Below, piece by piece: positions 1 through 64,000 of a DNA stretch of 64,000 bases (its first letter is position 1; every line of letters begins with the position of its first letter). The position numbers and the translations under genes are program-made. Origin of the DNA: Actinomycetospora sp. NBRC 106378. Lineage in GTDB: Bacteria; Actinomycetota; Actinomycetes; Mycobacteriales; Pseudonocardiaceae. The stretch is taken from the NCBI RefSeq assembly GCF_030269685.1, contig NZ_BSTT01000005.1, forward strand, positions 248,001 through 312,000, written 5' to 3'. The notes beneath the pieces are model-generated. The model made no database searches. It was not told the origin of the DNA and was given only the letters and a program-made list of their open reading frames with translations.

Positions 1-327
1 GCAGCGGCGGCGGTGGGGGCGCTGCGCTACGAGGTCGGGCGGCACCCGCGCGACCGGCGGCTGCTGGCCCTCGTCGACGAGCTGCGGGCCGCCGACCCGG
101 ACGTCGCCCGGTGGTGGGACGACCGCGGGGTGGCCGACCGGACCTCGGTGGCCAAGCTGATCGACCACCCGACGGCGGGGCGGCTCGAGTTCGGGATCGA
201 GGCGGTGTCGGTGCCGCACGACCTCGAGCAGCGCCTCGTCGTCTACACCGTGGAGCCGGACTCGCCGACGGAACGGGCGTTGTGGCTGCGCCTGGTGAGC
301 ACTAATCCGTCCCTGAGCACGGATTAG
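1..327 (+). CDS. MmyB-type HTH regulator, C-terminal fragment (5' end outside window)
   Basis: The reading frame is open from base 1, so the gene begins before the window. The visible 108 residues (ALRYEVGRHPRDRRLLALV, then DPDVARWWDDRGV and FGIEAVSVPHDLEQRLVVYTV) resemble the MmyB-like ligand-binding domain found at the C-terminus of actinobacterial helix-turn-helix repressors. The DNA-binding part is not visible, so the regulatory role is inferred. The last ten residues (VSTNPSLSTD) and the TAG stop come from palindromic element A1, and the converging patatin-like gene ends inside the same element with a nearly identical tail. Confidence 0.7.
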   Translation, partial: AAAAVGALRYEVGRHPRDRRLLALVDELRAADPDVARWWDDRGVADRTSVAKLIDHPTAGRLEFGIEAVSVPHDLEQRLVVYTVEPDSPTERALWLRLVSTNPSLSTD

Positions 328-335
328 TGCTCACC
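294..335. repeat. Palindromic element family A, copy A1
   Basis: Two 17-nt arms (GGTGAGCACTAATCCGT and its exact complement) flank an 8-nt loop. Read from either strand in one frame the element encodes VSTNP-xxx-TD followed by TAG. Both converging genes use that frame, so it is at once stop signal and C-terminal tail for both. It may also act as a bidirectional terminator. Related copies are at 3295, 9877 and 43058. Confidence 0.9.
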
Positions 336-1282
336 TGGGCGTAGCCCACCTCCAGCGCCTCACCCAGCAGACCGAGGTCGGTCGACGTGCGCGAGACCGC
401 CGGTGCGTCCCCGGGCGGGCGGAACTGCCGGACCCGGTCACCGAGCCCGTCGAGGACCGCCTCGGTGCGCGCCGCCTCCGCCACGCGGTCCCGCCACGGT
501 CCGACGACCCCCGGGGCGTGCCGACGCAGCCACCGCCGCACGATGGCGTCCACGACGCTCGGCGGCTCGGCCGGGACGTGCTCGGCGGCGTGGGTCCGCA
601 GGACGACCAGGTGCGTGATCCCCGCCGCCAGCGCGGTGTGGGCCGCCACGGGTTCGGAGAGGCCGCCGTCGACGAAGCGTCGGCCGCGGAGAGTCTCGGG
701 CAGCCCGGCCAGGACCGGGAGCGTGGAGCTCGCGCGGAGGGCCCGCGGGACGTCCTCGGGGCCGGTGAGCAGCGGACGCAGATCGGTGGAGACCCCGGTG
801 GTCGCGTCGGTGGCCATCGGGTGGAAGGGGCCGGCGAGCACCCGGTCGAACGGCATCGGGAACTCGTGGACGTAGACCTGCTCGACCAGGTGCGCGAGGT
901 CGACGACGGGGCCGCCGCGCAGCATGCGCGTCGGGCTGATCGTCCCGCGCATCACCGACCGGTCCACCCACGGTGCCATCGCCGCGCGCGCCATCCCGGC
1001 CGTGAACCACGCCGCGTTCAGCGAGCCCGCCGACACCCCGTACACGGCGTCGAAGCACCCGCCGAACCCCTGGTCCTCCAGCGCCGCGGCCATGCCCGCC
1101 GAGTACGTCGCGCGGCTCCCGCCGCCCTCGACGACCAACGCGACCTGCGCCCCGTCGTCAGGGAATCCTTCCCGACGCTTCCCGGGTCGAGCTCCGCTGC
1201 GCTGCGTCTCCCGTTCCTCGGGTCGAGCTCCGCTGCGCTGCGTCTCCCGGCGACGGGTCAGCACGGTCAGCGGGTCGGCCAT
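302..1282 (-). CDS. Patatin-like phospholipase family protein
   Basis: Predicted lipid acyl hydrolase of 326 residues. The glycine-rich oxyanion loop EGGGSRATYSAG (about residues 52-63), the nucleophile elbow GVSAG (82-86) and the DGG motif carrying the catalytic Asp (205-207) are all present, so the Ser-Asp dyad is intact. The ATG at 1282 overlaps the end of the PrmC-like gene by 16 nt, which suggests translational coupling. Residues about 12-35 are a tandem 12-residue repeat (ETQRSGARP core) encoded by family C DNA repeats. The C-terminus VSTNPCSGTD and stop come from element A1, beyond the conserved domain. Substrate unknown. Confidence 0.8.
   Translation of the reverse strand: MADPLTVLTRRRETQRSGARPEERETQRSGARPGKRREGFPDDGAQVALVVEGGGSRATYSAGMAAALEDQGFGGCFDAVYGVSAGSLNAAWFTAGMARAAMAPWVDRSVMRGTISPTRMLRGGPVVDLAHLVEQVYVHEFPMPFDRVLAGPFHPMATDATTGVSTDLRPLLTGPEDVPRALRASSTLPVLAGLPETLRGRRFVDGGLSEPVAAHTALAAGITHLVVLRTHAAEHVPAEPPSVVDAIVRRWLRRHAPGVVGPWRDRVAEAARTEAVLDGLGDRVRQFRPPGDAPAVSRTSTDLGLLGEALEVGYAQVSTNPCSGTD
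1184..1249. repeat. Family C tandem repeat, two 36-bp-period copies
   Basis: Two copies of GGGTCGAGCTCCGCTGCGCT followed by GCGTCTCCCG start at 1184 and 1220, in frame in the patatin-like gene. A diverged third copy is at 14086 in the start of glnE. The 36-bp period adds exactly 12 codons per unit. Confidence 0.85.
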
Positions 1283-2058
1283 CGGCCCTCCACGGTGGTC
1301 GCGTCGTCGTCGGTGTGCACGGTGGCCGCCAGCCCGGCGGCGCGCACGGCGGCGGCGAGGTCCGGCCCCTGGTGAGTGGCGCACTCCACGAGGAGCGCGC
1401 CGGTCGGGGCGAGCCAGCCGGGGGCGAGGGCGGCGATCCGACGGGCGAGGGCGAGACCGTCGGGGCCACCGTCCAGCGTGGGCCGCGGCTCGTGCTCCCG
1501 GGCCTCGGGGGGCATGCGGGCGATCTCGTCGGTCGGGACGTACGGCGGGGAGGCGAGCAGGACGTCGACGCGACCGCGCAACGACGTCGGGAGAGGGGCG
1601 TCGAGGTCGCCCTCGTACACCGCGCCCGGGACGTTGCGGCGGGCGCACGCGACGGCCGCCGGGTCGAGGTCGACGGCGTGGAGCTCGACGGGTGGCAGGA
1701 AAGCGTCGTTGCTGTCACCGGGCGACAGCAACGACGCTTTCCTGTCACGGGGGAGGGGGCCGGCGGCGACGGCCGCCCCGAGCGCCCCCGACCCGCAGCA
1801 CAGGTCCACGACGACGGCGCCCGGCCGCACCCGCGCCGCGGCCAGGTCGACCAGCAGCTCGCTGCGGTGCCGCGGCACGAACACCCCCGGCGCCACGACG
1901 ACCCGCAGCCCGCGGAACGCCGCCCAGCCCAGGACGTGCTCGAGCGGCTCCCCGGCGACGCGGCGGGCGATCTGTTCGTCGTCCGCGTCGGCGAGGAGTT
2001 CCGCCTCCTCCTCGGCGAACACGCACCCGGCCGCGCGCAGACGGGAGACGAGGTCCAC
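1267..2058 (-). CDS. PrmC/HemK-related N5-glutamine methyltransferase (substrate unknown)
   Basis: SAM-dependent methyltransferase of 263 residues, related to the release-factor glutamine methyltransferases but closest to the actinobacterial PrmC-related family of unknown substrate. Motif I is DLCCGSGALG (85-94), then HAVDLDPAAV (127-136) and SPPYVPTDEI (170-179), where PrmC itself has NPPY. GTG at 2058 is preferred because a -10-like TACGGT lies 6 nt upstream (leaderless start); longer starts to 2106 are open. Residues about 104-122 are encoded by palindromic element B1, inserted in frame between motif I and the acidic motif. The following patatin-like gene starts inside this stop region. 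Confidence 0.75.
   Translation of the reverse strand: MDLVSRLRAAGCVFAEEEAELLADADDEQIARRVAGEPLEHVLGWAAFRGLRVVVAPGVFVPRHRSELLVDLAAARVRPGAVVVDLCCGSGALGAAVAAGPLPRDRKASLLSPGDSNDAFLPPVELHAVDLDPAAVACARRNVPGAVYEGDLDAPLPTSLRGRVDVLLASPPYVPTDEIARMPPEAREHEPRPTLDGGPDGLALARRIAALAPGWLAPTGALLVECATHQGPDLAAAVRAAGLAATVHTDDDATTVEGRWPTR
1693..1747. repeat. Palindromic element family B, copy B1 (inside a coding region)
   Basis: Arms of 24 nt (beginning TGGCAGGAAAGCGTCGTTGC on the plus strand) are near-perfect complements around a 7-nt loop. The element lies in frame within the methyltransferase gene. A second copy at 28847 is intergenic and shares the arms with about one change per arm, which shows this is a dispersed element. 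Confidence 0.9.
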
Positions 2059-2113
2059 GACCCCACCGTAGGACGGGTGGTGGCGCGGCCCGCGCCGTGG
2101 TGGCATCTGGGGT

Positions 2114-3292
2114 GTGGCTCAGTACGGGGACTACCAGCTGGAGATCTACGGCGCCGGCCTCCAGGGGGTGCTGCCGCGCTGGCCGGTCGACTTCGCGTCG
2201 TTGGAGGCGGCCGCGGGCGCCTCGCTGCCCGACTGGATCCTGAACTACGTCGCCGGCGGGTCCGGGGACGAGCGCACCCAGCGCGGCAACGCCGAGGCCT
2301 TCGGCTGGTGGGGGATCGTGCCCCGCATGATGCGGGGCGCCTACGAGCGCGACCTCAGCACGTCGTTCTGCGGGGTCGACCTCCCGACGCCGCTGTTCTG
2401 CGCCCCCGTGGGCGTGATCGGCCTCTGCTCCCAGGACTTCCACGGCGACCTCGCCGTCGCCCGGGCCTGCGCCCGCACCGGCGTCCCGATGGTGATGTCC
2501 ACCTTGACCAACGACCCGCTCGAGGACGTCGCCGAGGCCCTCGGGGACACCCCCGGCTTCTTCCAGCTCTACACGCCGAAGGACCGCGACGTCGCCGTCT
2601 CGCTCATCCAGCGCGCGGACAAGGCGGGCTTCCGCGGCATCGTCGTCACCCTCGACACGTGGGTGACCGGCTGGCGGCCGCGGGACCTGAACACCGCGAA
2701 CTTCCCGCAGCTGCGCGGCCACTGCCTGGCCAACTACTTCTCCGACCCGGCGTTCCGCGCCCTGCTCACCGACGCGCCGGAGGAGAACCCACGCGCCGCG
2801 ATCGGGCTGTGGTCGCGGATGTTCGGGCACAGCGTCGGCTGGGACGACCTGGCGTGGATGCGCGAGGCCACCGACCTGCCGATCCTGCTCAAGGGGATCA
2901 GCCACCCCGACGACGCCCGACGTGCGGTCGAGCTCGGCGTCGACGGCCTCTACTGCTCCAACCACGGCGGCCGGCAGGCCAACGGCGGGCTCCCGGCGCT
3001 GGAGACGCTGCCCGACGTCGTCGCGGCGGCCGGGGAGGTGCCGGTGCTGTTCGACTCCGGCGTGCGCAGCGGGGCCGACGTCGCGAAGGCGCTGGCGCTG
3101 GGGGCGACGGCGGTCGGGCTCGGCCGGCCGTACGCCTACGCGCTGGCGCTGGGCGGCGAGGACGGGGTGGTGCACCACCTGCGCTCGGTGCTCGCCGAGA
3201 CCGACCTCGTCATGGCCGTCGACGGCTACCCGACGCTGGCCGACCTGCGCGGTCCGGGGTCGATCCGGCGGCTGCCGCACCAGGTGGCGTAG
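2114..3292 (+). CDS. Lactate 2-monooxygenase (FMN-dependent)
   Basis: Flavoenzyme that decarboxylates L-lactate oxidatively to acetate, CO2 and water; 392 residues, the size of the Mycobacterium smegmatis enzyme. The N-terminus GDYQLEIYGAGLQGV, the block YVAGGSGDERTQRGN and the active site SNHGGRQANGGLPALE (catalytic His near residue 284) match that family rather than lactate oxidase or glycolate oxidase. The lysine-containing ILLKGI segment is present. GTG start at 2114; the PrmC-like gene is divergent, 55 bp away. The gene stops just before element A2. Confidence 0.88.
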   Translation: MAQYGDYQLEIYGAGLQGVLPRWPVDFASLEAAAGASLPDWILNYVAGGSGDERTQRGNAEAFGWWGIVPRMMRGAYERDLSTSFCGVDLPTPLFCAPVGVIGLCSQDFHGDLAVARACARTGVPMVMSTLTNDPLEDVAEALGDTPGFFQLYTPKDRDVAVSLIQRADKAGFRGIVVTLDTWVTGWRPRDLNTANFPQLRGHCLANYFSDPAFRALLTDAPEENPRAAIGLWSRMFGHSVGWDDLAWMREATDLPILLKGISHPDDARRAVELGVDGLYCSNHGGRQANGGLPALETLPDVVAAAGEVPVLFDSGVRSGADVAKALALGATAVGLGRPYAYALALGGEDGVVHHLRSVLAETDLVMAVDGYPTLADLRGPGSIRRLPHQVA

Positions 3293-3294
3293 CC

Positions 3295-3338
3295 AGGTGA
3301 GCACTAATCCGTGTTCGGGCACGGATTAGTGCTCACCT
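3295..3338. repeat. Palindromic element family A, copy A2
   Basis: Perfect 18-nt arms (AGGTGAGCACTAATCCGT) around an 8-nt loop, between the converging lactate monooxygenase and DUF6918-like genes. Here neither gene reads into the element, so a terminator role is more likely than tail formation. Confidence 0.9.
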
Positions 3339-3347
3339 GAGCGGAGC

Positions 3348-3797
3348 TCACACCGCGGCGTGCTTCTCCACCACGGCGCCGAGACGCGGCAGCGCCTCGA
3401 TGACGTTCTCCTGGGCCTTGCCCCGGAGCTTGGAGTAGACCGACGTGATGGCCGCGCGGTTCGACTTCTCCGCGCGCCGGTCGGTGACCGAGAGCAGGGC
3501 CTCGGACACCGGCTGCGGGTGCGCGGCGAGGTAGGCGCCGAAGTCGCCGGTCGGCGAGGCGTTGTAGGCCATCCAGTGCGGCTCGAGCGCCTCGACGAAC
3601 TCGTCGAGGAGCGTGTCGATGACGCCCCAGATGATGCCCGGCTTGATCTTCTTGACGGCGGCGTACCCGGTCTTGATCACGCCGCCGGACAGGCCGCTCT
3701 TGTCCTTGACCTCGTCGTCGACGAGCGTCTCGAGGTCGGTGACCACGAAGCCGCGCTTGTCGGAGTCGAGCAGTGCTGCCTTGAGGGTGACGGCCAC
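3348..3797 (-). CDS. DUF6918-like conserved actinobacterial protein
   Basis: A 149-residue soluble, mostly helical protein without signal peptide or membrane segment. The pattern MAVTLKAALL, DLETLVDDEVKDKSGLSGG, PGIIWGVID and IEALPRLGAVVEKHA at the C-terminus resembles a family I recall as DUF6918; the Pfam number is from memory. No catalytic motif is evident. GTG at 3797 is chosen because the family begins at this point. Function unknown. Confidence 0.65.
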   Translation of the reverse strand: MAVTLKAALLDSDKRGFVVTDLETLVDDEVKDKSGLSGGVIKTGYAAVKKIKPGIIWGVIDTLLDEFVEALEPHWMAYNASPTGDFGAYLAAHPQPVSEALLSVTDRRAEKSNRAAITSVYSKLRGKAQENVIEALPRLGAVVEKHAAV

Positions 3798-3899
3798 GCT
3801 GGGGTGTCCTTCCACGGGGGAGCAGGGCCGCGGTGACCGTACGACACCCGTTCGAGCGCCGGTCGGACACCCCGGGCGCCGAATCACATCCGTGTGGTT

Positions 3900-5036
3900 C
3901 TACGCGTCGTGGTCGGTGATGAAGTCGAGGAAGAGCGGCCAGGTGTGGGTCTTCGCCCGACGCCCGGTGAGCACCCCGAGGTGCCCGCCGGGCTCGACCT
4001 CGAAGCGCAGGTCGGCGGCCTTCGTCAGGAGCTCGACGCCCTTGCGCACGCTGTCCACCGGCGCGATCCCGTCGTCGGCGCCCGCGATGAGCAGGATCGG
4101 GTCCTCCACGTCGGCCAGCCGCACCCGCCGTCCGCCGACGTGGACGGTGTCCCGGGCGATCTCGTTGCCGCGGATGACGTGGTGGAACACCTGCCCGAAC
4201 GCCCGCCCGGGGTAGGCGACCATGTTGTGCATCAGCACGTCGACCGCCTCCATCTGCTCGAGGAGGTCGCGGTCGTCGAGGTGGGTCAGCACGGTGATCG
4301 GCTTGGTGATGTAGCGGTCCGCGCTCACGAGCTGGAACGCCGCCCGCACGGCCGGGGCCGGGAAGCCGCCGAGGACCCGGTAGGCCGTCGTGAAGATGGC
4401 GCCGCCGGTGTACTCCGCGATCGACCGGAACGGCGCCACGATCGGCACCTTGTCCACGTCGACCGGCGCCGCGAAGGCCGTGCCGGAGGCCACGGGGAGG
4501 TCGTGCGCGGCCAGGGTGAGCAGCACGAACAGACCACCGAGGCTCCACCCGGCCAGGTGCAGGTCGCCGGCGTCCCCCGCGTCGTCGTGCGCCGCCTCGA
4601 TCGCGGCGGGCAGCACGTCGTCCACCCAGGTCTCGAGGCCCCGTCGCCGGCCCCGCCAGAACGCGGCGTCGTAGGTGACGATGTACACGGTCCGACCGTG
4701 CTCGAGCAGGAACTCCACGAGGCTGTTCCCACGGCGCAGGTCGAACGCCAGGTCCGGAGCCCCCAGCGGCGGGATCAGGAGCACCGGGTTCCCGACGACC
4801 GGTGTGTCCGGGATGGCGGTGTAGCGGTGGAGGGTCCAGCCGCGGCCGCCCGTGAGCGCCGTGCGCGGCCGACGGGTGGTGTCCGCGAGGTGGCCCTCCC
4901 AGAGGCGGTCCCACACGTTCTCGGCCGCCGAGGAGACCCGGGCGAGCACCGACCCGGCCTCCCTGAGCGCGGCGTCGAGCACCGTCGGGGTGTGGTCGGG
5001 CTCGCCGGCCGGGACGGGGGTACGGGCGCTGGACAC
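3900..5036 (-). CDS. PHA-synthase-like alpha/beta hydrolase with a serine nucleophile
   Basis: Cytosolic alpha/beta hydrolase of 378 residues resembling class III polyhydroxyalkanoate synthase and its actinobacterial paralogues. It has PVLLIPPLGAPDLAFDLR, the NSLVEFLLEHGRTVYIVTYD block, a nucleophile elbow GWSLGG, the acid DDGIAP and the base GGHLGVLTG. True PHA synthases carry Cys in the elbow; here it is Ser, so an esterase or acyltransferase activity is as likely as polymer synthesis. GTG at 5036 is supported by a -10-like TACGAT six bases upstream. No phaE or phasin neighbour is seen. Confidence 0.7.
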   Translation of the reverse strand: MSSARTPVPAGEPDHTPTVLDAALREAGSVLARVSSAAENVWDRLWEGHLADTTRRPRTALTGGRGWTLHRYTAIPDTPVVGNPVLLIPPLGAPDLAFDLRRGNSLVEFLLEHGRTVYIVTYDAAFWRGRRRGLETWVDDVLPAAIEAAHDDAGDAGDLHLAGWSLGGLFVLLTLAAHDLPVASGTAFAAPVDVDKVPIVAPFRSIAEYTGGAIFTTAYRVLGGFPAPAVRAAFQLVSADRYITKPITVLTHLDDRDLLEQMEAVDVLMHNMVAYPGRAFGQVFHHVIRGNEIARDTVHVGGRRVRLADVEDPILLIAGADDGIAPVDSVRKGVELLTKAADLRFEVEPGGHLGVLTGRRAKTHTWPLFLDFITDHDA

Positions 5037-5157
5037 GGCGGGATCGTAGGGCCGATCGGGGGAGACCGAGCGATCGGAACGCCTCCGCGGCTCCGAACGG
5101 TGACACGACGAGCGGTCGCCCGCCCGCGGCCGGGCGACGTCGCTGCAGGTCGACGCG

Positions 5158-5191
5158 GTGTCGGCCCCCCACTCCGTGGAGTGACACCGGG
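5158..5191. other. Inverted repeat in an intergenic stretch
   Basis: The 304-bp stretch 5037-5340 between the divergent hydrolase and Ser/Pro-rich protein genes has no supported gene. It contains GGTGTC and GACACC flanking CACTCC-GT-GGAGTG, a possible operator or small hairpin. Nothing else stands out there. Confidence 0.35.
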
Positions 5192-5340
5192 GCCCACACG
5201 GACGCATGACATCCCGCCTGATCGTCAGAAGGACGACTACATGGTCCATCCGTTTGACTTGTCGACGCGGCATCCGGACGAGGGCAGACGTCCGGACGCG
5301 GCAGGTGGACCGAGAGACCCGAGAGGACGGAGGACGGACG

Positions 5341-6201
5341 GTGGACCCGAGCACGGCGTCGGTGCAGGGCGTGCCCGCACTCTTCGGAGGCGGGGGACCG
5401 CGGGTCGTCGGGACGAGCGCCAGTGCGCCCCGGGACGCGTCCGCGTCGTCCGCCGAGGCCGTCGCGGCCAGGCGTCGGCGGCTCGCCGTGGCCGGGGTGT
5501 CGCTCATGGGCGCCGCCGCGGTCAGCACGGCCGTCTTCCAGACGGTCACCGGCACTTCCACGTCCCTCGCGATGACGAGCGGCCTGAGCGCCTTCCTCGG
5601 CGGGACGGCGACGCCCACCCCGCAGGGTCCGGTGGCTCCCGTCGCCCCGGCCGCACCCGCGATCACCGACCTCGGGGCACTGTCGGCCGGACCGGGCACA
5701 CCGCCGGTGCTGTCGTCGTCGCCGTCCTCGCAGGAGGTGGCACTGCGGTCCTCGCAGGGGCCGCTGGCCGGGCCGGGCGACCTGCCCGACGCCTCGCGCG
5801 CCGCGGCCCCGGCCGGGGGACGCGCCGCAGCACCCGCCCCGGGCGGGATGTCGGACGGCGGGTCCCGCGGGTCCGGGGGCTGGTCGGGCGGCCGCCACCA
5901 CGGGGGCTCGAGCTCGCCGTCGAGCTCCACCCCGCCGTCGAGCTCCACCCCGCCGTCGAGCTCCACCCCGCCGTCGAGCAGCGCGCCCACGACGACCCCG
6001 CCGAAGAGCGAGCCGCCGTCGAGCACCCCGCCGTCCTCGGCGCCGTCCTCGCAGCCGTCCTCGCCGTCGAAGACCGGGTCCTCGACGCCGAAGTCGGATC
6101 CGTCGCCGGAGAAGCCGTCGGAGCCCTCGCCCGACAAGCCGTCCCCGGAGAAGCCGTCGCCGGAGAAGCCGAGTACCCCCGGGGGCTCGACGAGCTCCTG
6201 A
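5341..6201 (+). CDS. Ser/Pro-rich single-pass membrane or wall-associated protein
   Basis: A 286-residue protein of unknown function. After a basic RRRR stretch there is one hydrophobic segment (about residues 45-70, LAVAGVSLMGAAAVSTAVF), then a long Ala/Pro region and a C-terminal half built of Ser, Pro, Thr, Glu and Lys (PEKPSEPSPDKPS-type repeats). Three exact 18-bp units encode STPPSS repeats at 5922-5975. The layout suggests a membrane anchor with an extracytoplasmic, wall-spanning low-complexity tail. GTG at 5341 is chosen; upstream in-frame sequence is Arg-rich and not protein-like. Confidence 0.55.
   Translation: MDPSTASVQGVPALFGGGGPRVVGTSASAPRDASASSAEAVAARRRRLAVAGVSLMGAAAVSTAVFQTVTGTSTSLAMTSGLSAFLGGTATPTPQGPVAPVAPAAPAITDLGALSAGPGTPPVLSSSPSSQEVALRSSQGPLAGPGDLPDASRAAAPAGGRAAAPAPGGMSDGGSRGSGGWSGGRHHGGSSSPSSSTPPSSSTPPSSSTPPSSSAPTTTPPKSEPPSSTPPSSAPSSQPSSPSKTGSSTPKSDPSPEKPSEPSPDKPSPEKPSPEKPSTPGGSTSS
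5922..5975. repeat. Three tandem 18-bp units
   Basis: GAGCTCCACCCCGCCGTC is repeated exactly three times within the Ser/Pro-rich gene, giving in-frame hexapeptide repeats. Being a multiple of three, copy-number change would not break the frame. Confidence 0.9.
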
Positions 6202-6402
6202 ACCGGGCGCCCGGTCCACGAGGGGGACAGGGCGCGGATTCCGGAGCGTCGGGCCCTGCCCGGTGTACCGCTCGCGAACGACCCACCGAAGGCGCGAGAA
6301 AGCGTCTCCCGTCCGTTTCGCCGGGTCCGAGGGCCCGCGATCTGCGAGGATGCCGCCTCACGCCGGGCCCGAGGCGGCCCACGCACCACTCGGGACGGGA
6401 AC

Positions 6403-7029
6403 ATGAGCGAGCCGAATCGCGAACCGCAGGACGCCGACCCGTTCGCCCGTCCGCAGGGGGAACAGGCCGGATCGAGCGGCACCGGCTACCCGCCGCCCAC
6501 GGCCTACGACGGGCCGTCCTCCCAGCCGACCGCGGCACCGTCGGGCGGGGGCACCCAGGACGCCGGATCGAGCGGCTACGGCCCGCCGTCGTCCGAGCAG
6601 CCGTCCCAGACCGGCTACGGCCAGCAGGGCTACGGACAGCAGGGCTACGGGCAGACCGGCTACGGCCAGCAGGGCTACGGACAGGTCGACCCCGGTCAGA
6701 CCGGGTACGGGCAGCCCGCCTATCCCCAGTCCGGCGGCTACCCGGCCCAGGCCGGCTACGGCTACCCGGCCCCGACGCCGACGAACGGGCTGGCGATCGC
6801 GTCGCTCGTGCTCTCACTGCTGGCGTTCGTCTTCGGCATCACCGCGATCGGCGGGGTGATCTGCGGGCACATCGCCCGTCGGCAGATCCGGGAGCGCGGC
6901 GAGGGCGGCGACGGGCTGGCGCTGGCCGGCCTGATCATCGGCTACATCTTCATCGGCCTGTTCGTGCTCTTCATCGTGCTGCTCTTCGTCTTCATCGGCG
7001 TCGCCGCGGTGGGGTCGAGCTCGTACTGA
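6403..7029 (+). CDS. DUF4190-domain membrane protein
   Basis: A 208-residue protein with a Gly/Tyr/Gln-rich N-terminal half (repeated GYGQQ and GYGQT units, residues about 65-115) followed by a DUF4190 domain with two membrane segments: [20 protein letters not shown], then [15 protein letters not shown] in the loop, then a long hydrophobic C-terminal helix. DUF4190 proteins are common small actinobacterial membrane proteins of unknown role. ATG at 6403 follows GACGGGAAC. A strong hairpin at 7037 follows the stop. Confidence 0.8.
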
Positions 7030-7036
7030 CCCCGGA

Positions 7037-7083
7037 CACACCACCGCCCCCGGTCCCACGCGTGGACCGGGGGCGGTGGTGTG
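7037..7083. terminator. Bidirectional hairpin terminator
   Basis: A perfect 20-bp stem (CACACCACCGCCCCCGGTCC and its complement) with a 7-nt loop lies between the converging DUF4190 and small membrane protein genes. There is no U-tract, as is usual in high-GC actinobacteria. Confidence 0.8.
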
Positions 7084-7087
7084 CGGA

Positions 7088-7375
7088 TCAGCGTCCGAGG
7101 CGGCGCGACCGGCGCAGGTTCGCCCGCTGCTCGGCGCGCAGCTGGTGGACGACCACCGGCAGCACGACGAGCGCCACGAACGGCAGGCCCACCATCGGCA
7201 CGGCGAACAGGCCGACGAGGCCGAGCACCATGACGACGAGGGCGGTCACCGGCGAGGTGACGACCGCGCGGACGCGGCTGAGATCGAGTCGCGTGGCCCG
7301 GGACCGTTCGGTGGTGGTGCCGACGGCAGCGATCCGGGGCAGGGTCGGGGTGTTCTGGGGCCAGGGCAGAGCCAT
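7088..7375 (-). CDS. Small two-helix membrane protein
   Basis: A 95-residue hypothetical protein. After a basic region (RSRATRLDLSRVRAVV) it has two closely spaced hydrophobic segments (TALVVMVLGLVGLFAVP and PFVALVVLPVVVHQL) and ends in an Arg-rich tail (RRSRRLGR). The ATG at 7375 is the first start before the basic region. No family recognised. It shares the terminator at 7037 with the DUF4190 gene. Confidence 0.55.
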   Translation of the reverse strand: MALPWPQNTPTLPRIAAVGTTTERSRATRLDLSRVRAVVTSPVTALVVMVLGLVGLFAVPMVGLPFVALVVLPVVVHQLRAEQRANLRRSRRLGR

Positions 7376-7543
7376 CGGGAGCGCAGGGTCCTTCACAGAT
7401 CGAGGGCGGGCGGGCCAAGACACAAGGGGCGGTGCACCGGGCCCGTTCGTGATCGATCGAGCCCGGCATGCCCACAGACGTCGTACCCCGGGCCGCGTTG
7501 CTCGCCGGTCAGGTCTCGATTCGGCAACGGCGGACCCCCGACC

Positions 7544-7549
7544 TAGGGT
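7544..7549 (+). promoter_or_regulatory. -10 element TAGGGT, leaderless start
   Basis: TAGGGT ends 6 nt before the GTG at 7556, so transcription would begin at or next to the start codon. There is no Shine-Dalgarno sequence. Confidence 0.5.
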
Positions 7550-7555
7550 GCCCGC

Positions 7556-8482
7556 GTGACCGCAGCGGACCCGGACGTCGCAGCCCTCCTCGCCCGCTGG
7601 TCCGAGCGCGGTGAGCCCGCCATGTTCGAGGGCACTGACACCCCCGAGGGCATCGAGGCGGCCCGCGAGCGTTACGCCGCCCTGCTCCGCGAGACGGTCC
7701 GGCCGGCGCGTGCTGCCCCGGAGGTCCGCGACGACGGACCGGTGCCGGTGCGGCTGCACCACCCCGCCGAGCGGACCACCGCGACCCTCGTCGTCCACGC
7801 CCACGGCGGTGGCTGGGTGCTCGGCGGGGGCGAGGTCTACGACCCGATCGCGCAGCGACTCGCCGACGACACCGGCGCCGTCGTGGCCGCCGTCGACTAC
7901 CGCCTCGCGCCCGAGCACCGCTTCCCGGCACCGCTGCACGACGTCCTCGCCGGCCTCGCCTGGGCCGTCGACCACGCGGGGGAGTGGGACGCCGACCCGG
8001 CCCGGGTCGCCCTCGTCGGCGACTCGGCGGGCGCCAACCTCGTCGCGGGGGCGGCGCTCGCGCGCCGCGACCGGCGCGAACCCGTCGTCGGGACCCTGCT
8101 CGTCTACCCGCCGCCGGACTTCGAGGGTCGCTACCCGTCGGTCCGCGAGAACGGCGAGGGCCTCTTCCTGACGGCGGGTGACGTCGTCGCGTGCTCGCGG
8201 CTCTACCTCGGGTCGGCGAGCCCCCGGGGTGACATCCGCCTCTCCCCGCTGCGGGCGGACCTCACGGGGCTCGGCCCCACGATCGTCGCGACGGCGGGGC
8301 TGGACCCGCTGCGCGACGCGGGACGGGCGTTCGCCGAGGCCCTGACGGCCGCGGGGGTCGACGCGCGGCTGCGGGAGCACCCGACGTCGGTGCACGGCTT
8401 CCTCGGGTTCACGGGCGTGGTGCCCGCGGCCGACGACGCGGTCGCCGCGCTGCACCGGGAGTTCGCCGCGCTGATCTCCTGA
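7556..8482 (+). CDS. HSL-family alpha/beta hydrolase (esterase)
   Basis: Carboxylesterase-type hydrolase of the hormone-sensitive-lipase family, 308 residues. The HGGGW oxyanion motif, VDYRLAPEH, the nucleophile elbow GDSAGAN, the acid in [10 protein letters not shown] and the base in SVHGFLGF are all present, so it should be active on acyl esters; the substrate is not inferable. GTG at 7556 is supported by the adjacent -10. The fgd gene follows 32 bp downstream with its own -10 element. Confidence 0.85.
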
Positions 8483-8501
8483 GGCGGTCGGGGCGGACGA
8501 C

Positions 8502-8507
8502 TACGCT
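8502..8507 (+). promoter_or_regulatory. -10 element TACGCT, leaderless start of fgd
   Basis: TACGCT ends 7 nt before the GTG start at 8515 with no ribosome binding site between, which suggests a leaderless fgd transcript. Confidence 0.5.
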
Positions 8508-8514
8508 CGCGACC

Positions 8515-9525
8515 GTGACGGTGAAGATCGGATACAAGGCGTCCGCCGAGCAGTTCGGTCCGCGGGACCTGGTGGAGTACGCCGTCCTCGCGGAGCAGGC
8601 GGGTCTCGACAGCGCCTGGGTCTCGGACCACTTCCTGCCGTGGCGGCACGAGGGCGGCCACGCGCCGTCCGCGCTGACGTGGATGGCCGCCGCGGGCGAG
8701 CGCACCTCCCGGGTGCAGCTCGGCACCAGCGTGCTCACCCCCACCTTCCGCTACAACCCGGCGGTCATCGCGCAGACGTTCGCGACGATGGCCCTGCTCA
8801 CCGGGAACCGCGTCATCCTCGGCGCCGGCACCGGCGAGGCCCTCAACGAGGTCGCGGTCTCCGGGCGGGAGTGGCCCGAGTTCAAGGAGCGGTTCGCCCG
8901 GCTGCGGGAGTCCGTGCGCCTCATCCGGGCGCTGTGGACCGAGGAGACGGTGAACTTCGAGGGCGAGTACTACACCACCGTCGACGCCTCGATCTACGAC
9001 CGCCCGGAGCAGCCGGTCCCGATCTTCGTCGCCGCCGGCGGGCCGCAGATGGCGCGCTTCGCGGGCCGGGCGGGCGACGGGATGATCTGTACGTCGGGCA
9101 AGGGCATGGAGCTCTACACCGACAAGCTCATGCCGGCCCTCGCCGAAGGCCGCGAGAAGGCGGGCACCCCGGGCATCGACGGGGTCGACCGGATGATCGA
9201 GATCAAGATCTCCTACGACCGGGACGCGGACCGCGCGTTGGAGAACACCCGCTTCTGGGCGCCGCTGTCGCTCACCGCCGAGCAGAAGCAGTCGGTGACC
9301 ACCGCCCAGGAGATGGAGCAGCTCGCCGACGAGCTCCCCATCGAGCAGGTCGCGAAGCGCTGGATCGTCACCTCCGACCCCGACGAGGCGGTGGAGATGG
9401 TCCGCCCCTACGTCGAGGCCGGGCTCAACCACCTGGTGCTGCACGGGCCGGGCGACGACCAGCCCCGCTTCCTGGAGCAGGTCGCCGAGGACCTGCTTCC
9501 GAAGCTGCGCGGCCTGGGGGACTGA
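8515..9525 (+). CDS. fgd: F420-dependent glucose-6-phosphate dehydrogenase
   Basis: Oxidises glucose-6-phosphate to 6-phosphogluconolactone while reducing coenzyme F420, feeding F420-dependent reductases. It has 336 residues, the family length. It follows the M. tuberculosis Fgd1 pattern throughout: [84 protein letters not shown] and [11 protein letters not shown]. The His/Trp of SDHF-PW and the Glu of GEALNE correspond to active-site residues of the family. It ends 4 bp from the converging DUF3140 stop. Confidence 0.95.
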
Positions 9526-9529
9526 AGGC

Positions 9530-9859
9530 TCACTTCAGGGGGTCGTGGCCCCAGTTCATCAGCGAGTAGCGCCACGCGGAGGTCTCGACGTCCTCCTTCG
9601 ACGGCTTCTGCTTCAGGTGCCGGGCCACGTACCCGTTCACCTTCTTCATGGCCGCGACGTCGTCGTCGTCGAGGTCGCCGACCTTCTTGCGCTGGATCTC
9701 CACGATCCGGCGGCCCATGGAGTGGCCGGTGGACTCCTCGTCGCCCGAGGAGTTGCCCACCGACTGCGACTCGTCGGTGTCGAGCCAGTCGTCGAGCTCC
9801 TTCGGCGACATGTTCACGGCGTCGTCGAACTCGGAGCGGATGGTGTCGGTGTCTGCCAC
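9530..9859 (-). CDS. DUF3140 protein
   Basis: A small acidic protein of 109 residues matching DUF3140: DTDTIRSEFDDAVNMSPKEL, WLDTDESQSVG, GRRIVEIQRKK and the C-terminal WRYSLMNWGHDP. Family function is unknown. GTG at 9859 is chosen because the family starts with this motif; longer in-frame starts run into palindromic element A3. It stands alone, converging on fgd with only 4 bp between stops and no hairpin. Confidence 0.8.
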   Translation of the reverse strand: MADTDTIRSEFDDAVNMSPKELDDWLDTDESQSVGNSSGDEESTGHSMGRRIVEIQRKKVGDLDDDDVAAMKKVNGYVARHLKQKPSKEDVETSAWRYSLMNWGHDPLK

Positions 9860-9876
9860 GAAGTGGCGTACCCGCC

Positions 9877-9920
9877 AGGTGAGCACTAATCCGTGTCCTG
9901 GCACGGAAAAGTGCTCACCT
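9877..9920. repeat. Palindromic element family A, copy A3 (one arm decayed)
   Basis: The left arm is intact (AGGTGAGCACTAATCCGT) but the right arm reads ACGGAAAAGTGCTCACCT, two changes from the complement, and removes the TAG of that arm on the plus strand. It lies between the panB 3' end and the DUF3140 start. Confidence 0.85.
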
Positions 9921-9929
9921 GAGCGCAGC

Positions 9930-10748
9930 TCACCTGAAGGAGTGCTCCTCCGCCGGGTAGACGCCCTCGCGCACCTCGCGGGAGAACTGCTCGGCCGCCC
10001 CGCCGAGGGCGCCGGCGAGATCGGCGTAGCGCTTCACGAAGCGGGGCACGCGACCGGTGTTCAGGCCCGCCATGTCGGGCCACACGAGCACCTGGGCGTC
10101 GCAGTCGGGGCCCGCCCCGATCCCGACGGTGGGGATGCGCAGCTCGCCGGTCACCTTCTTCGCGACGTCGGCGGGCACCATCTCGAGCACGGTCGCGAAC
10201 GCGCCGGCCTCCTGGACCGCGAGGGCGTCGGCGACCAGCTTGTCCGCGCCCGCTCCGCGGCCCTGCACCCGGAACCCGCCGAGGGCGTGCTCGCTCTGCG
10301 GGGTGAAGCCGAGGTGGGCCATGACCGGGATGCCGGCGTCGACCAGTGCCCGGATCTGCGGGGCGTAGTGCGCGCCGCCCTCGAGCTTGACCGCCGCCGC
10401 GCCGCCCTCCTTCATGAACCGGACCGCGGTCTCCAGCGCCTGGGCGGGGGAGACCTGGTAGGAGCCGAAGGGCAGGTCGGCGACGATCAGCGAGCGCGAG
10501 GCCCCGCGCACGACGGCCTTGGTCAGCATGAGGAGCTCGTCGACCGAGACCGGGACGGTCGAGTCGTAGCCGAGCACGTTGTTGGCGGCCGAGTCGCCGA
10601 CGAGCAGGACGGGGATGCCCGCCTCGTCGAACACCCTCGCCGTCGGGAAGTCGTAGGCGGTGAGCATCGGCCACCGCTCACCGGCGTCCTTCCACTGCTG
10701 CAGGTGGTGGATGCGGACGCGCTTGGGCAGCTGTGCAGGTGACGTCAT
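9930..10748 (-). CDS. panB: 3-methyl-2-oxobutanoate hydroxymethyltransferase (ketopantoate hydroxymethyltransferase)
   Basis: First step of pantothenate synthesis: adds a hydroxymethyl group from methylenetetrahydrofolate to 2-oxoisovalerate. It has 272 residues. Family motifs are [33 protein letters not shown] (metal-binding Asp), [29 protein letters not shown] and [21 protein letters not shown] at 10748 has a good GGAGGA ribosome site. Element A3 follows the stop. The TAP-like lipoprotein gene is divergent, as recalled for M. tuberculosis Rv2224c/Rv2225. Confidence 0.95.
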
Positions 10749-10921
10749 CGTCGTGTCCTCCTGCCTCGAGGCCCGCGCGTGCGGGTCCCCGGGCACGTGA
10801 GAGGGGAACAGTGCGCTGGGAAGCGTGCACCCCGCGGCCGTGCGCAGCGCGGACGTGTCGTCAGCCTCACAGCCCCGGGACCCCGACGGGGACCGCATCC
10901 GGCGGTTGCGAGGATGACCGG

Positions 10922-12559
10922 ATGCGTCCGGGGAGCAGGTCCGTCCGTCCGAGGAGTTCCCGACGGCGGGTGTGGCGGCTCGCGGCGCTGCTCGCGGTGG
11001 TGCTCGCCGCCGCGGCGTGCGCCGACGCGGTCCCGGGCACGGCGACGGCCCCCGGGACCACCTCGTCCTCGGCGGCGCCCGCCGACGCGGTCCCGCCGGG
11101 GCTGGAGCGCTTCTACTCCCAGCAGCTGCGCTGGGGCTCGTGCCTGCCGTTCGCCACCACCGACGAGGACCGGCTCTACTACGACCAGCCCGGCTTCGAG
11201 TGCGCGCGCCTCGAGGTCCCGATCGACTACGCGAACCCGGGCGGCCGGACCGCGCAGATCGCGGTGTCGCGGGTGCGGGCGAGCGACCCGGACCAGCGCA
11301 TCGGTTCGCTGCTGGTCAACCCCGGCGGGCCGGGCGCCTCCGGGGTGAGCCTGTCCTCCCAGCTCGCGCTCATCACCAAGGGCGACGAGGTGGCCCGCCG
11401 GTTCGACCTCGTCGGCTTCGACCCCCGGGGTATCGGCGCGAGCACCCCGACCATCCGGTGCCTGACCGGGCCGGAGCAGGACGCCCAGCGCGCCGCCGAC
11501 ATCACCGACCCGTCGCCGGCCGGGGTGGCGCGGGCGAACGGCCTGGCGCGTCAGACCGCGGACGGGTGCGCGGCGCGCAGCGGGGTCGACCTGCTGGCGA
11601 ACGCGGGGACCCGCGACGTCGTCAAGGACATGGACGTGCTGCGCGCGGCGCTCGGCGACCGGCAGCTGACCTACCTCGGCTTCTCCTACGGCACCCGCCT
11701 CGGCTACACCTACGCCGAGCAGTTCCCGCGCAACGTGCGCGCGCTGGTCCTCGACGGCGCCCTGGACCCGAACCAGGACCCGACCGAGGAGGTCATCGAC
11801 CAGGGCCGCGGCTTCCAGGGCGCGTTCGAGGCGTTCGCGAAGGACTGCGCGAGCAGGCCCGGCTGTGCTCTCGGCTCCGACCCGACGCAGGCGACGGCCC
11901 GCTTCCAGGCGATGACGCGGCCGCTGATCGAGGCGCCGATCCGGCTGCCCGACGGCCGGGTGCTCTCCTACAACGACGCCCAGCAGGGCACCATCCAGGC
12001 GCTCTACGCGACCTCGCTGTGGCCCGACCTGCGCCAGGGCCTGACCGAGCTGGCCCAGGGCCGCGGGCAGACCCTCATGGGCCTCGCCGACCAGTACTAC
12101 GACCGGGCGCCCGACGGCTCCTACTCCCCGCAGCAGGACGCGTTCACCGCGATCCGCTGCGTGGACGACCCGCGGGTCACCGACCCGGCTCAGGCCCTGG
12201 ACCGGGCGCAGCGCTACAACGAGGCCGCGCCGTTCCTCGACTCCGGGCGCGGGGCGAGCTCCGCGCTCGACTCGTGCGCGTTCTGGCCGGCGCAGGCCCC
12301 GGTGACCGGGGGCCCGCACACGCCGCAGGTGCCCGGCCTCGCCCCGCCGCTCGTGGTGTCCACCACCGGCGATCCGGCCACGCCCTACCAGGCGGGGGTC
12401 GACCTCGCGAAGGCGCTGAACGGCTCGCTGCTGACCAAGGTCGGCGACCAGCACACGGCCACGTTCCAGAACTTCCCGTGCGTCGACGCCATCGTGACCC
12501 GGTACCTCGTCGACGGGACGCCGGCCCCGCCGAACGCCCGGTGTGGCGAGACCGGGTGA
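10922..12559 (+). CDS. TAP-like alpha/beta hydrolase lipoprotein (tripeptidyl aminopeptidase/CaeA family)
   Basis: Secreted, lipid-anchored serine peptidase or esterase of 545 residues. An Arg-rich N-terminus and hydrophobic helix end in the lipobox LAAAAC, followed by a Pro/Ser/Thr linker. The catalytic domain has [21 protein letters not shown], the nucleophile elbow [10 protein letters not shown] and a C-terminal TAP-like domain with [10 protein letters not shown] (acid) and VGDQHT (base). Position beside panB and upstream of glnA2-glnE matches Rv2223c/Rv2224c (CaeA) in M. tuberculosis. Native substrate unknown. Confidence 0.87.
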
Positions 12560-12583
12560 TCACGGTCCCGACGGGGGACCCCT

Positions 12584-12599
12584 GTGACGTCCCTGTAAC
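12584..12599 (+). promoter_or_regulatory. GlnR-like box before glnA2
   Basis: GTGAC-n6-GTAAC resembles the actinobacterial GlnR box (GTNAC-n6-GAAAC) with one mismatch and lies 11 bp upstream of the -10 element. It fits nitrogen control of a glutamine synthetase but is unproven. Confidence 0.4.
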
Positions 12600-12609
12600 A
12601 CCGTCTCCT

Positions 12610-12615
12610 TAGGGT
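12610..12615 (+). promoter_or_regulatory. -10 element TAGGGT, leaderless start of glnA2
   Basis: TAGGGT ends 7 nt before the ATG at 12623 and no Shine-Dalgarno is present, so the transcript is probably leaderless. Confidence 0.5.
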
Positions 12616-12622
12616 CGCGAGC

Positions 12623-13966
12623 ATGGATCGGCAGCAGGAGTTCGTCCTGCGGACGTTGGACGAGCGCGACATCCGCTTCGTGCGGCTGTGGTTCACCGAC
12701 GTCCTGGGTTACCTGAAGTCGGTCGCGATCGCCCCGGCGGAGCTGGAGGGGGCGTTCGCGGAGGGCATCGGTTTCGACGGGTCGTCGATCGAGGGCTTCA
12801 GTCGGGTCTACGAGTCGGACATGGTCGCGAAGCCCGACCCGTCGACCTTCCAGGTGCTGCCCTGGGAGGACGCCGACGGCGACCACTACTCGGCCCGGAT
12901 GCTGTGCGACATCACGATGCCCGACGGCTCGCCGTCGTGGGCCGACCCGCGCCACGTCCTGCGCCGCGCGCTCTCGCGCGCCGCCGAGGCCGGGTTCACC
13001 TGCTACGTGCACCCCGAGATCGAGTTCTACCTGCTGCGCGACCTCCCCGACGACGGCACGCCGCCGGTCCCCGCCGACACCGGCGGCTACTTCGACCAGG
13101 CCAGCCACGACATCGCGCCGCACTTCCGGCGCCGCGCCATCGACTCGCTCGAGGCGATGGGCATCTCGGTGGAGTTCTCCCACCACGAGGGCGGGCCGGG
13201 GCAGCAGGAGATCGACCTGCGCTACGCCGACGCGCTGTCGATGGCCGACAACATCATGACGTTCCGCTACCTCGTGAAGGAGGTGGCGATCACCCAGGGC
13301 GTGCGGGCCTCGTTCATGCCCAAGCCGTTCACCCAGCACCCGGGCTCGGCGATGCACACCCACATCAGCCTGTTCGAGGGTGACCAGAACGCCTTCCACG
13401 ACGCCGCCGAGCCCTACGAGCTGTCGAAGACCGGCAAGGCGTTCGTCGCCGGGGTCCTGCGCCACGCGCGGGAGATGTCCGCGGTGACCAACCAGTTCGT
13501 CAACTCCTACAAGCGCCTCGTCGTGGGCGGCGAGGCCCCGACCGCCGTGTGCTGGGGCCACGCGAACCGGTCCGCCCTGGTCCGCGTGCCGATGTACTCG
13601 CCGGGCAAGGCGTCCTCGCGCCGCGTCGAGGTGCGCTCGCTGGACTCCGCCGCGAACCCCTACCTGGCCTACGCCGTGATCCTCGGCGCCGGTCTCAAGG
13701 GCATCGCCGAGGGCTACGAGCTGCCGCCGGCCGCGGAGGACAACGTCTGGTCGCTGACCGAGGGCGAGCGCCGCGCGATGGGCTACCAGACGCTCCCGCA
13801 GAACCTCGACGGCGCGCTGCAGGCCTTCGAGCAGTCCGACCTCATGGCGGAGATCCTCGGCGAGCACGTCTACGACTTCTTCCTGCGCAACAAGCGCAGC
13901 GAGTGGGACGCCTACCGCCGCAACGTCACCCCCTACGAGCTGGCGACCTACCTACCGACGCTGTAG
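12623..13966 (+). CDS. glnA2: Glutamine synthetase, GlnA2 type (GSI-alpha-like)
   Basis: ATP-dependent ligation of ammonia to glutamate, 447 residues. It has DVLGYLKSVAI, EGIGFDGSSIEGF, the catalytic HPEIEFYLL, SHHEGGPGQQEIDLRY, FMPKPF and NRSALVRVPMY. The region where adenylylated enzymes carry the regulatory Tyr reads AAEDNVWSLTEGER here, without [10 protein letters not shown], so it is probably not a GlnE target, unlike GlnA1 at 21.5 kb. glnE follows 105 bp downstream, the same order as recalled for M. tuberculosis Rv2222c/Rv2221c. Confidence 0.92.
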   Translation: MDRQQEFVLRTLDERDIRFVRLWFTDVLGYLKSVAIAPAELEGAFAEGIGFDGSSIEGFSRVYESDMVAKPDPSTFQVLPWEDADGDHYSARMLCDITMPDGSPSWADPRHVLRRALSRAAEAGFTCYVHPEIEFYLLRDLPDDGTPPVPADTGGYFDQASHDIAPHFRRRAIDSLEAMGISVEFSHHEGGPGQQEIDLRYADALSMADNIMTFRYLVKEVAITQGVRASFMPKPFTQHPGSAMHTHISLFEGDQNAFHDAAEPYELSKTGKAFVAGVLRHAREMSAVTNQFVNSYKRLVVGGEAPTAVCWGHANRSALVRVPMYSPGKASSRRVEVRSLDSAANPYLAYAVILGAGLKGIAEGYELPPAAEDNVWSLTEGERRAMGYQTLPQNLDGALQAFEQSDLMAEILGEHVYDFFLRNKRSEWDAYRRNVTPYELATYLPTL

Positions 13967-13978
13967 TCCGCGGCCCGG

Positions 13979-14027
13979 ACGTCAGCGGTGGCACACGGCT
14001 GACGCCCGACGTCAGCAGGGCGCCACG
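13979..14027. repeat. Family D repeat, copy D1
   Basis: A roughly 49-bp sequence with GTCAGCGGTGGCNCACGGC, then CCCGACGTCAGC and GCGCCAC lies between glnA2 and glnE. About 40 of 49 positions recur at 39782 inside the MFS-USP gene. It contains CGTCAGC and GCTGACG as a short inverted pair but no long clean stem. Confidence 0.7.
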
Positions 14028-14058
14028 GCGGCCGGACTCGTCGTCGGGACGGCGCGAC

Positions 14059-14064
14059 TAGGCT
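14059..14064 (+). promoter_or_regulatory. -10 element TAGGCT, leaderless start of glnE
   Basis: TAGGCT ends 7 nt before the GTG at 14072. No other in-frame start precedes the conserved domain, so this site and the start support each other. Confidence 0.5.
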
Positions 14065-14071
14065 CGCCCGG

Positions 14072-17000
14072 GTGACGAGCGCTGATGGTCGAGCTCCGCT
14101 TCGCTCCGTCTCCGTCCCGCCCTCCGCGCGCGACCGTCGGCCTGCCCGCACGCCGGCCCGGCTCGGCTTCACCGACCCCGACGCCGGGCCCCGCCTGGCC
14201 GAGCTCGGCTGGTGGGACGGGGACGACGCCGTGCCGGCCGCCGCCCTCGTCGTCTGGGCCCTGGCGCGGGCCGCCGACCCCGACCTCGCGCTCACCGCCG
14301 TGGAGCGGCTGCGCGAGTCGCTGGGGGAGGCGTGGTCGGAGCTCGACCAGGCGCTGCGCGTCGACCAGGGGCTGCGCGGGCGCCTGTTCGGGGTGCTCGG
14401 CGCCTCGACGGCGCTGGGCGACCACCTGATCAACCAGCCCGAGCGCTGGCGGCTGCTGCGCACCGTCCTCGCCCCGGGCCGGGTGCACGACACCTCCCGG
14501 ATGCCGAGCGCGGCGGACCGCTGCCGGACGCACCTCGACGCGGTCGGCGCGAAGCCCGACACGGACGCCCCGGTCGCGGGCGTCACCGGCCAGGCGGCGG
14601 TGGAGCTGCTGCGCCTGGCCTGGCGCGACGACGTGCTGCTGCTCGCGGCCGCGGACCTGCAGTCGGTGTGCGAGCCGGAGCTGCCGTTCTGGCCCGTCGA
14701 CGCGATCTCCGGGCAGCTCGCCGACGTCGCGGCCGCGGGCCTGGAGGCGGCGCTCGCGGTGGCCCGGGCCGAGATCGGTGCGGAGCGGGCCGCGGGCGTG
14801 CGCCTCGGGGTGATCGGCATGGGCAAGTGCGGCGGGCGGGAGCTGAACTACGTCTCCGACATCGACGTCATCTTCCTGCACGAGGGCCCCGCGGACGTCG
14901 CGACGCGGCTCGCGGCGGCGATGATGCGGGTGGCCACCGAGGCGTTCCTCGAGGTCGACGCGAACCTGCGTCCCGAGGGACGGCAGGGCCAGCTGACCCG
15001 CACCCTCGACGGGCACGTGTCCTACTACCAGCGGTGGGCCCGGACCTGGGAGTTCCAGGCGCTGCTCAAGGCCCGGCCGGTGGCGGGCGACCGGGAGCTC
15101 GGGCGGGAGTACTGCGAGGCCCTCGCGCCGATGGTGTGGAGTGCCGCCGAGCGGGACGACTTCGTGGCCGACGTGCGGGCGATGCGCAAGCGGGTCGAGG
15201 ACCACATCCGCCACGACGTCGCCGACCGCGAGCTCAAGCTCGGTCGCGGCGGCCTGCGCGACGTGGAGTTCGCCGTGCAGCTGCTCCAGCTCGTGCACGG
15301 GCGCGGGGACGAGTCGCTGCGCGGGCAGAACACGCTCGAGACCCTCGCCGCGCTCGGCGAGGGCGGCTACATCGGTCGGGACGACGCCGCGAACCTCGCC
15401 GCCTCCTACCGCTTCCTGCGCCTGCTCGAACACCGGGTGCAGCTGCAGAAGCTGCGCCGCACCCACCTCTTCCCCTCCGACGACGACACCGCGGGTCTGC
15501 GCTGGCTCGCCCGCGCGGCGAAGCTGCGCCCGGACGGCCGCCGGGACGCGGTGGGGGTGCTGCAGGCCGAGCGCTCGCGCACCACCGTGCGGGTGCGCCG
15601 GCTGCACGAGAAGCTCTTCTACCGCCCGCTGCTGGAGTCGGTGGCGCGGGTGGCGGGCTCGGACCTGGTGCTCACCGAGCAGTCCGCCACGCGGCGCCTG
15701 GCGGCACTGGGGTGGAGCTCGCCGTCGGGGGCGCTCAAGCACGTCGCCGCGCTCACCGCCGGGACGAGCCGCGCGGCGCGCATCCAGCGGGCGCTGCTGC
15801 CGGTGCTGCTCGACCAGCTCGGTCACACCGCCGACCCCGACCACGGCCTGCTCGCCTACCGCAAGGTCTCCGAGGCGCTCGCGTCGACCCCGTGGTTCCT
15901 CGCCCTGCTGCGCGACGAGGGGCTCGCGGCGGACCGCCTCATGTACGTGCTGGGTACGTCCCGCTGGGTGGCCGAGATGATGCCGCGCTCGCCGGAGGTG
16001 CTCCGGCTGCTCGGGGGCGACGGCCCGTCGGCCGAGCTCGTCGCCCGGGAGCCCGGCGAGGTCGCGCAGTCGCTGCGCGCGGCCGTCGCCCGGCACACCG
16101 ACCCGCGCTCGGCCGGCAACGTCGCCCGCTCGCTGCGCCGCGTGGAGCTCCTGCGGGTGGCGTGCGCGGACCTGCTCGGCCTGACCGACGTCCCCCGCGT
16201 GTGCACGGCGCTGACGAGCGTCTGGGCCGCCGTGCTGCAGGCGGCGCTGGAGGCCGCGATCCGGGAGCGGGCGGGCGACCGTCCGGCGCCGGCCATCATC
16301 GCGATCATCGGCATGGGGCGCCTCGGCGGCGGGGAGCTGGGCTACGGCTCGGACGCCGACGTCGTCGCGGTGTGCGAGCCCACGGAGGGCGCCACCGACC
16401 AGGAGGCCACCACCTACGCCCGCAGCGTGGTCGAGTCGGCGATCGCCGCGCTCGGCGCCCCCAGCCCCGACCCCGCCCTGGAGGTGGACACCAAGCTGCG
16501 ACCGGAGGGCCGCAGCGGCCCGCTGGTCCGCACCCTGTCCTCCTACGCGGACTACCTGCGCCGGTGGGCGCAGACCTGGGAGTGCCAGGCCCTGCTGCGG
16601 GCCCGCCCCGTCGCGGGCGACGAGGACCTCGGTCGGCGCTTCACCGAGATGATCGCGCCCTACCGCTACCCCGAGGGCGGGCTGCCCGAGGAGCAGGCGA
16701 CCGAGATCCGCCGGATGAAGGCGCGGGTCGACGCCGAGCGGCTCCCGCGCGGCGCGGACCGGGCGCTGCACACGAAGCTCGGCACCGGCGGGCTGGCCGA
16801 CGTCGAGTGGACGGTGCAGCTGCTGCAGCTCCAGCACGCCGCGGCCGTGCCCGCGCTGCGCACGCCCTCGACCCTCGAGGCCCTCGAGGCGCTGCAGGCC
16901 GCCGACCTGCTCACCGCGGGCGACGCCGCCGAGCTCGCGGCGGGCTGGACGACCGCCACCCGCGCCCGCGGGATCGCCACGCTCGTCCGCGGCAAGCCGA

Positions 17001-17152
17001 CCGACCAGCTGCCCCGCTCGGGTCGCGAGCTGGCCGCCATCGCGTCGGCGCTCGGCTTCCCGGAGGACGATCCCGGCGCCTGCATCGACGAGTACCGCCG
17101 CATCACCCGTCACGCCCGCGCGGTGGTCGACCGGGTGTTCTCGGCGGTCTGA
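14072..17152 (+). CDS. glnE: Bifunctional glutamine synthetase adenylyltransferase/deadenylylase
   Basis: Adds or removes AMP on the regulatory Tyr of GlnA1 in response to nitrogen status; 1026 residues, family length. Two nucleotidyltransferase halves are clear: GMGKCGGRELNYVSDIDV near residue 250 (deadenylylating) and GMGRLGGGELGYGSDADV near 747 (adenylylating), each followed by LRPEGR(Q/S)G and a helical region with LGRGGLRDVEF or LGTGGLADVEW. The first 28 residues are basic and partly encoded by a family C repeat, ahead of the conserved LGFTDPDAGPRLAELGWW. The stop overlaps the next gene's ATG by 1 nt. Confidence 0.93.
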   Translation: MTSADGRAPLRSVSVPPSARDRRPARTPARLGFTDPDAGPRLAELGWWDGDDAVPAAALVVWALARAADPDLALTAVERLRESLGEAWSELDQALRVDQGLRGRLFGVLGASTALGDHLINQPERWRLLRTVLAPGRVHDTSRMPSAADRCRTHLDAVGAKPDTDAPVAGVTGQAAVELLRLAWRDDVLLLAAADLQSVCEPELPFWPVDAISGQLADVAAAGLEAALAVARAEIGAERAAGVRLGVIGMGKCGGRELNYVSDIDVIFLHEGPADVATRLAAAMMRVATEAFLEVDANLRPEGRQGQLTRTLDGHVSYYQRWARTWEFQALLKARPVAGDRELGREYCEALAPMVWSAAERDDFVADVRAMRKRVEDHIRHDVADRELKLGRGGLRDVEFAVQLLQLVHGRGDESLRGQNTLETLAALGEGGYIGRDDAANLAASYRFLRLLEHRVQLQKLRRTHLFPSDDDTAGLRWLARAAKLRPDGRRDAVGVLQAERSRTTVRVRRLHEKLFYRPLLESVARVAGSDLVLTEQSATRRLAALGWSSPSGALKHVAALTAGTSRAARIQRALLPVLLDQLGHTADPDHGLLAYRKVSEALASTPWFLALLRDEGLAADRLMYVLGTSRWVAEMMPRSPEVLRLLGGDGPSAELVAREPGEVAQSLRAAVARHTDPRSAGNVARSLRRVELLRVACADLLGLTDVPRVCTALTSVWAAVLQAALEAAIRERAGDRPAPAIIAIIGMGRLGGGELGYGSDADVVAVCEPTEGATDQEATTYARSVVESAIAALGAPSPDPALEVDTKLRPEGRSGPLVRTLSSYADYLRRWAQTWECQALLRARPVAGDEDLGRRFTEMIAPYRYPEGGLPEEQATEIRRMKARVDAERLPRGADRALHTKLGTGGLADVEWTVQLLQLQHAAAVPALRTPSTLEALEALQAADLLTAGDAAELAAGWTTATRARGIATLVRGKPTDQLPRSGRELAAIASALGFPEDDPGACIDEYRRITRHARAVVDRVFSAV
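14086..14111. repeat. Family C repeat, diverged copy in the glnE N-terminus
   Basis: GGTCGAGCTCCGCTTCGCTC followed by CGTCTCC matches the patatin-gene repeats except for changes in the middle. It encodes residues about 6-18 of GlnE, outside the conserved domain. Confidence 0.65.
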
Positions 17153-18519
17153 TGGACGGCTACGGACCGGCGCTCGACGCGGCCCGCGCGTTCGCCGACC
17201 GGTGGCTCGACTCGCTGCCCACCCGTCCGGTCGGCGTCCCGGTGGATCCCGCCGCCCTGCAGGCCGGGTTCGGCCATCTTCCCGACGACGGGCTCGGCGC
17301 GGCCGCGGTGCTCGGCGAGCTGACCGCGGCGCTCGAACCCGGCCTCGTCGCGAGCGGCGGGCCCCGGTACTTCGGGTTCGTCACCGGCGGCTCGGTGCCC
17401 GCGGCCCTCGCGGCGGACTGGGTGGTGTCGGCGACCGACCAGGACGCGGCCGTGGCGGTGATGTCACCGGGCGCGGCGGTCGTGGAGGAGGTGGCCGGGC
17501 GCTGGGCGCTCGAGCTGCTCGGCCTGCCGGTGGACGCGGCCGTCGGGTTCGCGACCGGCGCCCAGACCGCGAACATCACCTGCCTCGCCGCCGCCCGGCA
17601 CGCCCTGCTCGCCGCCCTCGGCCGGGACGTCGAGGCCGAGGGGCTGGCGGGCGCACCACCGGTCACGGTGCTCGTCGGGGCCGCGGCCCACGCGACGGTG
17701 GTGCAGGCGTTGCGCCTGCTCGGGTTCGGCGCGCGGCACGCCGTGCGGGTGGCGACCGACGCGCAGGGCCGGATGTCGCCGGCAGCGCTGGAGACGGCGC
17801 TGGCGTCGGTCATCGGGCCGGTGCTGGTGTGCGCGCAGGCCGGACAGGTGAACACGGGGGCGTGCGACCCGCTGGGGGAGATCGCGGCCGTGGTGCGCTC
17901 GGCCGGGCCGGCGTGGCTGCACGTCGACGGCGCGTTCGGGCTGTGGGCGGCCGCCTCCCCGTCCCGGCGGCACCTGGTCGCCGGGGCGGAGCACGCCGAC
18001 TCGTGGGCGGTCGACGGGCACAAGTGGCTGAACGTGCCCTACGACGCGGCGCTCGCCGTCGTCCGCGACCGGGCCGCCCTGACCACGGCCATGTCGGTGT
18101 CCGCGCCCTACCTGCCCCTCGGGGAGCTCGACCCCTCCACCCGCACCCTGGAGAACTCCCGCCGGCCCCGCGGGATACCGGTGTGGGCGGCGCTGCGCGC
18201 CCTGGGCCGCACCGGGGTGGCCGACCTCGTCGACCGGTGCTGCGACCTCGCCGTCCGCGCGGCCGACCGGTTCGCGGCGGGCGGGGTGGACGTCCTCAAC
18301 GACGTGGTGCTCAACCAGGTCCTGCTGCGCGTGCCCGGGGTCGACGTCGCCGACCTCGCACGGGCGGTCGCGGCGGACGGCACCTGCTGGGTCGGCACCA
18401 CCGTGTGGGACGGCGCGCCGGCGCTGCGGTTCTCGGTGTCGAACTGGTCGACGACGGCCCAGGACGTCGAGGTCTCGGTCGACCGCATCCTCGCCCTGCG
18501 GGACGCGCTCGCTCGGTGA
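17152..18519 (+). CDS. PLP-dependent group II amino-acid decarboxylase
   Basis: Pyridoxal-phosphate enzyme of 455 residues in the aromatic-amino-acid/glutamate decarboxylase family. It has SGGPRYFGFVTGGSVPAALAAD, the GFATGAQTANI segment, the PLP-binding Asp in HVDGAFGLWA and the Schiff-base lysine in VDGHKWLN near residue 290, then NVPYD. Substrate cannot be assigned from sequence. The start overlaps the glnE stop by one base (TGATG), so it is probably translated from the glnE message. It converges on the Uma2 gene with 4 bp between stops. Confidence 0.85.
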   Translation: MDGYGPALDAARAFADRWLDSLPTRPVGVPVDPAALQAGFGHLPDDGLGAAAVLGELTAALEPGLVASGGPRYFGFVTGGSVPAALAADWVVSATDQDAAVAVMSPGAAVVEEVAGRWALELLGLPVDAAVGFATGAQTANITCLAAARHALLAALGRDVEAEGLAGAPPVTVLVGAAAHATVVQALRLLGFGARHAVRVATDAQGRMSPAALETALASVIGPVLVCAQAGQVNTGACDPLGEIAAVVRSAGPAWLHVDGAFGLWAAASPSRRHLVAGAEHADSWAVDGHKWLNVPYDAALAVVRDRAALTTAMSVSAPYLPLGELDPSTRTLENSRRPRGIPVWAALRALGRTGVADLVDRCCDLAVRAADRFAAGGVDVLNDVVLNQVLLRVPGVDVADLARAVAADGTCWVGTTVWDGAPALRFSVSNWSTTAQDVEVSVDRILALRDALAR

Positions 18520-18523
18520 CCGT

Positions 18524-19087
18524 TCAGCGGGCCAGGTGCGGCAGGTCGAGCGTCGCGTGGAACGGCTCGGCCAGCTCGACGACGGGTCCGCGCGCGACCT
18601 CGCGGTAGGCGCCGTCGACGAGTTCGTGCAGGTGCCCGACCGGGCCCTCCTGCTCCACTCGCAGGTACCAGCGGATGCCGGCCTCGGCGTAGAGACGGGG
18701 CTTGAGCATGCGGTCGTACGCGGCGTTCCCCGGGCTCACCACCTCGATGACGAGCACGGCGAGCGATGCATCGTCGATCATGGCATCGAGGTCCGTGGTG
18801 CCCGCGACGAGCGCCACGTCCGGGATCAGGACACGGTCAGGAGCCAACCGCAGGTTGGGCTCCGTGAGGACCCGCTGCTCGGGCGGAGCCGCCGCGTCCA
18901 GCACGGCGCACAGCCGGAAGATCAGCACTCCGTGTCGGGGCCGTCCCGAGGGACTCATCACGAGGGCACCGTCGACGAGCTCGACGTTCGGACTCTCCGG
19001 AAGCGCGAGCCAGTCCCGCTCGGTCCAGGGCTCGGAGTGGTGGAGGAAGCCGGGGGCCTCCTCCTCCTCCTGCTGCGGTGCGGCCAC
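18524..19087 (-). CDS. Uma2-family (DUF820) putative restriction-endonuclease-fold protein
   Basis: A 187-residue Uma2 protein: TERDWLALPE, YELVDG-type ELVDGALVMSPSG, PNLRL-DRVLIPDVALV and VLVIEVVSPGNAAYDR-KPRLYAEAGIRWYLRV. The PD-(D/E)XK residues (Glu of ELVDG, Asp of PDV, Glu of VIEV) are present, so a nuclease fold is likely. Uma2 genes are scattered in many bacteria without known partners, and no restriction or defence neighbour occurs here. Confidence 0.8.
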   Translation of the reverse strand: MAAPQQEEEEAPGFLHHSEPWTERDWLALPESPNVELVDGALVMSPSGRPRHGVLIFRLCAVLDAAAPPEQRVLTEPNLRLAPDRVLIPDVALVAGTTDLDAMIDDASLAVLVIEVVSPGNAAYDRMLKPRLYAEAGIRWYLRVEQEGPVGHLHELVDGAYREVARGPVVELAEPFHATLDLPHLAR

Positions 19088-19177
19088 GGTGCGCCTCCCT
19101 CACTGCGGGTGGTCCGTGCCGGTCATGGTCGCACCCTCGCAGCGACCCCCGACAGTCTCGTGGGACCCGGACGCGCG

Positions 19178-19211
19178 GACGGGCCGCCCGGCAGCAGCCG
19201 GACGGCCCGTC
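19178..19211 (-). terminator. Hairpin terminator after the serine protease gene
   Basis: GACGGGCCG and CGGCCCGTC flank an inner CCGG/CCGG pairing and short loop, 27 bp past the stop of the serine protease gene. The remainder of 19088-19237 has no supported gene. Confidence 0.7.
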
Positions 19212-19237
19212 GTCGTGCGGGGTGGATCAGCGGTGGA

Positions 19238-20896
19238 TCAGGCGAGCCCCACCCCGCAGCCGCCGCAGAAGCGGGCGCCGGCGGCGCGGGCGGCGCCGCA
19301 GTTCGGGCAGTGGCCCGGCCCGCTGTGGTGCTCGACCGCGGGTGCCGCCGGGACCTCCGTGGCCGGCGTCGGGAAGCCCGACGGCGGGGTCGCGAGGGCG
19401 ACGGCCGGGGCCTCCGGGGCGGCTGCAGGTGCCTCGTGCCGCGGGGCGGTGGGGGCAGCCGGGGCGGTCGGGGCGACCGGCGCCGGGAACCCGACGGGCG
19501 GCGAGGCGGGCGCGGCCGGCATCGGGCCGGACTGGCCGAACGGGGCGGCACCGAAGCCGGCGGGTGCCTGCTGGGGGACCTGCGGGCCGTACTGCTGGTA
19601 CTGCTGCTGGTACTGCGGCGTGGCCGCGGGGTTCTGCTGCAGCGGCACCTGGTAGCCGGCCGGCAGCCCGAAGCCGGGCTGGGTCAGGTCGACCGGACCG
19701 GCGGCGACGGGAGCCCGACGACGGCGGACCACGAGGGCGACGACGCCGCCGCCGAGCGCCAGCACGAGGAGCGTGCCGCCACCGATCAGACCCCAGCCGA
19801 GCAGGCCCAGGCCCGTGTCACCGAACTGGTCGTGCGCCTGCACGGCCCGGTTCTTGTAGTCCACGACGGCCTTGTTGCCCGGGGCGACCGCGAGGACCTG
19901 GTCGAACTGCTCGATCGCGTCGGAGTAGTAGCCCTGGTAGTAGAGGTCCAGACCGTTCCGGTAGGCGGTGTCGACGGGGCTCGGGGCGTTGGGGACGCCG
20001 TTGCGGGCCATCATCTCGGCGATCCGGGAGGACGGGGCGATGAAGTTGAACGAGTTGCCGCCGTCACCGGTGGCCTGGCTGTTGATGCCGATGACCTGGC
20101 CCTGCTGGTTGACCGTGGGGCCGCCGCTCATGCCGTGGCCCATCTCGGTGGTCACCTCGGTGTAGGAGATGCCGTCCTGGGTCTGCTGGGAGCTGACCGC
20201 GCCCTCCTTCCAGGTGGGCGTCATGCTCGGGTCCATGGCGTCGTCCCGGGCGCCGGGGTAGCCCATCGACATCACCGGGGTGCCGGTCGGCGCCGGGCCG
20301 CCCGGGGCCACCTCGACGCTGATCATGTTGTGGCCGTCCACCTTGAGCAGGGCCGTGTCGCCCTTGTTGTAGGCCTGGTAGTCGACGACCTTGGCGTCCA
20401 TCGGCTTGTCGCCGGGGTTGGCGGTGGCGGGCAGCACCTGGACGGTGATGGCCGGCGCGGAGTTCCCGGTGCCGTCGACGAAGACGAAGTCCTGCAGGTA
20501 GGTGTACATCGCGTTGGCGTCGTAGCCCGCGGCGCCGTACTCGTTGGCGACCGTGATGCGGGCCTGCATGGCCATCATGGCCGGGTCCACGCAGTGGCCG
20601 GCGGTGGCGATCCAGCCGTCGGAGGAGACGGTGAAGCCGGTGCAGCCGACCGAGAAGGCGTCGACGCGGGCGTACTCACCGGTGTTCGGGTTGACGAGGA
20701 GGCCCTGCGCCGAGGTGATCTGGAGGCGGTCGACGGCGGGGATCACCTCGCCGCTGACCCGCTCCGCGATCGGTGCCCGGGTCGGATCGGGGCCACCCCC
20801 GCCATCCTGGGCCAGGGCTGGGGGTGCGGTGGCGAGCAGCGCGGCGCCGGCGACGGCGACGGTGGCGAGTGCGGACTTCCAGGACGGACGACGCAT
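19238..20896 (-). CDS. Membrane-anchored trypsin-like serine protease with C-terminal zinc ribbon
   Basis: A 552-residue protein with a signal peptide (residues 1-31, ending PPALAQ), an extracytoplasmic trypsin-like domain with His of TAGHC (about 101), Asp of GDTALL (about 180) and Ser of GMSGGP (about 260, where most homologues have GDSGGP), and a helical region near 310-345. One membrane helix follows (about 365-390, LGWGLIGGGTLLVLALGGGVV), then a basic stop-transfer RRRR, a Gln/Pro/Ala-rich cytosolic region and a zinc ribbon CPNCG-n-CGGCG at the end. ATG at 20896 has a GAGGAG site. An envelope-stress or signalling role is possible but inferred. Confidence 0.8.
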   Translation of the reverse strand: MRRPSWKSALATVAVAGAALLATAPPALAQDGGGGPDPTRAPIAERVSGEVIPAVDRLQITSAQGLLVNPNTGEYARVDAFSVGCTGFTVSSDGWIATAGHCVDPAMMAMQARITVANEYGAAGYDANAMYTYLQDFVFVDGTGNSAPAITVQVLPATANPGDKPMDAKVVDYQAYNKGDTALLKVDGHNMISVEVAPGGPAPTGTPVMSMGYPGARDDAMDPSMTPTWKEGAVSSQQTQDGISYTEVTTEMGHGMSGGPTVNQQGQVIGINSQATGDGGNSFNFIAPSSRIAEMMARNGVPNAPSPVDTAYRNGLDLYYQGYYSDAIEQFDQVLAVAPGNKAVVDYKNRAVQAHDQFGDTGLGLLGWGLIGGGTLLVLALGGGVVALVVRRRRAPVAAGPVDLTQPGFGLPAGYQVPLQQNPAATPQYQQQYQQYGPQVPQQAPAGFGAAPFGQSGPMPAAPASPPVGFPAPVAPTAPAAPTAPRHEAPAAAPEAPAVALATPPSGFPTPATEVPAAPAVEHHSGPGHCPNCGAARAAGARFCGGCGVGLA

Positions 20897-21136
20897 GACG
20901 AGCTCCTCACACTGAGTGACTTCTTCTGGTCCGGTGAGCGAGTGCTTCACCTGTGTGGACCGCCATAGAGTCACACAGCGTGCGTATCAGGGCAAGAGTT
21001 CGACGGCCAGTTCGCGGATTTATGTCGAAGATTGACAGTTCTCGCGGCTGATGGTCACGCTCCGTCGATCGCTACGCCGGGTGATGTGGGCGGGTCGGCT
21101 GGCGCGAGGACGGGGCCACAAGTCATCATCGAACAC
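20897..21136. other. Divergent intergenic region
   Basis: About 240 bp between the divergent serine protease and hypothetical genes. It is less GC-rich than its surroundings around 21010-21035 (GATTTATGTCGAAGATTGAC) and probably holds both promoters. Earlier in-frame starts of the downstream gene (GTG 21086, TTG 21032) fall here. Confidence 0.35.
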
Positions 21137-21457
21137 GTGTTCGAGGAGCGTGGGCCGGCGCAGCGGCGGAACGACCGCTCGGGCGCCCTGCAGCGCACGG
21201 AGGTGCGTCGGGTCTGGGTCGACCTCGCCGTGGCCTACCCGCGGCCGACCGGCCGGCCGCCCCGGGCGGTGCCCGACGGGGTCGACCTCCAGAGCCGCGT
21301 CCCGGGCGAGCTCCTCGGGTGGCGCCGGACCACGACGGGGGAGTGGGTCGGCTGGGTCTGCGTGCCCATCAGCCAGGGTGAGGAGATCCGGTACGTCTAC
21401 CAGTACGTGGCCGCCGCGGCGCTCTCCCCGCGGGAGGACCTGCGGGACCGGCGGTAG
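21137..21457 (+). CDS. Conserved hypothetical actinobacterial protein
   Basis: A soluble protein of about 106 residues without recognised domain. The part that looks conserved is VWVDLAVAYPRPTGRPP, VPDGVDLQSRVPGELLGWRR, GEWVGWVCVPI and IRYVYQYVAAAAL. GTG at 21137 is one choice; GTG 21086 and TTG 21032 are also in frame. It precedes the terminator it shares with glnA1. Confidence 0.45.
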   Translation: MFEERGPAQRRNDRSGALQRTEVRRVWVDLAVAYPRPTGRPPRAVPDGVDLQSRVPGELLGWRRTTTGEWVGWVCVPISQGEEIRYVYQYVAAAALSPREDLRDRR

Positions 21458-21500
21458 GACCAGGCACCGACCCGTCGTCGGGAACGGCCGGACAACGCAG

Positions 21501-21534
21501 AACGGCCCGGCCCCCGCGCGGGGACCGGGCCGTT
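21501..21534. terminator. Bidirectional hairpin terminator
   Basis: AACGGCCCGG and CCGGGCCGTT form a 10-bp stem with further inner CCCCGCG/GGGG pairing, between the converging hypothetical gene and glnA1. Confidence 0.75.
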
Positions 21535-21550
21535 CCGTGCGGCTGCCGGA

Positions 21551-22972
21551 TCAGCAGTTGTAGTACAGCTCGAACTCGTACGGGTGCGGGCGCAGCCGCA
21601 GGCCCGTGACGTCGTCGCGCTTGAGCTCGATCCACTTCTCGATCAGGTCGGACGTGAACACGCCGCCCTCGAGCAGGTAGTCGTGGTCGGCCTCGAGGTT
21701 GTTCACCGCGGCGTCGAGGCTGGCCGGCACCTGCGCGATGTTGGCGGCCTCCTCCGGCGGGAGCTCGTAGAGGTCCTTGTCGACCGGCGTCGGCGGCTCG
21801 ATCTTGTTCCGGATGCCGTCGAGGCCCGCCATCATCATGGCCGCGAACGACAGGTACGGGTTGCCCGACGAGTCGGGGCAGCGGAACTCGAGGCGCTTGG
21901 CCTTCGGGTTGTTGCCCGTGATCGGGATGCGCACACAGGCGGAGCGGTTGCGGTTCGAGTAGACCAGGTTGATCGGGGCCTCGAAGCCGGGCACCAGGCG
22001 GTGGTACGAGTTCGCCGTGGCGTTGGTGAACGCCACGAGCGACGGCGCGTGGTGCAGGATGCCGCCGATGTAGTGGCGGGCGAGGTCCGAGAGCCCGGCG
22101 TAGCCGTTCTCGTCGTAGAACAGCGGCTCGCCACCCTTGAACAGCGACTGGTGGCAGTGCATGCCCGAGCCGTTGTCGCCGGCGATCGGCTTCGGCATGA
22201 AGGTGACGGTCTTGCCCGCCTGCCACGCCGTGTTCTTGACGATGTACTTGAACAGCTGCAGGTCGTCCGCGGCGTGCAGCAGCGTGTTGAACTTGTAGTT
22301 GATCTCGGCCTGGCCGCCGGTGCCGACCTCGTGGTGCAGCTTCTCCAGCTCGAAGCCGGAGTTGGTGAGGTTGGTGCCGATGGCGGCGCGCAGGTCCGAG
22401 GTCTGGTCGGTCGGCTCGACCGGGAAGTAGCCGCCCTTGGGGGCGATCTTGTAGCCCTTGTTGCCGCCCGGCTCGTCCCGCCCGGTGTTCCAGGCACCCT
22501 CGATCGAGTCGACCGCGTAGTACTGGGTCCGCATCGAGGACTCGTAGCGGACCTCGTCGAAGATGTAGAACTCGGCCTCGGGGCCGAAGAAGCAGGTGTC
22601 GGCGACGTCGACCGTCGACAGGAAGTTCTCCGCCTTGCGGGCCACGTTGCGCGGGTCGCGGCTGTAGGCCTCGAGCGTCAGCGGGTCGTGGACGAAGAAG
22701 TTGATGTTCAGGGTCTTCTGGGCCCGGAACGGGTCGATGCGCGACGTCGCGACGTCGGGCAGCAGCGTCATGTCCGACTCGTTGATGGTCTGGAACCCGG
22801 TGACCGACGACCCGTCGAACGCGAGGCCGTCCTCGAACACGGCGTCGCCGAACTCCGAGGCGGGCACGGTGAAGTGCTGCATCTGGCCGGGGAGGTCGCA
22901 GAACCGGACGTCGACGTACTGCACCCCCTCGTCGGAGATGTACTTGAAGACCTCGTCCTTGTTGCTGAACAC
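21551..22972 (-). CDS. glnA1: Glutamine synthetase type I, adenylylation-regulated
   Basis: Main assimilatory glutamine synthetase, 473 residues from GTG 22972, about the size recalled for M. tuberculosis GlnA1 (478). It has [50 protein letters not shown], the metal ligands in [10 protein letters not shown] and [20 protein letters not shown] near residue 393 contains the Tyr modified by GlnE, which is encoded 4 kb away. GTG 22972 has AGAAGGAG 8 nt upstream and is preferred over an ATG at 23005. GlnR-like sites lie upstream. Confidence 0.95.
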
Positions 22973-23073
22973 CCTCGCTGGCTCCTTCTCTGGCACTGTC
23001 TTCACGGTCGAGCCACCCCGCCCGGCCGGGATCGCATCACCGTTTCAGGTGAACCGGACGCTAGGCGGCGGAG

Positions 23074-23112
23074 GTTTCTCGCGGGTCGCACCGGTGTTTC
23101 GCAGCAGTTAAC
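23074..23112 (-). promoter_or_regulatory. GlnR-like box(es) upstream of glnA1
   Basis: On the minus strand, TTAAC-n6-GAAAC (23096-23112) matches the actinobacterial GlnR box, and two more GAAAC half-sites lie at 23074-23078 and 23042-23046. The position 70-140 bp before the start suits an activator. Inference from consensus only. Confidence 0.5.
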
Positions 23113-23206
23113 GGGCTCGCGTCACACACGGGCCCGGGGGCTCAGGGGTGATCCTGGCGACGCTGCCGTGACGCACCCCGACGGTGCGGCACCGTAGCCT
23201 GTCAGA

Positions 23207-23770
23207 GTGTCGTGGTTTCGTGAATGGCTCACCGACGACGGGCCTGATCGGGCGTCGAGTGGTGGTCCGGAAGGTCGCGATCGGGCGGTTCGCGAGTCGG
23301 CGCCGACACGAGCCGTGCCGAAGGCTGGGCCGAACGGGCGTCCCACGTCGGTGCGCGGCGCCACGCGGGGCCCCGAACCCGACGACGGGTACCCGGGCCG
23401 TGACCTCGGCCTCCCCGAATCGGGCCCGGGGTCGGCGGCGAGCCCTCCGGCGCGCCTGGGTCAGTTCCTGCTCGACCTGCTGATCGGTGGCGTCGTGGCC
23501 TCCGCGATCAGCTTCCCGGCGCCGCCGACGCTCAGCCTCGTGGTGTGGGCGGTGCTCGTGACGGTCCCGGTGGCGGTCATCGGGCAGACGCCCGCCATGG
23601 TGCTCACCGGCATGCGGGTGCTGCGCACCGACGGCGCCGACCGGGTGGGGCCGTGGGCGCTGGCCCGGAGCGCGTCCCTGTTCTTCGTGGTGCCCGCGGC
23701 GATCATGGACCGCGACGGCCGGGGCCTGCACGACCGGGTCAGCCGCACCGTGGTGGTGCGCTCGCGCTGA
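23207..23770 (+). CDS. RDD-family membrane protein
   Basis: A 187-residue protein with a polar, disordered N-terminal half and a C-terminal RDD domain. The usual Arg-Asp-Asp start is degenerate: ARLGQFLLDLLIGGVVASAI, then VVWAVLVTVPVAVIGQTPAMVLTGMRVLR and LARSASLFFVVPAAIMDRDGRGLHDRVSRTVVV. GTG 23207 is supported by a TAGCCT -10 six bases upstream. RDD proteins are often linked to ion transport, but the function is uncertain. An equivalent gene lies next to glnA1 in mycobacteria. Confidence 0.8.
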   Translation: MSWFREWLTDDGPDRASSGGPEGRDRAVRESAPTRAVPKAGPNGRPTSVRGATRGPEPDDGYPGRDLGLPESGPGSAASPPARLGQFLLDLLIGGVVASAISFPAPPTLSLVVWAVLVTVPVAVIGQTPAMVLTGMRVLRTDGADRVGPWALARSASLFFVVPAAIMDRDGRGLHDRVSRTVVVRSR

Positions 23771-23783
23771 GGCACCCGGTCAC

Positions 23784-23838
23784 GAGGGGCACGTGAGGCA
23801 GCGCCGGAGGGCGGACGGGCCTGCCTGGCGTGCGCCTC
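23784..23838. repeat. Family E hairpin, solitary copy E1
   Basis: GAGGGGCACGTGAGGCAG and CTGCCTGGCGTGCGCCTC pair at 15 of 18 positions around a 19-nt loop, between the converging RDD and DUF4191 genes. It belongs to the family expanded at 50.5-51.2 kb. Confidence 0.8.
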
Positions 23839-23874
23839 GCGGAAGGCAGGGCCGCACCCGTCGTCGGGAACCGG

Positions 23875-24618
23875 TCAGCGACGGCGGACCGTGCGCTGCA
23901 TCCCCTTCATCTGCGCACCCTTGGGCACCGGGCCCTTGGGCATCGCGGGTCCGCCGCGGCCGGCGATGGCCGCGAGCCGCTTCTCGATGGTGTCCATCTG
24001 CGTGCGGTCGATGTTGCGGGGGAGCTTGGCCATGTGGCGCTGCAGCTTCGAGAGCTCCACCTCGCCCTCGGCGTTGCCGACCGCGACCTCGTAGATCGGC
24101 ACCTGACCGGCGACGCGCGAGACCTTCTTCTTCTCCTGCGCGAGCAGGCCCTTCGTCCGGTGCGAGGCGCCCTCGGCCACGAGGACGACGCCCGGCCGGC
24201 CGATCACCCGGTGCACGACGTCGAGCTGCGTGGTCCCCGCGACGGCCTGCGTGACCCGCCACGGACCGCGCATGTTGTCCAGCGCCCACCCGGCGGCCCC
24301 GGGCTGCCCGTCGGCCTTGGCGTACACGTTGTTCTGCACCCGGCGCCCGAACACGATCATCGCGACCGCGAGGCCGAGGATGACGCCGATCGGCACCAGG
24401 TACCAGGACTGCCCCAGGAGCAGCCCGATGACGAGGAAGATCAGCGCCGTCACGACCACCGCGCCGATCATCAGCGGCAGGAGGAGCTTGTCCTCCTTGC
24501 GCTGCATCTGGAAGGCCTGCCAGATCTGCGACCAGCGCTGCTTGCGGGCAGCGCGGGCAGCCTGCTTGGCGGCCTTCTTCTCTTCCTTGGTCGCCTTACC
24601 GGCAGTGCCCTTGGCCAT
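23875..24618 (-). CDS. DUF4191-domain membrane protein
   Basis: A 247-residue protein with a Lys/Ala-rich N-terminus (EEKKAAKQAARAARKQ), two membrane helices (LLLPLMIGAVVVTALIFLVIG and YLVPIGVILGLAVAMIVF), and a cytosolic DUF4191 region with AGWALDNMRGPWRVTQAVAGTTQLDVVHRVIGRPG-type sequence. It ends in a basic KGMQRTVRRR tail. It matches the position of Rv2219 next to lipA. ATG 24618 is used; ATG 24627 is also in frame. Function unknown. Confidence 0.85.
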   Translation of the reverse strand: MAKGTAGKATKEEKKAAKQAARAARKQRWSQIWQAFQMQRKEDKLLLPLMIGAVVVTALIFLVIGLLLGQSWYLVPIGVILGLAVAMIVFGRRVQNNVYAKADGQPGAAGWALDNMRGPWRVTQAVAGTTQLDVVHRVIGRPGVVLVAEGASHRTKGLLAQEKKKVSRVAGQVPIYEVAVGNAEGEVELSKLQRHMAKLPRNIDRTQMDTIEKRLAAIAGRGGPAMPKGPVPKGAQMKGMQRTVRRR

Positions 24619-24643
24619 GCCGTCCATTCTGCCGGATGGACGC

Positions 24644-25666
24644 CTACGCGCGGCGCGCGAGGACCGATCCGACCTCCTGGCGCGCCTCGCCCTCGGCGGC
24701 GAGCTCCTCCATGCCCTCGGGCAGGGCCTCGCCACGGTGGAGCTTGGCCTGGGCGTAGAGCCGCCCCGCGCGGTACGACGAGCGCACCAGCGGCCCGGCC
24801 ATGACCCCGGCGATCCCCATCTCCAGGGCGGCGTCGCGGTGGGAGACGAACTCCTCGGGCTTCACCCAGCGCTCCACCGGGTGGTGGCGCAGCGAGGGAC
24901 GGAGGTACTGGGTCAGGGTGAGCAGGTCGCACCCGGCGTCGTGCAGGTCCTGCATCGCCGCGGTGACCTCCTCGGGGGTCTCGCCCATGCCGAGGATGAG
25001 GTTGGACTTCGTGACGAGGCCGGCGGCGCGCGCCTTGCGGATCACGTCGAGCGAGCGCTCGTAGCGGAACGCCGGACGGATGCGGCGGAAGATGCGCGGC
25101 ACGGTCTCGAGGTTGTGCGCGAGCACCTCGGGGGCGGCGTCGAAGACGGGGCCGAGCTGGTCGTCCCGGTCGTCGAAGTCGGGGATCAGCAGCTCGACGC
25201 CCGTGCCCGGGTTCAGCGCGTGGACCTGGCGGACGGTCTCGGCGTAGAGCCAGGACCCGCCGTCGTCGAGGTCGTCCCGGGCGACGCCGGTGATCGTGGA
25301 GTAGCGCAGCCCCATCTGGCGCACCGACTCGGCGACCTTGCGGGGCTCGTCGCGGTCGAGCGGGGAGGGCTTCCCGGTGTCGATCTGGCAGAAGTCGCAC
25401 CGCCGGGTGCACTGCTCGCCACCGATGAGGAAGGTCGCCTCGCGGTCCTCCCAGCACTCGTAGATGTTGGGGCAGCCCGCCTCCTCGCAGACGGTGGCGA
25501 GCCCGGCGGAGCGCACCATGCCCTTGAGTTCGGAGAAGTTCGGGCCGGTCTGCACGCGCGTGCGGATCCAGTCGGGCTTGCGCTCGATGGGCGTCTGCGA
25601 GTTCCGGACCTCGAGGCGGAGCAGCTTGCGTCCGGCCGGGGCCGTGGGGTCAGCGCTCGTGGTCAC
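24644..25666 (-). CDS. lipA: Lipoyl synthase
   Basis: Radical-SAM enzyme that inserts two sulfurs into octanoyl groups on lipoyl domains; 340 residues. Both iron-sulfur sites are visible: the auxiliary cluster cysteines in [12 protein letters not shown] and the radical-SAM [17 protein letters not shown]-type ([13 protein letters not shown]), [18 protein letters not shown] and [10 protein letters not shown] follow as in the family. GTG at 25666 has TAGTCT 7 nt upstream, so it is probably leaderless. Its product acts on the E2 protein encoded at 31-33 kb. Confidence 0.96.
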
Positions 25667-25673
25667 GGGTACC

Positions 25674-25679
25674 AGACTA
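25674..25679 (-). promoter_or_regulatory. -10 element TAGTCT, leaderless start of lipA
   Basis: On the minus strand TAGTCT ends 7 nt before the GTG of lipA. A plus-strand TAGGCT at 25695 serves the divergent LLM gene. Confidence 0.45.
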
Positions 25680-25710
25680 CGCCCGCTCCCTCGTTAGGCT
25701 GATCAACGCT

Positions 25711-26634
25711 ATGGACCTCCGGATCTTCACCGAACCGCAGCAGGGCGCCACCTACGACGACCTGCTCCGCGTCGCGCGGTGCGCGGAGGAATGCCGGTTC
25801 GACGCCTTCTTCCGCTCCGACCACTACCTCGCGATGGGGGGCTCGACGGGCCTCCCGGGGCCGACCGACGCCTGGGTCACGCTCGGCGCCCTCGCCCGGG
25901 AGACGTCGACGATCCGCCTCGGCACGATGATGACCTCGGTCACCTTCCGGCTGCCCGGTCCGCTCGGCGTCGCCGTCTCGCAGGTCGACCAGATGTCCGG
26001 TGGCCGGATCGAGCTCGGCATCGGCACCGGCTGGTACGAGGCCGAGCACCACGCCTACGGCATCCCCTTCCCGACGACGGGTGCGCGCTTCGACATGCTC
26101 GGCGAGCAGCTCGAGGTGCTCACCGGGGCGTGGAACACGCCGGTCGGGCAGGGCTACACCTTCCACGGCGAGCACTACCGGTTCACCGAGAGCCCCGGGC
26201 TGCCCAAGCCGCTGCAGGACCCGCACCCCCCGATCATCATCGGCGGGACCGGACCACGCCGGACCCCGGAGCTCGCCGCCCGGTTCGCCGACGAGGTCAA
26301 CGTGCCGTTCGCCCCGGTGGAGCAGGTGGCGGCCCAGCTCGGGCGGGTCCGTGACGCGTGCACGGCGGTCGGGCGCGACCCGGCGACCCTCCGGTACTCG
26401 ACCGCCCAGGTGCTCTGTGCCGGCGCGAGCGAGGCGGACGTCGCGCGGCGCGCCGGCGCCCTCGGGCGCGAGCCCGACGAGCTGCGTGCCCACGGCATCG
26501 CCGGGACGGCCGCGGAGATCACCGCCCGGCTCGCGGAGTTCGCCGCCGTCGGGGTCGAGCGGGTCTACCTGCAGGTGCTCGACCTGTCCGACCTCGAGCA
26601 CCTGCGGTTCGTGGCGGACGTCGGCGGCCTGTGA
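25711..26634 (+). CDS. LLM-class F420-dependent oxidoreductase
   Basis: Luciferase-like TIM-barrel oxidoreductase of 307 residues: MDLRIFTEPQQGATYDDLL, FRSDHYLAM, RLGTMMTSVTFRLPGPL, ELGIGTGWYEAEHHAYGIPFP, RFDMLGEQLEVLTG and IIIGGTGPRRT. Such proteins use F420 or FMN; F420 use is likely because the genome encodes fgd. Substrate unknown. With two CAP genes it separates lipA from lipB. It converges on the first CAP gene with a 4-bp stop-to-stop gap. Confidence 0.85.
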   Translation: MDLRIFTEPQQGATYDDLLRVARCAEECRFDAFFRSDHYLAMGGSTGLPGPTDAWVTLGALARETSTIRLGTMMTSVTFRLPGPLGVAVSQVDQMSGGRIELGIGTGWYEAEHHAYGIPFPTTGARFDMLGEQLEVLTGAWNTPVGQGYTFHGEHYRFTESPGLPKPLQDPHPPIIIGGTGPRRTPELAARFADEVNVPFAPVEQVAAQLGRVRDACTAVGRDPATLRYSTAQVLCAGASEADVARRAGALGREPDELRAHGIAGTAAEITARLAEFAAVGVERVYLQVLDLSDLEHLRFVADVGGL

Positions 26635-26638
26635 GCGC

Positions 26639-27325
26639 TCAGCGCCCGAACTCCTGCACCCAGTAGTCGTCGGACTCGCCGACGCCGAGGGTGTGGAACG
26701 AACAGTCGAGGATGTTCCGCCGGTGCCCGGGGGAGTTCATCCAGTCGTCCATGACCTCGTCGGCGCTGGTCTGACCCTGCGCGATGTTCTCCCCTCCCGG
26801 GTCGTCGTACCCGGCGGCGCGCACGCGGTCGGCGAAGTCCGAGCCGTCCGGGCCGGTGTGGGAGAAGGTGCCGGTGCGGGCCATCAGCGCCGCGTAGTCG
26901 GCGGCGGCCCGGTTCAGCGCGGCGTTGCCGGCGACCGCGCCGCAGCCCGCCTTCGTGCGTTCGGCGTTGACGAGGGCGAGGACGCGGCCGGTGGGTCCCG
27001 TCCCGACGGCGGGCGCGGCGGCGCGGGTGGTGCTGCGCCGGGTGGTCGTGCTCGTCGTCGTGGTGGTGGTCGTGCTCGCGGCCGTGGTGGTCGTCGCGGC
27101 GGGGGACGGCGGGAGCACGGGCAGGGCGGGCAGGGCGGGCGGGACGGCGAGGGGGACGGCGGGTGCCGCGACCGGCAGCGCGGCGGCGGCGCTCGCGTCC
27201 TGCACCGCGTCGGAGGAGGGCCGCAGGGTGACCACGGCGACGACGACGCCGAGCACGACGGCGGCGGCGCCGAGACCGAGGGCCAGTCGGCGCCGGCGGT
27301 CGTGCTCGAAGCGATGGAGGCCCAC
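26639..27325 (-). CDS. CAP (SCP/PR1) domain protein, membrane-anchored
   Basis: A 228-residue protein with a basic N-terminus, one hydrophobic helix (ALGLGAAAVVLGVVVAVVTL), an Ala/Pro stretch, a Thr-rich linker (TTTTAASTTTTTTTSTTT) and a C-terminal CAP domain: LVNAERTKAGCGAV, FSHTGPDG, GENIAQGQTSADEVMDDWMNSPGHRRNIL and YWVQEFG. The HTGP and GENIA motifs are typical. Probably displayed outside the membrane by the Thr-rich stalk. A paralogue lies next door. Confidence 0.85.
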   Translation of the reverse strand: MGLHRFEHDRRRRLALGLGAAAVVLGVVVAVVTLRPSSDAVQDASAAAALPVAAPAVPLAVPPALPALPVLPPSPAATTTTAASTTTTTTTSTTTRRSTTRAAAPAVGTGPTGRVLALVNAERTKAGCGAVAGNAALNRAAADYAALMARTGTFSHTGPDGSDFADRVRAAGYDDPGGENIAQGQTSADEVMDDWMNSPGHRRNILDCSFHTLGVGESDDYWVQEFGR

Positions 27326-27424
27326 GGGTCGAACCTGGCAGGACGCTCAGGTCACGGGAAGGTCACGGGCCCGTGGGGCGACGAACGGCCGGTCGGGGCG
27401 GAGCGGTCGACGAGCGGTGCGGCC

Positions 27425-27450
27425 GTCCGGGGCAGCCGACTGCCCCGGAC
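27425..27450 (-). terminator. Hairpin after the secreted CAP gene
   Basis: GTCCGGGGCA and TGCCCCGGAC form a perfect 10-bp stem with a 6-nt loop, 42 bp beyond the stop of the secreted CAP gene. Confidence 0.7.
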
Positions 27451-27491
27451 GCCGGGATCTCCTCTCGGCGTGCTCGGCTCTGTCGTGAGAT

Positions 27492-27992
27492 CTAGTAGCC
27501 GAAGTCCTGCACCCAGTAGTTGCGCGTGCCCGCCAGACCGAGGCCGATGCGCGTGAACGTGCAGTTGAGGATGTTCGCGCGGTGGCCGGGGGAGTTCATC
27601 CACGCCGTCATCACGGCCTGGGCGTCCTTCTGCCCGTAGGCGATGTTCTCGCCGCCGGGGCTGGGGTAGCCCGCCGCCTTCATGCGGTCGACGAAGCTGG
27701 AGCCGTTGGCGCCGGTGTGGGAGAAGGTGCCGGTCGAGTTCATCCAGTCCGCGTGGCCCTGCGCGGCCTTCTCGGCGTAGGAGTTGCGGATCAGCGCCTT
27801 GCACCCGGCCTGCTGGCGGTACTGGTTGGTGAGGGCGAACACCTGGTTGAGCTGGGCGGCCTGGGCCGAGGTGACGGCGGCCGACGCGGCCGGCGCGAGC
27901 AAGGTCAGGCCGGCCAGGACCAGGGCCGCGACGAGCCCGGCGCCTGCACGGGCGCGGGGGTCTGCCGTGCGGTTGACGTCGTGGGGGGTCAT
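27492..27992 (-). CDS. Secreted CAP (SCP/PR1) domain protein
   Basis: A 166-residue secreted protein with signal peptide (about residues 1-39, ending APAASA) and a CAP domain: LTNQYRQQAGCKALI, HADWMNSTGTFSHTGANGSSF, GENIAYGQKDAQAVMTAWMNSPGHRANIL and YWVQDFGY. It differs from its neighbour mainly by lacking the membrane helix and Thr stalk, so the pair looks like a local duplication that yields an anchored and a released form. ATG 27992. Confidence 0.85.
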   Translation of the reverse strand: MTPHDVNRTADPRARAGAGLVAALVLAGLTLLAPAASAAVTSAQAAQLNQVFALTNQYRQQAGCKALIRNSYAEKAAQGHADWMNSTGTFSHTGANGSSFVDRMKAAGYPSPGGENIAYGQKDAQAVMTAWMNSPGHRANILNCTFTRIGLGLAGTRNYWVQDFGY

Positions 27993-28086
27993 GGCTCTCA
28001 CCGTCCGTGGCGGGTCGTACGCGCACAGCGTTTCCTGACGCGACCCGCGACGAGCGGTCACCCACAGCGGCCGACCGGTCGCAAGA

Positions 28087-28821
28087 TTACAACATCTGGA
28101 CGGCGACGTTACCTACCATCAGCGTATCCGTGTCCTCCGGACGGGGGAGTGTGTGGTCACTGACGGGCAGCTCGCCGGAGAAGGCCGCCAGCATCGCGTC
28201 CGGAACGGCCGAACGGACCTCGTCCACCCCGACCCGGCGTCCGAGTTCCGCGGACAGGCTCGTCACCCCGGCGTCGGTGATCCCGCACGGCACGATCGTG
28301 CCGAACGCGGTGAGGTCGGGGTCGGCGTTGAGGGCGAAGCCGTGCAGCGTCGTCCCGCGCGCGACGCGGACCCCGATCGCGGCGATCTTGCGCTCCGGGC
28401 GCCCGCCGGCGGCGGCCAGCCACACCCCGGAGCGACCGTCGACGCGCCCGGTCTCCAGGCCGTACCCGGCGCACACCGCGATCAGTGCCTCCTCGAGACG
28501 CCGGACGTGGTCGACGACGTCGAAGGGCTGACCGAGCTTGAGGATGGGGTAGCCGACCAGCTGACCCGGCCCGTGCCACGTGATGCGCCCGCCCCGGTCC
28601 ACGTCGACGACGGGCGTGCCGTCGGTCGGCCGGTCCTCGGGCTGGGTGCGCTTCCCGGCGGTGTAGACGCTCGGGTGCTCGAGCAGCATGAGCACGTCGG
28701 GCCCGGAGTCGTCGGCCCGCGCGGCGTGGTGGGCGCGCTGCTGGTCCCACGCGGCGGTGTACTCGACGGTGCCGAGGTCGAGCACCTCGACCGGCTCGCT
28801 GCTGGCGCGGTGGGAACCCAT
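28087..28821 (-). CDS. lipB: Octanoyl-ACP:protein N-octanoyltransferase
   Basis: Moves the octanoyl group from acyl carrier protein to lipoyl domains before LipA acts; 244 residues. It has [57 protein letters not shown] (catalytic Lys) and [21 protein letters not shown] (catalytic Cys). ATG 28821 has a minus-strand TAGGTT 7 nt upstream, so it is probably leaderless. It is separated from lipA by three genes. Confidence 0.95.
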
Positions 28822-28828
28822 GCCGCCG

Positions 28829-28834
28829 AACCTA
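28829..28834 (-). promoter_or_regulatory. -10 element TAGGTT, leaderless start of lipB
   Basis: Minus-strand TAGGTT ends 7 nt before the lipB ATG. Element B2 lies just upstream, covering the usual -35 position. Confidence 0.45.
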
Positions 28835-28846
28835 CTCCGGCTCCCG

Positions 28847-28901
28847 TGGCAGGAACGCGTCGTTGCTGTCGCCGGGTGACAGCAACGACGCTTTCCTGCC
28901 A
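28847..28901. repeat. Palindromic element family B, copy B2
   Basis: Arms of 24 nt (left arm begins TGGCAGGAACGCGTCGTTGC) around a 7-nt loop, between the FAD oxidoreductase stop and the lipB promoter. It is nearly identical to the copy inside the methyltransferase gene at 1693, including the CCGGG loop core. Here it may act as terminator for the upstream operon. Confidence 0.9.
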
Positions 28902-28916
28902 CCGAGGCAGGACCGC

Positions 28917-30155
28917 TCAGCCCAGCGACGCCAACGCCGCCTGCGCCGTGCGGCGCCCGGACACGAGCGCGCCCTGCACCGACGGGGTGTCCCGGTGGTC
29001 GCCGGCCACGAACAGCCCGTCCCCGAGGTCGACCGGGCGACGCAGGCCGGGCGGGGTCGGCGGGAGCGTGGCGGGCAGCGCGCGGGGGATCTCGCGCGTC
29101 GCGAGGTGCTCCCAGTGCGCCGTGCCGGTGCCCCACACCCGCTCCAGCTCGGCGCGCAGCCGCGGCTCGGGCAGCGCCTCGCCGCCGAGCACGGTGGAGA
29201 CCACGAGGTGGCGGTGGTCGGGGGAGTACGAGGGGACGGCGCCGGTCAGCACCATGGTGTTGACGATCGGGCCCCCGGTGCCGTCGAGGTGCAGCAGGCC
29301 CTGACGGGTCGGCGGCCGGTCGGTGACGTGGTAGTGGCTGGTCAGGCCGAACGTGCGGGGCGCCTCGACGCGGCCGTCGAGCAGGCCGGCGGCGTCGGTG
29401 CCCTCGGTCGCGACGATCACGGCCCCGGCCCGCACCGCCCCGTCGTCGGTGGTGACGCGACCGGGGCGGACCTCACGGACCGGCGTGTCGAGACGCACCG
29501 TGCCGGCGGGCAGTCGTGCGGCGAGGTGTGTGGTCATGGCGCCGATCCCGCGGCCCGGCAGAGTCAGGTCGCCGAGGGCGAAGGTGCGCCAGAAGAGGGA
29601 CACGACCCGGGAGGACGTCTCCAGGTCACCGTCGCCGAGCACGCCCGCGAGGAACGGACGCAGGAAGCGGTCCACGTCCGCGCCGCGGAGCCCGAACCGG
29701 GCGAGATCCTCGGCGGCGGATCGCTCGGGCGCCCGGGCCTGGCGCTGCGGGGGCACGAGCACCGACCGCGCGGTGAAGCCGGCGATCCCGAGCTTCGCGC
29801 GCAGGGAGATCAGCCGGGTCAGGGCACTGCGGGGCAACCAGCTCGGCCGGCGCGCGACCCGGTGGAGCACGCCGTCGTCGGTACGGACGGCGGCGCCGGG
29901 CACGAAGGGGTGCAGGTCGAGGGCCTCGAGGTCCACCGCCGCGCGCAGCGCGGGGTAGGACGTGTTGAGGATCTGGAAGCCGCGGTCGATCAGGAAGCCG
30001 TCGACGACGTCGGTCCGCACACGCCCGCCGACCCCGTCGGAGGCCTCGCACACCAGCACCGACCGTCCGGAGCGCGCCACGGTGCGGGCGGCGTTCAGCC
30101 CCGCGAGGCCGGCGCCGACGACGAGGACGTCGACGGCGTCCGGCAGCGCACTCAC
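28917..30155 (-). CDS. FAD-dependent amine-oxidase-like oxidoreductase
   Basis: A flavoprotein of 412 residues with N-terminal Rossmann motif [20 protein letters not shown]-like GAGLAG, then [27 protein letters not shown] and a C-terminal FAD-binding segment [24 protein letters not shown]. This is the phytoene-desaturase/amine-oxidase fold; the SVQGA ending is typical of plant and actinobacterial homologues of unknown substrate. The GTG start overlaps the epimerase stop (GTGA), which indicates co-translation. Confidence 0.82.
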
Positions 30156-31039
30156 TCCAGCACCGCCGCCAGCGCGGCCTGCACCGTCTGGTGCTGGAAG
30201 CGGTAGCCGTCCCGCTCCAGGACACCGGGCAGGACACGCTGGCTCACCAGCACGCCCTCGTCGGCGAACTCCCCGAGCACGGCGCGCAGGGCGAAGCCGG
30301 GGACCACCCACGGGGCGGGCCGGTGGATGGTCGCCGCCATCACCTTCGTGAACTCGCGGCAGGTGACGGGGGCGGGGCCGGTGGCGTTGAGCGGGCCGAC
30401 CACCGTGTCGTGCTCGAGCGCGTGCGCGATGGCGCCGACCTCGTCGTCGAGGGAGATCCACGGCCAGTACTGCTCGCCGGAGCCCAGCCGACCGCCGAGG
30501 CCGAACTGGAAGACCGGCTTGATCGTGCCCATGAGCCCACCCGAGTGGGAGAGCACCAGCCCGGTGCGGATGGTCACCACGCGGGCGCCGGCCTCCGCGG
30601 CCGGCGCGGTGGCGTTCTCCCAGTCCCGCACGAGCTCGGCCAGGAAACCGCGGCCACGCGCCCCGGTCTCGTCCACCGCGACCTTGCCGGTGTCGCCGTA
30701 GAAGCCGACCGCCGAGCCGCTGATGAAGGTCGGGATGCCGTGGGCGGCCACGGCGCGGGCCAGCACGTCGGTGGGGATGATGCGGCTGTCGCGCAGCTCC
30801 TGCTTGTAGGCGCCCGACCAGCGCTTGTCGGCGATCCCCGCGCCGGACAGGTTGATCACCGCGTCGGCGCCGTCGAGGGCGCCGTCGTCGATCCGTCCCG
30901 ACGGCGGGTCCCACCCGCGCTCGTCGGGGGCCTGCGGGGTGCGCCGCACGAGGCGGATCACCTCGTGTCCGGCGCCGCGCAGGTGGGGCACCAGGGCGGT
31001 GCCGATGAGCCCGGAGGAACCGGAGATGACGACGCGCAT
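30152..31039 (-). CDS. TIGR01777-family (SDR39U1-like) epimerase
   Basis: An atypical short-chain dehydrogenase of 295 residues: MRVVISGSSGLIGTALVPHL (NAD(P)-binding GxSGxIG), VINLSGAGIADKRWS, SGSAVGFYGDTG (active-site Ser and Tyr region) and a C-terminal DUF1731 segment with FALRAVLGEFADEGVLVSQRVLP. It corresponds to Rv2216 in the lipB neighbourhood of M. tuberculosis. Substrate unknown. ATG at 31039. Its stop overlaps the FAD oxidoreductase start by 4 nt. Confidence 0.87.
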   Translation of the reverse strand: MRVVISGSSGLIGTALVPHLRGAGHEVIRLVRRTPQAPDERGWDPPSGRIDDGALDGADAVINLSGAGIADKRWSGAYKQELRDSRIIPTDVLARAVAAHGIPTFISGSAVGFYGDTGKVAVDETGARGRGFLAELVRDWENATAPAAEAGARVVTIRTGLVLSHSGGLMGTIKPVFQFGLGGRLGSGEQYWPWISLDDEVGAIAHALEHDTVVGPLNATGPAPVTCREFTKVMAATIHRPAPWVVPGFALRAVLGEFADEGVLVSQRVLPGVLERDGYRFQHQTVQAALAAVLE

Positions 31040-31216
31040 ACCGTGATCGTCGCGGAGTCCCGGGTGTGGCGCGACCTGGACACGCTGTCCGGTTCGTCCC
31101 GCCGCTCCCGCGGGCTCCCGCGGCCTCCCGCGCCTTCCCGTGTGAGGGGAACCCTCGGCCCACGAGAGCGCTCGGATCCTCCCCTCACGTCGGAGGCGCG
31201 GCGCCCCGGAACGGGC

Positions 31217-31250
31217 GAAGGGCCCCGCCGCGGGTGCGACGGGGCCCTTC
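31217..31250 (-). terminator. Terminator after the E2 gene
   Basis: GAAGGGCCCCGCCG and CGACGGGGCCCTTC form a stem with a 6-nt loop 16 bp past the E2 stop. A weaker GTGAGGGGA/TCCCCTCAC pair lies at 31143-31188 in the same intergenic stretch. Confidence 0.8.
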
Positions 31251-31265
31251 GAGGGACTGCTGCGA

Positions 31266-33245
<1,980 letters not shown>

Positions 33246-33282
33246 CGTGCTCGGTACTCCCTTACGAAACCGGTGTGGGCGA

Positions 33283-34665
33283 TCAGCCGTGCGCGTGCAG
33301 GGGCTTGCCGGCGAGGGCCAGGTGCGCCTCGCCGAACGCCTCGTTCTGCGTGGGGTGGGCGTGGACGAGGTTCGCGACCTCGACCGGCAGAGCCTCCCAG
33401 TTGTAGACCAGCTGCGCCTCCCCGACGAGCTCGCCGATCCGCGCGCCGATCATGTGCACGCCGACCACCGGGGCGTCGTCGCCCGTGCCGCCCTTGACCA
33501 GCTTGATGGCGCCGGCGGTGCGCAGGATCTGCGACTTGCCGTTGCCCGCGAGGTCGTAGGTGGTGGTGACGACCTCGCCGTAGGCCTCCTTGGCCTGGGC
33601 CTCGGTGAGGCCGACCGACGCGATCTCGGGCTCGCAGTAGGTGACCCGCGGGATACCCGTCTCGTCGATGACCGGCGGGTTGAGTCCCGCGATCTCCTCG
33701 GCGACGAAGATGCCCTGCTGGAAGCCGCGGTGCGCGAGCTGCAGACCGGGGACGATGTCGCCGACGGCGTAGACCGAGCCCACGCCGGTGCGCAGCCGCT
33801 CGTCGGTGCGGACGAACCCGCGGTCGAGGGTGACGCCCTGCTCCTCGTAGCCGAGGTCGGCGGTGTTGGGGCCGCGGCCCACGGCGACGAGCAGGAGGTC
33901 GGCCTCGATCTGCTCGCCGTTCTCCAGGCTGATCGTCACGGCGTCGGCGGTCTGCTCGACGCCGGTGAACTTCGTGCCGATCTTGAAGGCGATCTTGCGC
34001 TTGCGGAACTGGCGCTCGAGCTGCTTGGAGAGGAACTCGTCCTCGTTGGGCACCAGGTGCGGCAGGGCCTCGACGATGGTGACCTCGGATCCGAACGACT
34101 TCCAGACGCTCGCGAACTCGCATCCGATGACGCCGCCGCCGAGCACGACCACGCGGTCGGGCACGTAGTCGAGGTTGATCGCCTCGGTGGAGGTGATCAC
34201 GCGGCCACCGAGCTCGAGGCCGGGCAGGGTCTTCGAGTACGAGCCGGACGCGAGCACGACGTTGCGGCCGGTGTAGCGCTGGCCGTCGACCTCGACGGTG
34301 TCCTGCCCGACGAGGCGGCCGTGGCCCTCGATCATGGTGACCTTGCGGGACTTCACCAGCCCCTGCAGGCCCTTGTAGAGCTTCGCGACGACGCCGTCCT
34401 TGTAGGAGTTCACGCCGCTCATGTCGATGCCCGACAGGGAGCTCTTCACCCCGATCTGCTCGCCCTCACGGGCGTTGTCGGCCACCTCGGCGGCGTGCAG
34501 CAGCGCCTTCGTGGGGATGCAGCCCCGGTGCAGACAGGTACCGCCGAGCTTGTCCTGCTCGACGAGGGCGACCGAGAGCCCCAGCTGCGCCGCGCGCAAC
34601 GCGCAGGCGTAACCACCGGAACCTCCGCCCAGGATGAGGACGTCGTAGGTGTCGCTCTCGCTCAA
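33283..34665 (-). CDS. lpdA: Dihydrolipoyl dehydrogenase (E3)
   Basis: FAD disulfide oxidoreductase that reoxidises lipoyl groups; 460 residues. The FAD motif [14 protein letters not shown], redox-active [16 protein letters not shown] motif [14 protein letters not shown], the second FAD segment [15 protein letters not shown] and the C-terminal His-Glu pair [12 protein letters not shown] are all present. The only start before the FAD motif is TTG at 34665, which has GGGAGAA 5-6 nt upstream. It lies 37 bp before the E2 gene in the same direction. Confidence 0.92.
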
Positions 34666-34700
34666 CTCACTTCTCCCGCGTCGGCGTGTGACGTGCGACG

Positions 34701-34715
34701 TTCCCGACGGCAGGT
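34701..34715 (+). repeat. 15-mer interspersed repeat (TTCCCGACGGCAGGT)
   Basis: One of six copies of TTCCCGACGRCRGGT in the window (also at 21470, 23856, 39336, 42056 and 57396, in both orientations). This one is intergenic between lpdA and the aminopeptidase gene. Confidence 0.75.
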
Positions 34716-34823
34716 GTGGGCCGTCCGGGAACCACCGGCTCCGTCCGTCGAGAACCCGTGTCGGAGCCGGTCGCTGCTGACCATCCTTCCACCGCGGGCA
34801 AACCGGCCGCCCACGTGATCGTC

Positions 34824-36386
34824 CTAGCCGTGCGCGGCCACGTCCGCGAGCACCGCGGCGAGCGTGCGCACGGGCATCCCGGTGCCCCCGCGCGGGGTGT
34901 AGCCGTGCGGTCCGCCGGTGTTGAACGCCGGGCCGGCCACGTCGACGTGGGCCCACGGCACGCCGTCGGCGACGAACTCGCGCAGGAACAGGCCCGCCGC
35001 GAGCATCCCGCCGAAGCGGTGGTTGGTGACGTTCGCGATGTCGGCCACCCGTGAGTCGAGGTCGCCGCGCAGCTCCTCGGGCAGCGGCATGGCCCACGCG
35101 CCCTCGCCGACCGACGCCGCGGCCGCCGTCACGCGGTCGCGGAAGGCGTCCTGGCCCATGATCCCCGCGGTCCGCGAGCCCAGGGCCACGACCTGTGCGC
35201 CCGTGAGCGTGGAGGTCTCCACCAGGTAGTCCGGGGCGTCCTCGCAGGCCCGCACGATGGCGTCGGCCAGGATCAGCCGGCCCTCGGCGTCGGTGTTGAG
35301 GACCTCGACGGTCTTGCCGCCGTACATCGCGAGCACGTCGCCGGGGCGGTAGGCGGTGCCCGAGGGCATGTTCTCGGCCATCGGCACCCACGCGCTCACG
35401 TTGACCGCGAGGTCCAGCTCGGCGGCGAGGCAGGTCGCGGCGATCACGCAGGCGGCCCCGGACATGTCCGAGGTCATGTGGTCCATGTTCGCGGCAGGCT
35501 TGATCGAGATGCCGCCGGTGTCGAACGTGATGCCCTTGCCGATCAGCGCGACGGTGCGCGTGGCGTCGGGGTGGGTGTGGGTCAGGTGAACGAGCCGCGG
35601 CGGCCGCGACGAGCCACCGCCGACCCCGAGCACCCCGCCGTACCCGCCCTCGGCCAGCTGCGCGTCGTCGAGCACCTCCACCCCGAGCCCCACGGACTCG
35701 GCCAGCTCGGTGGCGCGGCGGGCGAACTCCGCCGGGTACAGGTCGTTCGGCGGGGTGTTGATCAGGTCGCGCGCCGCGCACACGGCCCGCGCGGTCATCG
35801 CGGCGTCGGCCAGGGTGGCCCGCTCGCGCTCCGGGGCACCGCCGCTGCCGTGCGGGGAACCCAGGAAGTGGACCGACCGCGCCGGGCCGTCGTCGGCGGT
35901 GCGGTACTCGGTGAAGGAGTAGGCGCCCAGCACCGTGCCCTCCACGGCCGCGGCGAGGTCGAGCGCGGAGAGCGTCGTCCCGATCGTCGTCGCGTTCTTC
36001 GGCAGGGCCCGTGCGGCGGCGCCCGAGGCCCGGCGCACCTGCTCGGCCACGTCCGGGCCGCCCTGCAGCCCCGCGGGCGCCGACTCCGGCCCCAGACCCA
36101 CCGCGAGCAGCACCGGCGACGTGATCGCCCCCCGCGTCGGGACCTTGACGACCTCCTCGGCCTTGCCCGTGGCCCCCGTCAGGGCCAGCAGCGACGCGAG
36201 CTCGCCGGAGAAGGCGGCGTCGACGTCCTGCGCGCCGACCAGCACCGGGGCGACCGGCTCGTCGGCGTCCCCGGTGGAGCCCCCGTCGCCCGCCGCGGCC
36301 CCCGGGCGCAGACCGACGACGAGCACGTCGACGACCGCCCCCGCCGCCTGGGCGTCGCTGAGTTCGAGGTCGGGCAGGGTAGTCAC
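34824..36386 (-). CDS. pepA: Leucyl aminopeptidase (M17)
   Basis: Dinuclear-metal cytosolic aminopeptidase, 520 residues. The N-terminal macro-like domain is followed by the catalytic domain with the metal ligands in [19 protein letters not shown] (Lys, Asp), [10 protein letters not shown], and [12 protein letters not shown] (Asp, Glu and catalytic Arg), then [10 protein letters not shown]. This matches Rv2213 (PepB) in position. GTG 36386 gives [11 protein letters not shown]; no strong ribosome site is seen. Confidence 0.92.
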
Positions 36387-36476
36387 GATCGGTGCGCCTC
36401 CGGTGCTGCTGGTGGACTGTGATCGCATGCTAGGACGACCCCCCGACAGCGTGCCGTGCCGTACGGTCCCGGACCC

Positions 36477-37598
36477 GTGACCGCACAGCGACAGGACCTG
36501 CGCCGGAGCCCCCTGCACGCCCGCCACGAGGCCCTCGGGGCCACGTTCGCGCCGTTCGGCGGCTGGGAGATGCCCGTCCAGTACTCCGGCACGGTCGCGG
36601 AGCACACGGCCACCCGCGAGGCCGTCGGCCTGTTCGACGTCAGCCACCTCGGCAAGGTGCGGATCACCGGACCGGGCGCGGCGGGGTTCGTCGACCGGTG
36701 CCTGACCAACGACCTCGGCCGCATCGTTCCCGGCAAGGCCCAGTACACGCTGTGCTGCGCCGAGGACGGCGGCGTCGTCGACGACCTGATCCTCTACCTG
36801 GTCGGCGACGACGAGGTCTTCGCGGTGCCGAACGCCGCGAACTCCGCGGGCGTCGGCCGGCAGCTCGCCGCGGTGGCGCCGGAGGGGATCACGGTGACCG
36901 ACGAGCACGACGCGCACGTCGTGCTCGCCGTCCAGGGCCCGTCGTCGCGCACCGTCCTCGCGGAGACCGGCGTGCTGCCGGACACCGGGGACGTCGACCT
37001 CGACTACATGGCCTTCGTCGACAGCACCTGGGAGGACCGGGAGATCCGCGTCTGCCGTACGGGCTACACCGGCGAGCACGGCTACGAGCTCATCGCGCCC
37101 GCGGAGGTCGCCGGGACGCTGTGGGACGCGCTCGCGGCGGTCGTCGCCGAGCAGGGCGGCCTGCCCGCCGGGCTGGGCGCCCGCGACACGCTGCGCACCG
37201 AGGCCGGGCTGCCGCTGCACGGCCAGGACCTCGGCCCGGAGATCACGCCCGTCCAGGCCCGGGTCGGCTTCGCGGTCGGGTGGAAGAAGGAGGAGTTCTG
37301 GGGGCGGGAGGCGCTGCTCGCCGAGCGCGAGCGGGGTCCCCGACGGCGGGCGTGGGGGCTCAAGGCGTCCGGGCGCGGCGTCCCGCGTGCACACATGACG
37401 GTGAAGCTGGGGGAGACCCCGGTGGGGGAGACGACCTCGGGCACCTTCTCGCCGACGCTGCGGACCGGGATCGCGCTCGCCCTGCTGGACACTGCCGCAG
37501 GCCTCTCCGAGGGTGACCTGGTCAGCGTCGACATCCGTGGCCGCGCGCTCGAGTGCGAGGTCGTGGCGCCGCCCTTCGTCGCCTCCCACGTGCGGTGA
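36477..37598 (+). CDS. gcvT: Aminomethyltransferase, glycine cleavage T protein
   Basis: Transfers the methylene group of glycine from the H-protein to tetrahydrofolate, releasing ammonia; 373 residues. It has [26 protein letters not shown]-type start, [27 protein letters not shown], the folate site [31 protein letters not shown] and [12 protein letters not shown] 36477 with TACGGT 9 nt upstream is preferred. It corresponds to Rv2211c. Other glycine cleavage genes are not in the window. Confidence 0.93.
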
Positions 37599-37605
37599 GT
37601 CCCCG

Positions 37606-38097
37606 ATGAGCTTCCCGAGCCACCCCGACGCCGCGCCCGGCGTCTACCGCTTCCGCGACGACGCCGAGGTCGCCGGGCCGGCCCGCTTCACCGCACCCGG
37701 GACGACCGTCGGGGGAGGCTTCGGGCTCTTCGAGTCCGCGGCCGTCCCGGGCCGGGTGGGCGCGGTCCCGCACTACCACCAGGGGTTCTCGGAGTCGTTC
37801 TGGGTGGTCTCCGGGCGGCTCGCGGTGATGAGCGGCGAGGACTGGCGGACCCTCGGCGAGGGCGACTTCGCGCACGTCCCGGTCAACGGGGTGCACGCCT
37901 TCCGGGCGGTGGGCGACGACGTGGCGCGCTTCCTCATCCTGTTCGTGCCCGGCGCTCCGCGCGAGGAGTACTTCCGCCGTCTCGCGGAGTGCCTCGAACG
38001 GGGCGCGTCCGCCGAGGAGATCGACGCGATGGCGGCCGAGTGCGACCAGGTCAACCTGCGCGACTGGCCCGCGTACGGCCGGCGTGAGGAGCTGTGA
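37606..38097 (+). CDS. Cupin-domain protein
   Basis: A 163-residue protein with a single cupin barrel: [39 protein letters not shown] carries the metal-ligand pattern HYH-n-E, and [13 protein letters not shown] the second half. A helical C-terminal segment ([20 protein letters not shown]) is typical of a subclass of small-molecule enzymes and sensors. Specific function unknown. It starts 7 bp after gcvT, so it is probably cotranscribed. Confidence 0.78.
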
Positions 38098-38116
38098 CCC
38101 ACGGGTCATCGACACC

Positions 38117-38143
38117 TTTTACTTAGCGCAGTACAACTAAAAC
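38117..38143 (+). promoter_or_regulatory. AT-rich dyad/promoter before the MFS-USP gene
   Basis: An AT-rich segment TTTTACTTAGCGC-AGTACAACTAAAA immediately precedes the ATG. The halves share TTTTA-n-TT as an imperfect dyad, and TACAACT can serve as -10 for a leaderless start. It is unusual in its 70+% GC setting and may be an operator for a MarR- or TetR-type repressor; no such regulator is adjacent. Confidence 0.4.
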
Positions 38144-40114
38144 ATGTCCCACGATGCCCCGGCGAGTCCGTTTCGCCAACCCAAGGCCGTCTGGGCGGTC
38201 GCGTTCGCCTGCGTCATCTCGTTCATGGGCATCGGGCTCGTGGACCCGATCCTCCCCGCGCTCGCCCAGCAGCTCGCCGCCACACCCGCCCAGGTCTCGC
38301 TGCTGTTCACCAGCTACCTGCTGATCACCGCGGTGGCGATGCTGGTGACCGGCTGGGTCTCCAGCCGCATCGGCGCCAAGGCCACGTTGGTCATCGGGCT
38401 CGCGATCATCGTCGTGTTCGCGGCCCTGGCCGGTCTCTCGGGGTCGATCGGCGAGATCGTCGGCTTCCGTGCCGGCTGGGGGCTCGGGAACGCGCTGTTC
38501 ATCGCGACCTCGCTCGCGGTCATCGTCGCGAGCGCCTCCGGCGGCTTCGCCGGCGCGATCATCCTCTACGAGACCGCGCTCGGCGTCGGGATCGCCCTCG
38601 GGCCGCTCGTGGGCGGCCTGCTCGGCTCCGTGAGCTGGCGGGCGCCGTTCTTCGGCGTCGCGGTGCTCATGGCGATCGCGCTCGTCGCGACCCTGGTGCT
38701 GCTCGACAGGACCCCGAGGCCGACCGAGAAGATCTCCCTGGGCGCCCCGCTCGCGGCCCTGCGCCACCGCAGTCTCGCGACGATCGCCCTCACCGCCTTC
38801 GCCTACAACTGGGGCTTCTTCACGCTGCTGGCCTACTCGCCCTACTCGATGGGCGACCTCGGCCCGCTCGGCCTCGGCGGCGTCTTCACCGCCTGGGGCG
38901 TGCTCGTCGCGGTCTTCGCGGTGTTCGCCGCCCCCGCGCTCGAACGCCGCTTCGGCACCGTGCGCGTCCTCTACGTCGTCCTCGGCCTGCTCGCGCTCGA
39001 CCTGCTCGTGATCGCGATCGGCCAGGACACCCCGGGCGTCGTCATCGGCGCCGTGATCGTCGCGGGCGCGATGATCGGGCTCAACAACACGCTGGTCACC
39101 CAGGCCGTCATGTCCGTCGCGCCGGTGCCGCGCCCGGTCGCCTCCGCCTCGTACAGCTTCGTGCGCTTCCTCGGCGGCGGCCTCGCCCCGTTCGTCTCCG
39201 GCCTCCTCGCCGAGGCGTTCCTGCCGAACACGCCGTTCTGGGTCGCGGCCGTCGTCGTCGCCATCGGCGTCCTGGTCCTCGCCACCGCACACCGACTGCT
39301 GCGCGCCGCGGAGACGTCCTCCGAGGAGGGGGGCGTTCCCGACGGCAGGTCGGTGCCGGTCGCCGTGGCACGTCCCGTGCTCGTGGCGCTCGACGACGCC
39401 CCGCACGCGGACACCGTGCTGACCACCGGCGCGCGCCTGGCCCGGACCGTCGACGCCCCGCTGCTGCTGGTGCACGTGGCCGAGGACGCCGTGATCGGCG
39501 ACGCCGTCGGGTCGGACGCCGCGGTGCTCGACCACGCGGCGGGCGTCGTCGGCGGCGACCTGCGGGTCGTGGCCGAGTCGCTGGCGCCGGTCGCCACCCA
39601 CGACGCGGTCGGCCCGGCCCTCGCCGAGCTCGCGACCGCCCGGGACGCCCGTGCCATCGTCGTCGGCAGCCCCCACGGCGGGCCCCTCGCCGCGCTCGCC
39701 CGGCCCAGTGCCGACCGCGCCCTGTTCGCCCACGCCGACCGGCCGATCATCGTGGTCCCGGCGGGGATGGCGCCCCCTGCCGCCGTCAGCGGTGGCCCAC
39801 GGCAGGCACCCGACGTCAGCGACGCGCCACGACCCGACGTCGAGGCCCTGCTGACCGGGCGGGTGCACGACGGCGGAGGCCGGCCGGTCGAGGCCGTGCT
39901 GACCCTCGTCGACGGCGCCGGTCACCGGATCGCGCGCGGTGAGACCGACTCCGACGGCGGCTTCGGCCTGCCGAACCCCGGACACGGCACGGGGCTGCTC
40001 GTGGTGCGGGCCCGCGGCGGCGGCGCGCCCGCGGTGGTGGCGGTGGGGCTCGGCGCCCCGACGAGCCACGACGTCGTCGTCGAGGGCGTGTTCGCCGTCG
40101 GGGGTGCGGTTTAG
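38144..40114 (+). CDS. MFS transporter fused to a universal-stress-protein domain and a C-terminal beta-sandwich domain
   Basis: A three-part protein of 656 residues. Residues 14-385 form a 12-helix major-facilitator exporter ([17 protein letters not shown], then [16 protein letters not shown], resembling drug-efflux MFS). Residues 409-540 form a USP domain ([53 protein letters not shown]). Residues 566-655 resemble a carboxypeptidase-regulatory-like or SpaA-type beta-sandwich ([30 protein letters not shown]). The linkers are encoded by a 15-mer repeat (398-402) and family D repeat D2 (547-562). Efflux coupled to stress or nucleotide sensing is possible; substrate unknown. Confidence 0.82.
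39336..39350 (+). repeat. 15-mer interspersed repeat in the MFS-USP linker
   Basis: TTCCCGACGGCAGGT occurs in frame at the MFS-USP boundary, encoding part of [11 protein letters not shown]. Confidence 0.75.
39782..39830. repeat. Family D repeat, copy D2 (in frame)
   Basis: About 40 of 49 bases match D1 at 13979. It encodes the linker [18 protein letters not shown] between the USP and beta-sandwich domains. Confidence 0.7.
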
Positions 40115-40117
40115 AGT
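40112..40117 (+). promoter_or_regulatory. -10 element TAGAGT overlapping the upstream stop codon
   Basis: TAGAGT ends 7 nt before the ilvE ATG; its TAG is the stop codon of the MFS-USP gene. Confidence 0.45.
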
Positions 40118-40124
40118 GAGCGCC

Positions 40125-41228
40125 ATGTCGAGCACGGCCTTCGAGGTTCTCCCGCACCCCTCCCCGGCGACGGACGAGCGGGTGGCGGAGGTACTCGCCG
40201 CGCCCGGGTTCGGCAAGTACTTCACCGACCACATGGTCACCATCCGCTGGGACGCCGCCCACGGCTGGCACGACGCGCGGGTCGAGCCGTACGCGCCGCT
40301 GCAGATCGACCCGGCGTCGGTGGTGCTGCACTACAGCCAGACCATCTTCGAGGGGCTGAAGGCCTACCGGCAGCCCGACGGGTCGATCGCGTCGTTCCGC
40401 CCGTGGGCCAACGCGGCCCGCATGGCGCGGTCGGCCGAGCGGCTCGCGATGCCGCCGCTGCCCGAGGAGCTGTTCCTCGACTCGATCCGGGAGCTGCTCG
40501 CGGTCGACCACCGGTGGGTGCCGGCGGCCGGCGGCGAGGAGTCGCTGTACCTGCGGCCGTTCATGATCGGGTCGTCGTCCGGTCTCGGGGTGCGGCCCAG
40601 CGAGGAGTACCTCTACCTGCTGATCGCGTCGCCGGCCGGGGCCTACTTCCCGCGCGGGCTCGCGCCGGTCAGCGTGTGGCTGTCCACGGACTACGTGCGC
40701 GCCGTCCCCGGCGGCACCGGCGAGGCGAAGTGCGGCGGGAACTACGCCGCCTCGCTCGCCGCGCAGGCCCAGGCGGCCGCGCAGGGCTGCGACCAGGTGG
40801 TCTGGCTCGACGCGCTGGAGCACCGGTGGGTCGAGGAGATGGGCGGCATGAACCTGTTCTTCGTCTTCACCGACGCGCAGGGGCACCACGAGGTCGTCAC
40901 CCCGGAGCTGTCCGGATCGCTGCTGCCGGGCATCACCCGCCGCTCGCTGCTGGAGCTGGCCCGCGAGGACGGCGCGACCGTCACCGAGCGCCGCATCTCC
41001 ACCGACGAGTGGGAGAAGGAGGTCGCCTCGGGCGGCCTCAGCGAGGTGTTCGCGTGCGGCACGGCCGCCGTGATCACGCCGGTCGGGTCGGTCAAGTACG
41101 ACGGCGGGTCCTTCGAGATCGGCGACGGCACGCCCGGCCCGGTCACCGCCCGGCTCCGCGAGCGGCTCACCGACATCCAGCGCGGTGCGGCGCCCGACCC
41201 GCACGGGTGGATGGCGCGGCTCGGCTGA
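40125..41228 (+). CDS. ilvE: Branched-chain-amino-acid aminotransferase
   Basis: PLP enzyme of fold type IV for the last step of Leu, Ile and Val synthesis, 367 residues. [51 protein letters not shown], the Schiff-base lysine in [35 protein letters not shown] and [15 protein letters not shown] are characteristic. It matches Rv2210c. It ends before hairpin E2 and faces cobS. Confidence 0.94.
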
Positions 41229-41239
41229 TCACCCGGAAC

Positions 41240-41293
41240 GAGGGTGACGTGAGGCAGCGTGGGCTCCGGCCCGGCCTGCCCGGCGTCACCCTC
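41240..41293. repeat. Family E hairpin, solitary copy E2
   Basis: GAGGGTGACGTGAGGCAG and CTGCCCGGCGTCACCCTC pair at 15 of 18 positions, between the converging ilvE and cobS genes. Probably a bidirectional terminator. Confidence 0.8.
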
Positions 41294-41309
41294 GCGGGGT
41301 CGCAGGCCC

Positions 41310-42080
41310 TCAGGGGCCTCCGAGCGCAAGCCCGGCGAGCACGACCGTCACCGTCACCTCGGAGACGGCCCCGAACACGTCGCCGTTGACGCCGCCGAGG
41401 CGGCGCACGGCGTGGCGGGCGAGCAGGACCGCCGCGATCGCCCCGACGGCCACTGCGAGCGGTCCCCGCCACGGGTCGACCACCACGGCGGCCGCGCCGA
41501 GCACCAGGAGCCATCCGACGGGGACGGCCACCGACTGCGTCCCCGCCACCAGGGCGCCCAGCCCGCCCTCGGACGCCGCCGGGACCCCGCGGCGCGCGCA
41601 CCAGGAGAACGAGGCCCGTCCGGCCGCCCACGCCACGGCCACGGCCACGACACCGTGCCGGGCGACCGCCGGGAGAGCGGCCGCCTGCGCCCCGAGCACG
41701 ACCACGAGCGTGACCACCCCGAACGCCCCCGTCGACGGGTCCTTCATGACGGCGAGCATCCGCCCGGCGTCGCCGTAGGAGCCCAGCCCGTCCGCGAGGT
41801 CGGCGAGCCCGTCGAGGTGCAGGCCGCGGGTCGCGAGCGCCCCGACCGCGACCCCGGCGGTGCCCGCGAGCAGGTCCGGGGCCCCGAGGGCCAGCAGACC
41901 CCACACCACCCCGCCGACGACGGCCCCCAGCATCAGCCCGACGACCGGTGCGAGGGTCAGGGCGCGACCCGCCGTCCGTCGGTCGACCGCGTCGGCGCGC
42001 ACGGGCAGCACGCTGAACAACGAGAGCGCGAGCCGGACCGCCCCGAGCCGCCCCGACCTGCCGTCGGGAACGTCGGTCAC
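41310..42080 (-). CDS. cobS: Adenosylcobinamide-GDP ribazoletransferase
   Basis: Integral membrane enzyme that joins adenosylcobinamide-GDP to alpha-ribazole in the last steps of cobalamin synthesis; 256 residues with about six hydrophobic segments. The family motifs RGLHLDGLADLADGLG and MKDPSTGAFGVVTLVV are present. Its GTG start overlaps the cobT stop (GTGA). The N-terminal VPDGRSGR is encoded by a copy of the interspersed 15-mer. Confidence 0.9.
   Translation of the reverse strand: MTDVPDGRSGRLGAVRLALSLFSVLPVRADAVDRRTAGRALTLAPVVGLMLGAVVGGVVWGLLALGAPDLLAGTAGVAVGALATRGLHLDGLADLADGLGSYGDAGRMLAVMKDPSTGAFGVVTLVVVLGAQAAALPAVARHGVVAVAVAWAAGRASFSWCARRGVPAASEGGLGALVAGTQSVAVPVGWLLVLGAAAVVVDPWRGPLAVAVGAIAAVLLARHAVRRLGGVNGDVFGAVSEVTVTVVLAGLALGGP
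42056..42070 (-). repeat. 15-mer interspersed repeat in the cobS start region
   Basis: Minus-strand TTCCCGACGGCAGGT encodes residues about 4-8 of CobS, near the GTG start. Confidence 0.75.
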
Positions 42081-43030
42081 GAGCCCGCGGCCACCCGCGC
42101 GGCCATGGTGACCAGGGGGACCGCCGCGAGAGCGCCCGTCGCGGCGCCGGCGCGCAGGTCGAGCAGCAGCAGCGGGTCGAGGCCGAGCACCTCGAGCGCG
42201 AGGGCCTGGGCGGGTTCGGTGTCGCGGCTCGCGGCGAGCCACCAGGCGCGGGCGCCGGGGCTGCGGGCGTCCGCCAGCAGTGCGGCCACGCAGACCGCGG
42301 CCCCGTCGAGCAGGACGGGGGTGCGTCGGCGTGCGGCCTGGGTGAGGAAGCCGACGAGGGCGGCGAGGTCGGCGCCGCCGACCACGCGGAGCAGGCCCTC
42401 CGGGTCGCGCCCGACCGCCTTCGACCGGCGCAGGGCGTCGCGGACCGCCGCCGCCTTGCGCATCCACGCGAGGTCGTCGATGCCGGATCCCCGCCCGACG
42501 ACGGCCACCGGCTCCCGCGCGCACAGCGCGGCCGCGAGCACGGCGACCGGGGTGGAGACGCCGACGGCGAGGTCGCCGGGGACGAGCAGGTCGGCCCCCT
42601 CGTCGACGGCCTCGTCGGCCGCGCGGACCCCGGCGTCGAGCGCCTCCTGCAGCCCGTCCACGGTCAGGGCGTCCTCGCGGTCGATGCGGCCGCTCGGGCC
42701 GTCACCGACCTCGACGACCCGCACGTCGGCCCCGGCCACGGTGGCCAGCGAGTTCGTCGGCGACGTGCCGCTGCGGACCGCCTCCAGACGCGCCCGGGTC
42801 TCCGTGGCGGCGAACGCGGACACGCCGGCGGCGGCGATCCCGTGCTCGGCGGCGAAGAGCACGACGCGCGGCGCGGCGGGCGGGCGCGCGGGGGAGCGGG
42901 CCTGGCAGGCGGCGAGCCAACCTGCGACGTCCTCGAGGCGGCCGAGCGCGTGCGTCGGCAGCGGGAGGCCGTCGAGGTGGCGACGGAGATCGGCGCGGGC
43001 GGCCTCGTCGGGTGGTGCCACCGGCGGCAT
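42077..43030 (-). CDS. cobT: CobT-like nicotinate-nucleotide:DMB phosphoribosyltransferase with altered active-site motifs
   Basis: A 317-residue CobT homologue (M. tuberculosis CobT is recalled at about 360). The fold is clear: ALGRLEDVAGWLAACQ, VVLFAAEHGIAAAGVSAF, GSGIDDLAWMRKAAAVRDAL, GGADLAALVGFLTQAARRRTPVLLDG. Four motifs usually conserved differ: KPxGALGRLE is LPTHALGRLE, GGAAIN is GTSPTN (88-93), GNTT is GVST (157-160), and LGEGTGA, which carries the catalytic Glu, is AGAATGA (294-300). The C-terminus is also short. ATG 43030 follows element A4. The stop overlaps cobS. Activity is doubtful. Confidence 0.8.
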   Translation of the reverse strand: MPPVAPPDEAARADLRRHLDGLPLPTHALGRLEDVAGWLAACQARSPARPPAAPRVVLFAAEHGIAAAGVSAFAATETRARLEAVRSGTSPTNSLATVAGADVRVVEVGDGPSGRIDREDALTVDGLQEALDAGVRAADEAVDEGADLLVPGDLAVGVSTPVAVLAAALCAREPVAVVGRGSGIDDLAWMRKAAAVRDALRRSKAVGRDPEGLLRVVGGADLAALVGFLTQAARRRTPVLLDGAAVCVAALLADARSPGARAWWLAASRDTEPAQALALEVLGLDPLLLLDLRAGAATGALAAVPLVTMAARVAAGS

Positions 43031-43057
43031 GGCTGGAGGTGCTCCCTTCGGTCGCTC

Positions 43058-43097
43058 GTGAGCACTCACGGTTGCTGTGGCGACCGTGGGTGCTCAC
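43058..43097. repeat. Palindromic element family A variant, copy A4
   Basis: Arms GTGAGCACTCACGGTTGC and GCGACCGTGGGTGCTCAC pair at 16 of 18 positions around a 4-nt loop. The outer arm and the following CACCTGGCGCAGCCAC match the family A flank. It encodes the last residues and stop of CobU (APGEHPRSPQQP). Confidence 0.75.
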
Positions 43098-43632
43098 CTG
43101 GCGCAGCCACCTTAAGCGGCACCGGCAGACCCGCCACGAGGAGCACCACCTCGTCGCACACCGCGGCCAGCTCCGCGTTGAGCAGTCCGAGCTCGTCGCG
43201 GAAGCGGCGCCCGGCCGACGTCGACGGGACGACGCCCAGCCCCACCTCGGCCGACACCAGCACGAGCGGCTCGGGCCGCGCGCGGACCGCCGCCACGAGG
43301 TCCGCCCGGGCGGCGCCGACCGACGGTGCGTCGCGGACCCACCCGGCGTCGTCGAGCAGACCGGTCACCCACGTCGCGAGGTCGTCCACCATGACCGGTC
43401 CGGGCCGGGACCGGACCACCTCCGGCGTCCGGGACCCGTCGACGTCCTCGACGGTGTCCCAGCCGACGGGACGACGGCGGCGGTGCGCCTCGATGCGGTC
43501 GGCCCACTCGGGGTCGTCGTCCGGCGCCACCGGCCGGGCGGTCGCCACGTACACCGCCCGGGGTGCGGTGACCAGGCCCTCCGCGTACGCCGACTTCCCC
43601 GAGCGGGTGCCGCCGAGGACGAGCGTGCTCAG
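43066..43632 (-). CDS. cobU: Adenosylcobinamide kinase/guanylyltransferase, probable CTG start
   Basis: Phosphorylates adenosylcobinamide and transfers GMP to it; 188 residues. The P-loop LVLGGTRSGKSAYAE lies at the very N-terminus, followed by VYVATARP, DDPEWADRIEAHRRRRP, GWDTVED and VSAEVGLGVVPSTSAGRRFRDELGLLNAELA. No ATG, GTG or TTG precedes the P-loop in frame; the codon there is CTG at 43632, overlapping the DUF3043 stop as CTGA, parallel to the GTGA overlaps elsewhere in this window. The C-terminal tail comes from element A4. Confidence 0.82.
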   Translation of the reverse strand: MSTLVLGGTRSGKSAYAEGLVTAPRAVYVATARPVAPDDDPEWADRIEAHRRRRPVGWDTVEDVDGSRTPEVVRSRPGPVMVDDLATWVTGLLDDAGWVRDAPSVGAARADLVAAVRARPEPLVLVSAEVGLGVVPSTSAGRRFRDELGLLNAELAAVCDEVVLLVAGLPVPLKVAAPGEHPRSPQQP

Positions 43633-44279
43633 CTGACCGGGGTGCCGGGGGAGACCCGCGGCGCCGGCATCCGGAGCTTGCGGATCTGGGTGGCGCGGGT
43701 GAACGCGTACCAGCCGAGGGAGAGGCCGCGGATCTCCTCGTCGGGGAACTTCGCCCGGACCCGCGCGGTGATCTGACGGCCGAGGAGCGTCCCCTCGACG
43801 ACCATCGCGGCGAGCATGCAGAGGCAGAGCAGGCTGCCGATGTTCTGGATGCCCGGGATCGGGATCACGACGGTGATGAAGATCAGGACCGCCAGCGGCA
43901 TGAACAGGCCCATGAGGTGGCGGCGCGAGTCGACCAGGTCGCGGACGTAGCCCCGGACCGGGCCCCGGTCGCGGACCGGGAGCACCCGGTCGTCGCCGGC
44001 CATCATCCGCTTGCGGCGCTCGGCCGCGGCCTGCCGCCGCTCCGTCTTGTCCCCGCGGAGCGACTTCGCCCGCTTCATGGCCTCGCGCTGCGTCTTCGGG
44101 GCGGGCGCCACCGGTCCGCGGCTGCGTCCCTCGGCGTCGCGGCGCGATCGGGTGGGGCGGCCCTTGCCGGCCGTCTGGTTGCGCCGGGCGGAGCCGACGG
44201 CGACGACGTCCTCGGCCTCGTCGGGCGCGTCGACGACGGCGCTCTCGGGGGCGGACGAGCCACGGCGCAGGAAGTTCAC
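43629..44279 (-). CDS. DUF3043 membrane protein
   Basis: A 216-residue protein with a charged, Arg/Lys-rich N-terminal half (KTQREAMKRAKSLRGDKTERRQ) and two central membrane helices (LMGLFMPLAVLIFITVVIPIPG and NIGSLLCLCMLAAMVVEGTLL), then a C-terminal GLSLGWYAFTRATQIRKLRMPAPRV. This is the DUF3043 pattern; function unknown. GTG 44279 has TATCCT 6 nt upstream on the minus strand. It starts the probable DUF3043-cobU-cobT-cobS operon. Confidence 0.82.
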   Translation of the reverse strand: MNFLRRGSSAPESAVVDAPDEAEDVVAVGSARRNQTAGKGRPTRSRRDAEGRSRGPVAPAPKTQREAMKRAKSLRGDKTERRQAAAERRKRMMAGDDRVLPVRDRGPVRGYVRDLVDSRRHLMGLFMPLAVLIFITVVIPIPGIQNIGSLLCLCMLAAMVVEGTLLGRQITARVRAKFPDEEIRGLSLGWYAFTRATQIRKLRMPAPRVSPGTPVS

Positions 44280-44369
44280 GGGTCCAGGATAGGACACCCG
44301 GCGCAGCATCCGGACACCTCGCAGCGCCGTCCTCGCGGTCGCGGGGGCGGACGTCCTACGGTGCGGGAC

Positions 44370-44912
44370 ATGCGCGTGCTCATCGCGCCGGACGCGTTCC
44401 GCGGCACCCTCACCGGCGAGGAGGCCGCGGCCGCGATCGCGGACGGCTGGACCCGTGGGGCCACCGCCGACGAGATCCGGCGGTCCCCGGTCGGCGAGGC
44501 GGCCCGGTTGCTGGACCTGGCGGCCGACGACGACCTGCCCGACCTCGTCGTCACCGGCGAGGGCAGCCTCGAGTTCCGGTCCCTGCGCGACACGGCGGTC
44601 GCCGCCGTGGCCGCCGCCGCCATGGCGCGGTCCGTGCCCTGCGTGGTGCTGGCGGGGCAGGTCCACGTCGGCGCCCGGGTGGCCTTCGAGGCGGGCATCC
44701 ACGGGGCGTACGCCACTGATGCGAATGCCGGATCGGTCGAGGCGTCGATGGCCGATCCGTCGGGCACCCTGACGACGTTGGCCGAGGGGATCGCGGTCCA
44801 CTGGGGCGGTCGCCGAGGCCGGTCGGACCTCCGGCCGGAAGTGCTGCCGCCGCCGCGTCCCGAGCCCCTCGTGCCCGGTCCGCGACCCGGGGAGGACGAC
44901 TCCCCGGAGTGA
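44370..44912 (+). CDS. Glycerate-kinase-like protein, internally shortened
   Basis: A 180-residue protein made of the two ends of a glycerate kinase (usually about 350-400 residues). Residues 1-27 (MRVLIAPDAFRGTLTGEEAA) match the family N-terminus and residues 50-150 (LPDLVVTGEGSLEFRSLRDTAV, PCVVLAGQV) the family C-terminal part. The roughly 200 residues between, holding much of the active site, are absent without a frameshift. The Pro-rich end is extra. Position matches Rv2205c. It could be a degenerate gene or a retained small form. ATG 44370 with TACGGT 7 nt upstream. Confidence 0.65.
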   Translation: MRVLIAPDAFRGTLTGEEAAAAIADGWTRGATADEIRRSPVGEAARLLDLAADDDLPDLVVTGEGSLEFRSLRDTAVAAVAAAAMARSVPCVVLAGQVHVGARVAFEAGIHGAYATDANAGSVEASMADPSGTLTTLAEGIAVHWGGRRGRSDLRPEVLPPPRPEPLVPGPRPGEDDSPE

Positions 44913-44922
44913 GGGGGTCGTC

Positions 44923-45093
44923 ATGGACGACACCGACGGTCTGGTCCTGCTGGTGGTGATCACCGGGGTGCCGGCCCTCGTCCTGGGGACGGGCTGGCAG
45001 GTCGTCTGGATGCTGGTGGTGGCCGGGTTCGCCCTGGTGCGACGGGCCGGTTGGCAGCGCTTCGCCGTGCCGCCCGCCACGGGCACCTCCTGA
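44923..45093 (+). CDS. Small membrane protein (56 residues)
   Basis: A short open frame with ATG 44923, preceded by GAGGGGG at a good ribosome-site distance. It encodes an acidic start (MDDTDG), a hydrophobic segment LVLLVVITGVPALVLGTG, a second one WQVVWMLVVAGFALV and a basic end RRAGWQRF. Two short helices or one hairpin are likely. It starts 10 bp after the glycerate-kinase-like gene. No family recognised. Confidence 0.5.
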   Translation: MDDTDGLVLLVVITGVPALVLGTGWQVVWMLVVAGFALVRRAGWQRFAVPPATGTS

Positions 45094-45261
45094 CGGCGTG
45101 ATGACCGGCCCGGGATGTGCCACCATGGAGATCGCAGGCGAGCCGCGTCCCGCCGTCGTCCGGAGGTCCGCTCGGAGACGACGGGGCCGCGCCGGGCGGG
45201 AACATCCCGCCGTCCGGCGAGGTTGCACGGCGCGAAACGCACCGGGAGCTCAGGGAGAACC

Positions 45262-45618
45262 ATGACCGTCGAGAACCCCACCAAGACCGAGGAGCACGGC
45301 GTCGAGCTCAGCGACGCGGCCTCGAGCAAGGCCAAGGCCCTGCTGGACCAGGAGGGCCGTGACGACATGCACCTGCGCATCGCCGTGCAGCCCGGGGGCT
45401 GCGCCGGTCTGCGCTACCAGCTCTTCTTCGACGACCGCACCCTCGACGGCGACCTCTTCCGTGACTTCGCCGGCCTCAAGGTGGCCGTCGACCGGATGAG
45501 CGCCCCGTACGTGCAGGGCGCGACGATCGACTTCGTCGACACCATCGACAAGCAGGGCTTCACCATCGACAACCCGAACGCCACGGGGTCGTGCGCCTGC
45601 GGCGACAGCTTCAACTGA
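45262..45618 (+). CDS. erpA: A-type iron-sulfur carrier/insertion protein (HesB/ErpA family)
   Basis: A 118-residue A-type carrier that delivers Fe-S clusters to apoproteins. The three conserved cysteines are in QPGGCAGLRYQ and the C-terminal GSCACGDSFN. VELSDAASSKAKALL and FTIDNPNATGSC are also typical. It is equivalent to Rv2204c, next to the respiratory genes whose Rieske protein and other targets need clusters. ATG 45262 follows CAGGGAGAACC. Two hairpins follow. Confidence 0.9.
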   Translation: MTVENPTKTEEHGVELSDAASSKAKALLDQEGRDDMHLRIAVQPGGCAGLRYQLFFDDRTLDGDLFRDFAGLKVAVDRMSAPYVQGATIDFVDTIDKQGFTIDNPNATGSCACGDSFN

Positions 45619-45630
45619 TCGTTCCCGACG

Positions 45631-45669
45631 ACGAGCCCCGGTCCCGCTTCCCGCGGGGCCGGGGCTCTC
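45631..45669 (+). terminator. Terminator after the Fe-S carrier gene
   Basis: ACGAGCCCCGG and CCGGGGCTCTCGT form a GC-rich stem 12 bp past the stop. Confidence 0.7.
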
Positions 45670-45697
45670 GTCGTGTCCGGGGGTGTTGACGGACGAA

Positions 45698-45734
45698 GGG
45701 GCCGTTCATCACGGTCTTCCGTGACGAACGGCCC
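45698..45734 (-). terminator. Terminator after the PfkB kinase gene
   Basis: GGGCCGTTCATCACGG and CGTGACGAACGGCCC form a 15-bp stem with a 5-nt loop, serving the gene that ends at 45759. Confidence 0.75.
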
Positions 45735-45758
45735 GCTCGTGTCGTTCGGGAGGATGCC

Positions 45759-46748
45759 TCAGCCGGCCTGCGGCACGTCCTGGGCGACCTTGGCCTTCAG
45801 GTTCTCCGGCGGCTGTGCGCCGAGCTGGGCGACCACGTGCGACGCGGCGACCGAGCCGATGCGCCCGGCCACCTCGAGGTCCAGCCCGTGGGTGATGCCG
45901 TGGAGGAACCCGCCCGCGTAGGCGTCGCCCGCGCCGGTGGTGTCGACCAGTTCGTCGGCCGGCCGCGGCTCGATCTCGTGGCGCACCCCGCCCACGCCGT
46001 AGATCGTCGAGCCCTTCGCGCCGTGGGTGACGGCGACGATCTCGACGTTGCCCCCGTTGTCCTTCAGCAGCGACTCGATGCCGTCGTCGCCGACCAGCGC
46101 CGCGACCTCGTCCTCGTCGGCGACGATGATGTCGATGTTCGCGGCCGCGAGCTCGCGGAAGTACTCCCGGTGGCGCTCGACGCACAGGGCGTCGGAGAGG
46201 CTCAGCGCGACCCTCGCGTCGCTCTTGGCCGACGCGTCGATGATCTTGCCGATCGTCTCCCGGGCGTGCTCGGTGTCGGCGAGGTAGCCCTCGATCAGGG
46301 TGACCGCCGAGCCGGCGACCTCGTCCTGGTCGATGTCGGACGGGCCGAGCGCGGTGCAGGCACCCAGGTAGGTGCCCATGGTCCGCTCGCCGTCCGGGGT
46401 GACGAGCACCAGGCAGCGGGCCGTCGACGGGCCCTCGTGCAGCGCCGGCGTGCGGAAGCTCACGCCGTGGCTGCGGATGGAGTTCGTGAACGACGTGCCG
46501 AGCTGGTCGTCGTGCACCTTGCCGACGTAGCCCGCGTCGGAGCCGAGCGCGGCCGCGATCGCGATGGAGTTCGCCACGCTCCCACCCGAGCGCTCCGTCG
46601 TCTCGCCGGCCTTCGCGTAGAGCGACTCGGCCTGGTCCTGGTCGACGAGCGTCATGCCCCCCTTCGGCAGGTCGAAGGCGGTGATGGTGTCGTCGTCGGT
46701 CTGCGTGAGCACGTCGACGATCGCGTTGCCGATCCCCAGTACGTCCAT
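45759..46748 (-). CDS. PfkB-family carbohydrate/adenosine kinase
   Basis: A ribokinase-fold sugar or nucleoside kinase of 329 residues. It has DVLGIGNAIVDVLTQTDD, the substrate loop SGGSVANSIAIAAALGSDAGYVGKV, TPDGERTMGTYLGAC, VADEDEVAALVG and the C-terminal signature VDTTGAGDAYAGGFLHG, in which the Asp is the catalytic base. The sequence style is that of adenosine kinases annotated in proteobacteria rather than M. tuberculosis AdoK, although the position next to asnB matches Rv2202c. Adenosine is a reasonable but untested substrate. Confidence 0.83.
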   Translation of the reverse strand: MDVLGIGNAIVDVLTQTDDDTITAFDLPKGGMTLVDQDQAESLYAKAGETTERSGGSVANSIAIAAALGSDAGYVGKVHDDQLGTSFTNSIRSHGVSFRTPALHEGPSTARCLVLVTPDGERTMGTYLGACTALGPSDIDQDEVAGSAVTLIEGYLADTEHARETIGKIIDASAKSDARVALSLSDALCVERHREYFRELAAANIDIIVADEDEVAALVGDDGIESLLKDNGGNVEIVAVTHGAKGSTIYGVGGVRHEIEPRPADELVDTTGAGDAYAGGFLHGITHGLDLEVAGRIGSVAASHVVAQLGAQPPENLKAKVAQDVPQAG

Positions 46749-46848
46749 CGGGCCGGAGAATCCTCTCGGTTGACTACTCGCTACGGATCAACGCATCACC
46801 GTAGGTGAACAGCCGGACTCCGACAGCCCGATCGTTGCCCTGCCCACG

Positions 46849-48792
46849 TCACGCATAGACCGGGTACACCGGCGCGGGGATCTCGGGCCGGATGCGCTGC
46901 TCCACGAAGATGCCGTGCCAGAGCATGAACACGAGCAGGGTCCAGATGCGGCGCGAGTGGTCCACGGGCCCGCTGCGGTGCTCGTCGATCAGCCGCAGCA
47001 CGGCCGCCTTGTCGAGGATCGCGTCGGTCTGCGACTCCCGGACGATCCCGCGCGCCCAGTCGAGCATGTCGGTGGCCAACCAGTGGCGGATCGGCACCGG
47101 GAACCCGAGCTTGCGGCGGTGCAGCACGTGCGGCGGCACGATGCCCTCGATCGCGCGGCGCAGGGCGTACTTCGTGGTGCCGTGCGCGATCTTCTGGTCG
47201 GTCGGCAGCGCGGACGCGACCCGGAACACCTCGGGGTCGAGGAACGGGACCCGCAGCTCCAGCGAGTTGGCCATCGTCATCTTGTCGGCCTTGACGAGGA
47301 TGTCGCCGCGCAGCCAGGTGAACAGGTCGACGTGCTGCATCCGGGCGACCGGGCTCCAGTCGCGCGAGCCCTCGTAGAACGAGGCCGTCACGTCGACGTG
47401 GGAGAGCTCGTCGTCGTACGACCGCAGGACGTCGGCGAGCTGGGCGGGGAAGAAGTTGCGGGCGTTGCCGTAGTAGCGCTGCTCGAGCGGCAGGGCCCCG
47501 CGGCGCAGCAGGTCCTTGCCCCGCATCCCGGTGGGCAGCCGGTCGGAGAGGGCCCCGGCGAGCTTGCGGACCGCCCCCGGCAGCACCTCGAACGGGGCGA
47601 GGGAGAGCGGCTCCTTGTAGATGGTGTAGCCGCCGAAGAGCTCGTCGGCGCCCTCGCCGGACAGCACGACCTTCACGTGCTTGCGGGCCTCGCGGGCCAC
47701 GAAGTACAGCGGGACCAGCGCCGGGTCGGCCACCGGGTCGTCGAGGTACCAGACGATCAACGGCAGGGCGTCCATCATCTCCTGCGCGGTGACCGTCTTG
47801 ACCACGTGCTGCACGCCGATCGCGGCCGCGGACTCGGCGGCGACGTCGACCTCCGAGTAGCCGGCGCGCTCGAACCCCGTGGTGAAGGTGATCAGGTCGG
47901 GGTTGTGCTCCCGGGCCAGCGCCGCGATCGCCGTCGAGTCGATGCCGCCCGAGAGGAACGCGCCGACGGTGACGTCGGCACGCATGTGCTTGGCGACCGA
48001 GTCCCGCAGGACCTCGGTGATCTCCTCGTGACGGCGGGTCTCCTCCGCGGCGTCGCCCCGGGGGATCGGACGCTCGTCGAAGCGCGGTGTGAAGTACCGC
48101 TGCACGCTGATCGGCTCGCCGGGGGAGATGGTGAACGAGCAGCCCGACTCGAGCCGGCGCACGCCGCGGTGCAGCGTCGCGGGCTCCGGGACGTACTGCA
48201 GCGTCAGGTAGTGCTGCAGGGCCTCGGGGTCGGGTGCCGCCGTCGAGGCGCCGAGCGGGTCGAGGACCTCGAGCAGGCACTTCTTCTCGCTGCTGAAGGC
48301 CACGCCGTGCGCGCCGGCGGCGAAGAACAGCGGCTTGATGCCGAACGGGTCCCGGGCACCGAACAGCACGCGCTCGACGGTGTCCCAGATGAGGAACGTG
48401 AACATGCCGCGCAGCCGGGGCACGGCGTCGGCGCCCCACACCGAGTAGGCCGCGACGATCGCCTCGGTGTCGCCCTCGGTGGCGAAGGTGACGCCGTGCT
48501 CGCGCGTCAGCTCGGCCCGGAGCTCGAGGTAGTTGTAGATCTCGCCGTTGAAGACGATCCGGTAGCGCCCGGTCGCCTCGCCGTGCCCGGCGGCGGGGAA
48601 CTCCAGCGGCTGGTGCGACCCCTCCACGTCGATGATCGACAACCGCGCGAAGCCCAGGGCGACGTCCTCGTCGGACCACGTCCCCGCCTCGTCCGGACCA
48701 CGGTGGCGCATGCAGGGCAGCGCCGCCTCGAGGTCCTGGGCGTGTCGTGCTCCCGTCCGCTCGGTGGTGATCCACCCCATCAGCCCGCACAC
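46849..48792 (-). CDS. asnB: Asparagine synthase (glutamine-hydrolysing)
   Basis: Amidotransferase of 647 residues. The glutaminase domain has the Cys2 nucleophile (start MCGLMGWI) and GFARLSIIDVEGSHQP, FNGEIYNYLELR and EGDTEAIVAAY. The synthetase domain has the PPi loop GAFLSGGIDSTAIAAL near residue 281 and LSGEGADELFGGY. GTG 48792 places Cys second as required after Met removal. It equals Rv2201 and sits divergent to ctaC. Homologues in this position can amidate cell-envelope substrates (an LtsA-like role), so free asparagine is not the only possible product. Confidence 0.9.
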   Translation of the reverse strand: MCGLMGWITTERTGARHAQDLEAALPCMRHRGPDEAGTWSDEDVALGFARLSIIDVEGSHQPLEFPAAGHGEATGRYRIVFNGEIYNYLELRAELTREHGVTFATEGDTEAIVAAYSVWGADAVPRLRGMFTFLIWDTVERVLFGARDPFGIKPLFFAAGAHGVAFSSEKKCLLEVLDPLGASTAAPDPEALQHYLTLQYVPEPATLHRGVRRLESGCSFTISPGEPISVQRYFTPRFDERPIPRGDAAEETRRHEEITEVLRDSVAKHMRADVTVGAFLSGGIDSTAIAALAREHNPDLITFTTGFERAGYSEVDVAAESAAAIGVQHVVKTVTAQEMMDALPLIVWYLDDPVADPALVPLYFVAREARKHVKVVLSGEGADELFGGYTIYKEPLSLAPFEVLPGAVRKLAGALSDRLPTGMRGKDLLRRGALPLEQRYYGNARNFFPAQLADVLRSYDDELSHVDVTASFYEGSRDWSPVARMQHVDLFTWLRGDILVKADKMTMANSLELRVPFLDPEVFRVASALPTDQKIAHGTTKYALRRAIEGIVPPHVLHRRKLGFPVPIRHWLATDMLDWARGIVRESQTDAILDKAAVLRLIDEHRSGPVDHSRRIWTLLVFMLWHGIFVEQRIRPEIPAPVYPVYA

Positions 48793-48956
48793 GGGAGTCA
48801 GTATGGCGAGGTGGTCCGACAGCCTCCGACCCGCCCGCCGCGCCCCTCCGACAGCGCGTAGGAGTCAGCTCGGCTAGGCTCCGCGTGTCCGGACCTCGGG
48901 TGGGCGTCATCGTCGCGAACACCCAGGTCGCACGGCCTCGAGGAGGGCAACCAGCA

Positions 48957-49916
48957 GTGCGCCGAGCAGGGAGTCTTGCCCAGGCCGGGGAGGTGTCGAC
49001 CCCCCGGCGGCGACGGCTGACGCGAGCCGCACAGCTCACCGGTCTCGGCGTCGTCACGGCGCTCATGACCACGGGCTGCTCGTTCCAGGACGCGATCCGC
49101 TTCGGCTGGCCGGTGGGCGTCACGCCCGAGGCCGGGATGATGCGCGAGCTGTGGACCTGGTCCGCGATCGCCGCGCTCGTCGTCGGCGTGATCGTCTGGG
49201 GTCTGACCGCCTGGACCGTCGCGTTCCACCGCCGCAAGGCCGGCGCGTCGGAACTGCCGCGGCAGTTCCAGTACAACCTGCCGCTCGAGCTGGTGCTCAC
49301 GGTCATCCCGCTGGTGATCGTCGCGGTGCTCTTCTACTTCACCGTCGTCGTCCAGAACGTGGTCGACCGGCAGCCCGCGGGCAACGAGCTCAAGGTCGAC
49401 GTCGTCGCCTTCCAGTGGAACTGGGAGTTCGCATACCCGGAGTCCCGCACCCCCGCCGGCCAGCCGGTCGCCACGATCGGCACCACCGAGGACGTTCCGC
49501 TCCTCGTCCTGCCGACCGACCGGCCCATCTCGTTCACGCAGCACTCCGAGGACGTCATCCACTCGTTCTGGGTCCCCGAGTTCCTGTTCAAGCGGGACGT
49601 CATGCCGGACCCGGAGAAGAACGACCAGAAGAACACCTGGGTCATCGAGCGGATCGAGCGTCCGGGATCGTTCGTCGGCCGATGCGCGGAGTACTGCGGC
49701 TCGTACCACTCGATGATGAACTTCGAGGTGCGCGCCCTGCCGGGCAACCTGTTCGACCAGTACATGCAGCTCCGGCAGTCGCTGAACCCGCAGACCCGGC
49801 AGCCGTACTCGGCCGCCGAGGCCCTGCAGCAGATGAACTGCGGGGAGCTCTGCTCGCCCACCGCGACCACCACGCGGCCGTTCAACCCGAACCCGACCGA
49901 CCGCCTGGCCTTCTGA
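48957..49916 (+). CDS. ctaC: Cytochrome c oxidase subunit II
   Basis: Electron-accepting CuA subunit of the aa3 oxidase, 319 residues, lipid-anchored: TGLGVVTALMTTGC is a lipobox. Two membrane helices follow (WSAIAALVVGVIVWGLTAWTV and LPLELVLTVIPLVIVAVLFYF). The CuA ligands are His in VIHSFWVPEF and CAEYCGSYHSMM. GTG 48957 has AGGAGGG upstream and is preferred over earlier in-frame starts. It is followed by ctaF. ctaD and the other subunit genes are not in this window. Confidence 0.93.
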   Translation: MRRAGSLAQAGEVSTPRRRRLTRAAQLTGLGVVTALMTTGCSFQDAIRFGWPVGVTPEAGMMRELWTWSAIAALVVGVIVWGLTAWTVAFHRRKAGASELPRQFQYNLPLELVLTVIPLVIVAVLFYFTVVVQNVVDRQPAGNELKVDVVAFQWNWEFAYPESRTPAGQPVATIGTTEDVPLLVLPTDRPISFTQHSEDVIHSFWVPEFLFKRDVMPDPEKNDQKNTWVIERIERPGSFVGRCAEYCGSYHSMMNFEVRALPGNLFDQYMQLRQSLNPQTRQPYSAAEALQQMNCGELCSPTATTTRPFNPNPTDRLAF

Positions 49917-49947
49917 TGGCCACGGCAGCTGAGAGGAGCACTCGGCG

Positions 49948-50346
49948 ATGAAGGTCGAGTCCCGGATCTTCGAGATCCTGACCGTCTTCTGCTTCGTCTG
50001 CGCGATCGTCTACGGCGTGCTGTCGGGCGAGGAGGTGGGCATCGTCGCGCTGACGCTGACCGGTGGCCTCACGCTCATCGTCGGAACGTACTTCCGGTTC
50101 GTCGCCCGGCGTCTGGAGGAGCGGCCCGAGGACAACCCGGAGGCCGAGGTCTCCGACGGTGCCGGCGACATCGGCTTCTTCAGCCCGGGCAGCTACTGGC
50201 CTCTCGCCGTGGCCGGCGGTGTGGCCCTCACCGGCCTCGGCCTGGCGATCTACCAGTGGTGGCTGATCGTGCTGGCCGGGATCGCGATGATCATCGCCAT
50301 CTGCGGCCTGGTCTTCGAGTACCACGCGGGTCCTGAGGCCCACTGA
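49948..50346 (+). CDS. ctaF: Cytochrome c oxidase subunit IV (actinobacterial)
   Basis: A 132-residue membrane protein with four hydrophobic segments: ILTVFCFVCAIVYGVLSG, VALTLTGGLTLIVGTYFRF, PLAVAGGVALTGLGLAIY and LVLAGIAMIIAICGLVFEYH, plus the loop FVARRLEERPEDNPEAEVSDGAGDIGFFSPGSYWP. This is the actinobacterial CtaF pattern; it stabilises the aa3 complex in the bcc-aa3 supercomplex. It is 31 bp after ctaC, and the ATG has a GAGAGGAGC site. Confidence 0.93.
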   Translation: MKVESRIFEILTVFCFVCAIVYGVLSGEEVGIVALTLTGGLTLIVGTYFRFVARRLEERPEDNPEAEVSDGAGDIGFFSPGSYWPLAVAGGVALTGLGLAIYQWWLIVLAGIAMIIAICGLVFEYHAGPEAH

Positions 50347-50359
50347 GTCCTCCGTACGT

Positions 50360-50396
50360 GAAGGGCCCCTCCCGCTTACGGCGGGAGGGGCCCTTC
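50360..50396 (+). terminator. Terminator after ctaF
   Basis: GAAGGGCCCCTCCCGC and GCGGGAGGGGCCCTTC pair perfectly around a short loop, 14 bp past the ctaF stop. Confidence 0.85.
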
Positions 50397-50472
50397 GTGC
50401 GTGTGGGGCCGATCTGGAGGCGGGCGCTGCCTGACGAGGCACTCCCCGGTCGGCCCTGCTGCGGGCTTCTGC

Positions 50473-51230
50473 GCGAGACGTACGTGAGGCATGTCCCGAG
50501 GGCTATCGGCCTGCCTGATGTGCCACTCGCGGCCGGGCGCATGCCCCGTCCGCCGCGCGAGAGGTACGTGAGGCATGCTCCGGCGGCTCGGGGCCTGCCT
50601 GACGTAGCTCTCGCGGCCGGCGTCCGCACCGCCTTGGTCGCGAGAGGTACGTGAGGCATGCCCCGACGGCCTTGGGCCTGCTCGACGTAGCTCTCGCGGC
50701 CGGCGCTCCGCCGGGGGAGGTGCGGCGGTCCGTCCGTGGCCGCGCTCATGTCGGAGACGGACGCGAGACGTACGTCAGGCATGCCCTGGCGGCCCAGGAC
50801 CTGCCTGGTGTCCCACTCGCGGACGGCGCATGACCCGTCCGCCGCGCGAGAGGTACGTGAGGCATGCCCCGACGGCCCAGGGCCTGCTTGACGTAGCTCT
50901 CGCGGCCGGCGCTCCGCCGGGGGAGCCGGCGGCGGTCCGTCCACGGCCGCGCTCATGTCGGAGACGGACGCGAGACGTACGTCAGGCATGCCCCGGCGGC
51001 CCAGGACCTGCCTGATGTCCCACTCGCGGACGGCGCATGCCCCGCCCGCTGCGCGAGAGCTACGTGAGGCATGCTCCGACTGCCCGGGGCCTGCCTGATG
51101 TGCCCTTCGATGCCAGCGGGCCGAGGGGAGCCGCGGCAGCCCGTCCATGGCCGCGGCCAAGTCGTGGCTCGACGCGAGAGGTGCCCGAGGGATGGCTCGG
51201 GGCGCGGGCGTTCCCGCTGCCGCGGGCGCG
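50473..51230. repeat. Family E palindrome array, seven clear 58-bp units plus one degenerate
   Basis: Units start at 50473, 50557, 50640, 50763, 50846, 50970, 51053 and (decayed) 51174. Each clear unit opens with GCGAGAGGTACGTGAGGCAT or a variant, and all but the last close with a near-complement ending in CTCGC, so each can fold into a hairpin. Spacing alternates between about 83 and 123 bp, giving a 206-207-bp higher-order repeat from 50640 on. No credible gene lies between 50347 and 51386; open frames follow the repeat period and have no ribosome sites. Position: between converging ctaF and qcrB. Confidence 0.9.
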
Positions 51231-51333
51231 AGAGGTCAGGGACGGGTGCCGTTCGAGGGCGGCGCCTCGCTGTGCCGACGGATGAGCACCCATCCCGACC
51301 CGACCCGACGTCGGGAAGAGGGCAGAGACGACA

Positions 51334-51367
51334 ACGGGGCGGGGAGCCCATCGGCTCCCCGCCCCGT
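51334..51367 (-). terminator. Terminator after qcrB
   Basis: ACGGGGCGGGGAGCC and GGCTCCCCGCCCCGT pair perfectly around a 4-nt loop, 20 bp beyond the qcrB stop. Confidence 0.85.
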
Positions 51368-51386
51368 CGTCGGTCTGCTGCTCGAA

Positions 51387-53069
51387 CTACTCCCGCACGT
51401 CGCGCGGTCGGCCCGCGTCGGGACGCCCGGCGAGCTCGCGCCCGCTGGTCGGCTCGACCTGGAGCGGGTCGGTGCCGGTGCCGCCGTGGACACCCCGCAC
51501 GTCGTCCTGCTCCTCGGCCGGGTCGGGGCGGAACCAGCCGCCCTTGACCGGGCTGCCGGAGAAGCCGAGGTCGTTCATCCGCTTCGGGACCTTCGCGCCC
51601 TGGTAGGCGACCGGGATGGCGTGCCCGTGGTCGTCGACGCCGCCCAGCGGCTGGTGGACCTCGATGAACTCGCCGTGCGGCAGCCGCTTGATGTGACCGG
51701 TCTCGATGCCGTGCTCGAGGACCTCACGGTCACTGCGCTGCAGCCCCAGGCAGATCCGGTAGGTCGCGAAGTAGACGACCGGCGGGATCACCAGGAGGCC
51801 GATGCGACCGATCCACGTCATCACGTTCAGGGAGATGTCGAACGTGTAGGCGAAGATGTCGTTACCGCAGGCCAGGACCAGCCAGAAGTAGAACGACAGG
51901 GCCATCGTGCCGGTCGCCGTACGGACCGGGACGTCGCGCGGGCGCTGGAGCAGGTTGTGGTGCGCCTCGTCGCCGGTCAGCTTGCGCTCGATCACCGGGT
52001 AGGCGATGAGCAGGTTCACCAGGACACCGAAGCCGAGGACCGCGGGGAAGAAGACCGCCGGGATCATGTAGTTGCCCAGGTACATCTCCCAGGACGGCCA
52101 CAGGCGCACCGCGCCGTCGAAGACGGCCATGTAGAAGTCGGGCTGCGAGCCGGCCGAGACCTGCGTCGGGTCGTACGGGCCGAGCTTCCAGATCGGGTTG
52201 ATCTGGAACACGCCGGACATGATCGCCATGATTCCGACGGAGACGACCATGAAGCCGCCGGCCTTCGCGGCGAACGTCGGCAGGATGCGGACGCCGACGA
52301 CGTTGCGCTCGGTGCGGCCGGGGCCGGGGAACTGCGTGTGCTTCTGGAACCACACCAGCGCCACGTGCACGCCGATCACCGCGAGGATGATCCCCGGCAG
52401 CAGGAAGACGTGGACGATGTACAGGCGCGGGATGATGATGTGGCCGGGGAACTCGCCACCCATGATCGCCCACTGCAGCCAGGTCCCGATGACCGGGATC
52501 GACATGACGATCGCGGAGAGACCGGTGCGGATGCCGGTACCGGAGAGCAGGTCGTCGGGCAGCGAGTAGCCGATGAAGCCCTCGATCATGCCCGTGAGCA
52601 GCAGGACGACGCCGAGCACCCAGTTCGTCTCACGCGGACGACGGAACGCTCCGGTGAAGAACGTCCGCATCATGTGCGCGATCATCGCGGCGACGAAGAG
52701 CAGCGCCGCCCAGTGGTGCACCTGGCGGATGAAGAGGCCGCCGCGCACCTCCATCGAGATGTTGACGGTCGACTCGTACGCCATCGACATCGTGACGCCC
52801 CGGAGACCGGGGTAGACGCCCTCGTAGGTCGTCTCCGCCATCGAGGGGTCGTAGAAGACGGCCAGCCACGTCCCCGACAGCAGCAGGACGATGAAGCTGT
52901 ACATCGCGATCTCGCCCAGCATGAACGACCAGTGCGTGGGAAAGACCTTGTTGATCTGACGACGGATGCCGCCGGCCGGGTGGATACGGCTGTCGACCTC
53001 GTCGGCGGCGGTGCCGGCGAGCTTCATCGCCGTGCTACCGCTGCGAGTGGGTGTGGTGATCGCACTCAT
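51387..53069 (-). CDS. qcrB: Cytochrome bc1 complex cytochrome b subunit
   Basis: Quinol-oxidising membrane subunit of the actinobacterial bcc complex, 560 residues, with about nine helices. Heme-ligand histidine pairs are in [23 protein letters not shown] and [27 protein letters not shown]. The Qo-site motif family PEW is replaced by the actinobacterial region around [15 protein letters not shown] hydrophilic C-terminal extension ([16 protein letters not shown]) is normal for the phylum. The ATG overlaps the qcrA stop by 4 nt (ATGA). Confidence 0.95.
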
Positions 53070-54235
53070 GATGATCGACGCTCCCAGAAGCCGGGCCCCA
53101 CCGGCTCGATGAAGTCACTGCGCGCGTACAGGTACCCCTGATCGTCCACGGCGATGGGCAATTGCGCCAGTGGACGGGCGGCCGGACCGAAGACCGGACG
53201 GGCGTACTCGTTGGCCTGGAACTGCGACTGGTGGCACGGGCAGAGGATGCGGTTGGTCTGGTCCTCGTAGAGCGAGGTGGGGCATCCCATGTGCGTGCAG
53301 ATCTTGGAGTAGGCGAAGAGCGACCCGTAGTTGAAGTCCTCCTGGCCGGCCCGCTTGATCACCGTCACGTTCGGCCGGAGCCGGATGAGCATGACGGGGG
53401 AGTCGGCGGAGCGGACCTCCTCGGCGATCTTCTCGAGGTCGTTGCGGTCGGACTCCTTGAACGGGAAGACCGTCTCCATCGAACCCGGCTCGAGGTCGCC
53501 GGCGCGGACCAGGACGACCTCCTCGGGGTCGCCGTTGAACTTGCGCAGGTACACGCGCTCGCCGTTGTCCGAACGCCAGTCGGTGACCAGGAGCGGCGAC
53601 TCGTCGCCCTCCTTCCACGGGTTCTTGACGAGGCCACCGAAGGCGGCGACCGCGATCCCCGCGGTGAGGATCCCACCGGCGGCGCCGAGCGAGCGGAAGA
53701 TCAGCTTGCGACGGGCGATGCCGCTCTGCTGACCGGTCTGCACGAGCCGGGCGGCCGCGGTGCGACGGTCGACCTCGGAGGAGCGCCCGTCGTGACGCTG
53801 CTGGATCGCCAGGTCCTCGGGCAGCAGCTTCTTGGAGTAGGCGATGACGCCCATCCCGACGCCGAGCACCGAGAGGCCCAGCGTCACGCCGATGAGCGGC
53901 GTGTAGAGGGCGTAGAGGTAGTCACCCTCCTGACCGGGGGAGACGTACTCCCAGGGCCACGCGATGAAGATGACGATGAACGCCAACCCCATCACGGCGG
54001 CGAGGATGAACCAGCCGGCGACCTGCCGCTCGGCCCGCTTCTCCGCGCGCGTGCCCGGGACGGGGAAGCGCGGCCGGTCCGAGACGATCTCGATGTCGTC
54101 GATCCGGTTGCCGAGACGCACCAGGTCGTCGGTGCTCATCTCGGCGAGCTCGGCGTCGCTCGGAATGTGCAGCTGGTGCGAGTCCGGCTGCGTCCCGGCC
54201 TTGTCGCTGTACTGGGATTCGGGGGGTGCACTCAC
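53066..54235 (-). CDS. qcrA: Cytochrome bc1 complex Rieske iron-sulfur subunit
   Basis: A 389-residue Rieske protein with three membrane helices ([42 protein letters not shown] and [19 protein letters not shown]), as in actinobacteria. The 2Fe-2S ligands are in CTHMGCP and CPCHQSQF. The N-terminal part is cytosolic and acidic. It overlaps both neighbours by 4 nt: qcrC stop/qcrA start and qcrA stop/qcrB start. Cluster delivery could involve the ErpA-type protein encoded at 45.3 kb. Confidence 0.95.
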
Positions 54236-55059
54236 TGGCGGGATCCGATCCAGAGGGAGATTCCGATCAGGGCGGCGAGGCCGACGAAGAAGGCGACGAG
54301 TCCCTCGGGGACCGGGCCGAACCCGCCCAGGCCGTTACCGCCGGGGTTCACGGCGCCGCTGTCGCCGCTGACCGACTTGATGTAGCCGATGATGTCGCGC
54401 TTCTCCTCGGGGGAGAGCTGCGAGTCGGCGAAGGTGGGCATGTTGCCCGGGCCCACGAGCATGGCCGCGTAGATCTGGTGCGGGCTCGCCGGGTCGAGGA
54501 CCGGCGCGAACTTGCCCGAGGACAGCGCGCCACCGCGACCGGTGAAGTTGTGGCACTGCGCGCAGTTGAGGCGGAAGAGCTCGCCGCCCCGGCCGAGGTC
54601 GGACCCGACGAGCGCAGCGTCCGGCGCCGCCGGCACGACCGGCCCGCCGCCGTTGGCCTGGATGTAGGCGCCGAGCGCATCGATCTGCTGGGGCTCGTAC
54701 TCCGGCTTCTTGCGGTCGGCCTGCGCGCCCTGGGCCTTCAGGGGCATGCGGCCGGTGGAGACCTGGAAGTAGACCGAGGCCTCACCGACGCCGACGAGGC
54801 TCGGGCCCCGCCCGACGACGCCCTGCAGGTTCGAGCCGTGGCACGTGATGCAGGCGTTGTCGTAGAGCGACTGCCCCTCACGGACGAGCGCGGCGTCCTG
54901 CGCGCGGGCGGTCTCTGGTTCGGGCTGGAAGACCGTGTACAGCCCGCCGACGGCGAGCAGTGCGACGCCGAGGGCGAGGAAGCCCGCGACGCGACGGCGC
55001 GTCCTGGTGCCCGCTCGCGCCCACGGCCTGCGGCGTGGGCGCGGCATCGGGTCGCTCAT
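54232..55059 (-). CDS. qcrC: Diheme cytochrome c subunit of the bc1 complex
   Basis: A 275-residue cytochrome cc with N-terminal membrane helix (VAGFLALGVALLAVGGLYTVF), two c-type heme sites CITCHG and CAQCHN, axial Met candidates in GRMPL and GNMPTF, and a C-terminal membrane helix (LVAFFVGLAALIGISLWIG). The two hemes pass electrons directly to CtaC in the supercomplex, replacing soluble cytochrome c. ATG 55059 lies 35 bp after ctaE. Confidence 0.95.
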   Translation of the reverse strand: MSDPMPRPRRRPWARAGTRTRRRVAGFLALGVALLAVGGLYTVFQPEPETARAQDAALVREGQSLYDNACITCHGSNLQGVVGRGPSLVGVGEASVYFQVSTGRMPLKAQGAQADRKKPEYEPQQIDALGAYIQANGGGPVVPAAPDAALVGSDLGRGGELFRLNCAQCHNFTGRGGALSSGKFAPVLDPASPHQIYAAMLVGPGNMPTFADSQLSPEEKRDIIGYIKSVSGDSGAVNPGGNGLGGFGPVPEGLVAFFVGLAALIGISLWIGSRQ

Positions 55060-55094
55060 GTGGTGGCCTACCCCTGACTCTCTCGTCGCCTGCG

Positions 55095-55721
55095 TTAACG
55101 GATGAAGTAGATGACCGCGAACAGGCCGATCCAGACCACGTCCACGAAGTGCCAGTAGTACGACACGACGATCGCGGCCGTGGCCTGCGCCGGTGTGAAC
55201 CGACTCAGGAACGTGCGTGCGATCAGCAGTACGAAGGCGACCAGACCGCCCGTGACGTGCAGGGCGTGGAATCCGGTCGTGATGTAGAAGACCGAGCCGT
55301 AGGCGCTGGAGGCGATCGTCGTGGCGTGCTCGGTGACGAGCGTGTGGTACTCGTTCACCTGCGCGAGCACGAAGAACAGGCCCATCACGAACGTCACCGC
55401 GTACCAGCGGCGCAGGCCGAAGACGTCGCCGCGCTCGGCCGCGAACACGCCGTACTGGCAGGTGAACGACGAGGCCACCAGAACGATGGTGTTCACCAGC
55501 GCGTAGGGGACGTCGAGCTCGGTGGGCGCCGGTGGCCACTCGCCCACGTTCTGGGCGCGCGCCACGAAGTACATCGCGAACAGCCCGGCGAAGAACATCA
55601 GCTCGCTCGAGAGCCAGATGATCGTCCCCACGCTGACCACGTTGGGCCGGTTCAGGGAGTGGATCCGCGCGCTGAAGGAGGGCGCCGGCGCACTCGAAGC
55701 GGTCGTCACGGGCGTCATCAT
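55095..55721 (-). CDS. ctaE: Cytochrome c oxidase subunit III
   Basis: A 208-residue membrane protein with five helices: [87 protein letters not shown] and [23 protein letters not shown]. The conserved SSELMFF and GFHALHV-GG and [10 protein letters not shown] motifs are present. Tandem ATGs at 55721 and 55718 follow GGAGGGAGGTGAC. It heads the ctaE-qcrCAB operon. Confidence 0.95.
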
Positions 55722-55932
55722 GTCACCTCCCTCCGACATCAGCCGGGTGGGGCGCGCACCGGTGATCACGCCTGCGACCTGCACCGCGATCTACCTGCGG
55801 ATTCTCCTACTGACCGTCGTACGTCGTCCCGTAGTCGACCTGCGGGGACGACGGGTCCGGGCGCCCGGCGCCCCTCGGTGACTAGGCTCTCGCCGAGCAG
55901 TCCGCCGACGGCACCGGGGAGGGCCCGAGCAG
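55722..55932. other. Divergent intergenic region
   Basis: A 211-bp region between ctaE and the receiver-like gene. It contains TAGGCT at 55882-55887 on the plus strand as a possible -10 for the rightward genes. No supported gene. Confidence 0.35.
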
Positions 55933-56336
55933 ATGAGCACCGACACGCTCGACGTGGTGGTGATGAGCCACCGCCCGGAGGTGCGCGAGGCGGTCATGGC
56001 CGCGGTCGGCCGCCGGCCGGCCCGCGACCTGCCGCGCCTGCGCTTCCGCGAGGCGGACGGCATCGCCGACGTCCTGGGCGCCGCGGACGCGGGCGAGCTC
56101 GACCTCGCGGTGCTCGACGGTGAGGCCCAGCCGACCGGCGGGATGGGCGTCTGCCGGCAGCTCAAGAGCGAGAGCGACGACCCGGCCCCGGTGATCGTGG
56201 TGGTGCGCCGCGAGGACGACCGCTGGCTCGCGACGTGGTCGCAGGCCGACGCCGTCCTCGTCCAGCCCCTCGACCCGGTGACCGCGGCCCGGACCGTGGC
56301 CGACGTCCTGCGGGCCGGGGTGCCGGCGCGCCAGGG

Positions 56337-56340
<4 letters not shown>
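55933..56340 (+). CDS. Degenerate receiver-like protein
   Basis: A 135-residue protein with the alternating strand/helix pattern of a response-regulator receiver ([84 protein letters not shown]). The acidic pair after strand 1 is missing (VVMSHR), an Asp remains after strand 3, and the strand 5 Lys is Gln (VQPLDP). It is therefore a pseudo-receiver, probably not phosphorylated. The stop overlaps the trpD start (ATGA). Confidence 0.65.
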
Positions 56341-57392
<1,052 letters not shown>

Positions 57393-57395
57393 CCC

Positions 57396-57410
57396 TTCCC
57401 GACGGCGGGT
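57396..57410 (+). repeat. 15-mer interspersed repeat after trpD
   Basis: TTCCCGACGGCGGGT, just before hairpin E3. The copy at 23856 is likewise next to hairpin E1. Confidence 0.7.
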
Positions 57411-57427
57411 GCCGGCCCGCTGCTCGC

Positions 57428-57481
57428 GAGAGTCACGTGGGGCAGGTCGTGGAGGCCGCCGCGCTGCCTGGTGTGCACCTC
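57428..57481. repeat. Family E hairpin, solitary copy E3
   Basis: GAGAGTCACGTGGGGCAG and CTGCCTGGTGTGCACCTC form an imperfect stem between converging trpD and the ketopantoate reductase gene, touching the latter's stop. The 5' flank GCGAGAG matches the array units. Confidence 0.7.
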
Positions 57482-58382
57482 AGGGGCGGATGCCCCGCAG
57501 CAGGGCGAGGACGGCCCGGTTCAGGGGGGTCGGCACGCCGTGCCGCTCGCCCGCCGTGACCACCGCGCCGGTGAGGTACTCGTGCTCGAGGGGCCGGCCG
57601 GCGAGGCGGTCGTAGAGCATCGAGGTCCCGGTGCCGGGCGGCATCGTCGCGTAGTGCCGCCGCAGATCGGAGACGTCGTCCTCGGAGACGTCGGCCCCCT
57701 CGGCGCGGGCGACGGCGACGACCTCCTGCGCGAGCCCGGTGACCAGGTCGGCCACCGCGTCCTCGCCGAGGACGTCGTTGCGCCGCGACGTGAGCGCGGT
57801 GAGGGGGTTGGCCACGGCGTTGCTGATGAGCTTGCGCCAGACGTCGGTCCGGATGTCGGCCGATCCCACCACCCGCACGCCGTCGTCCCCGCCGCCGAGG
57901 ACGTCCGCGAGCCCGGCGACCCAGGGGCCCTCCGGGAGGGTCAGCCGCCCGTAGCCGTGGTGCACGATGCGCCCGGGACCGACGGCCTCCGCGCCGACGA
58001 CGACGACCGCGGGCACGGCGACCGCCTCCGGGTGGACCAGCCCCTCGACCCGGCGCTCCTGGTCGACCCCGTTCTGGGCCACCACGACCACGCTGCCCGG
58101 TCCGGTGGCCGCGTCGAGCCAGCCGGCGGCCGCCGCGGTGTCCTGGGCCTTCGTCGCGAGGACCACCCAGTCCGCGGGGGCGAGGAAGGCGGGGTCGGTG
58201 TGCACCGTCACCCCGACCTCGCGCTCGGGGCCGTCGACGCCCGCCCGGATCCGCAGCACGTCGAACGGCGTCCGGACCGCCACCGCGACCTCGTGTCCCC
58301 GCTCGGCCGCGAGTGCCGCCAGGACCCCGCCGATCGCACCCGGCCCGATCACCACGACGCTCGCCACGGGGCCATGATCCAC
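57480..58382 (-). CDS. Ketopantoate reductase family protein (PanE/ApbA)
   Basis: An NADPH-dependent reductase of about 300 residues: VVVIGPGAIGGVLAALAAERGH at the N-terminus, VVLATKAQDTAAA, VVVVAQNGVDQERRV, and the C-terminal catalytic Lys in DVWRKLISNAVANPLTAL plus TSMLYDRLAGRPLEHEYLTGAVV. It may reduce the PanB product to pantoate, but the family also has other oxidoreductases. GTG 58382 or GTG 58367 could be the start. Neither has a clear ribosome site. Confidence 0.83.
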   Translation of the reverse strand: MDHGPVASVVVIGPGAIGGVLAALAAERGHEVAVAVRTPFDVLRIRAGVDGPEREVGVTVHTDPAFLAPADWVVLATKAQDTAAAAGWLDAATGPGSVVVVAQNGVDQERRVEGLVHPEAVAVPAVVVVGAEAVGPGRIVHHGYGRLTLPEGPWVAGLADVLGGGDDGVRVVGSADIRTDVWRKLISNAVANPLTALTSRRNDVLGEDAVADLVTGLAQEVVAVARAEGADVSEDDVSDLRRHYATMPPGTGTSMLYDRLAGRPLEHEYLTGAVVTAGERHGVPTPLNRAVLALLRGIRP

Positions 58383-58407
58383 CCGGCGCGGCGACCGGGG
58401 TGCGGGA

Positions 58408-58686
58408 TCAGTCCAGGCCGACGGCGAACGCCGCGTCGGTGTCCTGGGCGGAGTAGGACCGGAACGCGATGTGCGTGGACGTGTCCCGCACGCCCGGCAC
58501 CCGGCTCAGCCCGCCCGCGATGACGTCGGCCAGGTCCTCGTGCTCGCGGACCCGCACCATCGCGATGAGGTCGACGTCGCCCGCGCAGGAGTACACCTCG
58601 GTGACCCCGTCGAGCTCGGCGATCGCCTGCGCGGTCTCCGGGATCCGGTCGGCGGTCGCGTGGATCATGACGATGGCCGTGATCAC
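58408..58686 (-). CDS. Stand-alone RAM (Lrp/AsnC ligand-binding) domain protein
   Basis: A 92-residue protein consisting only of the Lrp/AsnC effector domain: ITAIVMIHATADRIPETAQAIAELDGVTEVYSCAGDVDLIAMVRVREHEDL-type pattern with VPGVRDTSTHIAF. It has no helix-turn-helix. Such proteins oligomerise and bind amino acids. GTG 58686 overlaps the stop of the exonuclease gene (GTGA), so the two are probably co-translated. Confidence 0.85.
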   Translation of the reverse strand: MITAIVMIHATADRIPETAQAIAELDGVTEVYSCAGDVDLIAMVRVREHEDLADVIAGGLSRVPGVRDTSTHIAFRSYSAQDTDAAFAVGLD

Positions 58687-60560
58687 GAGGGCTCCCTGGC
58701 TCGGCGGGTCCGGCCCGCCCGGGGCGGTCCGGCGTGCTCGGCCGGAACTCTAGAGGGCGGGCGGCGCCCGGCTCCGCCTCCGGAGGCCCCGACCCGCTCG
58801 ACGGGCTCACCCGAGGGATCGACCGTCGTGGCGTGGGCCGCCTCCCGGGCTCGCGCCACCCAGTCCGACCACGACCCGGCCCCGTACGCCGGCACCGCCC
58901 ACGGGCGGGTGGTGCGCACCATCCGTGTTCCCGGCCGCTCCAGCCACCGGGTGATCACCCCGACCTCCTCGGGCGGCGCCCCGCCCAGCGGGCCGACCCC
59001 GGGCCGCACCGTCTCGGCCGAGGCCACCAGCGTCTCCACCACCGGCATCGGCGGCACCCCGCGCCGCGCCGTACCTGCCGCTGCCAGCCGCCCGTGCCGC
59101 ACCACCGCCAGCTCCCACCCGCCCATGCCGTCGGGGCGGGCGGCGACGAGCTCCTCGGTGCCCGCGACCGCCGACAGCCGCTGCACGCGGCCGAGCGCGC
59201 CCGCGAGGTCGGCCAGCCGGTCGCGGTGGGCGGCCGCGGCGTCGAACCGTTCTCCGGCGGCGAGGTCGGCCACCCGCTCGCGCAGCCGGACCAACCCGTC
59301 GTCGGAACCCCCGCGGACCAGCGCGAGCGCTCCGTCGACCGCCGTGGCGTACTCGGCAGCGGTCTGCAGCCCCGCGCACGGTGCGCCGCAGCGACCCAGC
59401 CCGTGCAGTGCGCAGGGGCTGCCGCGGCCCCCGCGGGCCGGGATCCGCTGGGTGCAGGGGCGCAGCGCGACCGCGTCCACGAGGGCCTCGACCGCGCGCA
59501 CCGCGTCGGGGCGGCGCCCGAACGGCCCGATCGCGTCGGTCCGCGGGGTGCGTACCACCGACCAGCGGGGGAACGGCTCGTCGGTCAGGGCCACCCACCA
59601 GCCGCGGTGCGGGTAGCGGGAGCGGCGGTTGTACCGGGGCGCGTGCCCGGCGAGCAGCCGCAGCTCGCGGACCTCGGCCTCCAGGGCGTGCGCGCACTCG
59701 ACCCAGTCGACCCGCTCGGCGAGGCCCACCATCTCCTTGACCCGCGCCCGCTTCTCCGAGCCGGTGAAGTACGACCGGACCCGGCGCCGGAGATCGTTCG
59801 ACGTGCCCACGTACAGGACCTCGTCGGCCGGTCCCCGGAACAGGTAGACCCCCGCCGCGTGGGGCACCGCGTCGGCGAGGTGCCGCTTGCCGCGCTGGGC
59901 CGGGGTGACCTCCACCTGCAGCGCGAGCAGGTCCTCCAGTGAGGAGACGCCGTGACCTCCGACCCGCTCCAACAGCGCGTGGAGCACGTCGACGGTGGCC
60001 CGGGCGTCGTCCAGCGCGCGGTGCACCGGCCGGGTGCCCGCCCGGAACAGCGCGGCGAGGGCCGAGAGCCGGCACGAGGGCGCCTCGTCGCGGGTGAGCA
60101 CCTTGCGGGCCAGCCGGGCGGTGCACACCACGGGCGGGCGCGGCCAGACCGACCCGTGCCGTCGGCAGGCGGCCCGCAGGTGCCCGACGTCGAACGGTGC
60201 GTTGTGCGCCACCACCACCGCGCCCGCACAGAACTCGAGGAAGCCCGGGAGCACGGCCGGCAGCCGGGGGGCGGCGGACACCATGGCGGTGGTGATCCCG
60301 GTCAGCGCGACGATCTGCGGCGGGACGTCGCGCCCCGGGTCGACGAGCGTGGCGTACTCGCCGACGACCCGGCCGCCGCGGACCTTCACCGCGCCGATCT
60401 CGGTGATGGCGTCCGGCCCGTCCGCCGGGTCGCCCCCGGCGGGCGGACCCCCGGTGGTCTCCAGGTCCAGCACGACGAAGGTGGCCGCGTGCAGCGGGGT
60501 CCCCAGCTCCTCGAAGGTGAGCTGCGGGTCGGGGCCCGTCACCGGGCGGGGTGCCTCCAC
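58683..60560 (-). CDS. DEDDh exonuclease fused to a UvrC-like GIY-YIG nuclease
   Basis: A 625-residue two-nuclease protein. Residues about 20-200 are a DnaQ-type 3'-5' exonuclease (VVLDLETTG, TEIGAVKV, AHNAPFDVGHLRAAC, HRALDDARATVDVL: all four acidic residues and the His). Residues about 235-330 are a GIY-YIG domain as in the UvrC N-terminus and Cho (AGVYLFRGPADEVLYVGTSNDLRRRVRSYF-type). A Cys-containing region (CTQRIP, CALHGLGRCGAPC) and UvrB-contact-like helices follow. It matches Rv2191; a role in DNA repair is likely. GTG 60560 with TAGCGT 8 nt upstream. Confidence 0.88.
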   Translation of the reverse strand: MEAPRPVTGPDPQLTFEELGTPLHAATFVVLDLETTGGPPAGGDPADGPDAITEIGAVKVRGGRVVGEYATLVDPGRDVPPQIVALTGITTAMVSAAPRLPAVLPGFLEFCAGAVVVAHNAPFDVGHLRAACRRHGSVWPRPPVVCTARLARKVLTRDEAPSCRLSALAALFRAGTRPVHRALDDARATVDVLHALLERVGGHGVSSLEDLLALQVEVTPAQRGKRHLADAVPHAAGVYLFRGPADEVLYVGTSNDLRRRVRSYFTGSEKRARVKEMVGLAERVDWVECAHALEAEVRELRLLAGHAPRYNRRSRYPHRGWWVALTDEPFPRWSVVRTPRTDAIGPFGRRPDAVRAVEALVDAVALRPCTQRIPARGGRGSPCALHGLGRCGAPCAGLQTAAEYATAVDGALALVRGGSDDGLVRLRERVADLAAGERFDAAAAHRDRLADLAGALGRVQRLSAVAGTEELVAARPDGMGGWELAVVRHGRLAAAGTARRGVPPMPVVETLVASAETVRPGVGPLGGAPPEEVGVITRWLERPGTRMVRTTRPWAVPAYGAGSWSDWVARAREAAHATTVDPSGEPVERVGASGGGAGRRPPSRVPAEHAGPPRAGRTRRAREPS

Positions 60561-60632
60561 GCCGCCGCACGCTAGATCGACCCCCCGACAGTCACGGGTG
60601 GTCGAGCGCGGCCGGGCCGCTAGCCTGGGCGA

Positions 60633-61970
60633 ATGGCAGCGGGGGAGGTCGAGGCGCCGCACGGTGCGGCCCTGCGCGCCGCCCTCCTCGACGCCGCCCC
60701 GGAGACGGTCCGCAGCCGCGTCGCCGAGCTCGTGAGCCGTGCGGTGGGGCAGATGCCGGCGGCCGACCTGCCCGCCCCGGTGCGGCCCATCGCCCGGTTC
60801 GCGCCCGCCAAGCGGGCCAAGGTCGGCTCCGCACCCCTGCTCGCGGCGCTCGGCACCGCCGACGGGTTCGCCGAGGACGTCGTGGCCTGGTGGCGCGAGC
60901 ACCGGCCCGAGGAGTGGGAGCCCCCGGTCGCGGAGCCGGTGCACGCGGCGGCGGTCGCGGTGCTCGCCGGGGAGAGCGACACCGCGGCGGACCTGCTCCG
61001 CGACGCCGGGGAACGGGCCGACGTCGGGAGACTGCGCACCGAGCGGGACACCGCCCTCGCCCGCGCGGACCGGCTCACGGCCGACCTGGAGCGCGTGACC
61101 GCCGAGCGCGACGCGGCGCGGGCCGCGGTCGGCGCGGCCACCCCGGACCTCAGCGACGAGGTGGCGAAGCTCAGGTCGCGGCTGCGCGAGCAGGGTGTCC
61201 GGGTCCGGCAGGCGGAGCTGGACGCGGCCGACGCGGCCCGCCGGCTCGAGGAGGGCCAGGGCCACCTGGTGCGCGAGCTCGAGGAGCTGCGCCGCGAGCG
61301 CACCCGCGACCAGGAGGCCGTGCTGGCCGCGGAGGCGCGGGCCCGGCGGGCGACCGCCGAGCTCGAGTCCGCCCGGCGCGCGGCCCACGAGGCCCGGCAC
61401 GCCGACGACGCGCGGCTGGCCCTGCTCGTCGACACCGTGGCGGGCGCCGCGGCCGGACTGCGCCACGAGCTGGGTCTACGTGCGGACGACCACCGGGTCG
61501 GACCGCGTCCGGCGGAGCTGGTCGGGTCCGCCGCCCGGGCCCCGATGGCGCGCGTCACCGATCCCGCGACCCTGGACCGGCTGCTCGGCCTCCCCGAGGT
61601 GCACCTGCTGGTGGACGGCTACAACGTGACCAAGACCGGCTGGCCCGGCCTCTCGCTCGCAGCCCAGCGCGACCGCCTCGTCGCCGCCGTCGCCCCGCTG
61701 GCCGCCCGGACGCACGCCGAGACCACGCTCGTGTTCGACGGTGCCGGCATCTCGGGGGTGCCGACCGCGTCGGTGCGCGGGGTGCGGGTGCTCTTCTCCG
61801 AGCCGGGCGTGATCGCCGACGACCTCATCCGCACGCTGGTCGACGCCGAACCCGAGGGACGGCCGCTCGTGGTGGTCACCTCGGACCGGGCGGTGGTCGA
61901 CTCGGTGCGGCGCCGCGGGGCGCACCCCGTGCCCTCCAGCGTGCTCCTCGAGCGCCTCGCCCGGATCTGA
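60633..61970 (+). CDS. NYN (YacP-like) domain protein with central coiled coil
   Basis: A 445-residue protein with a helical N-terminal part (about 15-130), a long coiled coil rich in Arg, Glu and Ala (about 140-270), and a C-terminal NYN/PIN-like nuclease domain (about 320-440) with LLVDGYNVTKTGWPG, TLVFDGAG, GVIADDLIRTLV and VVTSDRAVVDSVRRRG. The acidic residues of the fold are present, so an RNase role is plausible. ATG 60633 has TAGCCT 6 nt upstream. Divergent from the exonuclease gene. Confidence 0.83.
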   Translation: MAAGEVEAPHGAALRAALLDAAPETVRSRVAELVSRAVGQMPAADLPAPVRPIARFAPAKRAKVGSAPLLAALGTADGFAEDVVAWWREHRPEEWEPPVAEPVHAAAVAVLAGESDTAADLLRDAGERADVGRLRTERDTALARADRLTADLERVTAERDAARAAVGAATPDLSDEVAKLRSRLREQGVRVRQAELDAADAARRLEEGQGHLVRELEELRRERTRDQEAVLAAEARARRATAELESARRAAHEARHADDARLALLVDTVAGAAAGLRHELGLRADDHRVGPRPAELVGSAARAPMARVTDPATLDRLLGLPEVHLLVDGYNVTKTGWPGLSLAAQRDRLVAAVAPLAARTHAETTLVFDGAGISGVPTASVRGVRVLFSEPGVIADDLIRTLVDAEPEGRPLVVVTSDRAVVDSVRRRGAHPVPSSVLLERLARI

Positions 61971-61977
61971 GACGCCG

Positions 61978-62007
61978 GTCACACCGGTCGCTCCGGCGAC
62001 CCGTGAC
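61978..62007 (+). terminator. Hairpin after the NYN gene
   Basis: GTCAC-n3-GGTCGC and GCGACC-n-GTGAC form an imperfect stem with a 4-nt loop, 7 bp past the stop. Confidence 0.55.
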
Positions 62008-62078
62008 TGTCGGACCCCCCTCCTACCGTCCGCCGCGACACCCCGGGAGATGCCGGGGCCGACTCGGCGGAGGCCGCG

Positions 62079-62363
62079 ATGCTCATCGACTGCGACACCT
62101 GCGTGGTCCGGCACCAGGCGTGCGACGACTGCGTCGTCGGGGTGCTGCTCGGGGTGCCCGACGTGCCCGCCCGCGACGACGCGCCCCGGGAGCCGGCCGC
62201 GCCCGGGGCCCCGCTGCCGCTCGAGTTCGGTCCGGTCGAGCGCCGGGCCCTCGAGGTCCTGGCCGACCACGGGCTCATCCCGCGGCTGCGCCTCGTGCCC
62301 GGCGCGGTCGAGCCGCCGGCCACGAGGCCGACCGCCCGCGCCCGCCGGCGCGACGCGGGATGA
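62079..62363 (+). CDS. Conserved cysteine-rich small actinobacterial protein
   Basis: A 94-residue protein starting MLIDCDTCVVRHQACDDCVV, with four cysteines in two CxxC pairs suited to a small zinc site, then PLEFGPVERRALEVLADHGLIPRLRLVP and a basic end. Similar short proteins occur next to NlpC/P60 genes in related actinobacteria by recollection. Function unknown. GGAGG lies 7 nt before the ATG. Confidence 0.65.
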   Translation: MLIDCDTCVVRHQACDDCVVGVLLGVPDVPARDDAPREPAAPGAPLPLEFGPVERRALEVLADHGLIPRLRLVPGAVEPPATRPTARARRRDAG

Positions 62364-62492
62364 GCGTGCGGGCACCACGCTGCAGGGGCTCGACGCCGGT
62401 CGGTTACCGTCCCGTCACCTCTCGCGGACGAGCTCCCCGCTCCGACGTCCGGCGGGAGGCCGCCCTGGCCGAGAAAGGGACCTCCCCGCCCC

Positions 62493-63542
62493 GTGACCCC
62501 GCGCCCCACCCGCCGGACCTGGACGCCGGTGCTCCTCGTGCTGCTGCTGGCCCTGGCCGTGCTGTTCGTGCCGGGACCGGCGGGCACCGCGCTGGCGGAC
62601 CCGATCGTGCCGCCCGGGGCGAACGACGTGGTCCGCGCCCTCGCCGAGGCCAACGCCCGGGCGGAGGCCGCGAACGAGGCGGCCATGGGCGCCCGCGAGC
62701 AGTTGCCGGTGCGCCGGGCCGAGGCCGACCGGACCCGGAGGGCCGCGGACGACGCCCGCGGCGCGGTCGCCACCGCGCGGCAGGCGCTGGACCGGGCGTA
62801 CGTGGCGGTCGACCAGCTGACCCGTACCACCTACCAGGGCGGGGACCTCGACCAGCTCGGCGCGCTGCTCTCCAGCCCGACGCCGCAGGCCTACCTGGAC
62901 AAGGTGGAGCTGCTCGACACGATCTCCTCGTCCAACCGGGCGGTGCTGCAGCGCTACCTCGACGCCTCGGGCGCGGCCGAGAGCGCCCAGCGCGACGCCG
63001 ACGCCCGCGCCACCGACGCGAGCCGGGCCGCGGACGACGCCGCGCGCACGCTGGAGGACGCGACCCGGACCAAGGCGGAGGCCGACCGCGATGTCGCCGC
63101 CGCGAACGCCGCCCTCGCGCGCCTGTCCCGCAGCGACCGGGCCCTGTTGCGGGGCGGCGGGATCACGAACTACCCGGTGAACATCGCCGGGGACTCGCTC
63201 GGCGTCGCCGCCCTGCGCGCGGCGCTGACCCGGCAGGGGGCGCCGTACGTCTGGGGAGCGACCGGACCGACCACCTTCGACTGCTCGGGGCTGGTCCAGT
63301 GGGCGTACCGGCAGATCGGGGTCGGGATGCCCCGGGTCGCCGCGGCCCAGCAGCAGGTCGGCCAGGCCGTCGACCCCTCACAGGTGCAGGTCGGGGACCT
63401 CATCTTCTTCGGCAACCCGGCCTATCACGTCGGCATCTACGTCGGCGACGGCCGGTTCCTCGAGGCTCCGCAGTCCGGCGACGTCGTCAAGGTGGCCCCG
63501 GTCCGGAGCTTCACGTCGATCCGCCGCATCTCGCCGCCGTGA
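62493..63542 (+). CDS. Secreted NlpC/P60 peptidoglycan hydrolase
   Basis: A 349-residue cell-wall endopeptidase equivalent to Rv2190c. Signal peptide (about 1-35: LLVLLLALAVLFVPGPAGTALA), long Ala/Arg coiled-coil region (40-220) of the RipA/CwlO type, then the NlpC/P60 domain (235-345) with catalytic Cys in TTFDCSGLVQWAY and His in YHVGIYVGDG, plus VGDLIFF. It should cut stem peptides. GTG 62493; the nearest ribosome-site-like GAGAAAGGGA is 12 nt upstream. The stop overlaps the pimB' start (GTGA). Confidence 0.9.
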   Translation: MTPRPTRRTWTPVLLVLLLALAVLFVPGPAGTALADPIVPPGANDVVRALAEANARAEAANEAAMGAREQLPVRRAEADRTRRAADDARGAVATARQALDRAYVAVDQLTRTTYQGGDLDQLGALLSSPTPQAYLDKVELLDTISSSNRAVLQRYLDASGAAESAQRDADARATDASRAADDAARTLEDATRTKAEADRDVAAANAALARLSRSDRALLRGGGITNYPVNIAGDSLGVAALRAALTRQGAPYVWGATGPTTFDCSGLVQWAYRQIGVGMPRVAAAQQQVGQAVDPSQVQVGDLIFFGNPAYHVGIYVGDGRFLEAPQSGDVVKVAPVRSFTSIRRISPP

Positions 63543-64000
63543 CGGGGCCCGGCGCGGGCCGGATCCTGCTCGTCACCAACGACTTCCCGCCCCGCCCGGG
63601 TGGCATCCAGTCCTACCTGCACGAACTGGCCGTCCGGCTGCGCCCGGGCGCCCTGACGGTGCTCGCGTCGACGTGGCCGGACGCCGCCGACACCGACGGC
63701 CGCTGCGCCGCCTTCGACGCCGCGCAGCCCTTCGCCGTGCACCGGATGCCGACGACGATGATGCTGCCGACCCCGGACGCGGTGCGCCGGGCCGTCGAGC
63801 TCGTCCCCGGGCACGAGACGGTCTGGTTCGGCGCCGCCGCGCCGCTCGGACTGATGGCTCCGGCCCTGCGCCGCGCGGGCGTCCGGCGGGTCCTCGCCAG
63901 CACCCACGGCCACGAGGTCGGTTGGTCGATGCTGCCGGCCAGCCGGCAGTTGCTGCACCGGATCGGACGGGAGGCCGACGTCGTCACGACCGTCAGCCGC
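63539..64000 (+). CDS. pimB': Phosphatidyl-myo-inositol mannosyltransferase family glycosyltransferase, 5' part
   Basis: The first 154 residues of a GT4-type glycosyltransferase; the gene runs off the window. ILLVTNDFPPRPGGIQSYLHEL is the N-terminal donor-fold signature of actinobacterial PimB'/MgtA-like enzymes, followed by VLASTWPDAAD, WFGAAAPLGLMAPALRRAGV and STHGHEVGWSMLPASRQLL. Order after the NlpC/P60 gene agrees with Rv2188c (PimB'), the second mannosyltransferase of PIM synthesis. GTG 63539 overlaps the preceding stop. Confidence 0.82.
   Translation, partial: MTGPGAGRILLVTNDFPPRPGGIQSYLHELAVRLRPGALTVLASTWPDAADTDGRCAAFDAAQPFAVHRMPTTMMLPTPDAVRRAVELVPGHETVWFGAAAPLGLMAPALRRAGVRRVLASTHGHEVGWSMLPASRQLLHRIGREADVVTTVSR

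Follow-up and report, generated by a model that had tools for sequence, protein, structure and literature searches.

A genus-restricted family of helically spaced palindromic elements at gene ends of Actinomycetospora, probably sites for a DNA-binding protein

The window analyzed here is a 64,000-nt stretch of an Actinomycetospora genome; the nearest named relatives of its cytochrome c oxidase subunit IV belong to this genus (96% in A. soli). Within it, ctaF and qcrB converge on a gap in which an imperfect palindrome of 60 nt is present in seven copies, with start-to-start spacings of 84, 83, 123, 83, 124, and 83 bp (Table 1). The number of palindromes, their spacings, and the compound unit of 206–207 bp all agree with the original prediction for this gap: the compound unit is present in three copies at 71, 100, and 86% identity, and repeat analysis gave 2.9 copies of period 207 with a score of 826. 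The eighth, decayed copy proposed at the same time was not recovered, since neither the covariance model nor the weight matrix reports an element at 51172 or 51226, where left-arm traces of 25 nt (76%) are found. The left-arm pattern, with up to three mismatches allowed, matched 10 times in the window, with 0.02 matches expected by shuffling. A classical hairpin was seen beside each of the two genes, as predicted. A conserved gene across the array was considered and rejected: there is a stop-free segment of 296 codons, yet no gene was called between 50346 and 51387, and the array has been rebuilt in the complete Actinomycetospora genome G002.

Table 1. Features of the ctaF–qcrB gap and dispersed element copies in the window
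Feature	Position	Strand	Basis
ctaF, cytochrome c oxidase subunit IV	49948..50346	+	PF12270
classical hairpin 3' of the subunit IV gene	50360..50396	.	
element copy 1	50472..50531	+	covariance model match
element copy 2	50556..50615	+	covariance model match
element copy 3	50639..50698	+	covariance model match
element copy 4	50762..50821	+	covariance model match
element copy 5	50845..50904	+	covariance model match
element copy 6	50969..51028	+	covariance model match
element copy 7, diverged right end	51052..51111	+	covariance model match
compound tandem repeat, 207 bp (83 + 124 bp)	50556..51155	.	repeat analysis
classical hairpin 3' of the cytochrome b gene	51329..51372	.	
qcrB, cytochrome b of the bc1 complex	51387..53069	-	PF13631 + PF00033; start from frame
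weak dispersed copy	6217..6276	+	covariance model, E 3e-5
dispersed copy, 61 nt	23781..23841	+	covariance model, E 1e-11
dispersed copy	41237..41296	+	covariance model, E 1.5e-8
dispersed copy	57425..57484	+	covariance model + weight matrix

The array belongs to a family dispersed over the whole genome. A covariance model built from 24 copies (60 ungapped columns), used alongside a weight matrix, detected 28 copies in 776,621 nt of unselected genome, namely contig C5 in full plus contig C1 up to 400 kb, on which all unselected counts rest; the weight matrix gave no match in 0.8 Mb of random sequence. The genome-wide estimate is approximately 200–230 copies (~228 by density and ~200 from 107 exact-core matches), and the search proposed with the original prediction thus yielded many further copies. 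Among the matches listed, 135 distinct copies form 84 clusters, of which 46 consist of one copy, 29 of two, 8 of three, and one, the array, of seven, and G002 likewise has 136 copies in 72 clusters; these whole-genome model searches kept at most the best 150 candidates, so that both sets favor high-scoring copies. The element search in the source genome covered 63 loci, the remaining loci overlapping, lying in the unselected stretches, or giving short or no matches, and one element search in other genomes of the genus covered 38 loci. Restriction to a chromosomal domain was rejected, as 75 clusters among the matches listed occupy every half-megabase bin of G002 up to 6.0 Mb. Five strict-pattern copies lie near the start coordinate of G002 (C1:8263-8592 and 20436-20636), possibly near the replication origin. 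Elements were also observed within ~400 nt of contig ends in the source assembly (G000:C5:376372, C21:377, C23:183, and C18:115); the C5 and C23 ends adjoin in G006 (L055), suggesting that the repeats may break assemblies.

The element is 60 nt long in 130 of the 135 copies and 61 nt in five, and its consensus is CGAG-N4-AC-N4-GGCA, approximately 20 nt, and then TGCC-N4-GT-N4-CTCG. The strict core pattern was found in 6 of 10 sampled Actinomycetospora genomes (107, 113, 26, 26, 14, and 2 copies) and in none of 190 genomes from 45 other genera of the family, with one match in one genome for the reversed-pattern control. Among the genomes sampled, the strict core pattern is therefore confined to the genus. 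A looser model detected relatives in the remaining genus genomes searched, several of them 61 nt long, and one weak match in each of two among eight genomes of other families. No paper on this element family was found in open-access PubMed Central.

Copy number at the ctaF–qcrB locus varies within the genus. The orthologous gap of G002 carries six copies with changed orientations and spacings of 83, 156, 82, 154, and 229 bp, and the equivalent gaps of A. termitidis and A. soli carry seven and four copies, respectively; in A. soli, the covariance model adds a weak fifth copy (E 0.76). Of 11 other Actinomycetospora loci, eight contain no copy at 8 bits or more, and the other three contain a single 61-nt copy each, with low scores of 8, 15, and 18 bits. 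A seven-copy cluster is also present in G002 at a different locus, indicating that ctaF–qcrB is a recurrent and not a unique hotspot. In other Actinomycetospora species the gap after ctaF holds different short repeats, e.g., GAACGGCGCGTTCG and GATCCTGGCGTTGAACGCCAG (L077-L081, L083, L084, and L087); this gap thus seems to gather palindromic families. The A. soli gap (L075, beyond ~5850) reaches, by eye, a possible transposase helper gene near the contig end.

The location of the elements relative to genes, as called by a home-made codon-usage script, is biased. In the unselected sample, elements occupy 10 of 89 gaps between convergent genes, 4 of 313 between co-directional genes, and 2 of 112 between divergent genes (convergent 10/89 versus other gaps 6/425, p = 5e-5). 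The larger set of 156 clusters from both genomes, which favors high-scoring copies, comprises 80 clusters in convergent gaps, 59 in co-directional gaps, 8 in divergent gaps, 5 at stretch ends, and 4 inside gene calls. Both stop codons lie within 35 nt of the element in 17 of 36 single-copy convergent gaps, and 42 of the 59 co-directional clusters are closer to the upstream stop. This placement may partly reflect intolerance of promoters. A perfect hairpin of at least 10 pairs is present in 8 of the 80 element-bearing convergent gaps and in 10 of 52 that lack elements; the two classical terminators beside the array are thus an exception. The possibility that elements stand in for classical terminators was rejected, since the difference between single- and multiple-copy gaps was not significant (2/36 versus 6/44, p = 0.28). 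Around clusters of at least three copies, 20 of ~43 flanking proteins were scanned; they share no theme, and their genes are not obviously highly expressed. Four of these 20 proteins are replication or repair proteins (a Lhr-type helicase, DnaE, DnaX, and a DinB-type polymerase; L207, L277, L306, and L210). A second short motif, TTCCCGACGNCGGGT, was also noted, with 41 copies in the 776,621 nt versus none in each of three random sequences; 24 of the 41 are inside called genes, three are within 150 nt of an element, and the positions in the window are 10957, 21470, 23856, 26068, 51303, and 57396.

Comparison of orthologous copies revealed where the constraint lies. In 24 copies compared between the source genome and G002, the 20-base core differs at 20 of 480 sites (4%), while non-core arm sites differ at 213 of 576 (37%); the core constraint is ninefold. 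This comparison covers copies recognized in both genomes in clusters of equal copy number, and the ortholog table has 31 rows, two of which are cross-pairings of neighboring clusters. Aligned stretches around C5 are ~87% identical between the two genomes. Since the non-core divergence is near the value for unrelated copies (0.46), the orthologous copies appear to be old, each still with its core. Scores in the 776,621 nt are sharply divided: 28 copies reach at least 20 bits, no site lies between 6 and 20 bits, and seven sites have 0–6 bits versus 1.4 in random sequence. The elements are either intact or gone, and half-decayed copies are missing. Only 3 of 8314 between-cluster pairs are at least 90% identical, i.e., the family has no master sequence. 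Four of nine mappable C5 loci retain elements in G002 and five have none, indicating that single sites are dispensable. No target-site duplication was seen by eye at the loci empty in G002.

The two arms of the element do not behave as a stem maintained by selection. Arm pairing was not above shuffles in 24 copies, and in 130 copies it was 65.9% versus 67.3% expected for independently varying arms, i.e., there is no covariation. Because strand choice by the model could bias pair counts, we also used an orientation-free test in which half-sites were randomly paired. Core complementarity was as expected, and complementarity at variable positions was 0.451 versus 0.504 for random pairs in the source genome and 0.402 versus 0.508 in G002; none of 1000 shuffles was as low in either genome. 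In the source genome, the deficit is strong at positions 13-16 but not present at positions 7-10. Of the three symmetric middle triplets that are common, GTG/GTG (3 versus 13.6 expected in the source genome, 1 versus 9.9 in G002) and ACC/ACC (3 versus 6.9, and 2 versus 9.3) are avoided, while GTC/GTC is not (5 versus 2.9, and 2 versus 2.0). These results indicate that either selection opposes perfect palindromes or the two half-sites must differ. Two other ideas were rejected. Orientations in G002 are mixed by eye and 12 of the 24 orthologous copies have retained theirs, which does not suggest replication polarity; isolated half-sites, considered as ends of a larger transposon, numbered 12 exact matches versus 8, 4, 10, 8, and 2 in five random sequences, a mild excess at most.

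Neighboring elements are spaced at preferred distances. With the array excluded, 43 spacings of up to 130 bp are concentrated at 82–85 and 91–95 bp, with further values at 73, 103–105, 113, and 123 bp; 79, 89, and 99 bp are off phase. Phase coherence in this set was R = 0.71, and none of 2000 jittered nulls was as high (the jitter of plus or minus 6 bp was our choice). For 78 pooled spacings from independent loci of the two genomes, R was 0.80 (0/5000 nulls); without the 81–85 peak, 34 spacings gave R = 0.64 (1/5000), and without both the 81–85 and 91–95 peaks the remaining 14 spacings were not significant (1110/5000); spacings of 78, 89, and 99 bp do not fit the phase. Two further species agree, with 24 spacings and R = 0.92 (0/5000). 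The 43-spacing set and that of the further species were taken from match lists, and the pooled set from the script's own scan. Neighbors are 82% identical on average versus 69% for unrelated copies, so that local duplication explains part of the spacing; among the 26 neighbor pairs that are no more alike than unrelated copies, however, the comb persists (R = 0.81, 0/5000), and the 83-bp spacers seem unrelated by eye. Orthologous pairs have shifted from 93 to 83, 104 to 83, 104 to 93, 99 to 83, and 85 to 83 bp, and two are unchanged at 83. The 83/124 alternation of the array recurs at another G002 locus (123, 81, 83, 123, 83, and 124 bp), whose spacers have no similarity to those of the ctaF–qcrB array in a pairwise search. 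Overall, the spacings cluster near 83, 93, 104, and 123 bp as a helical comb. By column arithmetic, the outer CGAG blocks are 52 bp apart within an element and 31 bp apart across an 83-bp spacing; at 10.4 bp per turn these distances amount to five turns and three turns, respectively, and all CGAG blocks would therefore face one side of the helix.

Families of intergenic palindromes are usually read as hairpins or transposon debris, and we weighed both readings against these data. An RNA hairpin acting as a U-tract-less intrinsic terminator, 3'-end stabilizer, or RNase substrate of the flanking genes would be consistent with the location after stop codons, with the scarcity of other perfect hairpins in element-bearing convergent gaps, and with the folding of all seven array copies, whose DNA folds better than most shuffles (z -1.96 to -7.0). 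Intrinsic terminators share with the elements this place and the ability to fold, but the elements have no T-run (at least four T within 12 nt; 0 of 542 ends), are fixed in length, and conserve sequence rather than pairing, with reduced arm complementarity and no covariation. In addition, they show no orientation preference relative to the upstream gene (56 versus 44), and their spacing comb lies near the DNA helical repeat. A search of the region 50000-51800 against Rfam gave 18 matches up to E = 1, none at the gathering score. We therefore regard RNA hairpins as unlikely. The results support the earlier view that more than termination is needed to explain the array, and the RNA-processing role suggested with it is also unlikely because the compensatory-change test was negative, even reversed. 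The other reading, selfish palindromes resembling REPs or REPINs that are spread by a transposase and kept in register by mobile machinery, accounts for the copy number, the intergenic place, and the gain or loss between genomes, and published REPs share the placement, lying mostly between convergent and unidirectional genes according to PMC3733652. The likeness to BIMEs, which was noted from the beginning, and to REPs holds for high copy number, intergenic palindromes, gene 3' ends, convergent gaps, and frequent clustering. It does not extend to kinship. The present elements are 58-60 nt long, in contrast to the 20-40 bp given for REPs (PMC3733652); the Y1/RAYT transposase (PF01797) was found in none of the 18 genus genomes, with the control matching 5 of 14 known genomes; and the GTAG foot tag is absent from all 270 ends of the 135 copies, CGTC being near 35 of them and not constant. 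Most neighbors share one orientation (42 of 51 in the source genome and 40 of 64 in G002, with 9 of 51 and 24 of 64 opposed) rather than alternating with recurrent linkers, and the helical comb joins unrelated linkers. Transposase, tag, length, and orientation all speak against membership of the REP/BIME class; the elements are REP-like in place, not in kind. REPINs, like the elements here, have a variable centre between conserved ends in inverted orientation; the elements differ in having no RAYT and no master sequence. Taken together with the missing half-decayed copies, and with no target duplication seen by eye at empty sites, this makes a selfish origin about as doubtful as the hairpin reading.

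Two further explanations were considered. BIME-2 is associated with gyrase binding, and DNA gyrase or a topology factor could read the sites and relieve positive supercoils between convergent genes. The convergent placement and the conserved array between two respiratory operons would be expected in that case, and a role for gyrase or another DNA-binding protein, as first suggested, would fit. A symmetric 20-base core restricted to one genus is unexpected for a universal enzyme, however, and the genes around the larger clusters are not conspicuous for expression; we consider gyrase improbable as the reader. Tandem duplication, or an old miniature transposon, could have left neutral relics; this would account for the 207-bp unit, which is a local duplication, and for neighbors being more alike than unrelated copies. 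Such relics would not be expected to show ninefold core constraint, to lack a decay continuum, to keep the comb among dissimilar neighbors, or to repeat the 83 + 124 layout at a second G002 locus with dissimilar spacers, and this explanation is very hard to sustain.

The constrained core, the missing covariation, and the helical spacing point to recognition of duplex DNA at the ends of transcription units. Operator arrays of cooperative DNA-binding proteins have dyad half-sites, fixed geometry, and helical phasing, and the present family shares all three; the dyad core is conserved copy by copy, and the phasing is present, although weak without both main peaks. The difference is that here ~200 putative sites lie at gene ends rather than at promoters. 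We propose that the elements are probably duplex sites for a putative dimeric, cooperative DNA-binding protein that marks the ends of transcription units as a boundary. A protein of this kind with the half-site CGAG-N4-AC-N4-GGCA is the most economical account of the data, and a boundary, which we infer from place alone, is its likeliest use. The putative protein would bind as a dimer with a subunit on each half-site, and contacts between neighboring dimers would hold adjacent sites on one helix face, with 83 bp (8 turns) preferred and then ~93, 104, and 123 bp. Sites would be retained shortly past stop codons and most of all in convergent gaps, and the protein bound there might act as a two-way roadblock or insulator that halts read-through or antisense transcription or keeps supercoils from being passed on. 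The ctaF–qcrB array would then be a large cooperative assembly between two facing respiratory operons.

In its broadest form, this proposal describes a genus-specific boundary system in which, at the 3' ends of genes, one cooperative architectural protein would occupy ~200 phased dyad sites under selection against hairpins, as a counterpart of insulators or protein-dependent terminators; we advance it tentatively, as a possibility with somewhat less than even chances. Other REP-like families can be examined with the spacing comb and with the orientation-free test of the arms to distinguish protein sites from hairpins. As a defined probe, the 60-bp element could be used to capture a new DNA-binding protein of bacteria, and how convergent genes are kept apart in bacteria becomes a directly testable question.
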